Positions 1 through 64,000 of a stretch of 64,000 nt of DNA are shown piece after piece. The notes under the pieces are model-generated. The model ran no database searches. It saw nothing but the letters and a program-made list of their open reading frames with translations, and was not told where the DNA came from. Source of the DNA: Lacticaseibacillus absianus (lineage in GTDB: Bacteria; Bacillota; Bacilli; Lactobacillales; Lactobacillaceae); contig NZ_JABEKX010000001.1 in the NCBI RefSeq assembly GCF_013407595.1, positions 124,001 through 188,000 on the forward strand, given 5' to 3'. Each line of letters begins with the position of its first letter. The first letter of the stretch is position 1. Position numbers and translations under genes: made by a program.

Positions 1-173
1 CAGCGCAATGGCGAGCGCTGACCTTTGATCTGCACTGGCAAGGAGTGCGGTTAACCGTGCGGGCAACGCCCACTAGCGTGCACATCAGTGGCGCGGTAGC
101 GGCGCCGTTGGCAATGCAAGTGGCCGGGCAAACGGTGGAATTTACGGGTGACTTGCGCGTGACTTTGGATTAA
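1..173 (+). CDS. GH65 family glycoside phosphorylase, C-terminal end (partial)
   Basis: The window opens inside a reading frame that ends at the TAA at 171-173. The 56 visible residues start AQWRALTFDLHWQGVRLTV and form short beta strands. This resembles the small C-terminal beta-sandwich domain of GH65 maltose/kojibiose/trehalose phosphorylases, which usually contains a 'W..L.F.l.w.G..l.v' pattern. The catalytic part lies upstream, outside the window, so substrate cannot be inferred. The neighbours (LacI regulator, GH36, GH13_31 alpha-glucosidase) fit an alpha-glucoside catabolic operon, which supports the call. The domain is short and poorly conserved, so the family assignment is moderate. 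Confidence 0.55.
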   Translation, partial: AQWRALTFDLHWQGVRLTVRATPTSVHISGAVAAPLAMQVAGQTVEFTGDLRVTLD

Positions 174-231
174 CATTCTTATAAATTGTATCATTGCTGC
201 GCCAATGCGTACGGTAAAGGAGTGTTCAGTC

Positions 232-1269
232 ATGGCGGTAAAAATCTATCAGGTGGCAGCGGAAGCCGGGGTCTCGGTGGGGACGGTGTCACGGGTGTTT
301 AATCACTATCCCGATGTGAGTGAAGAGACTCGGCGTCGGGTGCTGGCGACTGCTAAGCACCTCGGTTACGTGCCTAACGTGGCCGCACGGACGTTATCGT
401 CTAAGTCTTTGGCGACTGTGGCGTTGATCCTTAATGAAGTCGCGAGAGGCTTTGAAGGCACCTTGGCGATGCACCTGATGCAAGGGGTGAACCGCTATAC
501 GCAAAAACACGGTATCGAATTCGTCTTATATATGACAGATGCTGAGCTGCAGCGAGAGAAAACTTTCGAGCAGTTCTGCTTGGAGCGTAACATCACTGGC
601 GCGATTGTCCACGGGCTGAACGTCGGTGACCCGTTCATCAGCCAGATTCAGGCCAGTAAAATCCCGGTGGTGTGTATCGAACAAGAGATCTTAGGGGCCA
701 ACACTGCTTCGATCGGCATTGACAACCGCGCGGCAGAGTTGGAAGTGACAAGTGACATGTTGCGGCAAGGACGCCGGAACCTTGTGATGATCAATGGGTG
801 GCGCACTGCCGCTGTCAGCCAGCAGCGCCAGCAAGGCTTTTTGGAGGCGCTGGCACAAGCTGACCGACCGATTTTGGACTACACGGTTCAGTTTGCTGGC
901 TTTGATCTCGATAACGCGATGGCCCTCACCAACCGGCTGATCGTGCAGCACCCGACCATCGATGGCTTCATCTGTGCTAGTGACATTATGGCGGTGGGGG
1001 TGCTCAAAGCGTTGCGTCAGCACGGAATCGCTGTACCCACTCAAGTCGCAGTTGCAGGGTTTGACAACACGGTGGTCGGGCGGTATATGGAACCGTCTTT
1101 AAGCACCGTGGAGCAACATATGGAAGCGATGGGGGGACGCGCGGCGAAGCTGATGCATGACTTGATCGGGCATAAGTTACCGCAAGACTACACCAAACGC
1201 AACGTATTTGTCCCCTATGAGTACATTCAGCGCCGCAGTACTGACTTTGGGCGCGATCGTGAAGGTTAA
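232..1269 (+). CDS. LacI/GalR family transcriptional regulator
   Basis: This is a 345-residue sugar-responsive repressor. The N-terminal helix-turn-helix (about residues 4-50) has the LacI signature: VAAEAGVSVGTVSRVFNHYP followed by VSEETRRRVLATAKHLGYVPN, the hinge helix. A periplasmic-binding-protein-like effector domain follows, with motifs such as GFDNTVVGRYMEPSLSTVEQ near the C-terminus. I chose ATG 232 because AAAGGAG (216-222) is correctly spaced for it; an in-frame ATG at 205 has no such site. It lies between the GH65 end and the GH36 gene, in the same direction and 15 bp from the latter, so it probably controls this alpha-glucoside operon. The effector is unknown. Confidence 0.9.
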   Translation: MAVKIYQVAAEAGVSVGTVSRVFNHYPDVSEETRRRVLATAKHLGYVPNVAARTLSSKSLATVALILNEVARGFEGTLAMHLMQGVNRYTQKHGIEFVLYMTDAELQREKTFEQFCLERNITGAIVHGLNVGDPFISQIQASKIPVVCIEQEILGANTASIGIDNRAAELEVTSDMLRQGRRNLVMINGWRTAAVSQQRQQGFLEALAQADRPILDYTVQFAGFDLDNAMALTNRLIVQHPTIDGFICASDIMAVGVLKALRQHGIAVPTQVAVAGFDNTVVGRYMEPSLSTVEQHMEAMGGRAAKLMHDLIGHKLPQDYTKRNVFVPYEYIQRRSTDFGRDREG

Positions 1270-1284
1270 TCAAGGAGGGAGCGT

Positions 1285-2973
1285 ATGTATCAGGTTCTGA
1301 CGCATTCAAAAACCACGGTGGTCGATACCGTCCAGCTAGCGCCACAACTGGTGGCACTACACGCACAGGCGTCGGCTCAGGTAGCGCTGGAGGTGGTACT
1401 GCCGATGGCTGGCATCGCTTATCAGTGGCATCCGCTTAAGGCGTATGACAACACCGTCAAAGCCGATTGGGCGGGTCAAGCGACGGTGGCTGTCAACCAG
1501 TCGGCACCGGTTGTCGCTTATTACGATATTGAAGGCCAAAACCGGCTGACAGTGGCATGTGATTGTTTGACGCAGCCAGTGGTGATCAACGCAGGCGTGC
1601 GCGAAGAAGACGGGACGCTACACCTTACCTTTAGCGCTTCGGTGACAGCGTTAACTATTCGCATCGATCAGCGACAGGTGCCTTATTATCAAGCGATTCA
1701 GGCGGTCAGCCGGTGGTGGGAAGAACAAGTGACGCCGTACCCCGCGACAGAGGCGCAGCGCACGGCCTATTATTCCACCTGGTATAGTTGCCACCAAGAC
1801 TTGTCTGCAAAGATGCTTGAGGCGCAGGCGGTCGCGATGCAAGCCAACGGCATCACCCGCTTGATCCTGGATGACGGCTGGCAGACCGATGACAACCACC
1901 GGGGGTATGCCTATACCGGCGATTGGCAGGTGGCCACCCACAAATTTCCTGATTTTGCTGGGTTCGTGCGGCAGATGCACGCGCATGGTATCGAGGTAGT
2001 GGTGTGGTTTAGTGTCCCGTTTGTCGGCATGCGTGCCGCCAAGTGGCCGGCAGTCCAAGACAAGTTGCTTTATACCTGGGAAAAAGAGCAGTGTGGCGTG
2101 TTGGATTTGCGTTATCAAACCAACATCGATTACCTAGTAACCACCTACCGAGACTTTGTCACTCAATACGGCATCGACGGGCTTAAGCTCGACTTCATCG
2201 ATTCGTTCATGATGCATCCCCAGACGCCGGCGTACGATCCGGCAGTGATGCAATATCGGACGGTTGCACAAGGGTTATTGGTGTTGTTAGCAGCGGTCAA
2301 GCGCGTCGTGCAGCAGCATTCACCGAACTTTTTTGTTGAATTCCGGCAGCGTTATATCGGGCCGGTGATGCGCCAATATGCGAACGCATTGCGGGTATCA
2401 GACTGTCCGTATGCCGCCCAGACCAACCACGTCGGCATTTGTGACCTCCGGTTATTGAGCGGCGAGACGCCGGTTCATTCAGATATGGTCATGTGGCATC
2501 CTGACGAAGCGCCAGCGCAAGTCGCGCTACAGCTGCAGGCGTCGTTGTTTGGCGTCTTGCAACTGTCGGTTGATCTGACCCGCCAAACTGCCACACAACT
2601 CGCGGTACTGGCGCAGTTTTTGAAGGTGGCGCGTGCATATATGGCGCCGCTTCAACTCGGCGAGTTCGCTCCACTGCATCCAGAGTTGAATTACCCAGTA
2701 GTCAGCGGCGAGGCAGACGGGGTGCGGGTGGTGCAGATGACCGGTGGTAATTACCCGGTGACACTCACCACTGATGAGACCCTAATTATTAACAGCAGTG
2801 CGGCCACTCGTCTCACACTGTACCTGAAGCCTGCCACCCGCTACCGTGTGCAACAGTGGGACTGCTGTGGGCAAACAGGCGCCAGCCAGGAAATCGCGCA
2901 GACGCCGGCGGTGATCAGCCAAACTGTCGGTGGGTATACACGAATCGTTGCAGTCGATGAAGGGAAAGGGTAG
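1285..2973 (+). CDS. GH36 family glycosidase (alpha-galactosidase-like)
   Basis: A 562-residue enzyme without a signal peptide, so cytoplasmic. After an N-terminal beta region (to about 150), a TIM barrel carries clan GH-D signatures: LILDDGWQ, the nucleophile strand LKLDFIDSF (Asp near residue 302) and RVSDCPY, whose Asp near 373 is the likely acid/base. It is shorter than typical 720-740-residue GH36 alpha-galactosidases and lacks most of their large N-terminal beta-supersandwich, so it belongs to a compact GH36 subgroup whose substrate could be an alpha-galactoside or another alpha-glycoside. AAGGAGGGA precedes ATG 1285. It sits between the LacI gene and the GH13 gene (9 bp gap), so it is probably co-transcribed with both. 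Confidence 0.8.
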   Translation: MYQVLTHSKTTVVDTVQLAPQLVALHAQASAQVALEVVLPMAGIAYQWHPLKAYDNTVKADWAGQATVAVNQSAPVVAYYDIEGQNRLTVACDCLTQPVVINAGVREEDGTLHLTFSASVTALTIRIDQRQVPYYQAIQAVSRWWEEQVTPYPATEAQRTAYYSTWYSCHQDLSAKMLEAQAVAMQANGITRLILDDGWQTDDNHRGYAYTGDWQVATHKFPDFAGFVRQMHAHGIEVVVWFSVPFVGMRAAKWPAVQDKLLYTWEKEQCGVLDLRYQTNIDYLVTTYRDFVTQYGIDGLKLDFIDSFMMHPQTPAYDPAVMQYRTVAQGLLVLLAAVKRVVQQHSPNFFVEFRQRYIGPVMRQYANALRVSDCPYAAQTNHVGICDLRLLSGETPVHSDMVMWHPDEAPAQVALQLQASLFGVLQLSVDLTRQTATQLAVLAQFLKVARAYMAPLQLGEFAPLHPELNYPVVSGEADGVRVVQMTGGNYPVTLTTDETLIINSSAATRLTLYLKPATRYRVQQWDCCGQTGASQEIAQTPAVISQTVGGYTRIVAVDEGKG

Positions 2974-2982
2974 GGACACAAT

Positions 2983-4662
2983 ATGACAGTATGGTGGCAA
3001 AAAGCGGTAGTTTATCAGGTCTATCCGCGCAGCTTTCAAGATTCAAACGGCGATGGAATCGGTGATCTGCAAGGGGTGTTGCAGCACATCGACTACATCA
3101 AGAAACTCGGCGCCGATGTCGTTTGGTTGAATCCAGTGTACCGCTCACCTAACGATGATAACGGTTATGATATCTCAGACTACCAACAGATTCAGCCTGA
3201 TTTTGGTACACTGGCGGATTTGCGGGCTGTGATCGACGCTTGCCATCAAAATGGGCTGCGGTTGATGATGGATCTGGTGGTGAATCACACCTCAGACGAG
3301 CATGACTGGTTCGTCGCCTCGCGCACCAGCCGCGAAGATCCGTTCCATGATTTTTATATCTGGCGTGAAGGGCGCAACGGCAACCCACCGACGAATTGGC
3401 GTTCTGAATTCGGTGGCTCGGTATGGCAATATGACCCGCAAGTCGATCAGTATTACCTGCATATGTTCACCAAGAAGCAGCCGGACTTGAACTGGCGCAA
3501 TCCAAAAGTACGTCAAAAGGTCTTCGATATGATGGATTGGTGGTGTCAACAAGGTATTGATGGTTTCCGGATGGACGTCATTAACTTGATTTCGAAACCT
3601 GAGCCGCTGACCGATGATCCTCACCTCACCCAAGACGCCCGCACATCATCGTTAGGCTACGTTGCCAACGGTCCGCACGCGCATGAGTATTTGCAGGCAA
3701 TGAATCAGCAGGTGTTGCGTCGCTACCCGCTGATGACTGTCGGCGAGACTCCTGATGTCACTCCGGATGACGCGATTAAGTATGCCGGGTTCGACCGAGG
3801 CGAGCTGCAGATGGTGTTCCAATTCGAACACATGCAGTTAGAGAACGATCCAGTCGTCGGCAAGTGGACCACCAACCGCGCTAGCCTCCCGGCGCTGAAG
3901 GCGGCTCTGTCGCGGTGGCAAACAGCCTTAGATGGCAAGGCGTGGAACAGCTTGTATTGGAATAACCACGACCAGCCACGGGTGGTGTCACGCTTCGGTA
4001 ATGATCTCGCCGAATACCGCGAGCTATCCGCCAAGATGCTGGCGAACACCCTGCACATGATGCAAGGGACGCCGTATATTTATCAGGGCGAAGAAATCGG
4101 TATGACTAATGTTGCCTTCGCGGACATTCGAAACTATCGCGACGTTGAGATCAAGAATACTTACCGCGAATTGGTGGAAGAAACGAAGACTTTGACGCCA
4201 GCACAGATGAAGGCTGCCATTGAGTATCGCGGGCGTGATAACGCCAGGACGCCGATGCAGTGGCGAGACGCCCCCAACGCTGGGTTCACTACCGGGACGC
4301 CGTGGCTCGGGGTCAACCCCAACTACCCGCAGATCAACGTGGACGCCGCATTGATGGACCCTAACTCGATTTTCTATTTCTATCAGCGCTTGATTCAACT
4401 GCGCAAAGATTATCCGATTATCACCGACGGCCACTATGCGTTGCTGGATCCGGATGACGAGGCGGTGTTCATGTACACGCGCACGCTAGGAGACCAGCAG
4501 CTACTGATGGTTAGCAACTTCACAGACCAAACCCTGCAGCGACCTGTAGCAGCACGCTTAGGTACGCAGCCTGAGGGACTCATTAGTAACTATCCAGCCG
4601 CCGATGTCGACACCTTGCGACCATACGAAACGCGGACGTATCTTTCGACGGTAGTAGGATAA
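2983..4662 (+). CDS. GH13 alpha-glucosidase, oligo-1,6-glucosidase-like
   Basis: A 559-residue cytoplasmic alpha-amylase-family enzyme (usual size for subfamily GH13_31). The conserved regions are visible: DLVVNHTS, GFRMDVINLISK with the nucleophile Asp near 198, VGETPD with the acid/base Glu near 255, and NHDQPR with the transition-state-stabilising Asp near 330. In this subfamily, Val right after the nucleophile (DVIN) goes with alpha-1,6 specificity and Ala/Thr with alpha-1,4, which points to isomaltose-type substrates. Dextran glucosidase or sucrose isomerase-type activity cannot be excluded. It is the last gene of the operon and converges on the leftward TPM gene; a strong hairpin lies between them. 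Confidence 0.9.
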   Translation: MTVWWQKAVVYQVYPRSFQDSNGDGIGDLQGVLQHIDYIKKLGADVVWLNPVYRSPNDDNGYDISDYQQIQPDFGTLADLRAVIDACHQNGLRLMMDLVVNHTSDEHDWFVASRTSREDPFHDFYIWREGRNGNPPTNWRSEFGGSVWQYDPQVDQYYLHMFTKKQPDLNWRNPKVRQKVFDMMDWWCQQGIDGFRMDVINLISKPEPLTDDPHLTQDARTSSLGYVANGPHAHEYLQAMNQQVLRRYPLMTVGETPDVTPDDAIKYAGFDRGELQMVFQFEHMQLENDPVVGKWTTNRASLPALKAALSRWQTALDGKAWNSLYWNNHDQPRVVSRFGNDLAEYRELSAKMLANTLHMMQGTPYIYQGEEIGMTNVAFADIRNYRDVEIKNTYRELVEETKTLTPAQMKAAIEYRGRDNARTPMQWRDAPNAGFTTGTPWLGVNPNYPQINVDAALMDPNSIFYFYQRLIQLRKDYPIITDGHYALLDPDDEAVFMYTRTLGDQQLLMVSNFTDQTLQRPVAARLGTQPEGLISNYPAADVDTLRPYETRTYLSTVVG

Positions 4663-4836
4663 GGTGCGCCCCAAACCATCGTTGGCCCGTGCTTGACCGC
4701 GCCACGGGGTTGAGCCACAAGCAGCAGTTTGAGGCGGGTGCACGACACTGTCAGAACAGGTCGGGCCACCAGCTAGCGCCTGCTCGATCGTATGTCTGCT
4801 CGTCACGCCTTGCGTTCGAACGGACAAAGCAAGCCG

Positions 4837-4894
4837 TATAAGTACAGCCCCTAGTTCAACCCGATCTTAAGGTTGACTAGGGGCTGTACTTATA
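4837..4894. terminator. long inverted repeat between convergent genes, probable bidirectional terminator
   Basis: The arm at 4837-4860 (TATAAGTACAGCCCCTAGT...) pairs with 4872-4894 (...ACTAGGGGCTGTACTTATA) with a single unpaired base; the pairing extends by CG outside, and the loop is 11 nt. It lies between the GH13 gene and the leftward TPM gene. There is no clean T-run, but the stem base is AT-rich on both strands. The rest of 4663-4994 shows no gene or recognised site. Confidence 0.6.
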
Positions 4895-4994
4895 CGCTGG
4901 GCTAAAAGTGTTGGATATCTCAGCTTTCAGCTCGCTAATGTTCAAGTGGACCCTAGCGATTGGCGACGACAGGTGGTCGCTGCGAGTCACAATG

Positions 4995-6861
4995 TCACCA
5001 GCTGGAGGTACCGCCGCCGCCACCGAAATCGCCACCGCCGAAGGAGTCGCCACCGCCGTCGCCGCCGCTTGAACCGCTGGCGTACCAGTCGTCCGCGTGG
5101 TTGACATACATCGAGCTGGTCTTGTAGGTCTTGGTCGTCTCATCCGCATGGAAGAACTGCGTGACGGTCACGCTGCCGAACGCGAAGGCCATGTCGTAGT
5201 AGTCCGGCAGATCGCCCTTACGCTTTTTACCGTGGGCCTTGCCGCCGAGGCTGGTCTTGAGTGACGTCTTGGCCTTGGTGATCGCGGCGTCTTGGGTCGC
5301 GGTCGCAAGCGCCGTGGCCAGGGCCCGATCGTCGTCATGCTGCTTCAGGCGCACGCGTAGATCGCCGAGAAAATTACGGATCATTCGGTTCAGCTGGAGG
5401 TGTCGGTGGGCACGCGTGTTGGTTGCATTCAGCGCGAGGTAACTGACTAGAAGCAAACCGCCGAACAGCAGGCTCATCACGAAAGCGTTGAGCAACTGAA
5501 GGGGGGATTGGCCCGATGCGAGCAGACGCTCAAGAAACTGCATGGCGCGGCGTCCCCAACTGGTGAGTTGAAGGTGAACGCGCAGGGCGGAGATCGAATT
5601 GGCGTGACCGGTGAGCCAGTACAGCCCGAGCACTAGTAGGATCAGCACCCAGCCGTTCGTGATCAACCGAACCAGCCACCACCAGGCCTGCGTTAGCGGG
5701 GGCAACAAGTACGGTCGGACATCAGATGATGGGACACGGTCGCGTTGCTTAGTTTGGGGCAAGCGAAATTGCCGGTCAAAGAGCGGTGTCACCCGGTACC
5801 AGTCGTCCTGGTGGCGCCGATACATACTCGTCTGCTTGAAGCTGCGATCGGGCGTGCGGGCATTGGCGTAGAATTTTGCGATCGTCGTGCGTCCGAACGC
5901 GAACTGCATGCTGTAGTAATCCGGCACGCCCATTTTATCGACGGCGTTCACGTTTGTCGGCAGTAGTTGTGCGCGTAGCGTTGTCCGTGCGGTTTTGACT
6001 GGTGTGGGATGTGGTGAGGCGAGTATGGCAGTCGCGTCAAGCTGTGGGTCGATCGCGTGCATCGCGCTCAAGTAGTGTTGCACGAGGGCGTCTAGCCGCA
6101 CGCGCGCCTGAAGGTGGCGGCTCAAGCGGTGCATTGTGTACAGGGCGAGGCCCAGACCCGCCAGTGCGACCAGGAGGCTGAAGACGCCGTGCGTGGTGTT
6201 GAGCCAGGTCCAGATCGCGGTGAGGGGGTGGAATCCGGTGTGCGTCTGGAGATGAGCGATCCGACTGGCGTCAACCGCACCGGTGCGGATCAGTTGGTCC
6301 AACCGTTGTGTGACCAGCTGCACGCCTGCGTTGTAATCGCCACGGCGATAATCGGTTTTGACCTGGTCGTCGGTCACCACATCGGTCATCGCGTCGGGGA
6401 TCCGACTTTCCATCCCGTAGCCCACTTCGAGGCGGGCTTGGCGCTCAGCTTTGGCAATGAGGTAGACGACCCCGCTGTCTTCGTCGGCATCGCCGACGCC
6501 TAGCGTGGTGGCCTGCTCAAGGGTGAACTGTTCGATCGTTGTGTCGGTCGGTAAGTGATCCACCGTGATCATGCGGGTGGTGCGCGAGCTGCTTGTAGCG
6601 CGTGTTCATCTTGTGGATCGCGGTCTTGGTCTCGGCGCTGAGCAGGTGCGCGTTGTCGGAGACGAAAATGTTATTCGGGTCGACTTGAACGGTGCTGGTG
6701 CCCGGCCGGGGCAGTGCGGTCCAGATCATCATGCCGATCAGGACCACGGCCAAGAGGAGTGGCGTGAGTTTCAGCGCGACGCCGCCGATCGCGGCAACGC
6801 GCCGTTGCCAAGGCGACCAGGGCCTGGGGACCAGTTGGGCGCGGGGGGAGGAGGAGCGCAT
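4995..6861 (-). pseudogene. TPM-domain membrane protein with internal duplication, frameshifted
   Basis: Two overlapping frames make up one protein. The upstream frame (6861 to 6517) starts with ATG and gives a membrane segment (about residues 25-48) and the first TPM-domain strand (FVSDNAHLLSAET...NTRYKQLA), then runs into unrelated sequence. The downstream frame (to 4995) continues the TPM fold (MITVDHLP...QATTLGVGDADEDSGVVYLIAK). The frames switch near 6575-6590 by a one-base change. The distal part has two related modules, each a membrane segment, an alpha-helical stretch and a DYYxMxFAFG...TSMY...DDWY motif, then a Gly/Ser/Asp-rich tail typical of YgcG-like TPM proteins. An ATG at 6572 could start a shortened product. 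I see no slippery heptamer, so mutation or sequencing error is likelier than programmed frameshifting. Confidence 0.7.
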
Positions 6862-6924
6862 CAGGGTCAGTCCTTTGTAGTTGATTTGTTATGCTTCAAT
6901 CAGCTTAGCATAACTGATCGGCAC

Positions 6925-6951
6925 AAAAAAGGCCCCCGACATGCGGGGACC
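6925..6951 (-). terminator. rho-independent terminator of the DUF975 gene
   Basis: Read leftward, GGTCCCCG (6951-6944) pairs with CGGGGGCC (6938-6931) and is followed by six T (6930-6925). It lies just past the stop codon at 6966, so the DUF975 gene and the TPM gene are probably separate transcripts. A 7-bp dyad GTTATGC/GCATAAC (6888-6914) sits in the TPM promoter region. Confidence 0.75.
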
Positions 6952-6965
6952 GAGCATCAAGGGGG

Positions 6966-7583
6966 CTAGAAGTCTGAGAAGGCCGCATCCGGCTGCTGGA
7001 AGCGGTCACCGGCCAGCTGGCGGTAGTACGCCGCGTTGGTTGCCTGAACGTACGGGGCAAGCCACAGGAAGCCGATCCCGGCCGTGCAGACGGCCAGCAG
7101 GCCCCAGCCGACGAAGCTGAGTTGGAGGATGAAGTAGTCCCACTTGTGGCCGTGCATCAGTTCGCGGCTGGCCGTGATCGCGTCGGTGGCGCCGATCTCG
7201 CCGCCAGCGTGCTGTAGGTCTGCCAGGATGTAAGGGACCTGGGCGTAGGCGAGCGCCTTCACGAGCCCGGGGATCACGAACAGCAGGCTCCAGAGCGCGG
7301 TGAAGATATAGGTCAGCAGGGTGTTAAGAAAAACCGCGATCGGCTGCCCGCTGGTGAACCCGCTGAAGATGTTATTGAATAGGCTTCGGCCTTGCTCGCC
7401 GCTGTCGATGAAGCGTAGGAGCGTGAAGCTGAGCCCGGTCAGGACCATCAGCTGCAAGATCCCCACGGTGAGACTGCCGATTAGGGTCGCAAAGAGGGTC
7501 CCTACGAAGACCAAGGCGATCGCCCAACCCCAGTTGCCTTGTAGGCGCGCTTTGGCCTGTGCTTTTAGTTCTGCTCTTGTCAT
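6966..7583 (-). CDS. DUF975 family integral membrane protein
   Basis: A 205-residue multi-pass membrane protein. It starts MTRAELKAQAKARLQGNWGWAIAL, the typical DUF975 opening, followed by about five or six hydrophobic segments separated by a cytoplasmic stretch (SGEQGRSLFNNIFSGF), with the family pattern ALAYAQVPYILAD...ITASRELMHGHKWDYFIL. I chose ATG 7583 because GGAGG (7595-7591) is 7 nt upstream; ATG 7589 is too close to it and the far upstream start has no site. The function of the family is unknown. It is transcribed leftward, upstream of the TPM gene, but a terminator separates the two. Confidence 0.85.
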   Translation of the reverse strand: MTRAELKAQAKARLQGNWGWAIALVFVGTLFATLIGSLTVGILQLMVLTGLSFTLLRFIDSGEQGRSLFNNIFSGFTSGQPIAVFLNTLLTYIFTALWSLLFVIPGLVKALAYAQVPYILADLQHAGGEIGATDAITASRELMHGHKWDYFILQLSFVGWGLLAVCTAGIGFLWLAPYVQATNAAYYRQLAGDRFQQPDAAFSDF

Positions 7584-7697
7584 GTTCATTCCTCCGTCAG
7601 TGTTACTACTTATAATTATCATTACTATCATACCATGACCCGCGTTATTTTACGCGTCAATAAACGTAAACGGTGGGGCGTCTGCCGGAAAAAGTGG

Positions 7698-7726
7698 TTG
7701 CGTCGGGCGGTGGGACATGCTAATAT
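7698..7726 (+). promoter_or_regulatory. promoter of tRNA-Lys
   Basis: TTGCGT (-35, 7698-7703) and TAATAT (-10, 7721-7726) are separated by 17 bp. The -10 ends 30 bp before the mature tRNA. Confidence 0.6.
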
Positions 7727-7756
7727 ATTTAAGTTGTCAAATGGCAATGCAGCAAT

Positions 7757-7829
7757 GGGTGGTTAGCTCAGCTGGCAGAGCAACGGACTCTTAATCCGTG
7801 GGTCCAGGGTTCGATCCCCTGACCACCCA
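7757..7829 (+). tRNA. tRNA-Lys (anticodon CTT)
   Basis: A 73-nt cloverleaf can be folded by eye. The acceptor stem GGGTGGT pairs with ACCACCC (A as discriminator). The D arm is GCTCAGCTGGCAGAGC. The anticodon stem ACGGA/TCCGT encloses loop CTCTTAA with anticodon CTT (Lys). The T arm contains GGTTCGATCC. CCA is not encoded (CAT follows). It has its own promoter upstream and a terminator directly downstream, so it is a single-gene unit. Confidence 0.95.
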
Positions 7830-7834
7830 TCATC

Positions 7835-7868
7835 GACCGACAAGCGGCGCGCTTGTCGGTCTTTTTTT
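7835..7868 (+). terminator. terminator of tRNA-Lys
   Basis: A perfect 11-bp stem GACCGACAAGC/GCTTGTCGGTC (7835-7845 and 7851-7861) with loop GGCGC is followed by seven T. Between here and the next promoter (7869-8049) I see no gene. Confidence 0.92.
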
Positions 7869-8049
7869 GGCGCGTACCGGTCGCGGCCTCAAAAAATTGC
7901 GCCGCATAAAAATAACAAAATTTTTGTGAAATGGTGAACGGAGGTGGGCGCTTGCTACCTATATGTCCCAACCGGGGGCGCTTGGACGACCGGATAACGG
8001 CGGGGCGCGGCTGGCGCTAGGCAGAAGCTGCCCGCCGGCCAAAACTTAT

Positions 8050-8078
8050 TTGACAAGTTTTCGGGCAGTTGCTAGTAT
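8050..8078 (+). promoter_or_regulatory. promoter of the licT-like / PTS operon
   Basis: A consensus -35 TTGACA (8050-8055), a 17-bp spacer and -10 TAGTAT (8073-8078). It is followed at once by a cre-like dyad and then the antiterminator gene. Confidence 0.8.
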
Positions 8079-8084
8079 GAAGCC

Positions 8085-8098
8085 CGTAAACGTTTACA
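8085..8098 (+). promoter_or_regulatory. cre-like operator (CcpA or other LacI-family protein)
   Basis: CGTAAACGTTTACA matches 13 of 14 positions of the cre consensus TGWAANCGNTNWCA and contains a perfect 12-bp palindrome GTAAACGTTTAC. It starts 7 bp after the -10 box, at the expected transcription start, a position that suits repression. CcpA is the most likely ligand. Confidence 0.7.
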
Positions 8099-8157
8099 GG
8101 TTTTTGGGCAACATTGCTGCACGCACTCAGCACGCTTAACCAATTTAGGTGATCGTC

Positions 8158-9009
8158 TTGCTAATTTCACAAGTGTTAAACAATAACGTTCTACTTGTGG
8201 AGGATGGGCAAGATCAAGAGAAGATCATCTGGGGTCGTGGCATCGGCTTTAAGGCGCACAGCGGGCAGAACTACGACCCGCAGCCAAGCGACAGAGTCTT
8301 TTCTGCCGTGCCACACAATGACGATAAGTGGATCGATTCATTCAAGCAACTGTCGAGTAAGATCCCGCGTGAGTATTTCGAATTGACCGATCAGATCATT
8401 CAACTCGCGCAGCGTCAGATCGACGCCGACTTCGATGAGCATCTCTTGATCCCGTTAACAGACCACATCTACTTCGCAGTAGAACGATTCCGGATGGGTC
8501 TGAATCTCGCCAACCCGATGTTGATCAACCTGAAGCGCTTCTTCGCCAAGGAATACCAGGTGGGGAAGCAAGCCCAGACGATGATCAATCAGCTTTCCGG
8601 CGTCCCTGTCTCGGATGATGAAGCAGGGTTCATCGCCATCCATCTGGTCGAGCACGAGATCCAACACTCAGACAGCTCTATTACTAATTTTTCTAATATT
8701 CTAGAGATCTCATCCGGCGTGAACAATATCATCGAAGCCGCATTCGGGCGCCAGTTCTCAGAGGACAGCATCGCCGTCAGCCGGCTTATGACGCACCTGC
8801 ACTACTTGATCCTACGCAGTGGGACCAAGCACCAGCATAAGGCGTCGCCGGACGACACCGATCTGCTCGATTCACTGATGCGCCGGCACCACCGTGCGGG
8901 CACTTGCCTGCGCCAGGTGGTCGCCTACCTCGAAACGAAGATCGACTACCGCTTCACGGATTCGGATCGGCTCTACCTGCTGATCCACATTGTTCACATA
9001 ACTGAATAA
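8158..9009 (+). CDS. BglG/LicT family transcriptional antiterminator
   Basis: A 283-residue RNA-binding antiterminator controlled by PTS phosphorylation. The N-terminal CAT RNA-binding domain (about 1-55) reads LISQVLNNNVLLVEDG...IIWGRGIGF, as in LicT. Two PRD domains follow (about 65-170 and 171-283), with conserved histidines in LTDHIYFAVERF, AIHLVEHEI, MTHLHYLILR and RRHHRAGTCL...LLIHIVHI. I prefer the TTG start at 8158: it aligns with the LicT N-terminus and follows AGGTGA (8147-8152); the GTG at 8149 is an alternative. Its likely target, a RAT overlapping a terminator, lies right after its stop codon, so it should control the PTS genes that follow and respond to their substrate. Confidence 0.92.
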   Translation: MLISQVLNNNVLLVEDGQDQEKIIWGRGIGFKAHSGQNYDPQPSDRVFSAVPHNDDKWIDSFKQLSSKIPREYFELTDQIIQLAQRQIDADFDEHLLIPLTDHIYFAVERFRMGLNLANPMLINLKRFFAKEYQVGKQAQTMINQLSGVPVSDDEAGFIAIHLVEHEIQHSDSSITNFSNILEISSGVNNIIEAAFGRQFSEDSIAVSRLMTHLHYLILRSGTKHQHKASPDDTDLLDSLMRRHHRAGTCLRQVVAYLETKIDYRFTDSDRLYLLIHIVHITE

Positions 9010-9038
9010 GGGCTTGTAACTTTAAGTAGGCAATACCC
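9010..9038 (+). promoter_or_regulatory. RAT (ribonucleic antiterminator) for the LicT-like protein
   Basis: The 29-nt element begins GGGCTTGTAAC and ends GTAGGCAATACCC. It keeps the known RAT features: a GG...TTGT.AC left half and a GGCAA.ACC right half around a short apical stem (ACT/AGT), with GGG pairing to CCC outside. It overlaps the left arm of the following terminator by 7 nt (9032-9038), so the two folds exclude each other, as in classical BglG-family control. Confidence 0.85.
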
Positions 9039-9098
9039 AATGACCGCAGCGGACGCGCGAAGTGTGCCCGCAGGCGGTCATTGGGTATTTGATTTTGA
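9032..9098 (+). terminator. conditional terminator paired with the RAT
   Basis: A perfect 16-bp stem AATACCCAATGACCGC (9032-9047) / GCGGTCATTGGGTATT (9074-9089) with a 26-nt loop is followed by a T-rich stretch (TTGATTTTG). It lies between the antiterminator gene and the EIICB gene. It should stop transcription unless the RAT is stabilised by the antiterminator. Confidence 0.85.
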
Positions 9099-9132
9099 CG
9101 GCGCCACACGCCGTTCGAGAGGAGTAATCACA

Positions 9133-10701
9133 ATGGACAACGCACAGTCACATGAGAGCCGCAAGACTCGCTTCTATGCGTTCATGCAGAACCTGGGCAA
9201 ATCCTTCATGTTCCCGATCGCCACACTATCGGCCATGGGGATCCTGGTCGGGCTGGGCAGCGCCTTCACCGCACCGTCGATGATGGAGCGGCTCCCGTTC
9301 CTGCAGAACCACATCGTCAATGTCATCTTCACCTTCCTGAACACCGTCGGGGGCTTCGGCTTCACGTACCTGCCGGCGATGTTCGCGATGGCCCTGCCGT
9401 TCGGGCTGGCCAAGCGGAACAAAGGGGTCGGGGCGATCGCCGCGTTCGCGGGGTACATCGCGCTGAACACCGGGATCAACTTCATGCTGCAACAGCAGCA
9501 CGCCTTGGTTGCCGCCGACAAGATGCAAGCAGCCGGCCAAGCCAACGTGTTGGGGATCCAGACGCTTGAAATGGGCGTGCTCGGCGGGATCCTGGTCGGC
9601 TTGATCACGTACTTCCTGCTGGAAAAATACCAGGAAGTCAAGCTACCGGACGCCTTCTCCTTCTTCGGGGGGATCCGCTTCGTGCCGATCATCTCGGTCA
9701 TCGTGGAATCCTTCGTCGGGTTGGTCATCCCGTTCATCTGGCCGACGTTCCAAAACGCGATCATCGGCCTGGGGCGTCTGATCCAAGGCGCCGGGATCTT
9801 CGGCCCGTTCCTGTACGGGATCGCGCTGTCCGTCCTGAAGCTGATGGGGTTGCACCACATCCTGCTGGCGATGGTCCGCTTCACCGATGCCGGGGGGACC
9901 GCCATCGTCGGGGGCAAGACCGTCACCGGGGCGCTGAACATTTTTTACGCGCAGCTGAACGCCGGTGTGCCGGTCTCCGGCAAGGCGACGGCCTTCCTGT
10001 CACAGGGCTTCATGCCGACCTTCATGTTCGGCCTGCCGGCGATCTGCTTGGCGATCTACTTCACGGCCAAACCTGAGAACCGCGACCGCATCAAGGGCCT
10101 GCTGATCTCCGCCACGCTGGTCGCGTTCGTCTCCGGGATCTCCGAACCGACCGAGTACCTGTTCTTGTTCGTTGCGCCGATGCTCTACGTGTTCCACACC
10201 ATCATGCAGGGGCTGTCTCTGTCTGTCATGATGCTGTTGGGCGCCCACATGGGGAATACCGATGGTGGGGTGCTCGACTGGATCCTGTTCGGCTGGCTGC
10301 AGCCGAACTCGCGCTGGTGGTTGCTGATCCCAGTCGGGGCCATCTGGTTTGCGATCTACTTCGGCTTCTTCCGCTGGTACATCGTCAAGAAGAACGTCAA
10401 GACCCCAGGACGTGAAGCAGAAGGCGATGTTGTGATGACCAAAGGCGCCGGGATCTACGACCCAGGGGTCATCCTCGGCGCGCTGGGTGGGGCGGCGAAC
10501 ATCGTCAGCCTCGACAACTGCGTGACCCGTCTGCGACTGGAGGTCAAGGACCCGGCCAAGCTGGATGAAGATAAGCTCAAGGCATCCGGCGCGCTGGCGA
10601 TCATGAAGGCGGAGAAGTCCGTGCAGATCGTCTACGGCGCGCAAGTGCAAAGCGTCAAGGATGGCGTCGAAAAACTGATGGCAGGTGGCGCGCCGGCTTG
10701 A
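9133..10701 (+). CDS. PTS glucose/maltose-family EIICB (MalX-like)
   Basis: A 522-residue membrane permease that imports and phosphorylates a sugar. EIIC (about 15-420) has some ten membrane segments, opening GKSFMFPIATLSAMGILVGLG, and carries the substrate-loop motif SGISEPTEYLFLF typical of the glucose/maltose/GlcNAc family. EIIB (about 440-522) has the phosphorylation cysteine in DNCVTRLRL (Cys near 463). ATG 9133 follows GAGGAGTAA. No EIIA domain is attached; a separate EIIA is encoded two genes downstream. The neighbouring MalY-like gene recalls E. coli malX-malY, which supports a MalX-type assignment. The true substrate is not evident and may not be maltose. Confidence 0.88.
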   Translation: MDNAQSHESRKTRFYAFMQNLGKSFMFPIATLSAMGILVGLGSAFTAPSMMERLPFLQNHIVNVIFTFLNTVGGFGFTYLPAMFAMALPFGLAKRNKGVGAIAAFAGYIALNTGINFMLQQQHALVAADKMQAAGQANVLGIQTLEMGVLGGILVGLITYFLLEKYQEVKLPDAFSFFGGIRFVPIISVIVESFVGLVIPFIWPTFQNAIIGLGRLIQGAGIFGPFLYGIALSVLKLMGLHHILLAMVRFTDAGGTAIVGGKTVTGALNIFYAQLNAGVPVSGKATAFLSQGFMPTFMFGLPAICLAIYFTAKPENRDRIKGLLISATLVAFVSGISEPTEYLFLFVAPMLYVFHTIMQGLSLSVMMLLGAHMGNTDGGVLDWILFGWLQPNSRWWLLIPVGAIWFAIYFGFFRWYIVKKNVKTPGREAEGDVVMTKGAGIYDPGVILGALGGAANIVSLDNCVTRLRLEVKDPAKLDEDKLKASGALAIMKAEKSVQIVYGAQVQSVKDGVEKLMAGGAPA

Positions 10702-10752
10702 CCGTCGGCGCCCACCGTCACTTGCATCACCCGAGTCACAAGGAGGCCCAGC

Positions 10753-11946
10753 ATGACACAATATGATTTTGACACACTCGCTGACCGGTCGATCGACAAC
10801 GCCCGCAAGTGGGACGCCGGCATCGTCCGTAGTAAGTTCCCGCAGGTGCGCGCGGACTTCATCCCGCTGTGGATCGCCGATATGGATTACCAGGCGGCCC
10901 CGGAGATCCGCGACGCGCTGGCGCGAATGGCGACTAATGGCGCGTATGGCTACACCTACGCGACGGCGCGCTGGACCCAAAGCGTGGTCGACTGGCAGCG
11001 GCTTCGTCATCACAGCCACGTGGAGAAGGACTGGGTCACCCTGGGGTACGGCACCGTCCCGAACATGCATGTGCTGATCCAGGCGCTTCTGGCTCCTGGC
11101 GACAGTATCCTGTTGAACACACCGGTCTATGGGCCCTTCGCGTATGCGGCCGAACATAACGACCGCGGTGTGATCACCGTTCCGCTGATCAAAAATGGTG
11201 CCCGCTACGACCTCGACTGGGCTAAGATAGAAGAGGCGATGAGAACGCTTCACCCGAAGCTGACCTTCTTCTGCAACCCGCATAATCCGTCCGGTCGCAT
11301 CTGGACCGAAGCAGAGCTGACCCGCATGGCGGCACTGTGCCTCAAGTACCATGTCTTGCTCGTCTCCGATGAAGTCCACTCCGAGCACATCATGACCGGG
11401 ACCTTCACTAGCGCGCTTCAGCTGCCGGCGAAGTACCTCGATAACCTCGTGATGTTCACCTCACCGAACAAGGGCTTCAACCTTGGCGGCCTCAAGCTGT
11501 CCTACTCGATCATCCCGAACGCTGAGCTGCGGGCGACCTTCCGCAAGCGGTACGCGGCCAACTCGGTCACGTCACCGAACGTGCCCGGTCAGATCGCGAT
11601 GACCGTGGCCTACGAGCAGTGCGGGGAGTGGCTCGACCAGTGTGAGGCGTATATCCGCGAGAACCTGCGCTTGACGCAGGCGGCGATCGCTGCGGATTTT
11701 CCGGGCTGGGAACTGATGGACATGGACTCGTCCTACCTGCCGTGGGTCTCCGTGGCGGGCAGTGGCATCGATATGCACACCATCGCGAAGACGATGGCGG
11801 AAGATGCCGGGGTCGTGGTCGGGATCGGGGATGATTACGTCGCCAACGCGGATGACTTCCTGCGGTTGAACCTCGGGACGTCACACGCGGTGATCGAAGA
11901 CGCAATGAGCCGCATGGCGGCGACCTGGCGCAAGATGCGCGACTAA
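10753..11946 (+). CDS. MalY/PatB family PLP-dependent C-S lyase (aminotransferase fold type I)
   Basis: A 397-residue cytoplasmic PLP enzyme. Motifs include the N-terminal RKWD and PLWIADMDY of MalY/PatB proteins, FFCNPHNPSGRIWT, SDEVHSEH and the PLP-lysine motif SPNKGFNLGGL. Family members cleave cystathionine or other cysteine S-conjugates to a thiol, pyruvate and ammonia, with 2-aminoacrylate as intermediate. AGGAGG precedes ATG 10753, 51 bp after the EIICB gene. E. coli MalY also acts as a regulator of the maltose system; whether this protein does so cannot be seen. Together with the RidA gene two genes on, which removes aminoacrylate, an enzymatic role is attractive. Confidence 0.88.
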   Translation: MTQYDFDTLADRSIDNARKWDAGIVRSKFPQVRADFIPLWIADMDYQAAPEIRDALARMATNGAYGYTYATARWTQSVVDWQRLRHHSHVEKDWVTLGYGTVPNMHVLIQALLAPGDSILLNTPVYGPFAYAAEHNDRGVITVPLIKNGARYDLDWAKIEEAMRTLHPKLTFFCNPHNPSGRIWTEAELTRMAALCLKYHVLLVSDEVHSEHIMTGTFTSALQLPAKYLDNLVMFTSPNKGFNLGGLKLSYSIIPNAELRATFRKRYAANSVTSPNVPGQIAMTVAYEQCGEWLDQCEAYIRENLRLTQAAIAADFPGWELMDMDSSYLPWVSVAGSGIDMHTIAKTMAEDAGVVVGIGDDYVANADDFLRLNLGTSHAVIEDAMSRMAATWRKMRD

Positions 11947-11967
11947 TAGAATTGGAGTGTGGATGAG

Positions 11968-12456
11968 ATGTTCAATTTTTTCAAAAAAGCAGCGAAGACC
12001 GTGACGATCGTGGCGCCCGCCGATGGGGAGGCGATGCCGATCACGGCGGTGTCCGATCCGATGTTCGCTCAGAAGATCATGGGCGACGGCTACGCGGTGC
12101 GGCCGAGCGATGACGCGCTGTATGCGCCGGTCAGCGGCCAGATCGTGTCCGTGTTCCCGACGAAGCACGCCATCTCATTCCGAACAGACGACGGGTTGGA
12201 GGTGTTGCTGCACATGGGCGTCGACACCGTCGAGCTCAAGGGCGCACCGTTCAACCTGACCGTCGCCGACGGGCAGACTGTGGCGGCCGGTGATCCGCTG
12301 GGCACCATGGACCGTGCCGCTGTCGCGGCGGCGGGCAAGTCCGACGAGCTGATCGTTGTGTTCACCAACATGGCGGCGGTCAGCGCCTTCCCAGGCGTGG
12401 CGGCGGCCACCGTTGCGCACGGCGCCGACCTCGGCACGCTCACACTCAAGGCATAA
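11968..12456 (+). CDS. PTS EIIA, glucose family (Crr-like)
   Basis: A 162-residue soluble phosphocarrier. It has the EIIA-Glc pattern: DPMFAQKIMGDGYAVRPSD, APVSGQIVSVFPTKHAISF and LLHMGVDTVELKG, where His in LLHMG (near 82) accepts phosphate from HPr and TKHA holds the second active-site His. ATG 11968 lies 10 nt after GGAG (11954-11957); the in-frame GTG at 11959 is only one base from it and less likely. It presumably phosphorylates the EIICB two genes upstream. It is closely spaced after the MalY-like gene and before ridA, so part of the same transcript. Confidence 0.9.
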   Translation: MFNFFKKAAKTVTIVAPADGEAMPITAVSDPMFAQKIMGDGYAVRPSDDALYAPVSGQIVSVFPTKHAISFRTDDGLEVLLHMGVDTVELKGAPFNLTVADGQTVAAGDPLGTMDRAAVAAAGKSDELIVVFTNMAAVSAFPGVAAATVAHGADLGTLTLKA

Positions 12457-12473
12457 GTATAGGAGGAAACACG

Positions 12474-12845
12474 ATGGCAGATACGATCTACACCGCCGCG
12501 GCGCCTGCGCCGATCGGCCCGTATACCCAAGCGCAACGCGTGGGGGACCTCTTGTTCGTTTCCGGTCAGATCGGCATCGATCCGGCCACTGGGGACCTGG
12601 TCCCCGGTGGGGTCGCCGACCAGACGGCCCAAGTCCTCAGCAACATCCAAGCGATCCTTGCTGCGGCCGGGGCGACCCCGGCGCAGGTGGTCAAGACCAC
12701 CTGTCTACTGGCGGACATCGCGGACTTTCCGGCCTTCAACGACCTGTACGCAGACGTCTTTGCTCAGCCGGCCCGCTCGACCTTCGCCGTTAAGGCGTTA
12801 CCGAAACAGGCGCTGGTTGAAGTCGAAGTGATCGCAGCACTCTGA
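12474..12845 (+). CDS. ridA: RidA family enamine/imine deaminase
   Basis: A 123-residue protein of normal RidA (YjgF/YER057c/UK114) length. Seen motifs are APAPIGPYTQAQ, FVSGQIGIDP, QVLSNIQAIL and PARSTFAVKALPKQALVEVEVIA, including the substrate-binding Arg (ARSTF) and the C-terminal Glu typical of active RidA proteins. These enzymes hydrolyse 2-aminoacrylate and related imines released by PLP enzymes. GGAGG precedes ATG 12474, 17 bp after the EIIA gene. Its place in an operon with a C-S lyase suggests it clears that enzyme's reactive intermediate. Confidence 0.92.
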   Translation: MADTIYTAAAPAPIGPYTQAQRVGDLLFVSGQIGIDPATGDLVPGGVADQTAQVLSNIQAILAAAGATPAQVVKTTCLLADIADFPAFNDLYADVFAQPARSTFAVKALPKQALVEVEVIAAL

Positions 12846-12938
12846 TTTGGCCTGACTGCACGCACTGGTGCGGGCTTGTCTGACAGCCCAAGGTCAAGGC
12901 AGTGAGCCGCCTTGAGGCTGGCCGGCTCGGCGAGAGGG

Positions 12939-12977
12939 GACATGGGACTGGTCAACTTGTGGTCCCGTGTCTTTTTT
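12939..12977 (+). terminator. terminator between ridA and the dehydrogenase gene
   Basis: The stem GACATGGGACT (12939-12949) pairs with GGTCCCGTGTC (12961-12971, with wobble pairs) and is followed by six T. The dehydrogenase starts 36 bp later, so its expression may depend on read-through or on a promoter I could not identify. Confidence 0.75.
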
Positions 12978-13012
12978 GTGGGATGCGTCGCGTTACTATA
13001 GAAAGGAAATTT

Positions 13013-13948
13013 ATGACACAGACAGTGGGGATCATCGGCGTCGGTCACGTGGGGGCCGCCGTTGCGGCGGCCTTGACGCTGCGCGGTAGTGTCGGCAAGC
13101 TCTGGCTCGTCGACCGCCAAGACGCCAAGGCGCAAGCAGAGGCACTTGATCTGATGGATCAAAACGCGCTGCTCGACAAGCATACGGCGATCGAGGCGTT
13201 CAGCTACGACAGCGACTGGCACCAGCTTGCCGAATGCGACATCGTCGTGCTGGCGGCTGGAGACATCAGCCTCCTCGGTGGCGAGCACCCCGACCGCTTC
13301 GCGGAATTGCGCAACTCGGTGCACGTCGCCCAAGACGTCGCCCCGCGCCTGCGCGCGTCCGGCTTTGCCGGCGTCTTGCTCAACATCACGAACCCGTGCG
13401 ACGTGGTCGTGACCTACCTGCAACGGCTGACCGGCTGGGCGCCGAACCGGATCTTCGGAACCGGGACCACGCTGGACACGGCCCGGATGCAAAAAGCGGT
13501 CGCGACGGCGCTCGGGTGCAACATGGCCGACGTCACCGGATACGTGCTCGGGGAGCACGGCGAGAGCCAGTTCACCGCCTGGTCGACTGTACGCGTCGCT
13601 GGGCAGCCGATCCAGGCACTCGCGACGGCGCAGGGGCTCTCGCTCCCTGACTTCAAGGAGCAGGCGCGCATGGGTGCGTGGCAGATCCTGGCGGGCAAGG
13701 GCTTCACGGCGTACGGCATCGGCCTGTCCGCCACCGTGATGATCGAGGCGATGCTCGCTGACAGCCACCGGGCGCTAGCCGTCTCGGCCTACGACCCGGC
13801 GCTCAAGTGCTACATCGGTCAAGTCGCCCGCCTCGGCGCGACGGGGATCATGTCCGTTGTCTCGCTCCCGCTGACGGCGGAAGAGGGAGTCCAGCGTGAG
13901 CGCTCCGCGGCCTCGATCCAGCACATGCTGGCGACGATCCCGGTCTGA
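13013..13948 (+). CDS. L-2-hydroxyisocaproate / L-lactate dehydrogenase family protein
   Basis: A 311-residue NAD-dependent 2-hydroxyacid dehydrogenase of the LDH/MDH superfamily. It has the Rossmann start VGIIGVGHVGAAVA, then LLNITNPCDVVV, FGTGTTLDTARM and the catalytic His motif GEHGESQF (His near 182). This pattern resembles L-HicDH of lactobacilli and Weissella, which reduces branched 2-ketoacids, rather than housekeeping Ldh; I am not certain of the substrate range. ATG 13013 follows AAAGGAAA; the upstream in-frame start at 12902 lies before the terminator and is unlikely. It is downstream of the PTS-MalY-EIIA-RidA genes in the same direction and could reduce 2-oxoacids released there. 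Confidence 0.85.
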   Translation: MTQTVGIIGVGHVGAAVAAALTLRGSVGKLWLVDRQDAKAQAEALDLMDQNALLDKHTAIEAFSYDSDWHQLAECDIVVLAAGDISLLGGEHPDRFAELRNSVHVAQDVAPRLRASGFAGVLLNITNPCDVVVTYLQRLTGWAPNRIFGTGTTLDTARMQKAVATALGCNMADVTGYVLGEHGESQFTAWSTVRVAGQPIQALATAQGLSLPDFKEQARMGAWQILAGKGFTAYGIGLSATVMIEAMLADSHRALAVSAYDPALKCYIGQVARLGATGIMSVVSLPLTAEEGVQRERSAASIQHMLATIPV

Positions 13949-13951
13949 CCC

Positions 13952-13967
13952 TGTTTCACGTGAAACA
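13952..13967. other. parS site (exact)
   Basis: TGTTTCACGTGAAACA is identical to the parS sequence bound by ParB/Spo0J in Bacillus subtilis and is a perfect 16-bp palindrome. It lies in the intergenic region behind the dehydrogenase gene. Such sites cluster around the replication origin in Firmicutes. Confidence 0.85.
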
Positions 13968-14141
13968 AGCCTCACCCTAGACAGTCCTTAGGCGTGACCA
14001 CCATCGCGGCTGAGGCGGGTGGGCCACCACCGGCACGCCTGCGCTCCCCCGAGCGGGCGTGCGAAGATCGCCACCATGCGATCACCCGCTTGCTGTGGCG
14101 CGTCGGTACCAAGCGTCGCTGGGGCGGCGGGGACTATTTCG

Positions 14142-14170
14142 GCCACCTTTTAGATAAAGGGTGGCTTTTT
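14142..14170 (+). terminator. terminator upstream of the PBP gene
   Basis: GCCACCTTT (14142-14150) pairs with AAAGGGTGGC (14156-14165), with loop TAGAT and a following T-run. It ends transcription coming from the dehydrogenase. Between 13968 and 14141 I see no gene. Confidence 0.8.
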
Positions 14171-14181
14171 GAGTGCGCACT

Positions 14182-14197
14182 CGTTTCACGTGAAACC
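14182..14197. other. parS-like site
   Basis: CGTTTCACGTGAAACC has the complete inner 14-bp parS palindrome and differs only at the two outermost bases. It lies 230 bp from an exact copy and upstream of the PBP gene. Confidence 0.6.
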
Positions 14198-14264
14198 AGG
14201 CCCGCACTACCCCACCGACCGCAAAACTGCTAAACTACAGCTAACAAGACAAGGGGGCTTTCAC

Positions 14265-16259
14265 GTGAAGGGTAAGACAATGGTGATCGGCGGTGCGGCC
14301 GCCGTCGTAGTGGTCGCGGCAGGTGTCGGGGGGTATTTTCTCTACCAGGACCACCTGCGCAAGGCTGAAGCCGCGGCCGTGCAGTCGGTCGCGCAGACCT
14401 ACACGCGGGCGTTCGCCAAGCGTCAGTACAGCAAGATGGCCCAAGTGGTCGATCCGACACGGCTGCGTGGTGCGGACTATCGCTACACGTTGAAGTCGCT
14501 GGTCGAGCGCAATCAAGGGGTGTTCGATCGGGTCGGGGCCAGTGACATCAAGGTCCGGCAGCTCAAGGTGCGCAAGGTCAGCGACACCCAGTACCAGATG
14601 ACCTTCAACGCAGCGATGACCACGACGCTAGGCCCACTGACAGTCACCGGCTACAAAACGACGATCCGCAAGGTCCAGTCGCACTGGCGGGTGGTCTGGC
14701 AGCCGGCAATGTTGTTTCCGCAGATGAGTGGGACGGCCACCGTGCAGTTGTCACGGACGACGCCGACGCGCGGCGAGCTGCTCGATCGCAATGGCAGCCC
14801 GCTGGCGGCGAATGGGACGGCGTTGCAGGCGGGGATGGTACGCGGCCAGCTTGGAACGGGGCAGACGCTGACGGACAATCTGACCAAGATCAGCGCGGCC
14901 TTCGACGTCGAAGTCAGCGACCTGCAGGCGTTGCTCGCACAGTCCTGGGTGACGGACGAGAATTTTGTCCCGATCAAGGTCGTGACCGCCAATCCCGCAT
15001 TGACGGGCGTCGTCTACCAGCAAGTCGCGCAGCGCACCTACCCGCTAGGTGAGGCGGCCGCGCAACTGATCGGCTATGTCGGGGAGGTCTCCGCCGACGA
15101 CCTGAAGGTCCACCCGAGCCTGCAGGCGGGCGATCGTATCGGCAAGGCCGGACTGGAGCGCGCCTACAATACCAAGCTGGCGGGGAAGGCCGGCGGTAGT
15201 CTGACGATCGTGGACCAGAATAAGACCGTCAAGACGCTGGTCGAACGCCAAAAAGTCGATGGCAAGACGATCCGTCTGACCATCGACGCAACGAAGCAGA
15301 CGCAGGCCTTCAAACAGTTGGCGGGTAAAAAAGGCGCGGTGGTCACCCTTGCCCCGAAGACCGGCCAGCTCCTGACGCTGGTCAGCTCGCCGAGTTATGA
15401 CCCGAACAAGTTCGTTGCCGGTATCAGCCAGGCCGACTACGATCAGTACGCCAAGAGCGCGGACACCCCGTTCACTAGCCGCTTCCTGCAACGCTATGCC
15501 CCGGGGTCGACGTTCAAGATGATCACCGCCGGCATCGCGCTGGACAACGGCACGATCACACCGACCACGACCCGCACGATCGCCGGCCTGAAGTGGCAGC
15601 AGGACACCAGCTGGGGTGATTACTATGTCACCCGCGTCCACGCCGCCGGCAGCGAGGACATGGCCCAGGCGCTCGCACATTCCGACAACATCTGGTTCGC
15701 CCAGACGGCCCTGAAGATGGGCAGCGCGGCGTACGTGAAGGGCGCAACACCGTTCTTGACCCAAAAAGCGGCATTGCCGCTCAGTCAACCGACCGCACAG
15801 CTCTCGAACTCGGGCAAGCTGACCGATTCGGTGCTTCTGGCCGACACCGCCTACGGTCAGGGGCAGCTGCTGTTGACCCCGCTCCAGCAAGCGACGGCGT
15901 ACACCGCGATCGTCAATGGTGGCCAGATGCAGTTGCCGACACTTGAGCTGGACCAGACGGCTAAGGCCAGTCGGGTGCTCAAGGCCACCAGTGCCGAGGC
16001 CGTCAAGGCGGCGCTCCAGACCGTGGTCACCGCCAGTGACGGGACCGCGCATGCGCTGGCCAGCCTGAATCACCGCATCGCGGCCAAGACCGGGACGGCA
16101 GAGCTGAAGGCGAAGCAGGACACGGATGGGGCAACGAATGGCTTCCTGATGGCGGAAGACGCGGAAGCCGACAGCTATCTGATGCTCGCCCTGGTCGAAG
16201 GGGCCGGGAGTGGGGACGTCGTGACGATGATGACGCCCTACCTGCGCACGTTGTACTGA
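14265..16259 (+). CDS. class B penicillin-binding protein with MecA_N domain
   Basis: A 664-residue peptidoglycan transpeptidase, anchored by one N-terminal membrane segment (about 5-26). An NTF2-like MecA_N domain follows (about 30-155), then a PBP dimerisation domain and the transpeptidase domain with its three motifs: GSTFK (Ser near 415), SDN in HSDNIWFAQ and KTGTAE near 607. This order is that of PBP2a/PBP5-type low-affinity PBPs of Gram-positives. GTG 14265 lies 7 nt after GGGGG; ATG 14280 is the alternative, and longer upstream starts lack a site. It stands alone between two terminators. Beta-lactam affinity cannot be judged from sequence. Confidence 0.9.
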   Translation: MKGKTMVIGGAAAVVVVAAGVGGYFLYQDHLRKAEAAAVQSVAQTYTRAFAKRQYSKMAQVVDPTRLRGADYRYTLKSLVERNQGVFDRVGASDIKVRQLKVRKVSDTQYQMTFNAAMTTTLGPLTVTGYKTTIRKVQSHWRVVWQPAMLFPQMSGTATVQLSRTTPTRGELLDRNGSPLAANGTALQAGMVRGQLGTGQTLTDNLTKISAAFDVEVSDLQALLAQSWVTDENFVPIKVVTANPALTGVVYQQVAQRTYPLGEAAAQLIGYVGEVSADDLKVHPSLQAGDRIGKAGLERAYNTKLAGKAGGSLTIVDQNKTVKTLVERQKVDGKTIRLTIDATKQTQAFKQLAGKKGAVVTLAPKTGQLLTLVSSPSYDPNKFVAGISQADYDQYAKSADTPFTSRFLQRYAPGSTFKMITAGIALDNGTITPTTTRTIAGLKWQQDTSWGDYYVTRVHAAGSEDMAQALAHSDNIWFAQTALKMGSAAYVKGATPFLTQKAALPLSQPTAQLSNSGKLTDSVLLADTAYGQGQLLLTPLQQATAYTAIVNGGQMQLPTLELDQTAKASRVLKATSAEAVKAALQTVVTASDGTAHALASLNHRIAAKTGTAELKAKQDTDGATNGFLMAEDAEADSYLMLALVEGAGSGDVVTMMTPYLRTLY

Positions 16260-16275
16260 TTATCCACACCAAAAC

Positions 16276-16308
16276 GCTGCTGAGCGTGCGTGCTCGGCAG
16301 CTTTTTTT
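16276..16308 (+). terminator. terminator of the PBP gene
   Basis: The stem GCTGCTGAGC/GCTCGGCAGC (16276-16285 and 16292-16301) has a 6-nt loop and is followed by seven T. The stretch 16309-16496 holds no gene; it should contain the promoter of the SIS gene, but I cannot name convincing boxes. Confidence 0.88.
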
Positions 16309-16496
16309 GTGCTTCGGGGCGTATTTCCCGGGCAATTTTTTTGGGGGTGGTTGTCCTATCGGTAGGGTGTATCGGACGATGGATGGCACGTTCGGCAACT
16401 GGTCGCGTGCTCGGGTTGTCCTGTCTTCAAAGCATGGGCGGGTATAGACGTGTGATCGGTGCCGTGATATAAAGAGCGCTGAAAGGGGAGACTATA

Positions 16497-17537
16497 ATGC
16501 AGATGATCGACTATGTGAGGACAACGCCCGACCAGTTACGCGCCAACTTGGCACGAGCGGATGAACTCGTGAGGCCGTTGGTCACCGCCTGGCAGGAAGC
16601 AGAAGTGAACAGCCTAGTATTAGTGGCGTCTGGGTCGTCTTACAATGCTGCGATGATCGCGCTGCCACAGATGCGTGCGCTACTGCGCCAGCCGATGACG
16701 GTGATCACGCCCGAGCAGTATTGTTTGGCTGGGACCGAGTACGCGGTAAAGCCGTTCGTAGTAACAATCTCGCAGAGCGGCGCCTCAACAAATATTGTCC
16801 GTGCACTTGATCAGATGGCGACGCACGGCGAACGACGGATCTTGCTGACGAGTCAGCCGGCCAGTGTCGCCGCGGGACACGCCGAATTAGTCGTGGATTA
16901 CGGACTGGGCACTGAAACCGTTGAATTTGTGACGCTCGGGTTGAGTGCGCTCGTTTGGTTCCTAGTGTTGGCGGCGGCTAAGTGCGCGGATGCACTGACG
17001 AGCGATTTTCGCCGCGACCTGACGCAGGTACCGACGGCCTATGCCCAGGTATTGCGCGTCGCAGATCAGTTCTTTGACACGCATGTACGATCATTGGCCG
17101 AGATGCGCGAGGTCTTCGTCTGCGGTAACGATATGAATCTCGGTGTGGCACGGGAAGGTGCCCTGAAAATGCAGGAAACGATCAAGGTCCCGGCTCGTCA
17201 CTATGAAATCGAGGAGTTTCTTCACGGCCCGGCATATCAGCTGACGGCAGCCAGCACTGTGTGGTTGATCGACGATCCAACGCCGAGTGCGCGCATCGGT
17301 CAGATCCATGCGGCGCTTGCCAAGGTGACGACGCGCGGTTACTTGATCACGACGCGACCCGATGCCGGCGCACAGGCGCTGATCGGCACACCCTTGAGAC
17401 TGCCGCTGATGTCCGGATTAGTGAATGTGGCGGTCAGTCAGCTGCTCTGTGCGCGGTTAATGCACCGACTAGAACGAGAGGCAGTTGACCCGTTGGCACG
17501 CGCTTTTCAATCGGCGGTCCAGATCAAACAGTATTGA
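16497..17537 (+). CDS. double SIS-domain sugar isomerase/deglycase (GlmS/FrlB/AgaS-like)
   Basis: A 346-residue protein with two SIS domains (about 35-170 and 195-340) and no glutaminase domain. Visible motifs are VLVASGSSYNAAM, VTISQSGASTNIV and VCGNDMNLGVAREGALKMQETIKVPARHYEIEEFLHGPAYQL, the sugar-phosphate-binding and catalytic part of GlmS-type isomerases. FrlB-like proteins with this layout deglycate fructosamine 6-phosphates; AgaS-like ones deaminate amino-sugar phosphates. The neighbouring mannose-family PTS and GntR regulator suggest it acts on the 6-phosphorylated product of that PTS. GGGGAG precedes ATG 16497; ATG 16503 is also possible. A terminator follows, so it is a separate transcript from the PTS genes. 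Confidence 0.8.
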   Translation: MQMIDYVRTTPDQLRANLARADELVRPLVTAWQEAEVNSLVLVASGSSYNAAMIALPQMRALLRQPMTVITPEQYCLAGTEYAVKPFVVTISQSGASTNIVRALDQMATHGERRILLTSQPASVAAGHAELVVDYGLGTETVEFVTLGLSALVWFLVLAAAKCADALTSDFRRDLTQVPTAYAQVLRVADQFFDTHVRSLAEMREVFVCGNDMNLGVAREGALKMQETIKVPARHYEIEEFLHGPAYQLTAASTVWLIDDPTPSARIGQIHAALAKVTTRGYLITTRPDAGAQALIGTPLRLPLMSGLVNVAVSQLLCARLMHRLEREAVDPLARAFQSAVQIKQY

Positions 17538-17548
17538 TTTAGGTGCCA

Positions 17549-17588
17549 GTCTTTGTTGCGTAACTTGTCATGCGGCAAAGGCTTTTTT
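17549..17588 (+). terminator. terminator of the SIS gene
   Basis: GTCTTTGTTGCG (17549-17560) can pair with TGCGGCAAAGGC (17571-17582) over 12 bp with several G-T wobbles, followed by six T. Confidence 0.65.
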
Positions 17589-17761
17589 GTTGCAACTTGT
17601 TATGTCGGTGGTATGCTTATCCCTGTAGTGTTAGCGCGCGCTTCTCGTGACGACGTGCGGGTGTGTTAACGGGTGCCTGTCTTATGGTCGGACGGACGTG
17701 GCACGTTTTAAAATGCCGGTTTATGGGCCTTTTTTGACGAAATACCGCGAAAAAAATTTTT

Positions 17762-17775
17762 TGTAAGCGTTGACA
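17762..17775 (+). promoter_or_regulatory. cre site overlapping the -35 box of the gntR-EIIB operon
   Basis: TGTAAGCGTTGACA fits all positions of the cre consensus TGWAANCGNTNWCA, and its last six bases are part of the -35 region. CcpA binding here would block RNA polymerase, giving glucose repression of the PTS operon. The stretch 17589-17761 holds no gene; TTGCAA-16 bp-TATGCT (17590-17617) is a possible second promoter. Confidence 0.8.
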
Positions 17776-17799
17776 ACTTGGCGGCCAGGGTCATATACT
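17770..17799 (+). promoter_or_regulatory. promoter of the gntR-EIIB PTS operon
   Basis: TTGACA (17770-17775) and TATACT (17794-17799) with an 18-bp spacer, 43 bp upstream of the start codon. Confidence 0.75.
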
Positions 17800-17809
17800 C
17801 AGGCTGTGG

Positions 17810-17829
17810 TTGTCATGTGGACATAACAA
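17810..17829. promoter_or_regulatory. candidate operator of the GntR-EIIB protein
   Basis: TTGTCATGT GG ACATAACAA is an inverted repeat with 8 of 9 matching arm positions. It lies between the -10 box and the start codon of the regulator gene, the expected place for an autoregulatory GntR site. Assignment to this GntR protein is inference. Confidence 0.5.
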
Positions 17830-17841
17830 GCAGGTGACGTA

Positions 17842-19062
17842 ATGAACAGACAACCATATTGGCAGTATGAGCAGATCTCTGCGGAATTGATCCGCGAGAT
17901 CGACAATGGTGAGTTGGCGATCGGATCCAAGCTCCCATCGGAGAAGCAGCTATGCGACCTTTTCGATGTGAGTCGGATCACAGTGAGGAAGGCCTTGGCC
18001 GAACTCGAAGAGAAAGGTTATATCGAGAAACGGCAAGGTCAAGGTAGCTTCGTTAAGGACCGTTACAGTGGCGATGAAGAGATCAGTTTTGTGGATGTGC
18101 CGAGCACGCAATTGCGTGAGCGTGGGCATTCGCTCTACATCGAGCTACGTGAGTTCCAGATCCTGGCGGATGGACAGGAGCCCTCTATCCGTCAGATGAT
18201 GCAGCTATCGGACAGCGACTATCTGTACAAGATCAGTCAGCTGTACCTCTCGGATCGCCAACCGCTGATCGATCGCACCACATATATGGCTTTCGACAGC
18301 TTCCCGATGCTCAGCGCAAAAGAGATCCAGGATAATGAGCTGATCCCGTTGTTAGCCCATCGTTATGGGCTGTCACCGGCCTTACTGGAACATTCGATCC
18401 GGACCGGCGTCGATAACATTCCGTCGCGGTTGCGGGGGTTCTTGACCGCGACGCCGCGGACCTCGTACGTCAAGGCCACGACGACCTACGTGAATCAGCA
18501 CAACCATATCGCATACTTCAGCACGGCGATCGCACCGGCGAAATCTAAGGTGTTCTTCGTCAGAGACAAAGGAGAAGAGACTATGTCAGAACCACATATT
18601 TTATTAACGCGGATCGACAACCGACTCGTACATGGCCAGGTAGGCGTGACTTGGACGAAGACATTGGGGGCAAACCTGATCTTGGTGGCCAACAACGAGG
18701 CGTCTCAAGACGTGCTGCAGCAGAAGCTCATGAAGAGTACTGCGGATTCTTCAGGGGCACAGATCCGGTTCTTCACGCTACAAAAAACAATCGATATCAT
18801 CAGCAAGGCGGCAGACCGTCAGAAGATCTTCATCGTGGTCAAGACACCTGCCGACGTTGCCGCACTGGTCGAAGGTGGCGTGCCGATCAAGGAAGTCAAT
18901 GTGGGCAATATGCACTTCGCACCCGGCAAAGAAGAGGTGACGAAGAAGGTCTACGTGGATCAACAGGACAAGGACGACCTGATGCGGTTAGTCCGCGCCG
19001 GTGTCGATGTCTACATCCAAGACGTGCCAGGGGACCGGAAGACACAAGTGAACTTTGATTGA
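17842..19062 (+). CDS. GntR (HTH-UTRA) regulator fused in frame to mannose-family PTS EIIB
   Basis: One 406-residue frame covers two proteins that are normally separate. Residues 1-75 are a GntR winged helix (KLPSEKQLCDLFDVSRITVRKALAELEEKGYIEKRQGQGSFV) and about 85-235 a UTRA ligand-binding domain, a complete HutC-type regulator. From Met 248 (ATG 18583) follows a full-length 159-residue EIIB: ILLTRIDNRLVHGQVG has the phosphorylation His (264 of the fusion), then NVGNMHF and QDVPGD. No stop codon separates the parts. AAAGGAG (18568-18574) precedes ATG 18583 at good spacing, so free EIIB can also be made. IIC, IID and IIA follow downstream. The EIIB part could pass its phosphorylation state to the regulator. 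Confidence 0.88.
   Translation: MNRQPYWQYEQISAELIREIDNGELAIGSKLPSEKQLCDLFDVSRITVRKALAELEEKGYIEKRQGQGSFVKDRYSGDEEISFVDVPSTQLRERGHSLYIELREFQILADGQEPSIRQMMQLSDSDYLYKISQLYLSDRQPLIDRTTYMAFDSFPMLSAKEIQDNELIPLLAHRYGLSPALLEHSIRTGVDNIPSRLRGFLTATPRTSYVKATTTYVNQHNHIAYFSTAIAPAKSKVFFVRDKGEETMSEPHILLTRIDNRLVHGQVGVTWTKTLGANLILVANNEASQDVLQQKLMKSTADSSGAQIRFFTLQKTIDIISKAADRQKIFIVVKTPADVAALVEGGVPIKEVNVGNMHFAPGKEEVTKKVYVDQQDKDDLMRLVRAGVDVYIQDVPGDRKTQVNFD
18568..18585 (+). promoter_or_regulatory. internal ribosome binding site for free EIIB
   Basis: AAAGGAGAAGAG followed by ATG at 18583, inside the GntR-EIIB frame. It would let ribosomes start a separate 159-residue EIIB, so the locus may yield both fusion and free EIIB. 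Confidence 0.65.
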
Positions 19063-19112
19063 GGGTACGGACTCGCAATGCGGGCGCCTCTCGCAATACT
19101 CAGCATGTCAAG

Positions 19113-19142
19113 CCCAACTCTGGGCGCATGTATTGAGTTGGG
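19113..19142 (+). other. intra-operon hairpin between EIIB and EIIC
   Basis: A perfect 8-bp stem CCCAACTC/GAGTTGGG with a 14-nt loop lies in the 139-bp gap between EIIB and EIIC. There is no T-run, so it is more likely an mRNA-processing or stability element than a terminator. Confidence 0.45.
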
Positions 19143-19201
19143 GATATCCGTCCCGCTAGACCCGCGAGTCCTGCTCTGGTTTTCCTGAGGAGGGAAGAAT
19201 A

Positions 19202-20008
19202 ATGGCAATCACCTTAGCACAAGGGCTGATGCTCGGGATTTTCGCGATTTTCGCGGGATTGGATTCCTGGCTTGAAGTCCTGTACATCTTCCGACCGATC
19301 ATTTCGTGTACGGTCGCGGGTCTTATTCTAGGCGATTTGCAAATGGGAATCATCGCCGGTGGGCTGACTGAATTAGCCTTCGCCGGGTTGACACCAGCGG
19401 GTGGCACGCAGCCACCTAACCCTGCGGTGTGCGGGATCATGACGGTTGTGATCGCCCACACGACAGGGGTCGCCCCAGCAACGGCAATGTCGTTATCATT
19501 GCCGTTCGCGATGTTGATGCAATACATTCTGTTAATGTTCTATTCGATTTTCACGGTCTTCATGCCAGGGATGGATAAGGCAGCTGAACAGGCCGACACC
19601 AAGAAGTTCGGTCGCTACGCCTACTTGATGATGGCGATTGTCTGCGCCGCTTTCTTCATCGTGATCTTCCTCTCTGCATACGCGGCTCAGTCGCCGATGC
19701 AGGCGCTGGTCGAAGCGATGCCAGCCTGGCTGATCCATGGGTTCGAACTGGCCGGCGCGGCGCTTCCTGCTGTCGGGTTCGCGATGTTGCTGAAGGTCCT
19801 GCTACGACTCGAATACTTGCCGTTCTTATTGCTCGGCTTCGTGGTCGCCTCGTTCATCAACTATAGCAACGTACTGCCTGCAGCGGTGATCGGCGTCGTC
19901 TTCGCCATGATCGAGTTCTTCCGGGACAAGAAGAACAAGAAGCTGCAAGAGCAGATCGAAGAACTGAAGCAAAACGGTGTAAGCGGAGGTGAAGAAGATG
20001 GCATCTGA
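19202..20008 (+). CDS. PTS EIIC, mannose/sorbose/GalNAc family
   Basis: A 268-residue membrane permease subunit. It starts MAITLAQGLMLGIFAIFAGLDSW and has the family's conserved GDLQMGIIAGGLTELAFAGLTPAGGTQPPNP segment. Several membrane helices follow, and the tail is highly charged (DKKNKKLQEQIEEL). AGGAGGGAAG precedes ATG 19202. It pairs with the downstream EIID, whose start overlaps its end, to form the membrane channel that moves the sugar while EIIB phosphorylates it. The sequence is of the AgaW/sorbose type, so an amino sugar or glycated compound is as likely as mannose. Confidence 0.9.
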   Translation: MAITLAQGLMLGIFAIFAGLDSWLEVLYIFRPIISCTVAGLILGDLQMGIIAGGLTELAFAGLTPAGGTQPPNPAVCGIMTVVIAHTTGVAPATAMSLSLPFAMLMQYILLMFYSIFTVFMPGMDKAAEQADTKKFGRYAYLMMAIVCAAFFIVIFLSAYAAQSPMQALVEAMPAWLIHGFELAGAALPAVGFAMLLKVLLRLEYLPFLLLGFVVASFINYSNVLPAAVIGVVFAMIEFFRDKKNKKLQEQIEELKQNGVSGGEEDGI

Positions 20009-20810
20009 TGAGATCAAAACAACGCCGCAAGCGCCGGCTAAGAAGCTGACCAGTCACGATATCACTGTATTGGGGATCCGCTCCTCACTCCTACAGGCGG
20101 CGTTCTCCTATGAGCGGATGCAAGCCGGTGGCTGGGCGTGGGCACAAGTGCCGGCATGGAAAAAGATCTTCGGTGACGACAAGAAGGGCTTGTCTGAGGC
20201 GATGACCGACAACATGGAATTCATCAACACTTCGCCACCGCTGGTCTCAATCCTGATGGGACTGTTGACCAGCATGGAAGAGAAGCATGTCAACCGGCAG
20301 ACGATCCGCGGGCTGAAGAACGGCTTGTTCGGGCCAATGGCAGGGATCGGGGATGCGATCTACTGGTTCACCCTGATGCCAATCGTCGGCGGGATCGCCG
20401 CATCCTTTGCCGCTAAGGGCAACTTGCTCGGTCCGATCTTGTTCTTCCTCGTGTACCTGGCGGTGTTCCTCTGTCGTATTCCGTTCGCACACCTAGGTTA
20501 TAACCTGGGGACGAAGGCGATCGATGTGATCCAGGAGAACTCCGACATTATCGCGCGGGTAGCAACGATCATGGGCCTGACGGTGATCGGGGCGCTGATC
20601 AGCTCCTATGTCTCACTGTCTTTGAAGGTCAAGATCGGTAGCGTTGCCTTGCAGAAGGATTTCTTGGACAAAGTGTTCCCGAATATTTTGCCACTGGCGT
20701 TCACCTTCTTCCTGTTCTGGTTACTCAAGAAGAAGAAGGTCTCCCCGATCGTGCTGATTGCAGTCGTCTTTGTCCTCTGCATCGTCTGCTCGTTCTTCGG
20801 GATTATGTAA
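19998..20810 (+). CDS. PTS EIID, mannose/sorbose family
   Basis: A 270-residue membrane subunit. Family features are SSLLQAAFSYERMQAGGWAWAQVPAWKKIFGDDKKGLSEAMTDNMEFINTSPPLVSILMGL, KNGLFGPMAGIGDAIYWFTLMPI and three or four C-terminal helices ending in LLKKKKVSPIVLIAVVFVLC. ATG 19998 follows GGAGG at 8 nt; the GTG at 19989 overlaps that site. The start lies 11 bp inside the EIIC gene, so translation is coupled. It forms the membrane complex with EIIC. Confidence 0.92.
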   Translation: MASDEIKTTPQAPAKKLTSHDITVLGIRSSLLQAAFSYERMQAGGWAWAQVPAWKKIFGDDKKGLSEAMTDNMEFINTSPPLVSILMGLLTSMEEKHVNRQTIRGLKNGLFGPMAGIGDAIYWFTLMPIVGGIAASFAAKGNLLGPILFFLVYLAVFLCRIPFAHLGYNLGTKAIDVIQENSDIIARVATIMGLTVIGALISSYVSLSLKVKIGSVALQKDFLDKVFPNILPLAFTFFLFWLLKKKKVSPIVLIAVVFVLCIVCSFFGIM

Positions 20811-20825
20811 GGAGGTTCGACAGAT

Positions 20826-21251
20826 TTGGCCCAATATTCAACTATTGTGACGGGACACGGCCACTTCGCCACGGGGATGCAGAGTGCGCTGGAGCTACTT
20901 GCAGGTCCACAAGCGACGATCCAGTTCATCGACTTTGAAGACGGTATGAGCGAAGACACGCTGGGGGTGCGGTTGGCCGCTGCGGTGGCCGACGCACCGA
21001 CGCTGATCTTTACGGATCTAGTCGGTGGGACGCCCTACAAGGAAGCAGCCAAGCTGGCGTTTGCCCACCGCAACGTGGCCGTTGTTGCGGGTTGCAACCT
21101 CGCGTCGCTACTCGAGACGGTTTTCGGGAATTATGATTCCCTCCCGGACTACGCGAACGCACTTGTGGCGATCACGCAGCGTTCGGCGCAAGTGCTCGAT
21201 CTGTCGCTTGATGAGGATACTGGCACAGACGATCTGGAAGATGGAATCTGA
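20826..21251 (+). CDS. PTS EIIA, mannose family
   Basis: A 141-residue cytoplasmic phosphocarrier. The N-terminus YSTIVTGHGHFATGM holds the phosphorylation His (residue 11, in TGHG), and TLIFTDLVGGTPYKEAAKLAF is a second family motif. It starts with TTG at 20826, 10 nt after AAGGAGG; no ATG is available nearby. It takes phosphate from HPr and passes it to EIIB, either the free form or the GntR-fused form encoded at the start of the operon. It is 15 bp after EIID. The acidic tail (DEDTGTDDLEDGI) is not part of the core fold. Confidence 0.9.
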   Translation: MAQYSTIVTGHGHFATGMQSALELLAGPQATIQFIDFEDGMSEDTLGVRLAAAVADAPTLIFTDLVGGTPYKEAAKLAFAHRNVAVVAGCNLASLLETVFGNYDSLPDYANALVAITQRSAQVLDLSLDEDTGTDDLEDGI

Positions 21252-21263
21252 CTGTGTAGCACT

Positions 21264-21296
21264 ACCGGGCCTGTCGCACACTGCGGCAGGCCCGGT
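21264..21296 (+). other. intra-operon hairpin between EIIA and the HAD gene
   Basis: A perfect 10-bp GC-rich stem ACCGGGCCTG/CAGGCCCGGT (21264-21273 and 21287-21296) with a 13-nt loop. It has no T-run and ends 20 bp before ATG 21316. It may reduce read-through or stabilise mRNA ends. Confidence 0.45.
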
Positions 21297-21315
21297 GTCG
21301 TCCAAGGAGGACATA

Positions 21316-22161
21316 ATGGAATTGATCGGGATCGACCTTGATGGGACGTTACTCAATTCGCAGCAGCAGATCAGTGCGGGTAATGCCGGCGCCTTGATCA
21401 GGGCACAGGCACGCTGGTTGCCCTTCATCTGCACGGGACGCGATCCAGAAGATGTGGTGCGGTTGCTCGCGCAGGTGGGTCTAACGTTGCCGATCGTCGG
21501 GCTGAATGGCGGGATCGGCGTCAGCGGGGGCCGGATCTTATTCAGTCGACCGTTCCAGCCAGTTGCGGCGTTAGCGATCATGGCGACACTGGCAGATTAT
21601 CCGGTGAAAGTGTACACGGCCACAGATCGCTTCGAGACGGTGGATTACCAGGCGCAACTGCGTACCTTATTCGATGCGATCGGGGAATCGCAATTCGGTG
21701 CGGGTCTACGCTACGAGTTGGCTTACGAGGCAGGGATCACGTCTCGCCCGCTGGCGGCAGACGCCTGCGTTCAGGCAGGTCAGGGAATTCTGAAGTTCTA
21801 TTGCTTCATGCCCAACCGCGCTAAGCGTGCGGCGCTCGCGGCGGCACTTCGGCAGATCCCCCAAGTGACCGTGACGAGTTCGGGACCTGACAACCTTGAA
21901 ATCTTACCTGCTGGCACGGACAAGGGGCGGGCATTTGCTGCTTTGCGCCAGCACTTTCACCTTGGCCTTGATCGAAACATCGCGATCGGGGACAGCCCTA
22001 ACGATCAGGCGATGCTGAACGCGGCTGATCTTGTGATCATCATGGCCAATGCCTCGGCGGCGCTTCGCGCCCAGGCCGACTATGTGACGCTGCGCAACGA
22101 TGAGGACGGCGTCGCGCACACCTTGAGATGGCTGGCGCAGGTCGAAGAGACGCTCGTGTGA
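21316..22161 (+). CDS. Cof-type HAD superfamily phosphatase
   Basis: A 281-residue HAD hydrolase of the Cof/YidA type (C2 cap). The nucleophile motif DLDGTLLNS is at the N-terminus, FICTGRDPEDV is motif II, GTDKGRAF carries the motif III Lys, and AIGDSPNDQAMLNAA is motif IV. AAGGAGG precedes ATG 21316. These enzymes dephosphorylate sugar phosphates. As last gene of the PTS operon it may dephosphorylate the imported sugar phosphate or relieve sugar-phosphate stress; the specific substrate cannot be read from sequence. Confidence 0.9.
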   Translation: MELIGIDLDGTLLNSQQQISAGNAGALIRAQARWLPFICTGRDPEDVVRLLAQVGLTLPIVGLNGGIGVSGGRILFSRPFQPVAALAIMATLADYPVKVYTATDRFETVDYQAQLRTLFDAIGESQFGAGLRYELAYEAGITSRPLAADACVQAGQGILKFYCFMPNRAKRAALAAALRQIPQVTVTSSGPDNLEILPAGTDKGRAFAALRQHFHLGLDRNIAIGDSPNDQAMLNAADLVIIMANASAALRAQADYVTLRNDEDGVAHTLRWLAQVEETLV

Positions 22162-22175
22162 GGACGATGGACAGT

Positions 22176-22211
22176 AAAACCCCACTCAGATCGTAATCTG
22201 AGTGGGGTTTT
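22176..22211. terminator. bidirectional terminator between convergent HAD and flavoprotein genes
   Basis: A perfect 16-bp stem AAAACCCCACTCAGAT (22176-22191) / ATCTGAGTGGGGTTTT (22196-22211) with loop CGTA. It ends in four T in both directions and lies between the two convergent genes. Confidence 0.92.
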
Positions 22212-22235
22212 GTTCCGGGCGGTCACTTGTGTGGT

Positions 22236-24032
22236 TCAGTCCTTGGTGACCTGCGCCCCGGCGATGCGGCCGAAGACGATAATATCGCAGATCGCGTTGC
22301 CGCCGAGACGGTTAGTTCCGTGGATCCCGCCGGTGACTTCCCCAGCCGCGTAAAGGCCGGGGATGACTTGCCCTTTAGTGTCGATCGCTTGGGCGTTCGT
22401 GTTGATCTTGATGCCGCCCATGGTGTGGTGCGTGGATGGGGCGACTTTTTCGATGTAGTATGGGCCCTTGGCGATACTGGTGAACGCCGCAGACTTCTGG
22501 AAGTCGGGGTCCTTCTTAGCCTTGACGTAGCCGTTGAAGGTCTTGACCGTGTTGCTCAGCGTGGTCGCGTCGATGTCGAAGGCGTCCGCGAGGCTCTTGA
22601 CGTTGTTGGTTTCGGCCAGTAAATTACTGGACTTCAAGCCGTTGAATTCCTTCTTGTAGGTCGTCGTGGTCTTGCTGAGCTTCTCGATCTCTTGACCCCA
22701 GACCAGGTAAGCGTAGTGGCCTTTTTGCGCCATGATCGCGTTACTAATGTCATCGCGGCGGCCAGATTCGTTAACGAAGCGCTTGCCGGCCTGATTGACC
22801 AGGATCGCGCCGGAAAAACGGGCATCGGCAACGTAGGAGATGATGCCGGTTTCCGGATTCGAGGTCGGGTAGGTCTGGATCTGCTTCATGTCGACTAACT
22901 GTGCGCCGATCTTCTGCGCCATAACGATCCCGTCGCCAGTTGCACCGGCGACGGCGGTGGTCTTGTAGGTCGCATCATACTTCGGGTTGTACTTCACCCG
23001 CATCGCGACGTTAGCGGCGAAGCCACCAGCGGCGTCGACGACACCCTTGGTTGCGTGGAAGGTCACGGGCTTACCCGTGTTGGTCGCGGTCACACCGGTC
23101 ACTTTGCCGCTTGCGGTGGTCAGCGCCGTCGCTTTGGTGCTGGTATAGATCTTAACCCCAAGCTTTTTGGCCTTCTTTTGGAGTTTGTTGACGATCTCAG
23201 CTCCGGTCCCGCCGACGGGCACGACCGCACGTGGCACGCTGACGCCACCGAATTGAAGCAGTTCATCTTTGTGGAAACGGACGTTGACATCGGTTTTCAG
23301 CCATTCGTACGCGCTGTTGGCATTGTTGGCCAAGGTGGTAACGAGGGCTGGATCAGCGATGTTATCGCCGCCCTTCAGTGTGTCGGAGATGAACAGAGCC
23401 TTAGAGTCCTTGATGCCCTTACGTTTTTGAATATCAGAGCCAGGCACATTGAATTCACCCCCGGAGACAGCGGTATTGCCTCCAACATTCGGCTGCTTCT
23501 CCAACAAGCCGACGGTCGCGCCGTTCTCCGCAGCGGTCACGGCGGCCGCCAGACCGCCGCCACCACCACCGATCACGACAACGTCATAGGTGTAGTCGGT
23601 CTTGGCGAGGCCCTTGCTCAAAGCGATTTTCTTCTTGCTCATGAACAGACTGAGCGGGGCGCCAGACTTCTTCACCGCATTCTTGACGGCGGTCAGGTAG
23701 CCCTCAGAGGACTTCGATGCACCGGACACAGCGTCGACGTTCACTGAGTTGTGCGCCACGATCGCCTCGCGCAGTTGCTCGGAGGCCTCGATCCCCAGTC
23801 CGGCTGTTTCATGCGTCTCCACGGTTTTGACATCCGTGATCTTCTTGCCTTTGATGGTGACGGCGACCTTCAGTGTGCCGCCTTCACCCTTACTGGTCCC
23901 GACGTAAGTCCCGTCCTTCACCGTTGTCGCCTGCTTGGAGCTGGCTTGTTGGTTACCACAACCGACCATCAAGAAGAGACCGAAGACGAGCGCAACTGCG
24001 AACAGTGCGCGCTTTAAACTTTGTTTCATCAT
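22236..24032 (-). CDS. extracellular flavoprotein reductase (FMN_bind + FAD_binding_2), lipoprotein
   Basis: A 598-residue surface lipoprotein. The signal peptide ends in the lipobox LMVGC (Cys 25). An FMN_bind domain (about 40-120) has DAVSGASKSSEGY, the site where ApbE-type enzymes attach FMN covalently. A fumarate-reductase-like FAD domain follows (about 145-598): DVVVIGGGGGGLAAAVTAAENGA, GGNTAVSGGEF and the C-terminal TMGGIKIN...GLYAAGEVTGGIHGTNRLGGNA. This domain order is that of extracellular fumarate/urocanate-type reductases fed by flavin-based electron transfer. ATG 24032 (or 24029) follows GGAGG. The electron acceptor cannot be told. No ApbE or electron-transfer partner is in the window. 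Confidence 0.88.
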   Translation of the reverse strand: MMKQSLKRALFAVALVFGLFLMVGCGNQQASSKQATTVKDGTYVGTSKGEGGTLKVAVTIKGKKITDVKTVETHETAGLGIEASEQLREAIVAHNSVNVDAVSGASKSSEGYLTAVKNAVKKSGAPLSLFMSKKKIALSKGLAKTDYTYDVVVIGGGGGGLAAAVTAAENGATVGLLEKQPNVGGNTAVSGGEFNVPGSDIQKRKGIKDSKALFISDTLKGGDNIADPALVTTLANNANSAYEWLKTDVNVRFHKDELLQFGGVSVPRAVVPVGGTGAEIVNKLQKKAKKLGVKIYTSTKATALTTASGKVTGVTATNTGKPVTFHATKGVVDAAGGFAANVAMRVKYNPKYDATYKTTAVAGATGDGIVMAQKIGAQLVDMKQIQTYPTSNPETGIISYVADARFSGAILVNQAGKRFVNESGRRDDISNAIMAQKGHYAYLVWGQEIEKLSKTTTTYKKEFNGLKSSNLLAETNNVKSLADAFDIDATTLSNTVKTFNGYVKAKKDPDFQKSAAFTSIAKGPYYIEKVAPSTHHTMGGIKINTNAQAIDTKGQVIPGLYAAGEVTGGIHGTNRLGGNAICDIIVFGRIAGAQVTKD

Positions 24033-24287
24033 AATATTCCTCCAATCCTTATATAGCTTAACTGAATTTTTTGTGAAAATATACACAGAAACGTTCGCCA
24101 TTAGGATAAGATTTTAGTGAGCGCAGGCCGATCAAATTTTTCCGTTACAATGGTGTTTCCCCCTAACGAGGCGTGAAATCGATGAGTGAAAAGGTCTGGT
24201 CTGTGAGAAATTGCTCGTGATCAAGCGATGCGAATGCAAGATCGTTCACGTGATGGCGCGCAGTGCACGGGTGTGATGAATGACAAA

Positions 24288-24317
24288 CCGCGCCACCCGT
24301 GAGGTCGGGTGGCGCGG
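24288..24317. terminator. GC-rich terminator hairpin after the leftward GH36 gene
   Basis: A perfect 11-bp stem CCGCGCCACCC/GGGTGGCGCGG with an 8-nt loop; read leftward it is followed by TTTGTCATT. It lies 67 bp beyond the GH36 stop codon. The rest of 24033-24383 should hold the flavoprotein promoter; I see no clear boxes and no gene. Confidence 0.7.
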
Positions 24318-24383
24318 TGTGCTTCGCGATGCGAGGTGGGATGCCGGCAATTACCTGACGGTGTTGCGCGTGGCGCGGGCCGG

Positions 24384-26585
24384 TCAGGGGGCATCAGTTG
24401 CCGTCACGACATAGGTCCGTGCGTTGTTGTCGCCGTAGTAGGCAGCGGGATCGAGGTAGAAGCCGACATGCATCAGCTCACTGCCGGTGAAGACACCGGT
24501 CAAGCCGGAGACGGTGTAATGCTGGTCGGCAGCCAGCCCCTTGAAGCGGACGACGTCTAGGCGTGGATGTGCTTGGGCGTGGGTGGTGAAGATGAAGAAA
24601 ATGGCTTGTGATCGCGGCGTGTCGACCATCCCCCAGCCGGTCAGCGCCCCATCGTCGAAGGGACTGTAGAGGCGGTAGAACGTCCCGAATTGGATCAGCT
24701 GCCGGTGGCGCTTGTAGAAGGCGATCTGTTCACCCAGCGTCGTCAGCTCATGGTCGGTCAGCTCGGTCAGATCCAACTCATACCCGAAGTTGGCACTCAT
24801 CGCAACTGAAGCGCGCATTGAGAGCGAGGTCTGACGCCCGTTTTGGGCATTCGGAACGGCGGAGACATGGCTCCCCATGGTGACAGGGGGATAAAGCAGC
24901 GAGGTTCCGTACTGGATCCCGAGACGGTCGACGGCATCGGTATTATCGCTGGTCCAAGTTTGCGGCATGTAATAGAGCATCCCTGCATCGAAGCGGCCAC
25001 CACCACCGGAGCAACTTTCAAAGAGAATGTTGGGGTAAGCGCTGGTCAAATGTTCGATCAGCTCGTACAGGCCGAGGACATAACGGTGAGCGACTTCGCC
25101 TTGCTGCTCGGGGGGCAAAGCCCGAGAGAAGACATCCGAAAGACTGCGGTTCATATCCCACTTGATGTAATCGATCGGGACGCGATCGAGCAACGTCCGC
25201 ATCTCGGCTCCGATGTAGTCGCGCACTTCCTGGCGAGAGAAGTCCAGCACATATTGGCCTCTTCCGGTCAGCGGGGTGGTGTCTGGTAGGGCCAAGGCCC
25301 AGTCTGGATGCTGGCGGTAGAGGTCGGAGTCAGGTGAGACCATCTCCGGTTCGAACCAGAGCCCGAACTTCATCCCGCTGGTGTGAACTTGTTGCGCGAG
25401 CCCGGCTAACCCACCCGTAAGCTTGCCAGGGAACTCGAACCAATCGCCAAGGGAGCTCCTGTCATTGGCACGGTGGCCGAACCAGCCGTCATCGAGGACG
25501 AATATCTCGATCCCCAGACGAGCCGCCTGCTGAATGATCGGTGTGAGGCGCTCGGTCGTGAAGTCGAAGTAGGTGGCTTCCCAGTTGTTGATCAGGATCG
25601 GCCGGACTTCGTGCGTGTGGCGACTGGTCATCAGGTGATCGAGGAAGAGACGGTGATAGGCCTGTGACATGGCATTCAAGCCAGTGCTGGAGTAAGCCAA
25701 GACCGCTTCTGGGGTCTGAAAACTAGCTTGCGGTTGAAGCTGCCAGCTGAAGTGTTCAGGGTTGATCCCGGCTTGTAGGCGCACCGATCCGAATTGATCC
25801 TCTTCGACGGTCATCTGGTGATTGCCGCTATAAATGAGCGTCAGGCCAATGGCCTCGCCTTGGTCTTCGGTGGTTGTCGGGTGGGTCAATGCGAGGAACG
25901 GATTGTGTTGGTGCGAGCTGGTGCCTCGGGTGCTGCCGAGGCTGAAGGTTCCGGGGGTGACGCGCTGGCGCGTGATCTGTCGTTCTCGGCCCCAACTTCC
26001 GTCTAGGTGTAAGACTTCCCAGTCATCGAGCGGTAGATCGAGGCTGGCGCTGAGCGCCTTGGTCAGGGTGACTGGCTGTGTGCCGTTGTTCTGGATTTCG
26101 GCGCTGCGGGTGATCACCGGGAGCGACTGGAAGAGGCTGTATTGGACCTTGACGACCAGCCCGCTGGTCGGATCCTCTAGATCGATCGTGAGCGTCTCAG
26201 CGGCGTCTTGGTCGGTCGCAAAGGTCGCCGGTAGTCCGGGCAAGGCGGGTTTGCCAGCGCTGATCTGATGCGTCCGATAGTGGAGATCGACATACTGGCC
26301 GCCGTCTGCCCGGCGGACATCGACGGCAGGACTGCGGTAATCCCCCAGTCCACAAGGGTACTCCTGCGGCTGGGTGTCCAGTGAGTAACCACGCGTCGTT
26401 GCGGGCGCGTAATTCGGGGCAAAACTGCGGTCGAGCATCGGGTAGCGGCGGAGGCCGTTGATCTCCGCCACGGCTTGGCCAAAGTAGACGTGGGTCAACA
26501 CGTCATAGGCCGTGATCTGAAGGACATAGCTGATCAGGCCGTTGGTGAGGTGGAACGTCTGGGTGGTTGGCTCATAAGTGATCAA
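24384..26585 (-). CDS. GH36 alpha-galactosidase
   Basis: A 733-residue cytoplasmic enzyme of normal bacterial GH36 alpha-galactosidase length. The N-terminal beta-supersandwich (to about 325) has GLGDYRSPAV, the barrel has FVLDDGWFGHRANDRSSLGDW, the nucleophile strand YIKWDMNRSL (Asp near 477), FESCSGGGGRFDAGML and the acid/base motif WTSDNTD (Asp near 547). The start is TTG 26585: AGGAGG ends 5 nt upstream and the protein then begins MITYEPTTQTFHL as in homologues; longer frames have no site. It is second in a leftward operon, 16 bp after the GH27 gene. Together with the divergent ABC importer it points to raffinose- or melibiose-type sugars. Confidence 0.92.
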   Translation of the reverse strand: MITYEPTTQTFHLTNGLISYVLQITAYDVLTHVYFGQAVAEINGLRRYPMLDRSFAPNYAPATTRGYSLDTQPQEYPCGLGDYRSPAVDVRRADGGQYVDLHYRTHQISAGKPALPGLPATFATDQDAAETLTIDLEDPTSGLVVKVQYSLFQSLPVITRSAEIQNNGTQPVTLTKALSASLDLPLDDWEVLHLDGSWGRERQITRQRVTPGTFSLGSTRGTSSHQHNPFLALTHPTTTEDQGEAIGLTLIYSGNHQMTVEEDQFGSVRLQAGINPEHFSWQLQPQASFQTPEAVLAYSSTGLNAMSQAYHRLFLDHLMTSRHTHEVRPILINNWEATYFDFTTERLTPIIQQAARLGIEIFVLDDGWFGHRANDRSSLGDWFEFPGKLTGGLAGLAQQVHTSGMKFGLWFEPEMVSPDSDLYRQHPDWALALPDTTPLTGRGQYVLDFSRQEVRDYIGAEMRTLLDRVPIDYIKWDMNRSLSDVFSRALPPEQQGEVAHRYVLGLYELIEHLTSAYPNILFESCSGGGGRFDAGMLYYMPQTWTSDNTDAVDRLGIQYGTSLLYPPVTMGSHVSAVPNAQNGRQTSLSMRASVAMSANFGYELDLTELTDHELTTLGEQIAFYKRHRQLIQFGTFYRLYSPFDDGALTGWGMVDTPRSQAIFFIFTTHAQAHPRLDVVRFKGLAADQHYTVSGLTGVFTGSELMHVGFYLDPAAYYGDNNARTYVVTATDAP

Positions 26586-26601
26586 AGGGGGCCTCCTAAA
26601 C

Positions 26602-28140
26602 TTAGTGAGTGTCTGCGAGGGTGAACGCACTGACTGCATGCGGGGCAAGCTCAAGGGTCAAGCGAGGACCGTCGAGCGTGAAATTCGTCTGGTCCCACAG
26701 CTCGACGAGGGGTTGGCCGTGATAGGTGAAGGCCTGCTGTTCGATCGTGGCCGGGAGCGTGGCGAGGTCGAAGGTAAAGCGGACCGGCCAATCGCCCCGG
26801 TTGAAGAAGCATAGCGCGGCCTCGCCAGTTGACAGGTACTTGGCGAGGACATCGACCCGGTCGCGACTCGCAAGCAACTGAGCTGGTAGGTGCGGGGTGG
26901 TCTGGTTGACGCGAATGACTGCGGGGTTCGTGACGGTCGTCAACCAATCATTATCCTCGCGCCAGTTGCGAATATCATTGCCGAGGACCAGAGGCGCAGA
27001 GAGAAACGCCCACAGCGTGAAATGGGCCCGGTTCTCGTCGGGCGTTAGGACACCGTTCCCAACTTCGAGCATGTCTGGATCGGCGTAGCTTCCTGCCAGG
27101 GCGAACGGGCGGCAGGCCAGCAACTGGTCATAGCAACTCATGACAGAGGCCCAATAGTTTTGAATGTCTTCGCTGATCCGGTATGAGTTGGCGATCGAAG
27201 GGGCCCATTCCCACGGCCGGTTCCGGCCGTGTTCGCAGACGGCAAAGTTGATCCGCGGGTCAGCATCGGCTAAGGCCTGATGCATCGTCTGGTAACGCCA
27301 GATGGCATCGGAGTGGCGATCGTGGACTGGGTTGGTGAGGATGAGTGGTTGATCGGGATCTGTGAGGGTCAAACGCGTCTCGAGCCGCCCTGTCACGCTC
27401 CAGCCGCTACTCGGTGGGAAAAAGAGGTTCGTCCACCGGGCCCCGTTGTGTGCGAGCAACAATTGGCGGTGTTCTGCCCGCGTCTTGAGATAGACGATGC
27501 TGAGGTAGTAGTCCCCTGGGGCGAGCGCAGAGACCGCAAAACTGGCCGTCCCTGAATCGGCGCCCAAGCCCACGAGTGTCGGTAACCCGTCACTGGCGGT
27601 CTGGATCGATGCCTGGCCCGTCAACCTTGCGGTGGTGAGCGGGAGTTCGGTGACCTCGCCCGTCTGGCAGTGACGTAGCGACACGCCGACGAGCTGGGGA
27701 CTGTGCTTCAGTAGCTGCTCGTCGGTCGTCAGGTCGATCACGTGGCAATAATCGTACTTGAGGAAGTCGATGCCCCAGGCAGCGAACGTCTGGGCGTCGC
27801 GCCGTTCGTGACCGAAACTGGCGGGGAGGTCTTCACACGTCAGCGGCCCGCATGAGCTGTACAGGCCCACTTTGAGCCCCATGTTATGGATCCGAGTGAG
27901 CAACTGTGGCCCGCTGGGGAACGTCGTGTGGTTGAATTGTAAGGCCCCACTCGCGTCGCGCTCGGAAGATTGCCAGCAGTCGTCTAGATTGATGTAGCGG
28001 TAGCCGGCGGCCGCCAGCGGTGAGGCCGCCATCGCTTGCGCGGCACTCAGAATGGTCGATTCGTCGATCGCCTGCCGAAAATGGTTCCAAGAGGACCAGC
28101 CCATGATGGGGGCGGTTGTTGTCGTGTCCAAATGATTCAC
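26602..28140 (-). CDS. GH27 alpha-galactosidase-like enzyme with inserted beta domain
   Basis: A 512-residue cytoplasmic GH27 enzyme. The start PIMGWSSWNHF, NLDDCWQ, GLKVGLYSSCGPLTC and the nucleophile motif FLKYDYCH (Asp near 130) are typical. RISEDIQNYW (Asp near 325) is the likely acid/base. Between them, about residues 160-265 form an extra beta-rich segment (VGLGADSGTASFAVSALAPGDYYLSIVYL) that looks like a CBM6/35-type carbohydrate-binding module inserted in the barrel. GH27 covers alpha-galactosidases, alpha-N-acetylgalactosaminidases and isomalto-dextranases; GAL/GalNAc specificity is not resolved here. It is the first gene of the leftward operon, divergent from the ABC importer. Confidence 0.85.
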   Translation of the reverse strand: MNHLDTTTTAPIMGWSSWNHFRQAIDESTILSAAQAMAASPLAAAGYRYINLDDCWQSSERDASGALQFNHTTFPSGPQLLTRIHNMGLKVGLYSSCGPLTCEDLPASFGHERRDAQTFAAWGIDFLKYDYCHVIDLTTDEQLLKHSPQLVGVSLRHCQTGEVTELPLTTARLTGQASIQTASDGLPTLVGLGADSGTASFAVSALAPGDYYLSIVYLKTRAEHRQLLLAHNGARWTNLFFPPSSGWSVTGRLETRLTLTDPDQPLILTNPVHDRHSDAIWRYQTMHQALADADPRINFAVCEHGRNRPWEWAPSIANSYRISEDIQNYWASVMSCYDQLLACRPFALAGSYADPDMLEVGNGVLTPDENRAHFTLWAFLSAPLVLGNDIRNWREDNDWLTTVTNPAVIRVNQTTPHLPAQLLASRDRVDVLAKYLSTGEAALCFFNRGDWPVRFTFDLATLPATIEQQAFTYHGQPLVELWDQTNFTLDGPRLTLELAPHAVSAFTLADTH

Positions 28141-28187
28141 CGTCCTTGTTTAGTGTACAGTTAGTCGCGCGTTAGTTTACAACTGCC

Positions 28188-28216
28188 AATATACACCGGA
28201 TAGTAAGCGTTTGCAA
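28188..28216 (-). promoter_or_regulatory. leftward promoter of the GH27-GH36 operon with cre-like site
   Basis: Read leftward, TTGCAA (28216-28211) and TATATT (28193-28188) are 17 bp apart. A cre-like sequence (TGCAAACGCTTACT leftward, 28216-28203; 12 of 14 consensus positions) overlaps the -35 box, suggesting repression by CcpA or the local LacI protein. Confidence 0.65.
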
Positions 28217-28242
28217 TTTAAACGGTGATTTTACTTTTTCAG

Positions 28243-28271
28243 TTGACAAGTTTGTACAGTGCACATATAGT
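28243..28271 (+). promoter_or_regulatory. promoter of the CUT1 ABC importer operon
   Basis: TTGACA (28243-28248), a 17-bp spacer and TATAGT (28266-28271). It lies back to back with the leftward GH27 promoter. Confidence 0.8.
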
Positions 28272-28286
28272 TATCTGGTAAGATGT

Positions 28287-28300
28287 TGTAAGCGCTTAAT
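28287..28300. promoter_or_regulatory. LacI-family operator (cre-like) in the ABC operon leader
   Basis: TGTAAGCGCTTAAT contains the palindrome TAAGCGCTTA. It lies 15 bp after the -10 box and 18 bp before the start codon. It matches cre at 12 of 14 positions. Its position and its likeness to the element at 28203-28216 suggest both are bound by the same repressor, possibly the LacI protein at 31435. Confidence 0.6.
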
Positions 28301-28317
28301 TTTTGGGAGGGACGGAT

Positions 28318-29589
28318 ATGAAACACAGAGGGTTAGTTGGACTAGTTACAACTTTGGCGGCTGGCTTATTAGTCGGCTGCAGCAATTCTGGTTCCGGAAG
28401 TTCTGACACCACTAAGGACGTGACGCTTTCTTTTGCCAGCTGGGATCCCGATCAGGCCAAAGGGCTGAAGAAGATCATTGCGAAGTTTGAGGATGACAAT
28501 CCACACATCAAGGTCAAGATGGAGACGACCCCGTGGGATCAATACTGGACCAAGATGGAGGCCGCAACGACCGGCGGCAACATGCCAGACATCGTGACGA
28601 TGCACTCCAACGAGTCCTACAAGTACATGTCCAATGGCATGCTCCAGCCGTTAGAGGACATGGCGAAAAAGGGCGACTTTGACTTCGACAATTACAGCAA
28701 AGACGTGGCGCAACTTTATACCTACAAAAACAAGCATTATGCGATCCCGAAGGACGTGACGACAATCGGGGTCTGGTATAACAAGACATTATTCAAACAA
28801 GCAGGGGTGCCGGAACCGGATGGCAGCTGGACCTGGGCAGAATTCGAAGCGACCGCCAAAAAACTGACAGATCCGGCCAAGGGCGTGTATGGATTCGCGG
28901 TCACGTCTGATCCGGAGACGGGCTACTACAACTGGATCTACCAGAATGGCGGAAAGATCTTTGATATGACAGAGAAGAAGTCACACTTCAATGATCCTAA
29001 GACGGTCGAAGCCCTTCAATTCTACGCGGACCTCGCACTCAAAGACAAGGTTTCGCCTAATGCAGAGGTCCTGCAAGAGACTGATCAGATGAGTTTGCTT
29101 CAGTCGGGGAAGGTCGCCATGATCACCCACGGGAATTGGATGGCAAGCGCAATGGCCGCCAACAGTTACACCGCGAAGAACATTGACGTCGCCGCCTTAC
29201 CAAAGGGGAAGAAACAGGCGACTGTGACCAACGGGTTGGCATGGGCCATGTCGAGCAAGACCAAGCACCCGAAGGAAGCGGAGAAGTTCCTTAAGTTCTT
29301 GGCGTCGAAGCAGGCGAACCAGATGCAGTCTGACCTGGGGATCTCGATCCCGGCGTATAACGGATTGGGTCAAGGCTGGGTCGATAAGTTCAAAGGGACG
29401 TTCGCGAATGTCGATGCCTTCGTTGACGGGCTCGACTACGGCGTGCTGCGCCCGTTCAGCGCGAATACGATCAAGAGTGAGACACTTGCGAACACCGAAG
29501 TGGGTAAGTTGATCAGTGGGAAGGAGACTGCGACTAAAGCCGCGGATACCGTCGCCAAAGGGATCGACGAAACGCTCGCTAACCAGTAA
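28318..29589 (+). CDS. CUT1 ABC transporter sugar-binding lipoprotein
   Basis: A 423-residue extracytoplasmic substrate-binding protein. The signal peptide ends in the lipobox LLVGC (Cys 21), followed by a Ser/Gly linker. The mature part has the family-1 solute-binding fold: VTLSFASWDPDQAKGLKKIIAKFEDDNPHIKVKMETTPWDQYW, MPDIVTMHSNE, IPKDVTTIGVWYNKTLF and GKVAMITHGNW. ATG 28318 follows GGGAGGGA; the frame open from 28303 has no site. It delivers oligosaccharides to the two permeases encoded next. The surrounding alpha-galactosidases suggest alpha-galactosides. Confidence 0.92.
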   Translation: MKHRGLVGLVTTLAAGLLVGCSNSGSGSSDTTKDVTLSFASWDPDQAKGLKKIIAKFEDDNPHIKVKMETTPWDQYWTKMEAATTGGNMPDIVTMHSNESYKYMSNGMLQPLEDMAKKGDFDFDNYSKDVAQLYTYKNKHYAIPKDVTTIGVWYNKTLFKQAGVPEPDGSWTWAEFEATAKKLTDPAKGVYGFAVTSDPETGYYNWIYQNGGKIFDMTEKKSHFNDPKTVEALQFYADLALKDKVSPNAEVLQETDQMSLLQSGKVAMITHGNWMASAMAANSYTAKNIDVAALPKGKKQATVTNGLAWAMSSKTKHPKEAEKFLKFLASKQANQMQSDLGISIPAYNGLGQGWVDKFKGTFANVDAFVDGLDYGVLRPFSANTIKSETLANTEVGKLISGKETATKAADTVAKGIDETLANQ

Positions 29590-29600
29590 CGGAGGTTCCC

Positions 29601-30497
29601 ATGGAAAAGATACGCAGAACAAAGTATAAGAAGGACCAAGTGTTTTGGGGCTATCTTTTCATGCTCCCGACCGTTGCGGGTCTGATCATCCTCAACATCA
29701 AGCCTGCGATCGATACGATCATCATGAGCTTCAGTCGCTCAACGGGCTTCGGTAATATGACGTTCGCCGGCTGGGCGAACTATCAGAAGTTGTTTGCGGA
29801 CAAAGAAGTCTGGCAGTCCTTGCTGAACACGATCCTCTACTCTGTCGTCTCGGTCCCGCTCATCGTCGTCTTCTCGATGCTGGCAGCGGTCTTGATGAAT
29901 CAGAAGATCAAAGGCCTGACCTTATACCGGACGCTGTATATCTTGCCCGTGGTAGCGGCACCCACGGCCGTTGCGATGATCTGGAAGTGGCTGTTCAACT
30001 CACAATTTGGGCTGATCAATCAGTTACTGGCCAAGGTGGGGATCGGGCCGGTCAACTGGCTGGCGGATCCAAACACTGCGATATACACGGTGATCATTGT
30101 GGGGGTGTGGAGCGCAATCGGGTACAACATGATCTTGCTGATCGCGGGCTTACAGGAGATCCCCGCCGATTACTATGAGTCCGCTGAGCTCGACGGAGCC
30201 GGACCAGTTCGCCAGTTCTTCACCATTACCCTGCCGCTGGTCTCACCGACGTTGTTCTTCGTTGTGGTGACCACGATCATCAATGCCTTTCAGGTTTTCG
30301 ACAGCATCTTTATGATGATCAAGTCCAGCACAGATGCGATGTACAAGACCCAATCCTTAGCGTATCTCTTCTACAAATACTCGTTCATCCTGAACGATAA
30401 AGGGTATGGATCGGCGATCGTTGTCGTGTTGTTGGTGGTCATCCTGATCATTACGGCGATCCAGTTGAAGCTGCAGAAAAAATGGGTCCACTACTAG
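29601..30497 (+). CDS. CUT1 ABC transporter permease (MalF/MsmF-like)
   Basis: A 298-residue inner-membrane permease with six predicted helices, opening FWGYLFMLPTVAGLIILNIKPAIDTIIMSF. The EAA loop that contacts the ATPase is visible as EIPADYYESAELDGAGPVRQFFTITLPLVSPT. GGAGG precedes ATG 29601, 11 bp after the binding-protein gene. It forms a heterodimer with the next gene product. No ATPase gene is in this operon; it likely shares a general MsmK-type ATPase encoded elsewhere, as known for Gram-positive CUT1 systems. Confidence 0.92.
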   Translation: MEKIRRTKYKKDQVFWGYLFMLPTVAGLIILNIKPAIDTIIMSFSRSTGFGNMTFAGWANYQKLFADKEVWQSLLNTILYSVVSVPLIVVFSMLAAVLMNQKIKGLTLYRTLYILPVVAAPTAVAMIWKWLFNSQFGLINQLLAKVGIGPVNWLADPNTAIYTVIIVGVWSAIGYNMILLIAGLQEIPADYYESAELDGAGPVRQFFTITLPLVSPTLFFVVVTTIINAFQVFDSIFMMIKSSTDAMYKTQSLAYLFYKYSFILNDKGYGSAIVVVLLVVILIITAIQLKLQKKWVHY

Positions 30498-30507
30498 GAG
30501 GTGCATG

Positions 30508-31323
30508 ATGAAAAAAAACCATATGCTCGTCCATGTGATGCTCATCTTGGGTGCAGTCGTGATGGTCGTCCCGTTCGTCTGGATGATCCTCACGTCTGGA
30601 AAGACGTTGCACGAATCGATGATGATCCCGCCAACACTTTGGCCAAAGCGATTCCGGTGGGACAATTACAGCGCTGTGTGGGCCATGTTACCCTTCGCCA
30701 AGTTCTACCTCAATACGCTGCTGCTGATCGTTGGCCGGGTCTTCTTCTCGGTCGCGACGAGCGCGATGGCGGCGTATGCGGCGGCTCGGCTCAGATTCCC
30801 GGGGCGTAATCTCTTCTTCAGTCTCGTCTTGATCCAAATGATGATCCCTTCCCAGATCTTCATCACGCCGCAGTACATGCTGGCGCAGAAGCTGGGGATC
30901 CTAGACTCGACGATGGGGCTGATCCTGCCCGGATTCGTGAGCGCGTTCGGGACCTTCTTGCTCCGTCAATTCTTCTTGAAGATCCCAGCGGAGCTCGAGG
31001 AATCAGCCGTTCTCGATGGTGCCTCGATCTGGACGATCTTCTTCCGGATCATGCTGCCGCTCGTGCGCTCCGGGCTGATCGCCTTGGGGATCTTTACCGC
31101 ATTGTTCGCCTTCAAAGACCTGATGTGGCCGTTGATCGCGACCACGTCGATCGAGAAAACCACCCTGTCGGCGGGGCTTGCCAATCTGCAGGGCCAGTAC
31201 TCGACCAACTATCCCCAGCTGATGGCGGGATCGCTATTGGCGGTATGGCCAATGATTGTTTTATTCATGATTTTCCAAAAAAAGTTCATTCAAGGGATCG
31301 CAACTACTGGCGGAAAGCTTTAG
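30508..31323 (+). CDS. CUT1 ABC transporter permease (MalG/MsmG-like)
   Basis: A 271-residue permease with six helices, starting KKNHMLVHVMLILGAVVMVVPFVWMILTS. The EAA loop reads KIPAELEESAVLDGASIWTIFFRIMLPLVRSGL, and the C-terminus ends FMIFQKKFIQGIATTGGKL, typical of MalG-type subunits. AGGAGG lies 6 nt before ATG 30508 and only 3 nt before ATG 30505, so I chose the former. It is the partner of the preceding permease, and a terminator follows. Confidence 0.92.
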   Translation: MKKNHMLVHVMLILGAVVMVVPFVWMILTSGKTLHESMMIPPTLWPKRFRWDNYSAVWAMLPFAKFYLNTLLLIVGRVFFSVATSAMAAYAAARLRFPGRNLFFSLVLIQMMIPSQIFITPQYMLAQKLGILDSTMGLILPGFVSAFGTFLLRQFFLKIPAELEESAVLDGASIWTIFFRIMLPLVRSGLIALGIFTALFAFKDLMWPLIATTSIEKTTLSAGLANLQGQYSTNYPQLMAGSLLAVWPMIVLFMIFQKKFIQGIATTGGKL

Positions 31324-31336
31324 TAGCATTGATGGG

Positions 31337-31368
31337 AAAAGAGCGCAAGTTTTCCTTGCGCTCTTTTT
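31337..31368 (+). terminator. terminator of the ABC importer operon
   Basis: AAAAGAGCGCAAG (31337-31349) pairs with CTTGCGCTCTTTT (31355-31367) around a 5-nt loop; the run of five T spans 31364-31368. Confidence 0.92.
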
Positions 31369-31434
31369 ATTAACTGGCAAAATAGAGAGGAAAGTACGTA
31401 GCGTTCGATCAAATTGCGAGAGCGAGGGACTGAT

Positions 31435-32457
31435 GTGGCAGGAATTCGAGAGGTAGCGAAACACGCGCAGGTATCCGCAACGACTGTCTCCAGATTTTTG
31501 AATGGTGATGACACGTTGCTGATCAGTGACGAGACCCGTGCCCGGATCTTGGATGCGGTCAAAGCGCTGCATTACGTCAAGCGGGCCCCTCGAGGTCGAC
31601 ACACGGTGCGGTTCGGCCTGTTCATTACGAAAAGTGAACGCGAGGAATTCAACGACCCCTATTTCCGTGACATTCGCAAGGGGGTGTTGGACGAGCTGGC
31701 TAAGCATAAGCTGAAAGTCGAGACGATGTTCCACATCGGCGATAAGCTGGATCCAGTCAAGGTCAAGGGGTTGGATGCACTGATCATCGTTGGGCCGCTG
31801 GAGGCGCAGTGGCTCAAGCAGATCCATCGCTTGAATCCCAACCTGGTCGTGGTCGACGACTTTACGGTCCCGGCAGACATCGATGCCGTTTTTCCAGATT
31901 TTCGAACCGCGATCGACCAAGTCATGACCAAGCTGCATCAAGCCGGTCATAGTCGGATCGCCTTTCTTGGTGGGGCATCCATGTACTGGCAGCCTAGTGG
32001 GGCCAGCGTGTCCAATCATAAGATGGATCTGCGGTACCGGGCTTACGTCGACTGGATGAGAGAACATCAGCTGGCAGATTATACCCAAGCGTTCATCGGT
32101 GAATGGGATTATGCGGATGGGGCGGCGCAGGCACAGCGCTTGTTGGCGCACTACAAGGGGGCCAAGTTGCCGAGCGCGCTGATCGTTGCCAGTGACCCGC
32201 TGGCAATCGGGGTCTATCGCGTCTTCCATGAGGCGGGCGTCCGGATTCCTGAAGACATGGCGATCGTTTCGTTCGATAACTCGGAGGCAGCCGCATTTTT
32301 GACCCCGTCACTGACGAGTGTGCAGTTGCATCCGATTGCGATCGGGCGCAGCGCGGTCCGCATGGCCATGGAACGGGTCGAACAGTCCCGGGATTACCCG
32401 CAGCACATCTTGATGTCTACGGACGTGGAATACCGCGAAAGTTTCCCGGATCGGTAA
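31435..32457 (+). CDS. LacI/GalR family regulator of the alpha-galactoside cluster
   Basis: A 340-residue repressor-type protein. The HTH reads GIREVAKHAQVSATTVSRFLNGDDTLLISDETRARILDAVKALHYV, but the hinge then differs from the usual GYxPN (KRAPRGRHT). This is the variant seen in MsmR/GalR-type regulators of Gram-positives. The effector domain ends SLTSVQLHPIAIGRSAVRMAMERV. GTG 31435 follows GAGGGA at 5 nt; TTG 31414 is less likely. Located right after the importer operon, it probably controls the importer, the GH27-GH36 operon and the enzyme downstream through the operators at 28203-28216 and 28287-28300. That link is inference. Confidence 0.88.
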   Translation: MAGIREVAKHAQVSATTVSRFLNGDDTLLISDETRARILDAVKALHYVKRAPRGRHTVRFGLFITKSEREEFNDPYFRDIRKGVLDELAKHKLKVETMFHIGDKLDPVKVKGLDALIIVGPLEAQWLKQIHRLNPNLVVVDDFTVPADIDAVFPDFRTAIDQVMTKLHQAGHSRIAFLGGASMYWQPSGASVSNHKMDLRYRAYVDWMREHQLADYTQAFIGEWDYADGAAQAQRLLAHYKGAKLPSALIVASDPLAIGVYRVFHEAGVRIPEDMAIVSFDNSEAAAFLTPSLTSVQLHPIAIGRSAVRMAMERVEQSRDYPQHILMSTDVEYRESFPDR

Positions 32458-32681
32458 CGCGACACGCCAGTCATGACGGGGCAACCGCAGCAGCGCCGGT
32501 TGACGCTGATCAGCCGGTCACGCACAAGCGCGAACGGGGTGAGCGGAACTGACTAGCCAACGGGATCGACGCCGTTCGGCCTGGTCGGCTCGGGGCGCCA
32601 GCGGTCGTCGCTGTGGGTGACGCGCGCCCTGTTTGGCCCAAGCGTGATGGGCGTGCGACAACGATGAGGAGGTGACCAGGT

Positions 32682-35465
32682 ATGGCAACACAGCACCGGC
32701 TTGAAAATACGGCGATGACGCGAGTCTTCACGGTGGTCGATCAGCGCTTATTCCTGGGGCGTATCACGAACCACCTCAGTGGCCAGACGCTGACTCCGGC
32801 GCCGGGCTCCGAGGTGTTTTATCTCAGCTTGGGGCTGGATCGACCGGACCGAGTGGCTGCGAGTGACCTGACCGTTACTGCGGTTGAACCGGCGGCGACG
32901 GCGACGGAACAGACGTTGACGGTCAGGTTCGCCCCGTTGGTCCACCGAACGGGGACTTGGACGATCCGCTACGAGGTCCGGCTCGCCGCGACAGTGACTT
33001 ATAGTCACGTGGTCATGACGTGCTCGACGCAGACGGCAGCGCTCGACTATGCGGAACTGGAGGCGTTGAAGTTACCGGCCGCGACCGCCCAGTTCGCGCG
33101 ACCGTCGGACTTCGTGGTGCCTGAGACGGAATGGAACTTTCCGGCGCATGAGTTTTTGCTGGGTCAGCCGGTCTACACAGACAGTCTCTTCTGGGGGTGT
33201 GAATTCCCCGCGACAGACAACCAGATCGTGGCTGACCAGATCCACTTGCGCTACCAACCTGGGCAAAGCTTTGCGGCACGGCGGCAAAGTGAGCGGCTGA
33301 CTGCTGAAGGCGCATGGCAAAGTCCAGACTTCGTCATGGGGGTCGCACCACGGGCAGAACAGGCAAGTCTGCAGGCGGCCCTACTGGCCTACCTGGCACC
33401 GCGCATGCCGGCGACGCCGCTGCGGTGTCAGTATAACTCGTGGTACGACGACCGCATGGGCGTGACCAGTGACCGGGCGATGAGGCTGTTCGAGCAGGCG
33501 CACCGGGCTTTGGCAGACGCAGGCGTGCCGCCGTTGGATGCTTATGTCGTCGATGATGGCTGGAACAATTACAACGATCCTGACTTCACTGGGATCGACG
33601 TGGCACGTTCTGGACGCACGTTCAATCAGACGGGCTTTTGGAGTTTTAACGACAAGTTTCCCGATGAGTTGTATCCGACAAGTGCGCTGGCCAAGCGATT
33701 TGGCGCGACGTTTGGATTGTGGCTGGGCCCGCAAGGTGGGTATGAACTCAATGCGACCTTCGCACAGTTCCTAGAACAGGCGGGCACTGGGTACCTCAAT
33801 CGTCAAGCGGCTTCGGGCGCGGCGCTCGATGTTGCCGCGCGGCGGTACACCAAGCGGCTCAAGGCACTGTTCTTGGACTATCAGGCGCGGTTTGAGATCC
33901 ATTACTGGAAGCTCGATGGCTTCGCGTCGCGTCCAGGCACTGACCCCGACCACGACCATCCCGTCGGGGGACCAGCGGGGGCATACGCGACGACCGCGTT
34001 GTGGGAAGACTGGCGGGACATTTTCGTCGCGATGCGTGAGGCGACACCAGACCTGTTTCTCAATGTCACGTGCTTCATCAATCCCAGTCCATGGTGGCTG
34101 CAGTATGTGAACACCATCTGGCTCCAGAACTCTGGGGACCTCGAGCAGTCGGGGAGTGGCTGCGATGCGGATCGAATGATCACGGGCCGTGATGCGATCT
34201 ACTATCGTAACTTGAACGACGCGCAAGTTCAGTTCCCGTTGAGCCACTACTACAACCATGAGCCGATCTACGGGCACGCCGCACATGTGACCATGACCAC
34301 GCCGGAGTTTCGTCGGTACTTGTTTGCAACGGCGGTTCGGGGCTCGCGGCTATGGGAGCTATACTTCTCACCGTCGATGATGGATCAAGAGAAGTGGCAA
34401 ATCGTTGCGGATGTTTTGGCGTTTGTGCGCGAGTATCAAGAGGCCCTGGACCACGTCGTGATGATCGGCGGCGATCCCAGGGCGGGCGCAGTTTACGGCT
34501 ACCAGGGATGGACGGCGACGACCGGGGTCGTATCGCTCTCCAATCCGAGTGATCAGGCCCAGGCTTATGCGGTGCCGCTGGGTGCAACGGCAGGCCAGTT
34601 CGTCCTCACGCAGTGGGAGCCGGTCGCGCAGGAGGCGCACCCTGTGGTCCAGGCGGATGAGACGATCACCGGGCGGCTTGAGCCGCATGAGACACGGCTC
34701 ATGACCTTCACGAGCGCACCGGTGGTCGCGCCCAAGCTGACGGCCGCACAGGTGATGCGCAATGATCAGATCAGATTAAGGTTCGATCGGCGGGTCAGGG
34801 CCGACAACGTCTACGCGGTCGACGGTCAACCGGTGATCGCGTGTCAGCTGGGGGCCGACCGTCGAACGGTCACGCTGACGAGGGCAACGACATGCCCGAT
34901 CGCCCACCCCGTACGCCTTGAGATCAATGGATTGCCGGGCTGGGAAGGCGGGCGCGTCGACCAAGTGATCGCGCTACAGGCCCACCCTGACGGGGTGATC
35001 GGCCGCTGGTCGGCGGCTGCAGACGAGGCGGTCATGCCAGGCGTTCCGACGTGGCAAGCCGAGTTTAGCTTACGCCTTGAGCTGTCAGCAGAGTTCGAAC
35101 CCGGGTCGCTGGTCAGTCAATCGAATCTGCTGAGCTTAGCGGTCCGACCGGATGGCCAACTTCAGTTCACTTGTGCGGATCAGGTGCTGATCGGTACGTG
35201 GCAGGAGACCCGTGTGGTGGTGCCCGAACACGGGCGCAATGGGACGCCTGCGCACCGGGCCAGTGTGGTCTCAACGGCGGATCGTGGGCAGCTAGAATTG
35301 GGTCGTTCACATACGGTGACCGTTACCCGGGCCGCGAATCGTGCGGTGATGCTACAAGTCGACGGCGAGTTGGTCGCCAGTGGGCTGATGACGGCAGATG
35401 GTGGTGGCGAACCGTTGACCCTGAATCGCAAGAACATTGTAACGGCGACGCTGACACAAGACTGA
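32682..35465 (+). CDS. large GH36-like (clan GH-D-type) glycosidase with C-terminal beta-sandwich domain
   Basis: A 927-residue protein without signal peptide. The N-terminal beta region (to about 245) precedes a TIM barrel with clan GH-D-like strands: CQYNSWYDDR, AYVVDDGWNNYN, FGLWLGPQGGY, HYWKLDGF (probable nucleophile Asp near 412) and NTIWLQNSGDLEQSGSG (Asp near 486 is a candidate acid/base). The barrel ends near 620. A beta domain follows, and about residues 760-927 look like a concanavalin/LamG-type sandwich. It differs clearly from the two other alpha-galactosidases here. It may act on GalNAc- or branched alpha-galactosides; the family is not certain. GAGGAGGTGA lies 7 nt before ATG 32682. 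The preceding 224 bp hold no gene. Confidence 0.65.
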   Translation: MATQHRLENTAMTRVFTVVDQRLFLGRITNHLSGQTLTPAPGSEVFYLSLGLDRPDRVAASDLTVTAVEPAATATEQTLTVRFAPLVHRTGTWTIRYEVRLAATVTYSHVVMTCSTQTAALDYAELEALKLPAATAQFARPSDFVVPETEWNFPAHEFLLGQPVYTDSLFWGCEFPATDNQIVADQIHLRYQPGQSFAARRQSERLTAEGAWQSPDFVMGVAPRAEQASLQAALLAYLAPRMPATPLRCQYNSWYDDRMGVTSDRAMRLFEQAHRALADAGVPPLDAYVVDDGWNNYNDPDFTGIDVARSGRTFNQTGFWSFNDKFPDELYPTSALAKRFGATFGLWLGPQGGYELNATFAQFLEQAGTGYLNRQAASGAALDVAARRYTKRLKALFLDYQARFEIHYWKLDGFASRPGTDPDHDHPVGGPAGAYATTALWEDWRDIFVAMREATPDLFLNVTCFINPSPWWLQYVNTIWLQNSGDLEQSGSGCDADRMITGRDAIYYRNLNDAQVQFPLSHYYNHEPIYGHAAHVTMTTPEFRRYLFATAVRGSRLWELYFSPSMMDQEKWQIVADVLAFVREYQEALDHVVMIGGDPRAGAVYGYQGWTATTGVVSLSNPSDQAQAYAVPLGATAGQFVLTQWEPVAQEAHPVVQADETITGRLEPHETRLMTFTSAPVVAPKLTAAQVMRNDQIRLRFDRRVRADNVYAVDGQPVIACQLGADRRTVTLTRATTCPIAHPVRLEINGLPGWEGGRVDQVIALQAHPDGVIGRWSAAADEAVMPGVPTWQAEFSLRLELSAEFEPGSLVSQSNLLSLAVRPDGQLQFTCADQVLIGTWQETRVVVPEHGRNGTPAHRASVVSTADRGQLELGRSHTVTVTRAANRAVMLQVDGELVASGLMTADGGGEPLTLNRKNIVTATLTQD

Positions 35466-35570
35466 CCGGATCAGTACAGGTGCATTGTGGCGGGCGATCC
35501 GGTGCCGCAATTCGCAAGGGACGCCCACTATGCCCAGCGTGCAGGCGTCGATAAATAAAATACAGTACGT

Positions 35571-35620
35571 AAAAAACCGACCGCAGTTGCCAGTTGTTAG
35601 GCAAAACTGCGGTCGATTTT
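35571..35620. terminator. bidirectional terminator between the GH36-like gene and galU
   Basis: The stem CGACCGCAGTT (35578-35588) / AACTGCGGTCG (35605-35615) is flanked by an A-run on the left and a T-run on the right, so it works in both directions between the convergent genes. Confidence 0.88.
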
Positions 35621-35638
35621 TGTGTGCGGGCGTGCCGG

Positions 35639-36550
35639 TCACTTGCCCTTGGCGGCTTTCTTCTCGTCTTCGGCCTTCAGCTGGGCAGCCAGCTTCAACA
35701 GGTATGGGCGCACCTCATCTTGGACCTCGGGATGGGTGAGACCGTATTCGATGGTGGTCTGCACGAAGCCGAACTTGTTGCCGACGTCATAGCGCTTGCC
35801 CGTGAATTCATGGGCGAAGACGCGCTGGGTCTTGTTCAGCTCGTCGATCGCGTCGGTCAGCTGAATCTCGTTGCCCTTGCCCGGCTTCTGGTGGTCGAGG
35901 ATGTCGAAGATCTCCGGGGTCAGCAGGTAGCGGCCGATGATGGCGAGGTCGGAAGGCGCCTCATCCACGGACGGCTTCTCCACGAACTTGCGCACGTTGT
36001 AGAGTCCCTTGTGCACTTCGCTTTCAGGGTCGATGACGCCGTATGCAGAGACGTCGGCGTGCGGGACCTTCTTGACGGCGAGGATCGACGCGTGGGTCTG
36101 TTCGTATTCGGTGATCAGCTGCTGGGTCAGGGGGATCTTGTCTTGCATCAGGTCGTCGCCGAGCATGACGACGAAGGGTTCACCGGCGATGAAGGACTTG
36201 GCGAGGCGCACGGCATCGCCGAGGCCATTCGGGTACGGCTGGCGCACGTAGAACAGGTTCACGCCGATGTCGGTGGTGTCGTGGACCATCTTGAGCAGGC
36301 TAGCCTTACCTTTGGCCTCGAGGTTCTGCTCCAGCTCCGGCGCGGAATCGAAGTGATCTTCGATGGAGCGTTTCTGCTTACCCTCGACGATCAGGATATC
36401 TTCGATGCCGCTGGCCTTCGCTTCCTCGACGATGAACTGGATCGTCGGCTTGTCGACGATCGGGAGCATTTCCTTGGCGAGAGCCTTGGTGGCGGGGAGG
36501 AACCGGGTCCCGAGCCCAGCTGCGGGGATGACTGCTTTTCTAACCTTCAT
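35639..36550 (-). CDS. galU: UTP--glucose-1-phosphate uridylyltransferase
   Basis: A 303-residue nucleotidyltransferase of normal GalU length that makes UDP-glucose for glycans, teichoic acids and the Leloir pathway. Seen motifs: [42 protein letters not shown] (nucleotide-binding loop and catalytic Lys), [34 protein letters not shown], and FVEKP. GGAGG lies just upstream of ATG 36550. It is a single leftward gene converging on the GH36-like gene. It is relevant to the glycosyltransferases at 48-51 kb, which probably use UDP-sugars. Confidence 0.97.
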
Positions 36551-36747
36551 AGATTGACGCCTCCTGTTGGTAATCTACCTCCACCATACCGTAATTGACG
36601 GCAAAAAGGTAGCGAGACGACGTAAACTTAAGTGGTTTCGATCATTTTGCTGCGCTTGCTGCGCTGTTTTACACCGAGATAAATAATCTCCCGAGTCGTC
36701 TGAATACCTGTCAAGGGCGCTTTGCGCGTACAATGTGTGCGGCGGCG

Positions 36748-37296
36748 CTAGTCGACCAGGTCGTGGTAGCGTTGCGCTAGGCGCTTGCGCATGCGGCCGA
36801 CGGAGCGCGGGGTGAGGGCGATCAGCGGCGCGATCTCGCGGTCCGATAAGCCGATCGCGCGCAAGCGCAGCAGGGTCCGTTCCGGATCGGAGGCAGTGCG
36901 CCAGAGCTTGGTCATTGCCTCGGACATCGCGAGCTGATCGATCAGCGGGGTGTCGGTGACGTCGATCGCGGCGATCGCCAGGGTGCGCAAGGCCGCGAAC
37001 TCCTCGGTCTGGTAGTCGGCCAGTCGCGTACGGTGGGCGCGCAACTGGCCGCGCCGCTTGATCAGGCGCAGAAAGACGAACCAGCCCGCCAGGCGGTTGA
37101 ATTTTTCACGTTCGCTCGGGGTGTCCAACGGCGTCCCGTAATGCGCGTAGTACTGGGCGTAGATGAGGCGGGCGTCTTGCAGGTAGTCGTCGTAGTCGGG
37201 GTGACTGCGGGGCAACCCGACGCGCGTCAAGGCGTTATGGAGCACGCCTTCGTTCTCGAGGCTGAGGATCAAGCCTTCTTCTTCACGTGTTGCCAT
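36748..37296 (-). CDS. ComX/SigH-like alternative sigma factor
   Basis: A 182-residue protein with sigma-70 type regions. An N-terminal part (HNALTRVGLPRSHPDYDDYLQDARLIYAQYYAHYG, then KFNRLAGWFVFLRLIKRRGQ) resembles region 2 of the small ComX/SigH-type sigma factors of lactic acid bacteria. A C-terminal HTH (LLRLRAIGLSDREIAPLIALTPRSVGRMRKRLAQRY) resembles region 4. ComX-type factors switch on DNA-uptake genes in streptococci; in lactobacilli the role is usually not shown. Transcribed leftward; the neighbour on the other strand is an unknown gene. I see no competence genes beside it. RNA-polymerase targets cannot be told from this window. Confidence 0.7.
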   Translation of the reverse strand: MATREEEGLILSLENEGVLHNALTRVGLPRSHPDYDDYLQDARLIYAQYYAHYGTPLDTPSEREKFNRLAGWFVFLRLIKRRGQLRAHRTRLADYQTEEFAALRTLAIAAIDVTDTPLIDQLAMSEAMTKLWRTASDPERTLLRLRAIGLSDREIAPLIALTPRSVGRMRKRLAQRYHDLVD

Positions 37297-37533
37297 TCGA
37301 TGACCCTCTTGTGGCAGCAGGTGGGCCCGCCTGCTGCGGGGAAATTTCGATCCCAGGATCGATGGTCAGAGCATACACGGGCGACGTGGTGGGGGCACTT
37401 TCCCCCTTAGTGCTCCGCAGGCCGGCTAGGCTGGGCATCTTGGTGGGCAATGTTGGCATTCAGGCGCCGGGCCTGCGCCAGGTCTGCGGTGTGCCAAGCC
37501 AAGGGGGACCACAAGTTTTTTTGGGGGGGTCAC

Positions 37534-38415
37534 GTGAAGCAGGGGGTGGGGCCGGTGCCACAGCTGTATCCGAGACGTGTCATCACCACTGGGCTCGATC
37601 CGGTATGGGACGGCGTGGACCTGACGACACACCTGGCCGCTCTGCCGCGTGGGACCAAAGAAGCGCTCGGCATTGATCTGGCTTGCGCCTTGCCAGTCCC
37701 AGGCCCCGGTGCGTACCGCACGTTGCTCTTGCGTCAGGCGGGCCCGCCGTTACTGTTGCCGATCACCACGGGCACGGTGTGGGCGCGCCTCAAGCGTCAG
37801 GCGAAGCTGGGGTGGCTCGACCCGACGGCCTCGCCGCTGAAGCTCGCCGAAGCGCTGTACGCCGCCAAATACGCGGGGCGGATCTTGCCCTATCCGCCGC
37901 GCGTGATCGCGTATGTCGCGCAGTGTTTTTTCTCGCTGGGCGGAAGCGGACAGCACCTGAACCCGGCGGTGATGGCCGGCCATCCGTTGCGCGACTGCGC
38001 CGCAACGGGGCCGGGGGAGTTTCGCTTTCAGCTCGGTCGTCGCGGGCAGGGCTGGCAGCTCGAGCTGGCGTTCGGTCACCTGACCCCGGCCGCCTTTGGT
38101 GTCATGCAAGGCTTCATGACGGAGTTGATGCAGACGGTGACCGCGAGTCTTGGGCCGGTGTGGGCGGCCTATCTGGCGGACACCCAGCCGCCACGTAGCC
38201 GCTTCGGCCCGGCCGCGGCGCTGCCCCTGACTGTGAGCGGGCGGCCCCCGGCCCCTGTGTTGCAGGATTACCTCGAGGCCGCCGCGAGCCGCATGGGGGC
38301 ATTGATCCGGGACTACACCGGCGCTGATCTGCCACGTGAGGCCGTGATCGAGCTAGCGATGCAGCTGTACCGGCTGGAGGTGGAGCCGGCGGATGTCGCC
38401 CGTGAGCGGCGGTGA
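37534..38415 (+). CDS. hypothetical protein, 293 residues
   Basis: I do not recognise this protein. It is predicted to start at GTG 37534, after a G-rich stretch; the start at 37450 has no site. It has no signal peptide or clear membrane segment. The sequence is alanine/proline/arginine-rich with tracts such as VIAYVAQCFFSLGGSGQHLNPAVMAGHP and a C-terminal helical part (AVIELAMQLYRLEVEPADVARERR). Codon use matches the GC-rich neighbours, so it looks like a real gene, and a good terminator follows its stop codon. It is divergent from the ComX-like sigma gene (about 240 bp between starts), but no functional link can be shown. Confidence 0.65.
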   Translation: MKQGVGPVPQLYPRRVITTGLDPVWDGVDLTTHLAALPRGTKEALGIDLACALPVPGPGAYRTLLLRQAGPPLLLPITTGTVWARLKRQAKLGWLDPTASPLKLAEALYAAKYAGRILPYPPRVIAYVAQCFFSLGGSGQHLNPAVMAGHPLRDCAATGPGEFRFQLGRRGQGWQLELAFGHLTPAAFGVMQGFMTELMQTVTASLGPVWAAYLADTQPPRSRFGPAAALPLTVSGRPPAPVLQDYLEAAASRMGALIRDYTGADLPREAVIELAMQLYRLEVEPADVARERR

Positions 38416-38416
38416 C

Positions 38417-38445
38417 GGGGGCGTGACAAAAGTCACGCCCCTTTT
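38417..38445 (+). terminator. terminator of the hypothetical gene
   Basis: A perfect 10-bp stem GGGGCGTGAC/GTCACGCCCC (38417-38426 and 38432-38441) with loop AAAAA and a following TTTT. Confidence 0.85.
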
Positions 38446-38630
38446 GTCGGCCCCCCAATGATGCCAGTAGCGTAATAGGCCCAGCGGCCGGCGCTGAGCA
38501 GTCCACTGTCCTGTCCTGTCCGCGCCTAATGCGGCTTTTGGCCCAGCGCCGTCACTTTTTGCTGGCCGCGGCGCTTCTCTTATATAGACGGGCAGGTGCC
38601 CGTCGAGTGAGGCGAAAGGGGGAGTGCGGC

Positions 38631-38837
38631 ATGCGAGAGATCCAGACGGTGGCGGTCACGTTCACCTATACGAATCCGGCTGCGCCGACGGACCGGTTCA
38701 CCCGGCGTCTGACGGGGCTAGACCCGGACGCGTCGGATGAGCAGCTGATCGCGCTGGGCAAAGTGCTGGAAGGCGTGACGACGGATCACGTGCTGACGCA
38801 GATCGCGATCGCGCAGACCGAGCGGATCGAGCTGTAG
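38631..38837 (+). CDS. small protein, DUF1659-like
   Basis: A 68-residue protein (VAVTFTYTNPAAPTDRFTRRLTGLDPDASDEQLIALGKVLEGVT) preceded by AAAGGGGGAG. It looks like the small DUF1659-type proteins commonly encoded next to a DUF2922 protein in lactobacilli and bacilli; similarity is judged by eye only. It is the first of four small consecutive genes (38631-39831). Function is unknown. Confidence 0.7.
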   Translation: MREIQTVAVTFTYTNPAAPTDRFTRRLTGLDPDASDEQLIALGKVLEGVTTDHVLTQIAIAQTERIEL

Positions 38838-38867
38838 GCGTGGATCGCGTGAGGAGGGGGTGACGAG

Positions 38868-39101
38868 ATGGAGACGATCGTAGCAGAGTTGCGCTTGACG
38901 TTCATCGATTCGACCGGCGCGCAACGGATCTTGCGGCTGGCGCGGTACGACACAGATCTGACGGCCGCAGCAGTCGAGGCGCTGGCACAAGCGATCATCG
39001 GCGCGGATGTGTTCGGCCAGGGCGCGGTACGGTACTATGCTGAGCTGCGGGTCGGCGCGAAGGTCGCAACGACGACCAGTGTTATCGTGGATAAGCGGTG
39101 A
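38868..39101 (+). CDS. small protein, DUF2922-like
   Basis: A 77-residue protein starting METIVAELRLTFIDSTGAQRILRL, with VEALAQAIIGADVFG and the end RVGAKVATTTSVIVDKR. This fits the DUF2922 pattern (beta strands, helix, final strand). GAGGAGGGGGTGA precedes ATG 38868, 30 bp after the preceding small gene. Function unknown; the pair often occurs together. Confidence 0.72.
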   Translation: METIVAELRLTFIDSTGAQRILRLARYDTDLTAAAVEALAQAIIGADVFGQGAVRYYAELRVGAKVATTTSVIVDKR

Positions 39102-39163
39102 GCTGACGCCGGAGCGAGCCTCCGGCGTACATAACGACCGATCTGACAAAAGGAGGGGGCGCC

Positions 39164-39754
39164 ATGCGCTTCGTGATGCTTGCATTGGCGCTGATCAGCG
39201 TCAACTTGGAGTTCTTGTTCACCTGGCTTGCACTGATGCAGCGGGTCGCCCCGAAGACAGTCGCCTTCGGGGCGGGACTCGTGTCGGCTGGCCTGGTGAG
39301 CCTCGCATGGGCGCTCGGGCAGGGGCTTGAGTTGATCCTGCCGGCGTGGGTCGTCGGTGGTAGTGGCTTGGTCCCACTAGTGTGGGCGCTGCACGCCCCG
39401 CAACCGGCGCCGGTCAGCGCACCGGCCCCACTCCCCACGGTGGCGGCAACCAGTCCGCTGGCCGCGGTGATCGCAACGGCCTTAGTGCTGACGGCGCGCT
39501 GTCAACTGACGTTGTTCCTGCCGGTGATGGCGGGGGTCAGCGCATGGACGCTGCTTGGCGCGGTGGGGCTGGTGGGCGGTCTGACAGTGGGGCTGCTCTA
39601 CAGCCTTCAGGGGCTGGCGCGCCATCCGGCCCTGGCGGCGACGATCACGGCACGGGCCAAGGCGAGTGCGACGACGTGTTACGTGCTTGCCGGGGCGTTC
39701 GTCGCGGTGGATACCGGGCTGGTCGATCAACTCGTGAAGGTGGTGAGCGCATGA
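39164..39754 (+). CDS. hypothetical integral membrane protein, 196 residues
   Basis: The protein has about five or six hydrophobic segments (MLALALISVNLEFLFTWLALM; FGAGLVSAGLVSLAW; WVVGGSGLVPLVWAL; LAAVIATALVLTARCQLTLFL; GAVGLVGGLTVGLLYSL; ATTCYVLAGAFVAVDTGLV) with an Ala/Pro-rich linker near residues 75-90. I do not recognise the family. AAAAGGAGGGGG precedes ATG 39164. It follows the DUF2922-like gene and overlaps the next tiny gene by four bases, so it belongs to the same unit. Confidence 0.7.
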   Translation: MRFVMLALALISVNLEFLFTWLALMQRVAPKTVAFGAGLVSAGLVSLAWALGQGLELILPAWVVGGSGLVPLVWALHAPQPAPVSAPAPLPTVAATSPLAAVIATALVLTARCQLTLFLPVMAGVSAWTLLGAVGLVGGLTVGLLYSLQGLARHPALAATITARAKASATTCYVLAGAFVAVDTGLVDQLVKVVSA

Positions 39755-39831
39755 AGAAGTGGCGTAAGCAGGCGCTGGCAGTCGTCGCATTCTTGGTTCA
39801 GTACGGCTTGCTCCTGCGCGTGTGGGGATGA
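39751..39831 (+). CDS. 26-residue predicted membrane peptide
   Basis: The frame opens with ATGA, overlapping the stop codon of the preceding membrane-protein gene, which is a typical sign of translational coupling. The upstream GGTGG may serve as the site. The peptide has a basic start (MKKWRKQ) followed by one hydrophobic stretch (ALAVVAFLVQYGLLL). No family recognised; short coding length keeps confidence low. Confidence 0.5.
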   Translation: MKKWRKQALAVVAFLVQYGLLLRVWG

Positions 39832-39924
39832 GGGCGGGACCGCGCACGGGGCCGACCGTAAAAAAGCCCTAAGTTGACGGAGCTGGCGCGGTGAGTGTGG
39901 TAAGCTAACAGCGGGAGGTGCGCG

Positions 39925-40608
39925 ATGAGCATCTATAGAAAACTCTGGCTCGGGTTGATCGGCGTGGTGCTTGCGGTGATGACGGGCTTCAACCTGTTCT
40001 TCCAGATCGATCACACGTCAGGTCACTCGATGGATCCGACGCTGGCAGACGGCCAATGGCTGGTCGTTGCGCGCCCGCGGACCCTGAAGTGGTTCAACGT
40101 GCCGTATCGCTACGGCGACATCGTGATCGTCGCCAACGAAGCGAAGAATCTCGACGTGACGACGGACCGGCTGCTGGTCAAACGCCTGATCGGCAAGCCC
40201 GGGGACCTGATCGGCGTGTCGCGCACGACCGTATACCGCAACGCCAAAGCCATCGCTGAGCCATATGTTGCCTACGCGATGGACAACAGCCTGTACAGCT
40301 ACGGCGGCGTGGCCGGAGGCGGGATGATGTTTCGCAACACGAGCTATCTCAGCACCACCTTGCTGAACAAGCACCAGTACTTCATCCTCGGGGATAACCG
40401 GCCCGTGTCGGCAGACTCGCGCTGGTTCGGCCCGATCCAGACGACGCAACTGCGCGGCAAAGTGCTTGCGCCGCTGCGCCTGAACGACCGGATCGGGTGG
40501 CAGCAGGCGCTCGGCCAGGCGCTCCGCTTCACCCCCCTGGTGCTCGTGTTACTCGTTGTTGCGACGTTGTACTGGCCAGAGTGGCAGCGGTGGCGGCGCA
40601 AGGACTGA
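39925..40608 (+). CDS. lepB: type I signal peptidase
   Basis: A 227-residue membrane protease that removes signal peptides of exported proteins. An N-terminal membrane segment (about 8-28) precedes SGHSMDPTL with the catalytic Ser (near 35), LLVKRLIGKPGD with the catalytic Lys (near 85) and the conserved FILGDNRPVSADSRWFGPI. A second hydrophobic segment near the C-terminus (LVLVLLVVATLYW, about 205-218) is unusual for Gram-positive SipS-type enzymes, which normally have only one. GGAGG precedes ATG 39925. Confidence 0.92.
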   Translation: MSIYRKLWLGLIGVVLAVMTGFNLFFQIDHTSGHSMDPTLADGQWLVVARPRTLKWFNVPYRYGDIVIVANEAKNLDVTTDRLLVKRLIGKPGDLIGVSRTTVYRNAKAIAEPYVAYAMDNSLYSYGGVAGGGMMFRNTSYLSTTLLNKHQYFILGDNRPVSADSRWFGPIQTTQLRGKVLAPLRLNDRIGWQQALGQALRFTPLVLVLLVVATLYWPEWQRWRRKD

Positions 40609-40615
40609 TGGGCCT

Positions 40616-40631
40616 TGTTTCACGTGAAACA
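40616..40631. other. parS site (exact)
   Basis: TGTTTCACGTGAAACA, identical to the site at 13952 and to the known parS sequence. It lies between lepB and the Nudix gene, just upstream of its start. A reading frame starting TTG 40615 would translate it as MFHVKQ. Confidence 0.85.
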
Positions 40632-40653
40632 GGGTGACGAGGGGGAACGGAAG

Positions 40654-41247
40654 ATGGACACACTGACTTTTTTGCGCCGGCTCTTGGCGATCGCCCAGGC
40701 CGGCCTGACGTTCGGCCACGATGTGTACGATCGTGAGCGCTACACCGAACTACGTGACCTGGCGCTTGAGCAGCTTGCGACCCTGAGCGCAACGCCGCTG
40801 ACGACGCTGCAAGCGCTGGCGGACCAGCAGGCCGGCTACCCGACGCCGAAGGTCGATGTGCGCGGCTTCATCCGACGCGCAGACCGGGTGCTCTTGGTGC
40901 AAGACGCCAAGGGGGAGTGGGCACTGCCCGGTGGCTACGCCGAGGTCGGCTGGTCGCCGCGGGAGAACGTCGCTAAGGAGGTGCGCGAGGAGACCGGCCT
41001 GACCGTGACCGTCGGTGCGTTGCGAGCGATCTATGACACGGCCAAGCGCCCAGACTTGCCATACGTCTACCAGTACTATAAGCTGATCTTCGCCTGTACG
41101 CCGGTGACTGGGACGTTCGCGCCGAATCCCGAGACGACTAAGGCGGCGTACTTCGCACTGACGGCCCTGCCGCCGCTGTCCGAGGCGCGCACCACCCGCG
41201 CTCAGCTGATCCAGCTGATGACGCAAGACACCGTGACGATCGAGTGA
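40654..41247 (+). CDS. Nudix hydrolase
   Basis: A 197-residue protein of the group with an N-terminal helical Nudix-associated domain (about 1-65, FLRRLLAIAQAGLTFGHDVYDRERYTEL...LATLSATPL). The Nudix box is WALPGGYAEVGWSPRENVAKEVREETGLTV, with Trp in place of the first Glu of the consensus GX5EX7REUXEEXGU; Tyr at this place is common in the ADP-ribose pyrophosphatase-like YjhB group. I chose ATG 40654 (GGGGGAACGG upstream); TTG 40615 would begin inside a parS site. Likely a nucleoside-diphosphate derivative hydrolase; substrate unknown. Confidence 0.88.
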   Translation: MDTLTFLRRLLAIAQAGLTFGHDVYDRERYTELRDLALEQLATLSATPLTTLQALADQQAGYPTPKVDVRGFIRRADRVLLVQDAKGEWALPGGYAEVGWSPRENVAKEVREETGLTVTVGALRAIYDTAKRPDLPYVYQYYKLIFACTPVTGTFAPNPETTKAAYFALTALPPLSEARTTRAQLIQLMTQDTVTIE

Positions 41248-41275
41248 CGCCTGGTCGAGGAGACTGGGCGTTTTT
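41247..41275 (+). terminator. terminator of the Nudix gene
   Basis: ACGCCTGGTC (41247-41256) pairs with GACTGGGCGT (41262-41271) over 10 bp with two G-T wobbles, loop GAGGA, ending in five T. Confidence 0.75.
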
Positions 41276-41935
41276 AGGTTGTTCTGAGCGCGAAGTCAGC
41301 GCATTTAGGTGGGTAAGGTTAAAGGGGGCGGACTGGGGGAAATGGGCCGTGATCACTGGTGCGGCGTCGACGCTCGATGATCGAGCCGGCCTGATTGTTG
41401 GTTGAGCAGAGTGGTGTTAATGACGACATGCAAAAAAGCGAATCAAGTATGTGCGCGCGTGTGCACAAAAAAGCTGTTTCGTTCTTGACAAAGCCTGAAC
41501 TGATTTTCTTCGGCAACCGACCAAACGTATTCTGATAACTCGCTGGCTATTGTGAAAAAAGTGACCACACGGATTCGGATTGACCGAGCGCTGAATGAGT
41601 TCGAAAATGCAAACCGTTATCTAATTTTTATCTCATTTTATTTTGTGCCAGTTTAAGGCGTGACCGAACTGGGTTGCCCCGTAGAAATAATGTCAGATGA
41701 TGCGGCAAAACCCGGCGACATCTGAAGAACAACGGTATACAGGGTTTTCATACACCAAAAATTCAAAAAACAAGTTTGATGTATTGCAACTATAGAAATA
41801 AATCTTGATGTTTTCTGAATTATTCTACTCATCATAACTCTCTAATTGTTTTGGATTGATTCTCATTCAATTGTTAAGCATGCTACCATGTTGCTAACGT
41901 AAGAGAAAATTCTGGTTTGTAGGAGAGTGGAGAAA
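41276..41935. other. AT-rich intergenic region without genes
   Basis: About 660 bp between the Nudix terminator and the metalloprotease start. From about 41400 the base composition shifts to clearly AT-rich, unlike the GC-rich neighbours; the metalloprotease gene continues this composition. No credible gene, tRNA or mobile-element end was found. It presumably carries the promoter and control region of the metalloprotease/LPxTG operon, but I cannot place boxes. Confidence 0.6.
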
Positions 41936-43879
41936 ATGGAAACTAGCAGAGACCCAAAACGAAAGTTAGGATCCTATCCTGGCAAGAGAAAAGCGTTCTT
42001 GTTTATTCTTGGATTTGGTTTAGTTGTTGGATTGACAACTTTTTTACCTGGTATTGGGGGGGTAGAGCCAATTCAGGTAACGTATGCTGCCGAGGCAGCA
42101 AAGTTCTATCGTGGCCCGGCGTATGATGTACCAGAGGCGCCATTAGTTTCTATCAACGCGACGATACGTGAGGATTGGAACTTGCTGGATAAGCCATGGA
42201 CGCAAGGCGGGAAAACACTTGGGAATTATTCGACTATTATCGGCAAAAAATTTTTAGGTGAAAAAGTTCGGATACTGAAACAAGTTAAGACTCCCAATAC
42301 TTATGCGGACCTTATTCGACTCAAATCTGGCGATTTTTATTGGGTTGACCATAATAGTTTGACCGTCGGCACAACGGATAAACTGTATGGCGGTGGGCCA
42401 GCTTATGAGGATGTGAACGCGAGAAAGGTCTATCGAGAAGGTGTGATTCAATCCAACTGGAATTTGCTGGACAGACCGTGGTCTAACGATCCCATCACGG
42501 TCGGCCATTATAACACGGTCTTGGGCGATTCATACAACGGAACCCCTGTGAAGATTTACGCAGAATCGCCGACACAAGGGTATCCGTCTGTGCTAGTTAA
42601 ATTACAAAACGGTAAGTTCTACTGGGTTGATCCCAAGAGTATTAAGATCACCTCTACGTACTTTGGACAAGGGCCTGCGCTGATGGTCGCTAATAGTCGG
42701 TCGGTTAACTATCAGGCAACTGTTAAGAACAACTGGAATGTCACAGCTGTGCCATGGGAAACGTTGGCAATGCTTTCTGACATCGACGGCGTCAACTATG
42801 TTGGAAAAACTGTTACGGTTAATGCTGAACTTGATAAGGATTACGGCGTAACTGCTGCATTGATTACGCTGGACACCGGTGCCACATACTGGGTAGATAA
42901 AAAGGCTTTGGCGCCACAGTATCAGGTGATTTCAGAAAAAAAGTACAGTTTTCCGTATGACGCGCCTAGAAGCTCGGTGCCAGGTCAGCTTTACCGAAAG
43001 GATGGTAGCCGCTACGTTGCAATTAAGCCAACGACTATGGGGTATCCACTATATGCAAATGAATTTGGGAACGGAACGAGTACTACAAATTCGAAGGACA
43101 TGGTTGGGCAGTATTTCTTAGCAAGTGCGGAGGAAAGTGTCAGACTTCCGAGCGGAGAGACAACAACAGCGGTGAGAATATCATCAGACGCTAAAAATTG
43201 GTTTTGGATCGATAAGCGTGCACTTAGTTTTGGGCAACGCGGAAATGATGTTGCCTTTAGATCCACTGTTGGGTCGGGTGCGAATGGTGCAATCCAGTAT
43301 TACCTTGACGCTGCGGACCCTCTTACAAGTGAAATTCAATCTGCCATTGACTTCTGGAACCAGAGAATGCCGGGAACATTTGTGGCCGTCAGAGATCCTT
43401 CAGCTACTAATGTAACATTTCGGTATGGAAAGATTGACAATGCAACTTGGGCGTCAACTTCTGGGGATCTTTACTATTCTATCTCTGATATTGCAAACGT
43501 TGGGAGGTTTGATGCAGTTATCACGTTAAATAACTCAGGTGAATCAAATCTAGTAATGAATAAGATGATTGATAGGCAGGGGACTGTGCAGATAATCGCA
43601 CACGAGATTGGACACTTGCTCGGGCTCGGCCATAGCGGCGCGCCTTTTGCTGACTGGTCCTTTTATACTTCTGCGGAAAACCTGATGTATGGTGTCTCAT
43701 CAGGGCGGGCGAGTGATTATCGGAATCTTACTGAAAATATGATTAATGCGATTAAACTCTCCCGCTCGCTTGGATGGACGATGATTGGACATTCGATTTA
43801 TGCGAAGGATAGTCTTTCCTCCGAATTCGCTTCTGCCGAAGTGGTTTTGGGGTCGTCTATGAATAGTGAGGTGGAGTAA
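41936..43879 (+). CDS. secreted matrixin-like zinc metalloprotease with GW/SH3-like repeats
   Basis: A 647-residue exported protein. A long basic N-region and hydrophobic core (about 15-50, RKAFLFILGFGLVVGLTTFL, cut near TYAAEA) form the signal peptide. Three or four repeats of about 80 residues follow, each with FYRGPAYDV..., a WNLLDKPW-type motif and FYWVD (about 60-340); they resemble GW/SH3b cell-wall-binding modules. The C-terminal part (about 440-620) is a matrixin/M57-like peptidase with the zinc motif HEIGHLLGLGH (near 556-566) and a Met-turn candidate NLMYG. ATG 41936 lies 8 nt after AGGAGAG. It is AT-rich and overlaps the next gene by one base. The target substrate is unknown. Confidence 0.85.
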   Translation: METSRDPKRKLGSYPGKRKAFLFILGFGLVVGLTTFLPGIGGVEPIQVTYAAEAAKFYRGPAYDVPEAPLVSINATIREDWNLLDKPWTQGGKTLGNYSTIIGKKFLGEKVRILKQVKTPNTYADLIRLKSGDFYWVDHNSLTVGTTDKLYGGGPAYEDVNARKVYREGVIQSNWNLLDRPWSNDPITVGHYNTVLGDSYNGTPVKIYAESPTQGYPSVLVKLQNGKFYWVDPKSIKITSTYFGQGPALMVANSRSVNYQATVKNNWNVTAVPWETLAMLSDIDGVNYVGKTVTVNAELDKDYGVTAALITLDTGATYWVDKKALAPQYQVISEKKYSFPYDAPRSSVPGQLYRKDGSRYVAIKPTTMGYPLYANEFGNGTSTTNSKDMVGQYFLASAEESVRLPSGETTTAVRISSDAKNWFWIDKRALSFGQRGNDVAFRSTVGSGANGAIQYYLDAADPLTSEIQSAIDFWNQRMPGTFVAVRDPSATNVTFRYGKIDNATWASTSGDLYYSISDIANVGRFDAVITLNNSGESNLVMNKMIDRQGTVQIIAHEIGHLLGLGHSGAPFADWSFYTSAENLMYGVSSGRASDYRNLTENMINAIKLSRSLGWTMIGHSIYAKDSLSSEFASAEVVLGSSMNSEVE

Positions 43880-45756
43880 TGAAAAAGGCATCAGTGTACG
43901 CTTCGGCAGGGGTGACTTTGTTTGCAGTCACACTTCTTGGTACCCAAAGGCCTCTTACGACAAGCGCTGCCGAGACTTTGTTAGCAGAAAATGTTTCTCT
44001 GCATGCTGAACCTAGCTTGGTTGAAAAACCGCAAAGTCATCAGCTTTCTGATCAGGTTTTAGTTCAAAATGAAACGTTAAGCGGAAGCGTGGCGGGCACT
44101 ACTGGTACAGATGTTTCGGATGCCGACCCATCGCTACTAGCGTCGACTGCCCCGACGACGGATGAGACGCCGGCATCGGACGCTGACACGGAAGCGACAG
44201 GGCCGTACAAGTATGATAATTCAACATGGCGGGTGCAGTATGTTGATATTGATACAGGAGACTTGATCACCGTCAATATCATCATGGACGCACAACGGCC
44301 GCACGAACCCGGCGAGCCATACCGACGTTATCTTCCCGTCACAGCCAAGAAGACTTTGGTTACACCCAAAGAATATGGTGGGGTCCACTACACATTAGTC
44401 GGCGACACCGAGCAACAGATCGATCTCAGCGTGACAGACTCGACTGATTTCTACTACCGGCGAGACGCTGACCAGCCGCAGCCAGATCCGGCCGCACCGA
44501 CAACGGATTCTGCCGCACCAGAGGCGGGGACATCCACGGCGCCGACGCCGGATGAGACGCCGGTGGCAGGTGCTGACACGGATGCGACAGGGCCATACAA
44601 GTATGATAATTCAACGTGGCGGGTGCAGTATGTTGATATTGATACAGGCGATTTGATCACCGTCAACATCATCATGGACGCACAACGGCCGCACGAACCC
44701 GGCGAGCCATACCGACGTTATCTTCCCGTCACAGCCAAGAAGACTTTGGTTACACCCAAAGAATATGGTGGGGTCCACTACACATTAGTCGGCGACACCG
44801 AGCAACAGATCGATCTCAGCATGACAGACTCGGCCACCTTCTACTACCGGCGAGACGCTGACCAGCCGCAGCCAGATCCGGCCGCACCGACAACGGACTC
44901 CGCGGCGCCAGAGGTGGGGACATCCACGGCGCCGACGCCGGATGAGACGCCGGCATCGGACGCTGACACGGATGCGACAGGGCCGTACAAGTATGATAAT
45001 TCAACGTGGCGGGTGCAGTATGTTGATATTGATACAGGAGACTTGATCACCGTCAACATCATCATGGACGCACAACGGCCGCACGAACCCGGCGAGCCGT
45101 ACCGACGTTATCTTCCCGTCACAGCCAAGAAGACTTTGGTTACACCCAAAGAATATGGCGGGATCCACTACACATTAGTCGGCGATACCGAGCAACAGAT
45201 CGATCTCAGCGTGACAGACTCGGCCACCTTCTACTACCGGCGAGACGTCGACCAGCCGCAGCCAGATCCGGCCGCACCGACCGCGGATTCTGCGGCGCCA
45301 GAGGCGGGGACATCAGCGTCCCCAGCACCGACGACCGACCCGGCGATCCCAGCAGTGGCCACGCCAGGGGCGACCGCACCATTATCTGAAGCGCCGACGG
45401 TCACGCCGGCTCCAGCCGGCGACACCGCGACTGAGAGCATGGCGGGAGTGGCCACCCTGACGGCAAGTAAGGTAGGGGTGGACCCAGGCTTGAAGCGCCG
45501 ACTGACTGGCGCGGCGTCAAGCGCCGCCGTGGCGCGACCGGTGCAGTCGCCCACGCCTGTGGCCAGCGGCCCTGTAGCCAGCCGCGCGGTCCCGACTGCA
45601 GCGCCGCTGGCGACACAAGCTACGCAGCCGGCTGCCCGGACGCTTCCGGCGACCGGAGACGATCGCGGAGCAGAGGTGGCGATCACCGGCGGGATCATCG
45701 TCACCGCGCTGATTGGCCTCTTGGGTCAGGCGCCCCGCCGCCGCGAGCTAGTCTGA
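43879..45756 (+). CDS. LPxTG surface protein with three near-identical MucBP-like repeats
   Basis: A 625-residue cell-wall protein. The signal peptide (about 1-32) is followed by a short variable part and three copies of a roughly 130-residue unit, each with a TGPYKYDNSTWRVQYVDIDTGDLI core, ending FYYRRD and joined by Pro/Ala/Thr/Asp linkers. The core resembles MucBP-type mucin-binding modules (V.YVD..G). A Pro/Ala-rich wall-spanning stretch leads to LPATGD, a hydrophobic segment and RRRE. Its ATG shares one base with the metalloprotease stop codon (TAATG), so the two are coupled. The repeats are nearly identical in DNA, which favours recombination. It may hold or present the protease, but that is inference. 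Confidence 0.85.
   Translation: MKKASVYASAGVTLFAVTLLGTQRPLTTSAAETLLAENVSLHAEPSLVEKPQSHQLSDQVLVQNETLSGSVAGTTGTDVSDADPSLLASTAPTTDETPASDADTEATGPYKYDNSTWRVQYVDIDTGDLITVNIIMDAQRPHEPGEPYRRYLPVTAKKTLVTPKEYGGVHYTLVGDTEQQIDLSVTDSTDFYYRRDADQPQPDPAAPTTDSAAPEAGTSTAPTPDETPVAGADTDATGPYKYDNSTWRVQYVDIDTGDLITVNIIMDAQRPHEPGEPYRRYLPVTAKKTLVTPKEYGGVHYTLVGDTEQQIDLSMTDSATFYYRRDADQPQPDPAAPTTDSAAPEVGTSTAPTPDETPASDADTDATGPYKYDNSTWRVQYVDIDTGDLITVNIIMDAQRPHEPGEPYRRYLPVTAKKTLVTPKEYGGIHYTLVGDTEQQIDLSVTDSATFYYRRDVDQPQPDPAAPTADSAAPEAGTSASPAPTTDPAIPAVATPGATAPLSEAPTVTPAPAGDTATESMAGVATLTASKVGVDPGLKRRLTGAASSAAVARPVQSPTPVASGPVASRAVPTAAPLATQATQPAARTLPATGDDRGAEVAITGGIIVTALIGLLGQAPRRRELV
44169..45304 (+). repeat. three tandem 390-bp repeats in the LPxTG gene
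   Basis: The unit recurs at a 390-bp period (for example the segment GTACAAGTATGATAATTCAA near 44206, 44596 and 44986, with few substitutions). The units are nearly identical, with differences concentrated in the linker. Copy number may vary between strains. Confidence 0.85.
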
Positions 45757-45853
45757 GCAGTGGTCGCGCGAGGCCCAACGCCACGCGCTGTATATGCACT
45801 GGTTACCTAGTACGGTCAAGGGACACGACGCCCCAAGCCCCCTTGCGACTAGG

Positions 45854-45896
45854 CGGCGCTATCCCGATCAGCGACTGGGATGGCGCCGTTTTTTTT
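45854..45896 (+). terminator. terminator of the metalloprotease/LPxTG operon
   Basis: CGGCGC.TATCCC (45854-45865) pairs with GGGATGGCGCCG (45877-45888) and is followed by eight T. Confidence 0.85.
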
Positions 45897-45908
45897 ACCG
45901 CCACGCGT

Positions 45909-45984
45909 GCCCACCAAACAGACCGCCCCACTGACCAATACTGCGGTCGGTGGGGCGGTCTGTTTGGTGGGCGCCGAGTTTTTT
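45909..45984. terminator. 28-bp inverted repeat between convergent genes
   Basis: GCCCACCAAACAGACCGCCC... (45909-45936) is the reverse complement of 45945-45972, with one wobble over 28 bp, and an 8-nt loop AATACTGC. A T-run follows on the right (45979-45984). It lies beside the rightward terminator and just beyond the TMEM175-like gene end. Confidence 0.7.
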
Positions 45985-45994
45985 CGCGCGGGCG

Positions 45995-46582
45995 TCACGC
46001 AACGACGCGATCTGAGTCGGCCGTGGTGTGCAACGCCATGTAGATCAGCTCGCCGAGCGTGGCGATCAGGCAGGCGGGCGGATAGAAGTATACGACCACG
46101 GCTAACACCAGGGTGAAGGTCAGCAGGCGCCAGCTGTTCATGAAGCGATACGGCGGCATGCTGGCCAGCTGCGCGGCCACCGGCGTGCCGCGGTGATCGG
46201 CGATCAGCGCGCGGGTCAGGCCCCAGTACGCGACGCTCCAGGCGAAGAACACCATGAGGTAGAAAAACTCGGGGCCGCGCGCGCTCAGGTATTCTCCCGC
46301 CCAGGCGGTCGCGACGGGTAGCAGCGACATGGTGAACAGCCAGAAGTTATTGACCCAGTACACCCGCTTAGAGATCCGCTGGGCGCGGGCGAACATGTAG
46401 TGATGGTTGTACCACGCCACGCCGATGAACAAGAAGCTGACGAGGTACGCGAACAGGTAGGGGAGCTCCGCCAAGATCGCGGTCAGTCGTGGCGACTCGG
46501 GGACCTTGAACTCCAGCACCATGATCGTCATGATGATCGCCACCACCGCATCGGTGAAGGCTTCAACGCGTGCACGGTTCAT
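45995..46582 (-). CDS. TMEM175/DUF1211 family membrane protein (putative K+ channel)
   Basis: A 195-residue protein with about five or six membrane segments. The first helix reads NRARVEAFTDAVVAIIMTIMVLEF, matching the TMEM175-type F(S/T)D motif that lines the potassium pore. A second family motif is SFLFIGVAWYNHHYMFARAQRI. ATG 46582 lies 8 nt after GGAGG; the upstream in-frame ATG at 46597 is before it. Bacterial members form potassium channels of 200 residues, in line with this length. It is leftward, 79 bp downstream of the Mga-like gene and may share its transcript. Confidence 0.88.
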   Translation of the reverse strand: MNRARVEAFTDAVVAIIMTIMVLEFKVPESPRLTAILAELPYLFAYLVSFLFIGVAWYNHHYMFARAQRISKRVYWVNNFWLFTMSLLPVATAWAGEYLSARGPEFFYLMVFFAWSVAYWGLTRALIADHRGTPVAAQLASMPPYRFMNSWRLLTFTLVLAVVVYFYPPACLIATLGELIYMALHTTADSDRVVA

Positions 46583-46661
46583 CCGTGACACCTCCATTTC
46601 AAGTGCAAATCAGAACGGGTACTTCGCACGGCCCACTCGGCGCCGCCACCAGGTCAGGCGC

Positions 46662-47831
46662 TCAGGCCTGAGACAGCGAGCCGGACATGAACGGAAAGGC
46701 AGTGTCTGCCGCGATCTCGAGGCATTGTGCCAGCAGCGTGGCGAACGGTTCGCGCATGCGGTGGAACAGGGCAAAGTCCGTCGTGCTCGGCAGGCCGTCG
46801 ATCAAGTCGAGCAGGGCCTGCACGGCCTCGGCCGAGGGCTGGGGGGCGTGGAAGACGAGGGCATCGGCGACCATTGGGCTCTCCAGGATCGCCACGCCGA
46901 TGATCACGCGAAACAGGTTCAAGTCGAGTTCGTCGTTCCACTCGATCCGGCCGCTGACGAGGCACCACTGCCGGATCGGGTCGGTGATGAGGTAAGACCA
47001 CGGCCGCGCGAGGACCATCTGGATCGTGATGAAGTCGCGGTACGTGTAGTGCTCCGGTGCGAGTTGCAGGCGCGTCAGGCGAAAGAAGGTCCGGGCGCTG
47101 GCTTCGCGGAACTGTTGGGAGCGCTGCGGGGCCGGTTTTTGGAAGCCGAGGCGGGCGGCCTTGAGCCCGAAGACCTCCAGGCGGCGGTTCGGCGCCAAGG
47201 CGTGACGGGAGCCGACGCGCCAATCGCTGATCTCGTTGAACAGGTCGCTTGGCGTGTAGTGATCGACGGTCGCGATCCGGCCGCGGTGGCTCTTGGGGGT
47301 CGTGGTGAACGGCCAGAAGCTGCCGTGCAGGGTCTCCCAGTACATGGTGTAGAGGAAAAAGCGGATCCGCAGCTCGTCACCGATCAGCGCGAGAGGGGTG
47401 AGGCGAAAGTTGATCCCAAACTGGGCCATCAGCGGCGCCACCTGCTTCATTCGCCGGGTGGCAGTGGAGGTGCTGACGAAGTGCTCGCTGCTGAACTGTT
47501 CGATCGTCGGGTGCCGGGTGGTCACGATGTAGTGGATGAGCTCGTAGGTCAGCCCGGCGCGGATCGTCTCGGCGCGGTATTGATCCAGGGTGAGCGGCAG
47601 GCGGTGCGCCTTGAGAAGGTCCAGGCGCAGCTGCGTCTTCGGGGCGTCTGTGAGGGTGCTCAGCTCGCCGATCAGCTCATTGAACATGCGCGTAGCCGTC
47701 TGGTATTTGATGTCGAGCGCTTCGGCGAGCAACCGCACGGTCCACGGGTGGTCTGCCGGTGCTGCGAGGAGCGCGTACAGGTTGAATTTGAGCAGACTCG
47801 CCTTATCTAGGAAGCAAGCTTCAAAGCTCAT
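46662..47831 (-). CDS. Mga-like transcriptional regulator
   Basis: A 389-residue DNA-binding protein. Two helix-turn-helix regions are visible: near residues 25-55 (PWTVRLLAEALDIKYQTATRMFNELIGEL) and near 108-140 (PTIEQFSSEHFVSTSTATRRMKQVAPLMAQFGINF), the order of Mga/MgaSpn regulators, followed by a PRD-like alpha-helical region. Mga-type proteins activate surface-adhesin genes in streptococci. AAAGGAG precedes ATG 47831. It is divergent from the gtfA-gtfB-adhesin operon across a 418-bp AT-rich region, so it is a good candidate regulator of that operon. Confidence 0.8.
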   Translation of the reverse strand: MSFEACFLDKASLLKFNLYALLAAPADHPWTVRLLAEALDIKYQTATRMFNELIGELSTLTDAPKTQLRLDLLKAHRLPLTLDQYRAETIRAGLTYELIHYIVTTRHPTIEQFSSEHFVSTSTATRRMKQVAPLMAQFGINFRLTPLALIGDELRIRFFLYTMYWETLHGSFWPFTTTPKSHRGRIATVDHYTPSDLFNEISDWRVGSRHALAPNRRLEVFGLKAARLGFQKPAPQRSQQFREASARTFFRLTRLQLAPEHYTYRDFITIQMVLARPWSYLITDPIRQWCLVSGRIEWNDELDLNLFRVIIGVAILESPMVADALVFHAPQPSAEAVQALLDLIDGLPSTTDFALFHRMREPFATLLAQCLEIAADTAFPFMSGSLSQA

Positions 47832-48249
47832 GGGGCAGGACTCCTTTCTGCGTAAGCTCGTCGTACCTGATCAGTGGCGCAAGGTCAAAAAGCAGACGGG
47901 TCAACGGCTGCCTAGTGGTGGCCGGGGCCGGCCACTAGGCGGGATAAAAATCGAATACTAGAAAAATACCATTTGTGGCGAGCAGTGCGAATCAAATTTT
48001 TAAACTTTTGCCAGACGGCATCGTCAAATAGCTTTACCACTTAGATTATATCAAACTAATAGACAAAATTAGTTTAAATCAAGTGCACCGAAATTCGAAA
48101 ATTCGTAGGCAACAATTGTGTTTTTAACAATTTATCCGTTTCGTTTATATATTTTGACGCCAACAGGGCAATTGAATTGGTTACTATTGCTAAAACGTCG
48201 TGATACCTAAATCAACCAATCGTCCGCACTCAAGAAGGGAGACTTAACG
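47832..48249. other. AT-rich divergent promoter region between the Mga-like and gtfA genes
   Basis: 418 bp without a gene, strongly AT-rich from about 47960 to 48220 against GC-rich flanks. A GC-rich hairpin GCCTAGTGG/CCACTAGGC lies at 47910-47940. The AT-rich part probably carries curved DNA and regulator sites, but no clear -35/-10 pair with proper spacing was found (TTGACG at 48154 and TACTAT at 48182 are 22 bp apart). Confidence 0.6.
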
Positions 48250-49842
48250 ATGATATTCTTCATCAATGCTGCGATGCAGCCGCAAAAATCCGGGATCGAA
48301 CACGCTGAATTGAAGCGATTCGAGCTATTCAACAACCATGAGGTGATGAGCCAGTTCGTGATCCGTGACTGGGATCCGAAGCTTCATTCACACGCGGCCC
48401 TCGCGGGGATCGACGATCGCCATTTAATTGGAATGTTTGATTATTTTCAGCAGGCCTTGGCGGTCGAGTCGACGCCGATGACGGCGGCTGACTTGGATCT
48501 GGGCGTGTTGAACACGCACCTAGAAGAAGATGAAGCGAACCATCGCTCGCTGGTCTACGATGCGGACAATAAGCTGGTTGCACGGGTGAACTACTTCAAC
48601 GAAACGACGACGGTTCGCTCGGTCGAGCTCTTCGACAGCTACCTCAACTTGTACCGGGTGGATAACTATGACGAACGCGGCTTCGTGTCGCTGTCGCAGC
48701 ATTACACCCCAGATAACAACATCGGGACCGAAACGTGGTACACGCCCAACGGCGACCCGGTCCTGGAGACGTTTAACCGGGACAACATGGCCAAAAACTT
48801 CGGCAAGACGGGCTGGTTCCTGCGCGACTGGCACGGGCAGGACTTCGTGTTCGACTCGATCGAAGAGCTGACGAAGCACTTCTTCGATGACCTGAACGAG
48901 GACAACTGGTCGGAGGCGCACCCGAATGTCTTCATCTTGGATCGGTCACACCTCGGAGACTGGGGCCTGACCGACTTGAAGCTGCCGGCGTACACCGTGA
49001 TGCATCTGCACAACTCGCACACGGGGGACGCGCAAGACCCAGAGACCGCCACGCTGAACAACCACTACGAGTACGCGATCAATGCGATCGACGACTACGA
49101 TGCGGTCGTTTCGGCGACCCAGCGGCAGACCGACGACGTGCGCCGGCGTTTTGCCCCGCGCGCCGAGCTGTTCACCATCCCCGTTGGGGTCGTGCCGGAC
49201 GCCGTGCTCAACGAACCGCGGGTCCCTGTGGCCGAGCGCCAGTTCGGCAAGGTCGTGGCCTTTGCCCGAATCGCCTGGGAAAAACGGCTCGAGGACTTGG
49301 TCAAGGCCGTAGGGATCGCGCGGCAGACGGTCCCAGAGCTGACCCTCGACTTGTACGGCTACGCGGATAGCAGCGACAACTACAAGGCGCGCCGGGCAGT
49401 CGAAGACGCCATCCAAGCGTACGGCCTGGAAGACGTCGTGCAGCTGAAGGGTTACACGACCGACGTGGCGAAGATCGAGCGCGAAGCGATGGTCTTTGGC
49501 CTGACCTCACGCATGGAAGGGTTCAACCTGGCGATCCTTGAAGGGATCTCCCACGGGTTGATCGGGCTCACCTACGACGTGAACTACGGCCCTAACGAGA
49601 TCGTGCAGGACGGCCACAACGGGCGCGTCGTGCCGTTCGGCGACAATGAGGCCCTGGCGCATGCGCTTGTGACCATCATGCAGTCGCGCCAGCTCGCCCA
49701 AGAATATTCGACCGGCGCCTACGATTCGGCGGAGCGTTACTCCGAAGCGAATGTGTGGGCAGCCTGGCAGTCGTTACTCGATGACGCAGACAAGCGCTGG
49801 CCAGTGAAGCTGGCTGCTGCTCGTCTGACCACGACCCGCTAA
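48250..49842 (+). CDS. gtfA: GT4 glycosyltransferase, GtfA/TagE5-like
   Basis: A 530-residue cytoplasmic glycosyltransferase. The N-terminus MIFFINAAMQPQKSGIEHAEL and the C-terminal GT-B part (VVAFARIAWEKRLEDLVKAV, TLDLYGYADSSDN, GFNLAILEGISHG) fit the TagE/poly(glycerol-phosphate) alpha-glucosyltransferase group. The insert FNRDNMAKNFGKTGWFLRDW is usual in this group. In Lactobacillus plantarum the related pair GtfA/GtfB (TagE5/TagE6) glycosylates proteins such as Acm2. GGGAG precedes ATG 48250. It is followed after 9 bp by its partner and then by the large Ala/Ser-rich adhesin, so O-glycosylation of that adhesin is likely. A teichoic-acid role is the alternative. Confidence 0.85.
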   Translation: MIFFINAAMQPQKSGIEHAELKRFELFNNHEVMSQFVIRDWDPKLHSHAALAGIDDRHLIGMFDYFQQALAVESTPMTAADLDLGVLNTHLEEDEANHRSLVYDADNKLVARVNYFNETTTVRSVELFDSYLNLYRVDNYDERGFVSLSQHYTPDNNIGTETWYTPNGDPVLETFNRDNMAKNFGKTGWFLRDWHGQDFVFDSIEELTKHFFDDLNEDNWSEAHPNVFILDRSHLGDWGLTDLKLPAYTVMHLHNSHTGDAQDPETATLNNHYEYAINAIDDYDAVVSATQRQTDDVRRRFAPRAELFTIPVGVVPDAVLNEPRVPVAERQFGKVVAFARIAWEKRLEDLVKAVGIARQTVPELTLDLYGYADSSDNYKARRAVEDAIQAYGLEDVVQLKGYTTDVAKIEREAMVFGLTSRMEGFNLAILEGISHGLIGLTYDVNYGPNEIVQDGHNGRVVPFGDNEALAHALVTIMQSRQLAQEYSTGAYDSAERYSEANVWAAWQSLLDDADKRWPVKLAAARLTTTR

Positions 49843-49851
49843 AGGAGGCCA

Positions 49852-51369
49852 ATGATGATCTACTCAATTCTTGAAAACGTCTTTACCTTTAACTCCGGCA
49901 CGGAGCACGGCGCGATCCGGCGCACGCTGGCCCTGACGCAGACGGGCACGCCTGCCAAGCTCTTGCTCCGCAACTACAACCGCTTCTTGGCGCGCGACGC
50001 GGCCGCGGTATCGCTGAAGGCGGCCGACGTGGTCAATATGTACGATTTTTTCCAGGGCACACAAGACGTCGAGCGCGAAGAAGTCGAGCTGCGCCTGCTG
50101 CCGCAGCTGCCGCTTGAGACCTACCACATCGTCAGCATCGACGCCAACGTGTCGCGGCTGCTGCGCCACGGCAACGAGATCGGCCGGATCACGGTGATGC
50201 CCGGCACGGTCGGGCTGGTCAACGAGATCATCTACACCGACCGCTACGGCAACCGGACGGTCCGCGAGAACTATGACTGGCGTGGGTTCAAGTCGTCCAT
50301 CGACTACTTCCACCCGGACGGCCAGCTGGCGCGCCAGTACTTCCTCAACCGGGAAGGCGAGATCGTCCTCGAGATCACCCACATGTTCATCGGGGACCAG
50401 GTCCGCCCGACCATGTGGAAGCTGCACCACTACCGCGGCCGGGATTACCGCTTCAACACGGAAGACCAGCTGTTCTTGTTTTTCCTGAATGAGTACCTGA
50501 AGGGCCAGTCGGAGGTCACATTGATCTCCGATCGGCGCAACCTGGACCATGTCGTCGCCGCCGTGACCGGGGCTGAGGCGAAGTACGCCTACTTCCATGA
50601 CACGCACCTGGACCTCGGGCGCAACCGCGTCCTGTCGGCTTACCAGCCGGTGCTCAAGGAGCTGGCCGCCAAGTTCGACGGGATCCTCGTCGGGACCGCC
50701 GGGCAGCGGCGTGCGCTGCGCAATCAGTACCCGCAGCTGAACGTGGCCGTCATGGCCGATAGCTTCGTGCCGCTGGCGAACCGTGCCGTCCAGGAGACGC
50801 CTCTGGCGGTACGCGACCACCGGATCGTCATGGTGGGGCGGATCGCCGCCGATCGCCGGCCGGCGGATGCCGTTCGCGCGATGGAAAAAGTGCTCGCGCA
50901 GGTCCCGGATGCGCACCTGGATTTTTACGGGTACGCCGAGTCACCGGAGATGCGCGAGCGCATCGAGCAGTTGATCGCCAAACACGGGCTGACAGACGCC
51001 GTGACGATCAACGACTACCAGTCCGTGACAGAACTCGCGGCGCAATACGCGAACGCCCGCGTGCTGCTATCGCCAGCGGCGCATGAGGGGCTGGGGATGA
51101 CCCTCCTCGATGCGATGGGCACCGGCACGCCGGTGGTGGCGTACGACGCCCCGTACGGCCCGCAGGAGCTGATCCGCCCGGGTGAGAACGGATACCTGGT
51201 GCGTTCGGGCCAGGTGGCTGCGCTCGCGGAGCGCCTCGTCAAGCTCCTGACGAATGATCAGCTCTGGCAACAATTCCACGACGAAGCGATCGCGACTGCC
51301 GCTGCGTACACGGAAGACGCGATGGCAGCATCAGTTAAGGAGGTGGTGGCCCGCCCAGTTCATCAGTAA
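49852..51369 (+). CDS. gtfB: GT4-type glycosyltransferase partner, GtfB/TagE6-like
   Basis: A 505-residue protein of the same group as the preceding gene, with MMIYSILENVFTFNSGTEHGAIRRTLAL at the start and the nucleotide-sugar site RIVMVGRIAADRRPADAVRAM...LDFYGYAESPEM and AAHEGLGMTLLDAMGTGTPVVAYDAPYGPQELI in the C-terminal Rossmann half. In known pairs GtfB acts as substrate-binding co-factor or second transferase; here the EX7E-type motif (HEGLGMTLLDA) is kept. AAAGGAGG precedes the start at 49852 (or ATG 49855). It is followed after 31 bp by the adhesin gene, so all three are one unit. Confidence 0.85.
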   Translation: MMIYSILENVFTFNSGTEHGAIRRTLALTQTGTPAKLLLRNYNRFLARDAAAVSLKAADVVNMYDFFQGTQDVEREEVELRLLPQLPLETYHIVSIDANVSRLLRHGNEIGRITVMPGTVGLVNEIIYTDRYGNRTVRENYDWRGFKSSIDYFHPDGQLARQYFLNREGEIVLEITHMFIGDQVRPTMWKLHHYRGRDYRFNTEDQLFLFFLNEYLKGQSEVTLISDRRNLDHVVAAVTGAEAKYAYFHDTHLDLGRNRVLSAYQPVLKELAAKFDGILVGTAGQRRALRNQYPQLNVAVMADSFVPLANRAVQETPLAVRDHRIVMVGRIAADRRPADAVRAMEKVLAQVPDAHLDFYGYAESPEMRERIEQLIAKHGLTDAVTINDYQSVTELAAQYANARVLLSPAAHEGLGMTLLDAMGTGTPVVAYDAPYGPQELIRPGENGYLVRSGQVAALAERLVKLLTNDQLWQQFHDEAIATAAAYTEDAMAASVKEVVARPVHQ

Positions 51370-51400
51370 CACGGAATAGAATTAAAAGGAGACCAAAACG

Positions 51401-54400
51401 ATGATGAAATTAATTAATCTCAGGCGCGCGCGGGGCAGTAAGAATACCGGGTTCCGTATGTACAAATCCGGTAAGAACTGGATCTTCGCGTCCCTGCTGA
51501 TTGCGGGCGGGCTAGCAATGGGTGGACAAGCCCTTGGGTTGCCGCTCCTGAGTGAGCCTGGGGTGGCCGTTGCGGCCGCCGTCGACTCACCGGCCGTTAG
51601 CGCCGAAGACGCAGCAGCCACAGCGGCCGAGTACGGATCGTTGGCGACCAGTTACGCCGCGCAGGCGGGGGACAAGGCGAGCGCACAAGCCGCGAGTCAA
51701 GCCACATCGGCCGCCGTGGCGGCGCAGGACCAAGCGAGCTTGGCCGCGTATTACACGGACCTGGCCACCCGCAATTCGGCGGCTGGCAACGCGAGTGCGG
51801 CTAGCGACAATCTGTCGCAGGCCGCCGTGGCGACCAGCACTGCCGTGTCGCTGGCCTCTGTCGCCAGCGTTGCGACGCAGAATACATTGAAGACCGCGGG
51901 CAGCGCGTTCGTCACCCAGGCGAATGGGCTGTACACCGAGGGGATCACCACTAGCCAGACGGCGAAGCGCTACGCCACTGATGCGAGCGCGCAGGCCGCC
52001 GATGCTTACAACTCGACGCAGTATAACGCCGCGAACACCACGGCGTTCGCCTCGTATCAAGATGCGAGTGCGGCTGCCGTGCAGGCCGAGACTGCCGCGA
52101 GCGCGGCTACGCAGCTGGCCAGCGAGCTCGCGACCCAAAGCGTGGTCGCGAGCTCTGCTGCGGCCAACGGTGACTATGCCGCCGCGGCCGCTGCGCTCGC
52201 AAAGGCTGAGAGCCTGAGCGCGGCACTCGCCGATCAGGCGACGGCGGCATCGACCGCCGATTCCACGGCGACGTCTGCCGCCGCCGTGGCGTCTTCGCTG
52301 ATCCGTCAGGACCTGGCGGACACCGCCGCAGACAGCTTGGCGGCGGCGAACTCAGCGGCCGCGGCCGCACAGTCCTCTGCCGCGGCCTTGGGCCAGCAGG
52401 GGAAGAACTCACAGGCGACCGCGTACGCGAGCCAGGCTCAGTCTGGTGCGAGCACCGCGGCCAGTGCCGCGGCCCAGGCGAATAGCTACGATATCACCGG
52501 GGCGCTGACCGTTGCGAGCGCCTCATCACTGGCGTCGCAAGCGGCGTCCGATGCGGCCGTTGCGCTGAGTGCCGCCAGTGTGGCGAACTCCAATGCTTCG
52601 CTCGCGACGATCCTGAACACCGCGGCGCAGGCGACGAACCAGCAGACGGGCCAGAGTTTAGCTAACCTGACGCTCGCCGTCGCCCCAGACGCGACGACCC
52701 TAGGGAGCGCCGTGGCGTTGACGGCGACTGTCGGCTCGCTGGGCAGCGAACTACTCGGGAGTTACTCAGTCGACGCGACGAAGACGACGTATGCGTGGTA
52801 CTACTCCACCGACGGGATCAACTGGCAGAGCGCAAGCACGCTGGCCGGCTTCACCGCGAACGCCAACGGCACCGCGACCTTCAACTCGACCTACTCTGGG
52901 ACCTACTACTTCCAGGCGGTCGTGACGGGGCAAAAAACGGCGCCCCTCTTTGAACGGAAGGACTTCAAGGCCGCTTCCAACGTGATCCTGGCTGTGTTCC
53001 AGAATCCGAGTGGCAGCTACCCGAGCCAGGCGTCGAGCGCCGCCACGAAGGCGTCCTCCGCGGCGTCTGCAGCCTCTAGTTCAGCCAGCCAGGCAAGCTC
53101 TGCGATCACCCAGATGCAGACGATCGGGAACATGACCGGGACCACGGCGTCCTTTGCGGCGAGCCAAGCGGTCGTGGCACGGGATCAGGCCAACACCCAG
53201 AGCAGCCTGGCAGCCAGCCAGGCAACCGCCGCCTCAACCGCGTCTTCCAACGCGACATCGGCTAACGCGCTCGGGAACTACTCGGCCGCGTCCAGTTACG
53301 CCGCTGTGGCTTCGGCGGCAGCTAGCGCCGGCCTTCTGGCGCAATCCAGCGCCTTAGTCGCCGCTGCTGCAGCGCTGAGCTACGCGAACCAGGCGCTGAA
53401 CAACGCAGAGGTCGAGAACCCAACGGCGTCTAACGCCGCGTACCTGGCCAGCAGCGCCGCTGCGCAGGCGGCGATCTCGACGTCGCAAGCGAGCGTCGCC
53501 GCCAGTCTGGCGACCTCGCAAGCGGCGAACGTCTCGAATGCGTTCGTCCAGCTTGATCCAGCGTTCACCTCGGCAGCCGCGACTTACTCGTCGGCGGCCC
53601 GATCCGCGGCGTCGTCCGCGCGGTCGCTGGCCAGCGAGGCGTCTTCAGCTGCCTCTGCGGCGCAGGCGACCGGTAACTACCAGTCGGCCGCGTACTATGC
53701 GACCCTGGCGCAGACCAAGGCCAGCCAAGCGGTCGAGGCACAATCCGCCGCTAACGTGGCCGAATCGACTGCGATGCAGATCGTGATCGATGCGCGCTCG
53801 GCCGCAGCCGCTCAGCAGACGCAGGCCGGCACGGTCGGCGCGACCTCTGCGGTCAGCGTGGCCGCCAGCGTCGCGACGATCACCAGCTCCGCGGCCGCTT
53901 TAGGTGGGAACACCAGTCTGGGGACGCTGTACACGTCCCAAGCGAACGCCGCCGTTGCGGATGCGCGGAACTACGCGGCCCTGGCCCAGGCGAACGCCGT
54001 GAAGGCCAGTGAGCAGACCTCGCTGGCGATCGCGGCGACCAAGGTGAACAACCTGACGGCCGCGAGCTCCTACGCGAACGCTGCGAGCCTGGCGGCGTCG
54101 CTTTCCGCTCAGCAAGGCTCGACCGCCCTGTCGGTGGCCCAAACAGCCGCGAGCCTGGCAGAAGACGTCAAGTCCTACTCTGAGGACACGACGAAGAACC
54201 AAGGCACCCCAGATGGTGACGCCGCCGTGACCGGGTTTTATACCTGGTGGGGCGGGAACCGTACGCAGCCTCAGGACACCTCCACTTCTGTTGGCGGTAA
54301 GACGGTCAGCCTGTCCGGGAGTTGGTACCAGGACAGTAACGTCGGGGTCAATACCGGTGTCGGCGTGGCCTGGTACGTGCAGGTGAACAGCGTCTGGATG

Positions 54401-57400
54401 ACGGTGGACGCGGCCCAGAAGCTAGGGTACATCGCGAACGTCAACGTCGTGAACACCCAAGATGGTGGGGTGTTCGGGACCCAAAAGCGTTACACCACCC
54501 TGACATTCACCACGACGAACTACGCCGGCGCGATCCGCTTCCAGATCAACTACACGCCGTTCCTAGCAAGCAAATTCTCTCAAGTCGCGACCGTGAACAT
54601 CTACAAGGATGACATCAAGGCGACCGACTTGCAGATCGATGGTGCGGATTATCTGGTCGCTGGCGGCAATGCGTCGTACAAGGCAGTGACCAACCCAGAT
54701 AATGCGACCGGAACGGTCACCTGGACGAGCAGCAACCCAGCCGTCGCGACCGTTGACGCCGGGGGCAATATCACCGCGCTGACCAACGGCGTGACGACCA
54801 TCACCGCGACGATCACGAACGCGGACGGGACGACCGCCACGGATACCCAGCTGCTGACCGTCGGGAACGGGCTGGTCGATCAGACCAGCAACGTCGGCGA
54901 CAGCCTGAGCTGGGCGCCTAAGGGGGCAGACCTGACAGCGCTGAGTGGGGCGACCTACCAGTGGTACAAGGGTACCTCTGCGACGGACACCAACGGGACC
55001 GCGATCGCGGGCCAGACCGGCCAGACCCTTGACCTTGCCAGCGTTGCGACCACCGATGCGGGGTACTACTACCTGAAGGTCACTGCGACGGCGAACAGTC
55101 AGGCGCAGACGCTAACGTTTGGCCCGGCCAAACTGACCGTCACGAGCGCCTATGGGATCGCGGCTAGCCAAGCGGCGTCCGAAGCCTCTAATGCGGCGCA
55201 AGCGGCGAGCTCCTTTGCGGGCGTGGCCGATGACTACGCCAGCCTGGCGACCGCAACACCAACGCCGACGCCATACCAGCAGGATCTGATCGATCAAGTT
55301 GGGAGCGCGGCAGCGGCGGCATCGAGCGCAGCCGTTGCGGCGAGCGAAGCAGCCACCGTGGCCTCCAGCGCGGCCAGCCAAGCGATCGCATACGAAAACG
55401 CGGGGAACAACACCCTGGCGTCTTCGTACGCCGCGATGGCGTCGTCTGCCGCGGCAGACGCATTGACCGCCCTGTCGACCGCGTCGAGCGCGGCCTCCGA
55501 TGCCGCCAAGCTGATGTTCGATCTGAATAAGGACATCTCTAGCTACGCGATCGCGGCTGGCAGCTACGCAAGTGATGCGACCAGCTCGGCCGATGCTGCC
55601 TCAAGTTCCGCAGACCTCGCGCAGAGCAATGCGGATAAGTACCCGGATGCGACCGACGTCAGCGATGCGGCTTCGACTGCGTCCAGTGCAGCGGCTGTTG
55701 CGTCGAGTGCGGCCAGCGTGGCCTCCAGTGCGGCGGCGGCAGCCTCCAGCGCCGTTTCCCACGGTGATGAAAGTGCCGCCAGTGAAGCGGAAAGCATCGC
55801 GAGCGAAGCAGCCTCGACGGCCTCGAGTGCAGCGAGTGTCGCCTCGAGCGCCGTCACCGATGCGAACAGCCTGGCGGATAGCCTGGCTTCCAGCGCCGCT
55901 GCTAGTGAAGCATCGAGCGCCGCGTCTAGCGCGGCTTCTGAATCGGCAACGAATGCAGGGAGCTACGCCAGCGACGCCGCCAACTCGGCAAGTGAAGCTT
56001 CGGACGCGGCAGCAGCTGCCAGCAGCAGCGCCAGCCAGTACCCAGAGAACTCTGAAGTGAGCGAAGCGGCCACCACGGCGTCTAGCGCAGCGGAAGCGGC
56101 CTCGAGTGCAGCTGAAGTGGCTGAAAGTGCAGCGATCGCAGCATCGAGTGCGGCCGCCGCAGGCGACGTCAGTGGTGCGAGTGAAGCAGAAAGCATCGCA
56201 AGTGATGCGGCTTCGACGGCCTCGAGTGCGGCTAGTGTTGCCTCGAGTGCAGCGAGTGTCGCAAGCAGCGTTGCGGATAGCTTAGCAGCGAGTGAAGCTT
56301 CCAGTGCCGCATCTAGTGCGGCCTCGACGGCCGCCTCTGAATCGGCAACGAATGCAGGGAGCTACGCCAGCGACGCCGCCAACTCGGCGAGTGAAGCTTC
56401 GGACGCGGCAGCAGCTGCCAGCAGCAGCGCCAGCCAGTACCCAGAGAACTCTGAAGTGAGCGAAGCGGCCACCACGGCGTCTAGCGCAGCGGAAGCGGCC
56501 TCGAGTGCAGCTGAAGTGGCTGAAAGTGCAGCGATCGCAGCATCGAGTGCGGCCGCCGCAGGCGACGTCAGTGGTGCGAGTGAAGCAGAAAGCATCGCAA
56601 GTGATGCGGCCTCCACGGCCTCGAGTGCGGCTAGTGTTGCCTCGAGTGCAGCGAGTGTCGCAAGCAGTGTTGCGGATAGCTTAGCAGCGAGTGAAGCTTC
56701 CAGTGCCGCATCTAGTGCGGCCTCGACGGCCGCCTCTGAATCGGCAACGAATGCAGGGAGCTACGCCAGCGACGCCGCCAACTCGGCAAGTGAAGCTTCG
56801 GACGCGGCAGCAGCTGCCAGCAGCAGCGCCAGCCAGTACCCAGAGAACTCTGAAGTGAGCGAAGCGGCCACCACGGCGTCTAGCGCAGCTGAAGTGGCCT
56901 CGAGTGCAGCTGAAGTGGCTGAAAGTGCAGCGATCGCAGCATCGAGTGCGGCCGCCGCAGGCGACGTCAGTGGTGCGAGTGAAGCAGAAAGCATCGCAAG
57001 TGATGCGGCTTCGACGGCTTCGAGTGCGGCTAGTGTTGCCTCGAGTGCAGCGAGTGTCGCAAGCAGTGTTGCGGATAGCTTAGCAGCGAGTGAAGCTTCC
57101 AGTGCCGCATCTAGCGCGGCCTCGGAGTCGGCATCGAACGCCGGGAGCTATGCGAGTGATGCGTCTAGCTCGGCCAGTGAAGCCTCGAATGCGGCAGAAA
57201 CTGCGAACAGCAACGCCAGCCAGTACCCAGAGAACTCTGAAGTGAGCGAGGCGGCCTCCACGGCGTCGAGCGCCGCATCAGTGGCCTCGAGTGCAGCAAG
57301 CGTCGCTGAGAGTGCGGCGAGCGCAGCCTCTAGCGCGGCCGCTGAGGGTAACTCGAGTGCGGCCAGTGAAGCGGAAAGCATCGCGAGTGAAGCCGCCTCG

Positions 57401-57868
57401 ATTGCTTCCAGTGCAGCATCGGAAGCATCTAGCGCTACGAGCGTTGCCACAAGTATTGCGGATAGCTTAGCTTCCAGTGCGGCGCAGTCTCAAGGGTCAT
57501 CTAGCGGTTCGTCTGCCGGCTCCTCGGCTGGGTCTTCCGCTGGGTCGTCTGCTGGTTCCTCGGCAGGCTCTTCCGCCGGTTCCTCAGCTGGCTCCTCAGC
57601 TGGGTCAACTGCCACGAGCTCCAGCAGTGTGACGAGTGACGCGACCTCTTCCAGCGCTACCGGTAGCCAGTCCGCCACGAAGGGGACTGACAAGGCACCG
57701 ACGACCGTTGTTCGGTCAGGGGCCTTACCACAGACCGGTGACGCAGATAGCACAGGGCTTGCCGCCATGGGGATCATCCTTCTGAGCTTAGCGGAAGGTG
57801 GCATGCTGTGGGCAGCAAAGAAGAAGCGTGATGATGAGGAAGAATCGGATTCCGATAACTCATTGTAA
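51401..57868 (+). CDS. giant Ala/Ser-rich LPxTG adhesin (serine-rich repeat protein type)
   Basis: A 2155-residue cell-wall adhesin. The N-terminus has a KxYKxGKxW-type signal (RMYKSGKNW, 19-27) followed by a hydrophobic core. Then come an Ala/Ser-rich helical region (64-420), an Ig-like domain (425-530), Ala/Ser region II (540-925), a lectin-like or Ig-like folded part (930-1075), a Big_2-like domain (1076-1155, VTWTSSNPAVATVDAGGNITAL), another Ig-like domain (1156-1245), and Ala/Ser region III (1250-2025) with near-identical 133-residue repeats. Gly/Ser repeats (SSAGSSAGSS) lead to LPQTGD, a hydrophobic segment and KKKR. Serine-rich regions are probable O-glycosylation targets of the upstream GtfA/GtfB. 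No SecA2/SecY2 genes are in the window. Confidence 0.88.
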   Translation: MMKLINLRRARGSKNTGFRMYKSGKNWIFASLLIAGGLAMGGQALGLPLLSEPGVAVAAAVDSPAVSAEDAAATAAEYGSLATSYAAQAGDKASAQAASQATSAAVAAQDQASLAAYYTDLATRNSAAGNASAASDNLSQAAVATSTAVSLASVASVATQNTLKTAGSAFVTQANGLYTEGITTSQTAKRYATDASAQAADAYNSTQYNAANTTAFASYQDASAAAVQAETAASAATQLASELATQSVVASSAAANGDYAAAAAALAKAESLSAALADQATAASTADSTATSAAAVASSLIRQDLADTAADSLAAANSAAAAAQSSAAALGQQGKNSQATAYASQAQSGASTAASAAAQANSYDITGALTVASASSLASQAASDAAVALSAASVANSNASLATILNTAAQATNQQTGQSLANLTLAVAPDATTLGSAVALTATVGSLGSELLGSYSVDATKTTYAWYYSTDGINWQSASTLAGFTANANGTATFNSTYSGTYYFQAVVTGQKTAPLFERKDFKAASNVILAVFQNPSGSYPSQASSAATKASSAASAASSSASQASSAITQMQTIGNMTGTTASFAASQAVVARDQANTQSSLAASQATAASTASSNATSANALGNYSAASSYAAVASAAASAGLLAQSSALVAAAAALSYANQALNNAEVENPTASNAAYLASSAAAQAAISTSQASVAASLATSQAANVSNAFVQLDPAFTSAAATYSSAARSAASSARSLASEASSAASAAQATGNYQSAAYYATLAQTKASQAVEAQSAANVAESTAMQIVIDARSAAAAQQTQAGTVGATSAVSVAASVATITSSAAALGGNTSLGTLYTSQANAAVADARNYAALAQANAVKASEQTSLAIAATKVNNLTAASSYANAASLAASLSAQQGSTALSVAQTAASLAEDVKSYSEDTTKNQGTPDGDAAVTGFYTWWGGNRTQPQDTSTSVGGKTVSLSGSWYQDSNVGVNTGVGVAWYVQVNSVWMTVDAAQKLGYIANVNVVNTQDGGVFGTQKRYTTLTFTTTNYAGAIRFQINYTPFLASKFSQVATVNIYKDDIKATDLQIDGADYLVAGGNASYKAVTNPDNATGTVTWTSSNPAVATVDAGGNITALTNGVTTITATITNADGTTATDTQLLTVGNGLVDQTSNVGDSLSWAPKGADLTALSGATYQWYKGTSATDTNGTAIAGQTGQTLDLASVATTDAGYYYLKVTATANSQAQTLTFGPAKLTVTSAYGIAASQAASEASNAAQAASSFAGVADDYASLATATPTPTPYQQDLIDQVGSAAAAASSAAVAASEAATVASSAASQAIAYENAGNNTLASSYAAMASSAAADALTALSTASSAASDAAKLMFDLNKDISSYAIAAGSYASDATSSADAASSSADLAQSNADKYPDATDVSDAASTASSAAAVASSAASVASSAAAAASSAVSHGDESAASEAESIASEAASTASSAASVASSAVTDANSLADSLASSAAASEASSAASSAASESATNAGSYASDAANSASEASDAAAAASSSASQYPENSEVSEAATTASSAAEAASSAAEVAESAAIAASSAAAAGDVSGASEAESIASDAASTASSAASVASSAASVASSVADSLAASEASSAASSAASTAASESATNAGSYASDAANSASEASDAAAAASSSASQYPENSEVSEAATTASSAAEAASSAAEVAESAAIAASSAAAAGDVSGASEAESIASDAASTASSAASVASSAASVASSVADSLAASEASSAASSAASTAASESATNAGSYASDAANSASEASDAAAAASSSASQYPENSEVSEAATTASSAAEVASSAAEVAESAAIAASSAAAAGDVSGASEAESIASDAASTASSAASVASSAASVASSVADSLAASEASSAASSAASESASNAGSYASDASSSASEASNAAETANSNASQYPENSEVSEAASTASSAASVASSAASVAESAASAASSAAAEGNSSAASEAESIASEAASIASSAASEASSATSVATSIADSLASSAAQSQGSSSGSSAGSSAGSSAGSSAGSSAGSSAGSSAGSSAGSTATSSSSVTSDATSSSATGSQSATKGTDKAPTTVVRSGALPQTGDADSTGLAAMGIILLSLAEGGMLWAAKKKRDDEEESDSDNSL
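55940..57511 (+). repeat. near-identical 399-bp repeats in the adhesin gene
   Basis: Copies starting near 55940, 56339 and 56738 are spaced exactly 399 bp (133 codons) and almost identical; a fourth, diverged copy begins near 57125 (387 bp later, four codons shorter), and a more distant relative lies near 55548. Confidence 0.88.
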
Positions 57869-57919
57869 ACGCGACTCAAGTCGGTTCTAGGCCCTTGGCC
57901 TTAAGCCGTCGAAATTAAG

Positions 57920-57958
57920 AAAGGTGCGTTGAGAGAACCCTCTCAGCGCACCTTTTTT
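57920..57958 (+). terminator. terminator of the gtfA-gtfB-adhesin operon
   Basis: AAAGGTGCGTTGAGAG (57920-57935) pairs with CTCTCAGCGCACCTTT (57940-57955) with one wobble and loop AACC, ending in six T. Confidence 0.92.
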
Positions 57959-58379
57959 GCGACCGCGAAGCCAACGATCGCTGGGGGCTCAAGCATAGCG
58001 CAGCGATAAGGCCGGCTGACAGCGCGCTGGAGGGCTTCAAACCTGGTTGCGCCAATCCCTCTGGGCCATCGCCAAAGCGGCGCATATCGCCACGCAAAGG
58101 CAAGCAAGCGGGCACCGCTGCCGACGTGCTAGCGGCCTTGGGTGACTCGCTGGGGAAAAGGACCGGGATCGCGGTCCCTAAGACCCGTCAGCGGGCTCAC
58201 AGTGCGGTTACGGGCTGCGGTTCGCCGCTTCGTCTGGCAAACCCCGGTGGCTGATCGTTGAGCTTCGGGTGTGCCATACGGGCGCATCTGGCCACACATT
58301 TAGAACGCAAAGCGTGGGCTCACCGTGTTTGGCAACGCTAGCCGACCCGCCAAGCCCACGGACCCTGCGCTTTGGGGAA
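57959..58379. other. GC-rich intergenic region between convergent adhesin genes
   Basis: About 420 bp with no convincing gene. Short inverted segments (for example near 58308-58376: GCAAAGCGTGGGCT and AGCCCACGG...TGCGCTTTG) suggest folding. I compared it by eye with tmRNA and RNase P RNA and found none of their conserved pieces. It could be a decayed gene or an unrecognised RNA. Confidence 0.4.
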
Positions 58380-58380
58380 C

Positions 58381-58421
58381 AAAAAAACAGCATGAGCTTG
58401 TTAGGAGTCAAGCTCATGCTG
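58381..58421 (-). terminator. terminator of the second adhesin gene
   Basis: Read leftward, a perfect 13-bp stem CAGCATGAGCTTG (58421-58409) / CAAGCTCATGCTG (58400-58388), loop ACTCCTAA, then seven T (complement of the A-run at 58381-58387). Confidence 0.92.
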
Positions 58422-58462
58422 CGATATGAGGATCTCGGGGTCAGACTAGGGGAAAGTCAAAC

Positions 58463-61400
58463 TCAGAGGAAGCGGCGACGGCTTTCGAAGCCGAGGAGGC
58501 CGATGAGACCAAGGACGATCGTCCCTGCAAGGGCCATCTGGGCGTTGATGCTGTCACCAGTCTGTGGCAGGGAACGGCCGGAACCGTTGCTGGAACCGTT
58601 AGAGCTGCCGGTCACGTTCGAAAGGTTCTTCGTCGTCCCAGTAGACCCGTTGCCAGCGTTGGTCGAGTTACCGTTGCCAGATCCGTTCCCATTGGCACCG
58701 TTGTGACCACCGTTGCCGTTGTTCCCGGAATTGCCATTGCTACCGTTGTTGCCGGAGTTACCGTTATTACCAGAGTTCCCGTTGTTGCCGTTATTACCGT
58801 TGTTCCCGCCATTCGTCGAGGCCTTAGGGACCGTGACGGTGGCTGGACGGCTCGCGACACCATCGGTGATCTGAACGGCGCTCAGCTTATCACCAGGAAG
58901 CATCGTGCCAGTTGGGACCTTCAGGGTGAATTTCCCATCAGTGCCAACTTGCGCTTCGCCGACGAACTTACCATTGCCGTCAGCAACGACGACGGTGGAA
59001 GCAGGCGTCCCCTGACCGGAGATGGTGATGTTCTTGCCATCGTTGGTGATCGTCAGGCCGGCCGGCGTTTTGGCCGGAACGGTGACTGCGATCGGGTCAC
59101 TATCGACGCCATTCGCGGTCTGGGTGACGGCCACCTTGGTCCCAGGCTTGAGGGTGCTATCCGTGAGCGTCAGGGAGAACTTCCCGTCGGACCCAACAGT
59201 GGCACTGCCAAGCTTGTTACCCGCGGCGTCCGTCGCGGTGATCGTGGCGCCTGCAACGCCGGTCCCGGCGATGGTGGTGCCTTGGGCGTCGTTAGAGACC
59301 ACGATGTCCTTCGGTGCTGGTGCCGGTACGATGATGCCCATTGGGACACTGAACCCGCCGTCGGTCGCCTGAACGAGGACCACTTTGGTGCCCGGCTTGG
59401 AGCTCGCGGCCGGCAGCGTGATATCGAACTTGCCGTCGGTCCCGACCTTACCCGTTGCGATCGAATCGCCGGTTGGGCTCATCACGTAGACGGTCGAGCC
59501 TGGAGTCCCAGTCCCGGTCACGTGTGCGCGGTCGCTACTATCGAAGGTGACACCGACGTTGGTCGGCTGGGTCCCTGGAATCAGCACCGATGCCGCGGCA
59601 CTGCGCTTACCATTCTTCGACTGGATCACGGAGACTTTATCGCCAGCCTTCGCGCTATCCTTAGACAGCGTGATGCTGAACTTGCCGTCAGTCCCGACCG
59701 TGCCGGTCGCAAGCGTCTTGCCTGCGGTGTCCGCGATCGTGACGGTGGCGCCTGCGATCCCGTTACCGGTGATCGTGGTGGACCCGTCCGTGTTGCGCGT
59801 CGCAACCAGCGAGGTCAGCGCCGCGAGGCTACCCGCAGCGGCTTCAGAGCTTGCGAGGCTGTTGGCCGTGCTGTTAGCGGTGCTTGCAACGATTGCGGAG
59901 CTAGACGCATCCTTAGCCGCAGATTCAGCGAGGGAAGCGGCACTCGAGGCCTTGGCTTCATCGCCAGCCTTGGCTGCGTCGGACGCTACGCTTGCGGCGC
60001 TCTTGGCGACGTCGGCGGAGCTGGACGCATCCTTGGCGGCGGAATCAGCGATCGAAGCAGCGTCGGAGATTGCAGAGTTATCCGGGTACTGCGAGCGAAG
60101 GTCGTCAGCGTTGCTTGCGGCGCTACTTGCGAGGCTTGCAGAGCTCGAGGCGTTGCTTGCCGAAGTGTCAGCGTTGTTTGCGTAGCTGGATCCCTTGCCG
60201 TTGGCGTCAGATGCCAGCGTTTCCGCCTGAGAGGCAGCGACTTGCGCAGCACTCTTAGCGACTTCAGCGGCAGAGGAAGCAACGACGGCAGCGGAGGAGG
60301 CGAGGGCGGCAGCGGAGCTAGCCCCGGCCTTGTCGCCGTTCTTAGCTGCTTCAGAAGCAGCGGTGGCGGCAGAGGACGCTTCCTTAGCTGCGCTAGCAGC
60401 TTCGGCAGACGCACTCTTCGCACGGTCGTTGGCTTCAGAGATCACCTTATCGTTCGGGTACTGGGAAGCCTTGTCCTTCGTCACGTCAGCGGCAGAAGAT
60501 GCGACCTTCGCAGAGCTTTCAGCGTTTTCAGCGTACTTGCCGGCGTCTGTCGCAAAGCTGCTGGCTGCTTGGGAGTCGGTTTGACCACCGGACGACCCGT
60601 TGTTGCCGTTGTTAGCCAGGGAGTCTGCCTGAGAGGCAGCGACTTGCGCAGCGCTCTTAGCGACTTCAGCGGCAGAGGAGGCAACGACGGCAGCGGAGTA
60701 GGCGAGGGCGGCAGCGGAGCTAGCCCCGGCCTTGTCGCCGTTCTTAGCTGCTTCAGAAGCAGCGGTGGCGGCAGAGGACGCTTCCTTAGCTGCGCTAGCA
60801 GCTTCGGCAGACGCACTCTTCGCACGGTCGTTGGCTTCAGAGATCACCTTATCGTTCGGGTACTGGGAAGCCTTGTCCTTCGTCACGTCAGCGGCAGAAG
60901 ATGCGACCTTCGCAGAGCTTTCAGCGTTTTCAGCGTACTTGCCGGCGTCTGTCGCAAAGCTGCTGGCTGCTTGGGAGTCGGTTTGACCACCGGACGACCC
61001 GTTGTTGCCGTTGTTCCCTTCAGAGGCCAGGGAGTCCGCGGTGCTCTGCGCGTCACTGGTGGCAGAAGAAGCCACAGAGGCAGCAGAGGAGGCGACAGAG
61101 GCAGCAGTGGACGCTTCCTTGACTGCGGAGCTGGCGGCGGAGTTATCACCCTCGGCTGCGTAGCTCGACGCGGCGTCGGCGGCACTGGAGGCATCCTTGG
61201 CGGCACTGGAGGCATCCTTGGCGGCACTTTCAGCGATACTGTTCGCGTTCGAGATCGCAGAGTTATCTGGGTACTGGCTGGCCAGGCTACCGGACTTATC
61301 CGCAGAGGAGGACGCCTTGTCAGCGGAGCTAGACGCGTTGTCGGCGTAGCTCTTGGCATCGGAGGTGTCGTATGGGTCGGCCGGAGTGGTGACGGTGATG

Positions 61401-64000
61401 GCCGTCCCTTTCTTGCCGTCCTTGGTCGGCGTCACAGTCAGCGGCTTTTCAGCGCCAACGCTGCCAGAGACCTTCACGGCGTAGTTCCCGTTCGCATCGA
61501 TCACGCCGGTCCCGACAGCCTTGCCGGTCCCGTCGGTGATCGTCACGGTCGCGCCAGGGGTCCCTTGACCAGAGACGGTGTAGCCCTTGAGCGAGGTCCC
61601 AGCCACTTCAGGCGTCCGGGAAAGCTCGACCCCACCGATCGTAACGAAGACGGTCCCGATGTCGTACTGGGAAGCATCCTGCTTGGCGCGACCGTCGCTG
61701 TAACCATCACCATCGGTGTCGATCATCAGTGGGTTCGTGCCGCGCAGCTTCTCTTCCCCGTCGAGCAGGTTGTCGCCGTCGGTATCCGGGTTGGTCGGGT
61801 TGGTCCCGTCCTTGACTTCTTGGCCGTCGGAGACGCCATCGAGGTCGGTGTCGGCCTTCAGCGGGTTGGTCCCGTATTGCTTTTCGGCAAAATCATCGAG
61901 GCCATCGCCGTCGGTATCGGCCTTGTTCGGGTCGGTCCCGTCTTTGAGCTCGACGCTGTCAGGCACGCCGTCGCTATCGCTGTCGACTTGCCCGACCCAG
62001 GTCGCGTCGCCGCCAAGCGGTTCGGTGTCCTTGCCGTCAGGGATCCCGTCGCCATCGGTGTCGACCATCAGCGGGTTGGTCCCGGCGGTGATCTCCTGGC
62101 TATCGGTCAGACCATCGCCGTCGGTATCCTTGTTCGTCGGGCTGGTGTGGTACTTGGTGACCTCATCGAAGTCACTGAGCCCGTCACCATCGGTATCCTG
62201 AGCCTGCTTCAGCGAAGCCTCATTGCCAGGGACCCGGTCGTTCGGGGTCCCGGCGTTGGTCCCGTACTGCTTCTCTTGCAGGTCGGTCAGCCCGTCGGCA
62301 TCGGTATCCTTACCGTGCTCGTTGGTGTGATCGATGTACATTTCGATGAAGTCAGAGACGCCGTCGCCATCGGAATCGATATCGATCTTATCCGGTGAGT
62401 TGGCGTTCAACGGGTCATCGTCGACGTACTTGTCGGCGCTGAGATCTTGCAGGACCAAGCGTGCGGCGGTCCCGGTCGCGCTCATCTTTTCCTCGTCGGT
62501 CAAAGACGCGTACTGATCGGCCAGGTGAGTCTTGTTGACCCGCTGGTAGATCACGGACGTCTCGATCGGCGTGGTCGGGCTCACCCCATAGAAGGACGGG
62601 GTGGAGGTGAAGACGAGCTGAGCGAAGTCACCGACACCAAGGGTCGCTAACTGCTCAGAGCCGTCTGTCGCCTTCTGGGCGGAGAAGTCCGGGTCGGTCC
62701 AGCTGACCGGCAGGATCACCTTCTGGGTCCCACTGATCGCCAAGTCGGCGACTTGACCAAGCGCCTGACCGACGGTGTCGGCGAGGAAGTTGGTCACGGC
62801 CTTGAAGGCATCCTGGACTTTGTTGTTCAGGGTGTCTGTCAGCCCTTGCAGCAGGCCACCGACGATTGGGATCCCACCCAGGGCCGTGTTCCCACCGTTG
62901 ACGGATTCGTTCGACATCCCGATCAGAGAAGCGATCATGTCGTACGCGTCGACGAACCAGGTGTTCACGGCGGACTGCAGGTAGTTGGTGACGGATTCGG
63001 TCAGCGACGAGTTGTTCGTCACGACGTAGGTCCCGTCAGCCTGCTTGGTCGCCTGAGCGATCTTCGTGATCGCGATCGAGCTGCCGCCTAAGGCTGCCAG
63101 TGCAGCCTGGTCATCCTTAACTTTCTGGACGGAAGCCTTCAGTCCAGCATAGTAGGAGGAATCTGCGACACCAGGCACGATGCTGATGATGTTCGCCAGC
63201 GTGTCTGGGATCAAGGCGACGACCCCACCGGCACTCAAGATCCCGGTGATGCCAGCGGTGAAGATCCCGAACAGGTCCTTGATCGCGCCGCCGGTGTAAG
63301 TGGTCTGGACAACGGCGTAGTTGCTCAGCTTGTCGCCAGCCTGCAGCCCGCTGTCGCCGAACAGGACATTGGAAGTGGAGGACGCATCAGTGATCTGGAA
63401 CGTCTCACCCGTCTGGTCGTTCTTCAGGATCGCCCCGGCGCGGTTGGCGCTCATAACGGTCCAGTCGCCGACGGACAGGGTGTTGTTGATCCGGTTATCG
63501 AAACCGAACGTTGCGCCATTGGTGGTGGAACCGATCAGCTTCGCGGACAACCCTGGGTTCTCGGCTGCGGCGATGATGTCCGCGTAGCGCGTCTTGAGGT
63601 TGTTCGGATCGGCGCTGATCGCGCCTTGGTCGTTGAAGAAGTCGATCACAAGCGAGGAGACCTTGTCGGCACCGGAGACATAGGACTTGCCCCCGAACCG
63701 AACGTCATCGTCGTAGTTATCGTTGTTGTCATTAGAAGACGAGTTGGTCGGGCTGAGCACAGTCCCCGTCATGTCGGTGATCCGACCGGAGTCCTGCTTC
63801 TGCTGGTTCGCCTGGTTGGCCTTCTTGACCATATCCGCAACCGCTTCGGTCTCGCCAAGCTGTGCGGTGGCGGTGTTGTCCAGCGCGTAACCTGGTTCGC
63901 CGAAGATCTGGCCTTCCAACAGCCCAGTCTTGTTCTTCGCGGAGGTGTCGGTGGTGTTGTTCTTCAGCACCATCAGCTGTGCCGCGGAGGTGACGCCGTC
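58463..64000 (-). CDS. large LPxTG adhesin with TSP3-type calcium repeats and Ala/Ser-rich region (5' end outside window)
   Basis: The frame is open to the window edge, so the start lies beyond 64000; at least 1845 residues are seen. From residue 1 at 63973: an N-terminal region of unclear fold (1-540), then thrombospondin type 3-like repeats (DTDGDGLTDSQEITAGTNPLMV; about 545-760) with the D.D.DG pattern of calcium-binding repeats. After an Ig-like domain comes an Ala/Ser-rich helical region (870-1380), four Ig-like repeats (1384-1718), Asn/Gly repeats (NGNNGNSGNN, 1720-1755) and LPQTGD, membrane segment and RRR. It converges on the other adhesin gene and shares its Ala/Ser-rich character. 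Confidence 0.85.
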   Translation of the reverse strand, partial: DGVTSAAQLMVLKNNTTDTSAKNKTGLLEGQIFGEPGYALDNTATAQLGETEAVADMVKKANQANQQKQDSGRITDMTGTVLSPTNSSSNDNNDNYDDDVRFGGKSYVSGADKVSSLVIDFFNDQGAISADPNNLKTRYADIIAAAENPGLSAKLIGSTTNGATFGFDNRINNTLSVGDWTVMSANRAGAILKNDQTGETFQITDASSTSNVLFGDSGLQAGDKLSNYAVVQTTYTGGAIKDLFGIFTAGITGILSAGGVVALIPDTLANIISIVPGVADSSYYAGLKASVQKVKDDQAALAALGGSSIAITKIAQATKQADGTYVVTNNSSLTESVTNYLQSAVNTWFVDAYDMIASLIGMSNESVNGGNTALGGIPIVGGLLQGLTDTLNNKVQDAFKAVTNFLADTVGQALGQVADLAISGTQKVILPVSWTDPDFSAQKATDGSEQLATLGVGDFAQLVFTSTPSFYGVSPTTPIETSVIYQRVNKTHLADQYASLTDEEKMSATGTAARLVLQDLSADKYVDDDPLNANSPDKIDIDSDGDGVSDFIEMYIDHTNEHGKDTDADGLTDLQEKQYGTNAGTPNDRVPGNEASLKQAQDTDGDGLSDFDEVTKYHTSPTNKDTDGDGLTDSQEITAGTNPLMVDTDGDGIPDGKDTEPLGGDATWVGQVDSDSDGVPDSVELKDGTDPNKADTDGDGLDDFAEKQYGTNPLKADTDLDGVSDGQEVKDGTNPTNPDTDGDNLLDGEEKLRGTNPLMIDTDGDGYSDGRAKQDASQYDIGTVFVTIGGVELSRTPEVAGTSLKGYTVSGQGTPGATVTITDGTGKAVGTGVIDANGNYAVKVSGSVGAEKPLTVTPTKDGKKGTAITVTTPADPYDTSDAKSYADNASSSADKASSSADKSGSLASQYPDNSAISNANSIAESAAKDASSAAKDASSAADAASSYAAEGDNSAASSAVKEASTAASVASSAASVASSATSDAQSTADSLASEGNNGNNGSSGGQTDSQAASSFATDAGKYAENAESSAKVASSAADVTKDKASQYPNDKVISEANDRAKSASAEAASAAKEASSAATAASEAAKNGDKAGASSAAALAYSAAVVASSAAEVAKSAAQVAASQADSLANNGNNGSSGGQTDSQAASSFATDAGKYAENAESSAKVASSAADVTKDKASQYPNDKVISEANDRAKSASAEAASAAKEASSAATAASEAAKNGDKAGASSAAALASSAAVVASSAAEVAKSAAQVAASQAETLASDANGKGSSYANNADTSASNASSSASLASSAASNADDLRSQYPDNSAISDAASIADSAAKDASSSADVAKSAASVASDAAKAGDEAKASSAASLAESAAKDASSSAIVASTANSTANSLASSEAAAGSLAALTSLVATRNTDGSTTITGNGIAGATVTIADTAGKTLATGTVGTDGKFSITLSKDSAKAGDKVSVIQSKNGKRSAAASVLIPGTQPTNVGVTFDSSDRAHVTGTGTPGSTVYVMSPTGDSIATGKVGTDGKFDITLPAASSKPGTKVVLVQATDGGFSVPMGIIVPAPAPKDIVVSNDAQGTTIAGTGVAGATITATDAAGNKLGSATVGSDGKFSLTLTDSTLKPGTKVAVTQTANGVDSDPIAVTVPAKTPAGLTITNDGKNITISGQGTPASTVVVADGNGKFVGEAQVGTDGKFTLKVPTGTMLPGDKLSAVQITDGVASRPATVTVPKASTNGGNNGNNGNNGNSGNNGNSGNNGSNGNSGNNGNGGHNGANGNGSGNGNSTNAGNGSTGTTKNLSNVTGSSNGSSNGSGRSLPQTGDSINAQMALAGTIVLGLIGLLGFESRRRFL
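60183..60986 (-). repeat. two tandem 402-bp near-identical repeats in the second adhesin
   Basis: The segments 60183-60584 and 60585-60986 are near-copies at a period of 402 bp (134 codons). Both encode Ala/Ser/Lys-rich helices with DKASQYPNDKVISEAN. They are likely to vary in number by recombination. Confidence 0.85.
61690..62340 (-). repeat. array of TSP3-like calcium-binding repeats
   Basis: Six or more protein repeats of 13-23 residues with the core DTDGDG.(T/S)D....... The DNA is also similar between units but diverged. It matches thrombospondin type 3 style repeats, which bind calcium. Confidence 0.8.

Follow-up and report, generated by a model that had tools for sequence, protein, structure and literature searches.

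An in-frame fusion of a GntR/UTRA regulator with the EIIB subunit of a predicted galactosamine PTS in Lacticaseibacillus absianus, and its possible role as an autorepressor that senses through EIIB

A single reading frame of L. absianus was found to encode a GntR-family regulator followed, with no stop codon between them, by a complete PTS EIIB. Sequence comparison established this fusion and its conservation, selection on an internal start for EIIB, the operon that the gene heads and a conserved inverted repeat upstream of it. Read jointly, the observations suggest a two-product gene which would yield a fused autorepressor with EIIB as its sensor and, in addition, free EIIB for transport; we give this reading a probability of roughly 55%. 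The window referred to below is the whole stretch of DNA that was analysed (64,000 nucleotides; positions 124,001 to 188,000 of contig NZ_JABEKX010000001.1), and its features are collected in Table 1.

Table 1 Features of the gntR::EIIB locus, in window coordinates.
Feature	Position	Strand	Remarks
cre-like CcpA site TGTAAGCGTTGACA	17762..17775	+	matches TGWAANCGNTNWCA; overlaps the -35 box
Sigma-70 type promoter, TTGACA-18-TATACT	17770..17799	+	11/12 consensus matches
Putative operator, inverted repeat TTGTCATGTGGACATAACAA	17810..17829	+	TTGTn12ACAA; just downstream of -10
gntR::EIIB fusion frame	17842-19062	+	no stop; 406 codons, 406 aa
GntR HTH (codons 8-71) and UTRA fold (about 98-232)	17842..18546	+	Pfam, AlphaFold2 model, Foldseek
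Linker, codons 236-247, holding the internal Shine-Dalgarno site	18547..18582	+	low model confidence; residues vary
Internal Shine-Dalgarno site AAAGGAGAAG	18568-18577	+	duplex energy -9.4 kcal/mol
EIIB domain, codons 248-406	18583..19062	+	NCBIfam galactosamine IIB; Foldseek 3eye
Internal EIIB ATG	18583-18585	+	putative start of free EIIB
EIIB His264 codon	18631-18633	+	invariant in alignment
Hairpin-forming dispersed repeat between EIIB and EIIC	19063..19190	+	folding z -3.46
EIIC	19202..20008	+	NCBIfam PTS galactosamine IIC, above cut-off
EIID	19989..20810	+	NCBIfam PTS galactosamine IID, above cut-off
EIIA	20826..21251	+	matches NCBIfam AgaF and EIIA-man, each below its cut-off; position shared by homologous operons

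Domain architecture of the fusion protein

An earlier note on this DNA had described a complete HTH-UTRA regulator and a complete mannose-family EIIB in one frame, and the domain searches agree with it. Pfam matched the 406-aa protein to GntR (PF00392, residues 8-71, 1.2e-20), to UTRA (PF07702, residues 113-227, 1.5e-5; 25.3 bits against a cut-off of 23.8) and to PTSIIB_sorb (PF03830, residues 253-399, 1.4e-48), and none of its nine Pfam matches at a threshold of 0.001 was a PRD domain. The C-terminal part was assigned to the NCBIfam family 'PTS galactosamine transporter subunit IIB' with 250 bits against a cut-off of 180. In Foldseek comparisons of the AlphaFold2 model, the HTH/UTRA part resembled YvoA/NagR and DasR, the UTRA fold also resembled PhnF, and the EIIB part resembled E. 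coli IIB 3eye (target TM 0.97, 60% identity). The regulator half, having both an HTH and a UTRA domain, is a member of the HutC (UTRA) subfamily of the GntR family. By its IIB fold and its predicted phosphorylatable His, the other half belongs to the mannose/sorbose family of EIIB proteins. The phosphorylation His, which the earlier note had reported as kept, is H264 and was the same residue in 11/11 alignment rows; the EIIB part thus seems to retain the signs of a working phosphocarrier.

EIIB was far better conserved than the GntR part among the homologs (92% versus 56% in G376, for example). When one ortholog pair was compared, with the 92% identical gene of G001, dN/dS was 0.031 for GntR and 0.015 for EIIB at dS >1.4, indicating purifying selection on both halves.

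Distribution of the fusion

When the fusion was sought in relatives, the same open junction was found in nine further genomes and on plasmids of Lacticaseibacillus paracasei, so that, apart from these plasmids, ten genomes representing five genera and two families carry the stop-free fusion. A search with the full-length protein gave stop-free matches to both parts in G000 (the genome of the window), G001 (92%), G032, G376, G193, G366, G192, G026 (66%) and G350 (45%). These nine came from a search of 397 sampled genomes of the family, 45 of which matched at E 1e-45, mostly by EIIB alone. G487, from the other family, carried the fusion at 54% among 395 sampled genomes of the order. At E 1e-80, matches were found in 3/30 genomes of the window's own genus (all three fused), in 7/36 of the genus of G032 (four fused, three with stops) and in 2/12 of the genus of G193 (one fused, one with a stop; G257, which belongs to this genus, fell below the threshold), and at E 1e-75 in 1/29 genomes of the family of G487; the genus, family and order search sets overlap. 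Searches at E 1e-75, a threshold that weaker fusions would escape, covered 398 genomes sampled from the class and 398 sampled from the phylum and detected no further fusion. A second EIIB of the window's genome (G000:C1:107277), considered as another fusion, is unjoined, and the GntR gene near it lies on the opposite strand.

Three L. paracasei plasmid records carried the fusion at 62%, and in two plasmid regions (L070 7001-8227 and L071 1423-2649) it forms one 1227-base CDS. Both of these CDSs are annotated as agaB with the sole product name 'PTS galactosamine transporter subunit IIB', which leaves the regulator half invisible by name. GntR and EIIB are separate genes on a further L. paracasei plasmid.

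Operon and neighbouring genes

The order regulator plus EIIB, then EIIC, EIID and EIIA was found in ten regions as well as in G001 and G487, with no other constant neighbour, and unfused relatives share the gntR-EIIB order. Since IIB, IIC and IID all score above the curated cut-offs, the operon is assigned to the galactosamine PTS, its substrate being a prediction from sequence. No other EIIB gene was found between the fusion and EIIA, either in L. absianus or in the other fused loci that were read; in G192, another PTS gene set, which includes an EIIB of its own (30% identity), follows directly downstream. The repeat that follows EIIB has 10 further matches in the same genome, eight of them of about 110 bases, at 71-75% identity. 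It is missing from the locus of the 92% ortholog, and L084 has a 38-base gap at this place; such an element might alter how strongly the two halves of the operon are expressed relative to each other.

Three observations concern the neighbourhood. Beside the separate GntR and EIIB genes of G304 (L057 6616-7423), two overlapping ORFs take the place of a single EIIC frame, which may reflect decay or an assembly error. The gene after EIIA in G001 may encode a sugar-phosphate isomerase. The gene at 22236-24101 on the minus strand, beside the operon, is one that we take to encode a flavoprotein, and relatives at 36-37% also lie near the operon in L064 and L058.

Control region

The promoter has similar counterparts at the same place in homologs, and the cre-like site matches what we take to be the cre consensus (TGWAANCGNTNWCA), a match shared by 15/17 homologous upstream regions. 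The pattern TTGTn12ACAA of the inverted repeat was present in 17/17 upstream regions of the regulators compared, both fused and separate. When the 2.84 Mb genome was searched with a stricter pattern, TTGTNATRNNNNYATNACAA, which weaker sites would escape, a single place matched; with up to two mismatches, the operator pattern was found at one place in the window. Because the repeat is so constant upstream of these regulators and its stricter form stands at one genomic place, the regulator looks like a dedicated autorepressor, probably of gntR::EIIB-EIIC-EIID-EIIA. Two operator-like half sites, CTTGTYATG, are located at 17564-17572 and 17596-17604, between the SIS gene and the fusion, and similar half sites were seen by eye upstream of the G001 ortholog. 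In 17500-22300, no Rfam family reached its gathering score.

Internal start for free EIIB

The start inside the frame, from which the earlier note had proposed that free EIIB is made, proved to be conserved. A Shine-Dalgarno site precedes the EIIB ATG in 11/11 fusions. Its duplex energy ranges from -9.3 to -12.3 kcal/mol, whereas 1148 internal Met codons had a median of -2.3; 0.3-1.9% of these codons reach the individual energies observed in the fusions. The energies were calculated with a sequence that we assume to be the anti-Shine-Dalgarno tail. The ATG itself is present in the ten fused genes of the codon comparison and in G350, and the Shine-Dalgarno site stays while the linker residues differ (KGEET, LRGGNN, KEEHT, EGEND).

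Codon use was compared among ten fused genes, whose row pairs are not independent. Where a pair had the same residue, the share of identical codons reached 0.77 over the 15 columns that surround the ATG, compared with 0.41 for the GntR part and 0.39 for the remaining EIIB. Of 404 nine-column windows, the ten with the highest conservation each began 1-11 columns before the ATG. The highest synonymous-codon conservation of the gene therefore lies at the internal start. Against the 92% ortholog, the synonymous difference was 0.65-0.86 elsewhere and dropped to 0.29 over the 12 codons of the linker, which is a short stretch. When single linkers were recoded synonymously, the Shine-Dalgarno site was significant (<0.05) in 3/11, a weak test because linkers rich in Gly, Glu and Lys yield such DNA by themselves. 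The codon pattern at the linker and ATG is that expected from selection on an in-frame translation start. As the site and ATG are kept in the fusions and synonymous conservation peaks there, the gene most probably yields two products, the repressor-EIIB and free EIIB. A search for an internal EIIB promoter gave 3 promoter-like sites versus 2.0 expected in 17500-22300; the one inside the GntR part, at 18171-18200, had 9/12 matches.

Ligand-binding residues of the UTRA part

GntR/UTRA regulators are normally taken as small-molecule sensors. NagR, as far as the excerpt of its description goes, holds the phosphate of GlcN-6-P by Arg133, Arg135 and the N-termini of two helices, and the sugar partly by Glu145 (PMC4333415). 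When the homologs were aligned by MAFFT to partial sequences of NagR and DasR, the Arg133 and Arg135 positions were replaced in 17/17 of them, by Q/H/K/Y/L and by Y/F/V, respectively. At the Glu145 position, 11/11 fusions had R, K or Q and G257 had K; 4/5 separate regulators had E or D there. Judged by its aligned residues, the fusion is not a NagR-type hexosamine-phosphate sensor, since it has neither arginine, and binding of hexosamine phosphates by its UTRA part in the manner of NagR is unlikely. It could bind another ligand, because NagR also uses helix N-termini, so that a UTRA domain with neither arginine might still hold one. The arginine loss is not tied to the fusion, as separate sister regulators lack them too. 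Short of proof, the replacement favours sensing through EIIB; together with an operator that, in the strict pattern, stands before this operon only, it makes control of DNA binding by EIIB phosphorylation plausible.

History of the fusion

Trees were built from 17 GntR/EIIB pairs. In the EIIB tree, a branch with 100/100 support separated ten fused rows and G257 from five separate pairs and the G350 fusion. In the GntR tree, a nine-member fused core had 100/100 support and the split of the two large groups was weak (76/55); here G487 and G257 fell outside the core, in disagreement with the EIIB tree and with weak support. The simplest reading of the sequences is one old fusion and, in G350, what looks like a second one among the separate pairs; an independent origin in G487 is possible. 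G350 (L037/L059) also has Arg at the NagR Glu145 position.

Among the homologs examined, the side of the EIIB tree that includes the L. absianus gene had no stop before the EIIB start; such stops were found only on the other side. The loss of a stop between neighbouring genes, which the earlier note had offered as the simple alternative, accordingly stands as the presumed origin of the fusion, and it was neither recent nor strain-specific. In G257 (L056 5900-6100), the GntR frame passes the EIIB ATG with no stop and is then shifted by one base, leaving EIIB out of frame, which may be real slippage, decay or an assembly error. A neutral simulation of the linker gave no significant result: with three rates and six start linkers, the probability of no stop averaged 0.04-0.20 for the clade (0.02-0.46 with single linkers) and 0.19-0.43 for the nine-member core (0.05-0.82 with single linkers). 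Retention of the open frame by chance is thus compatible with the data.

Proposed mechanism and alternative explanations

Based on these results, the following mechanism is proposed. From the first start, a 406-residue autorepressor would be made, comprising the GntR HTH, the UTRA fold, a flexible linker of about 12 residues and the full EIIB; from the internal start, a free EIIB of 159 residues would be made for transport. Sitting on the inverted repeat, the repressor would repress its own operon, adding to CcpA control at the cre site. Each repressor molecule would bear the transporter's own phosphocarrier, most likely as the sensor. During substrate flow, EIIB on its tether would pass its phosphate to the sugar and dock on EIIC/EIID, docking would draw the repressor off the DNA, and free EIIB would compete for docking and so limit the response. 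In a comparable way, Mlc is drawn off in trans by the EIIB of PtsG when this is unphosphorylated, and the membrane docking step is modelled on such cases. We infer the repression, the substrate, EIIB phosphorylation, the docking and the effect of these on DNA binding from the comparisons above. That flux is sensed by phosphorylation or docking of EIIB instead of by a UTRA effector, with two products from a selected internal start and the sister pairs acting in trans, we rate as an even chance. The neutral linker simulation, the recoding result, the helix N-termini used by NagR, the arginine loss in separate sister regulators, the second EIIB of G192 and the placement of G487 and G257 in the GntR tree count against the proposed mechanism.

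In the chief alternative, UTRA still senses a sugar or an unusual sugar phosphate, and EIIB is a passenger that became fused by stop loss between adjacent genes and is tolerated because the internal start still supplies free EIIB. The shared gene order of unfused relatives, the complete UTRA fold and the result of the no-stop retention test, not significant by itself, are in keeping with such a passenger; retention of the fusion by ten intact members on one side of a deep branch, the apparent second fusion in G350 and the loss of the NagR phosphate-binding arginines in 17/17 speak against it, and we consider it unlikely, if still a serious competitor of EIIB sensing.

A switch in cis that needs no docking is a more doubtful proposal: EIIA would phosphorylate His264, the contacts of EIIB with UTRA/HTH would shift, and affinity for DNA would change with them. 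The intact His264 and IIB fold and the presence of an EIIA gene within the same operon would suit it. The AlphaFold2 model (a monomer from a 32-row alignment; mean pLDDT 78.9) argues against it: the HTH, UTRA and EIIB parts were well formed, but no fixed interface between domains was predicted, pTM was 0.42 and the linker was of low confidence, with pLDDT <50 for 236-248 (further low-confidence segments were 1-3, 76-87 and 192-206). A sequencing error, a strain-specific stop loss or a pseudogene decaying after stop loss is scarcely credible even though broken copies such as that of G257 exist, being excluded by fused orthologs in nine other genomes and on plasmids recorded as complete and by dN/dS values far below 1 in both halves.

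Comparison with known systems

For PRD regulators, PTS control through EIIB-like domains is established, and the EIIB-like domain is a regulatory copy alongside the PRDs. CelR, MtlR and LicR share with the fusion a PTS-type EIIB domain in a regulator; in CelR this domain carries a phosphorylatable cysteine, according to the excerpt of its description (PMC3585215). The fusion differs from them in bearing the transporter's own mannose-family histidine EIIB, most probably also made free, on a GntR protein. What appears to be new is a link of this kind on a GntR-UTRA protein; among the mostly open-access papers that literature searches listed, no title or abstract opening reported a GntR-EIIB fusion. 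NagR/YvoA and DasR are GntR/HutC-UTRA repressors like the fusion in their HTH and UTRA folds and in an operator of the even-palindrome type; unlike it, their solved chains (lengths 243-257) have no EIIB domain, and the Arg133/Arg135 phosphate ligands given in the NagR excerpt (PMC4333415) are replaced in the fusion.

EIIB is reportedly a direct partner of the regulator in MtlR/MtlA, in work ascribed to Bouraoui in 2013. Membrane sequestration in Mlc/PtsG and MtlR/MtlA thus offers an analogy for the EIIB contact proposed here; those systems consist of two proteins acting in trans, and MtlR is activated, whereas the fusion is one polypeptide. Relative to the galactosamine PTS AgaBCD, of which EIIB, EIIC and EIID here pass the NCBIfam cut-offs, EIIB differs by its N-terminal regulator. 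The GntR regulators of GalN/GalNAc genes in Lactobacillales, AgaR1 and AgaR2, are likewise GntR/HutC regulators of galactosamine-type PTS operons; in the excerpt of their description, the words 'fusion' and 'fused' occur 0 times, and the quoted sites (20- and 18-bp motifs), compared by eye only, are unlike TTGTn12ACAA (PMC4694137).

Implications

The fusion is a gene type that automatic annotation hides, as in the two L. paracasei plasmid copies, and the system sits in food-associated bacteria, where it is open to test. Through such a fusion, a transporter may exert direct control over the expression of its own genes. If sensing through EIIB is correct, a long-conserved covalent tie to an apparently working PTS phosphocarrier would represent a direct flux-sensing route for the large GntR/UTRA family, and, by Rosetta-stone reasoning, the separate GntR and EIIB proteins of the sister group would be expected to act by contact in trans.
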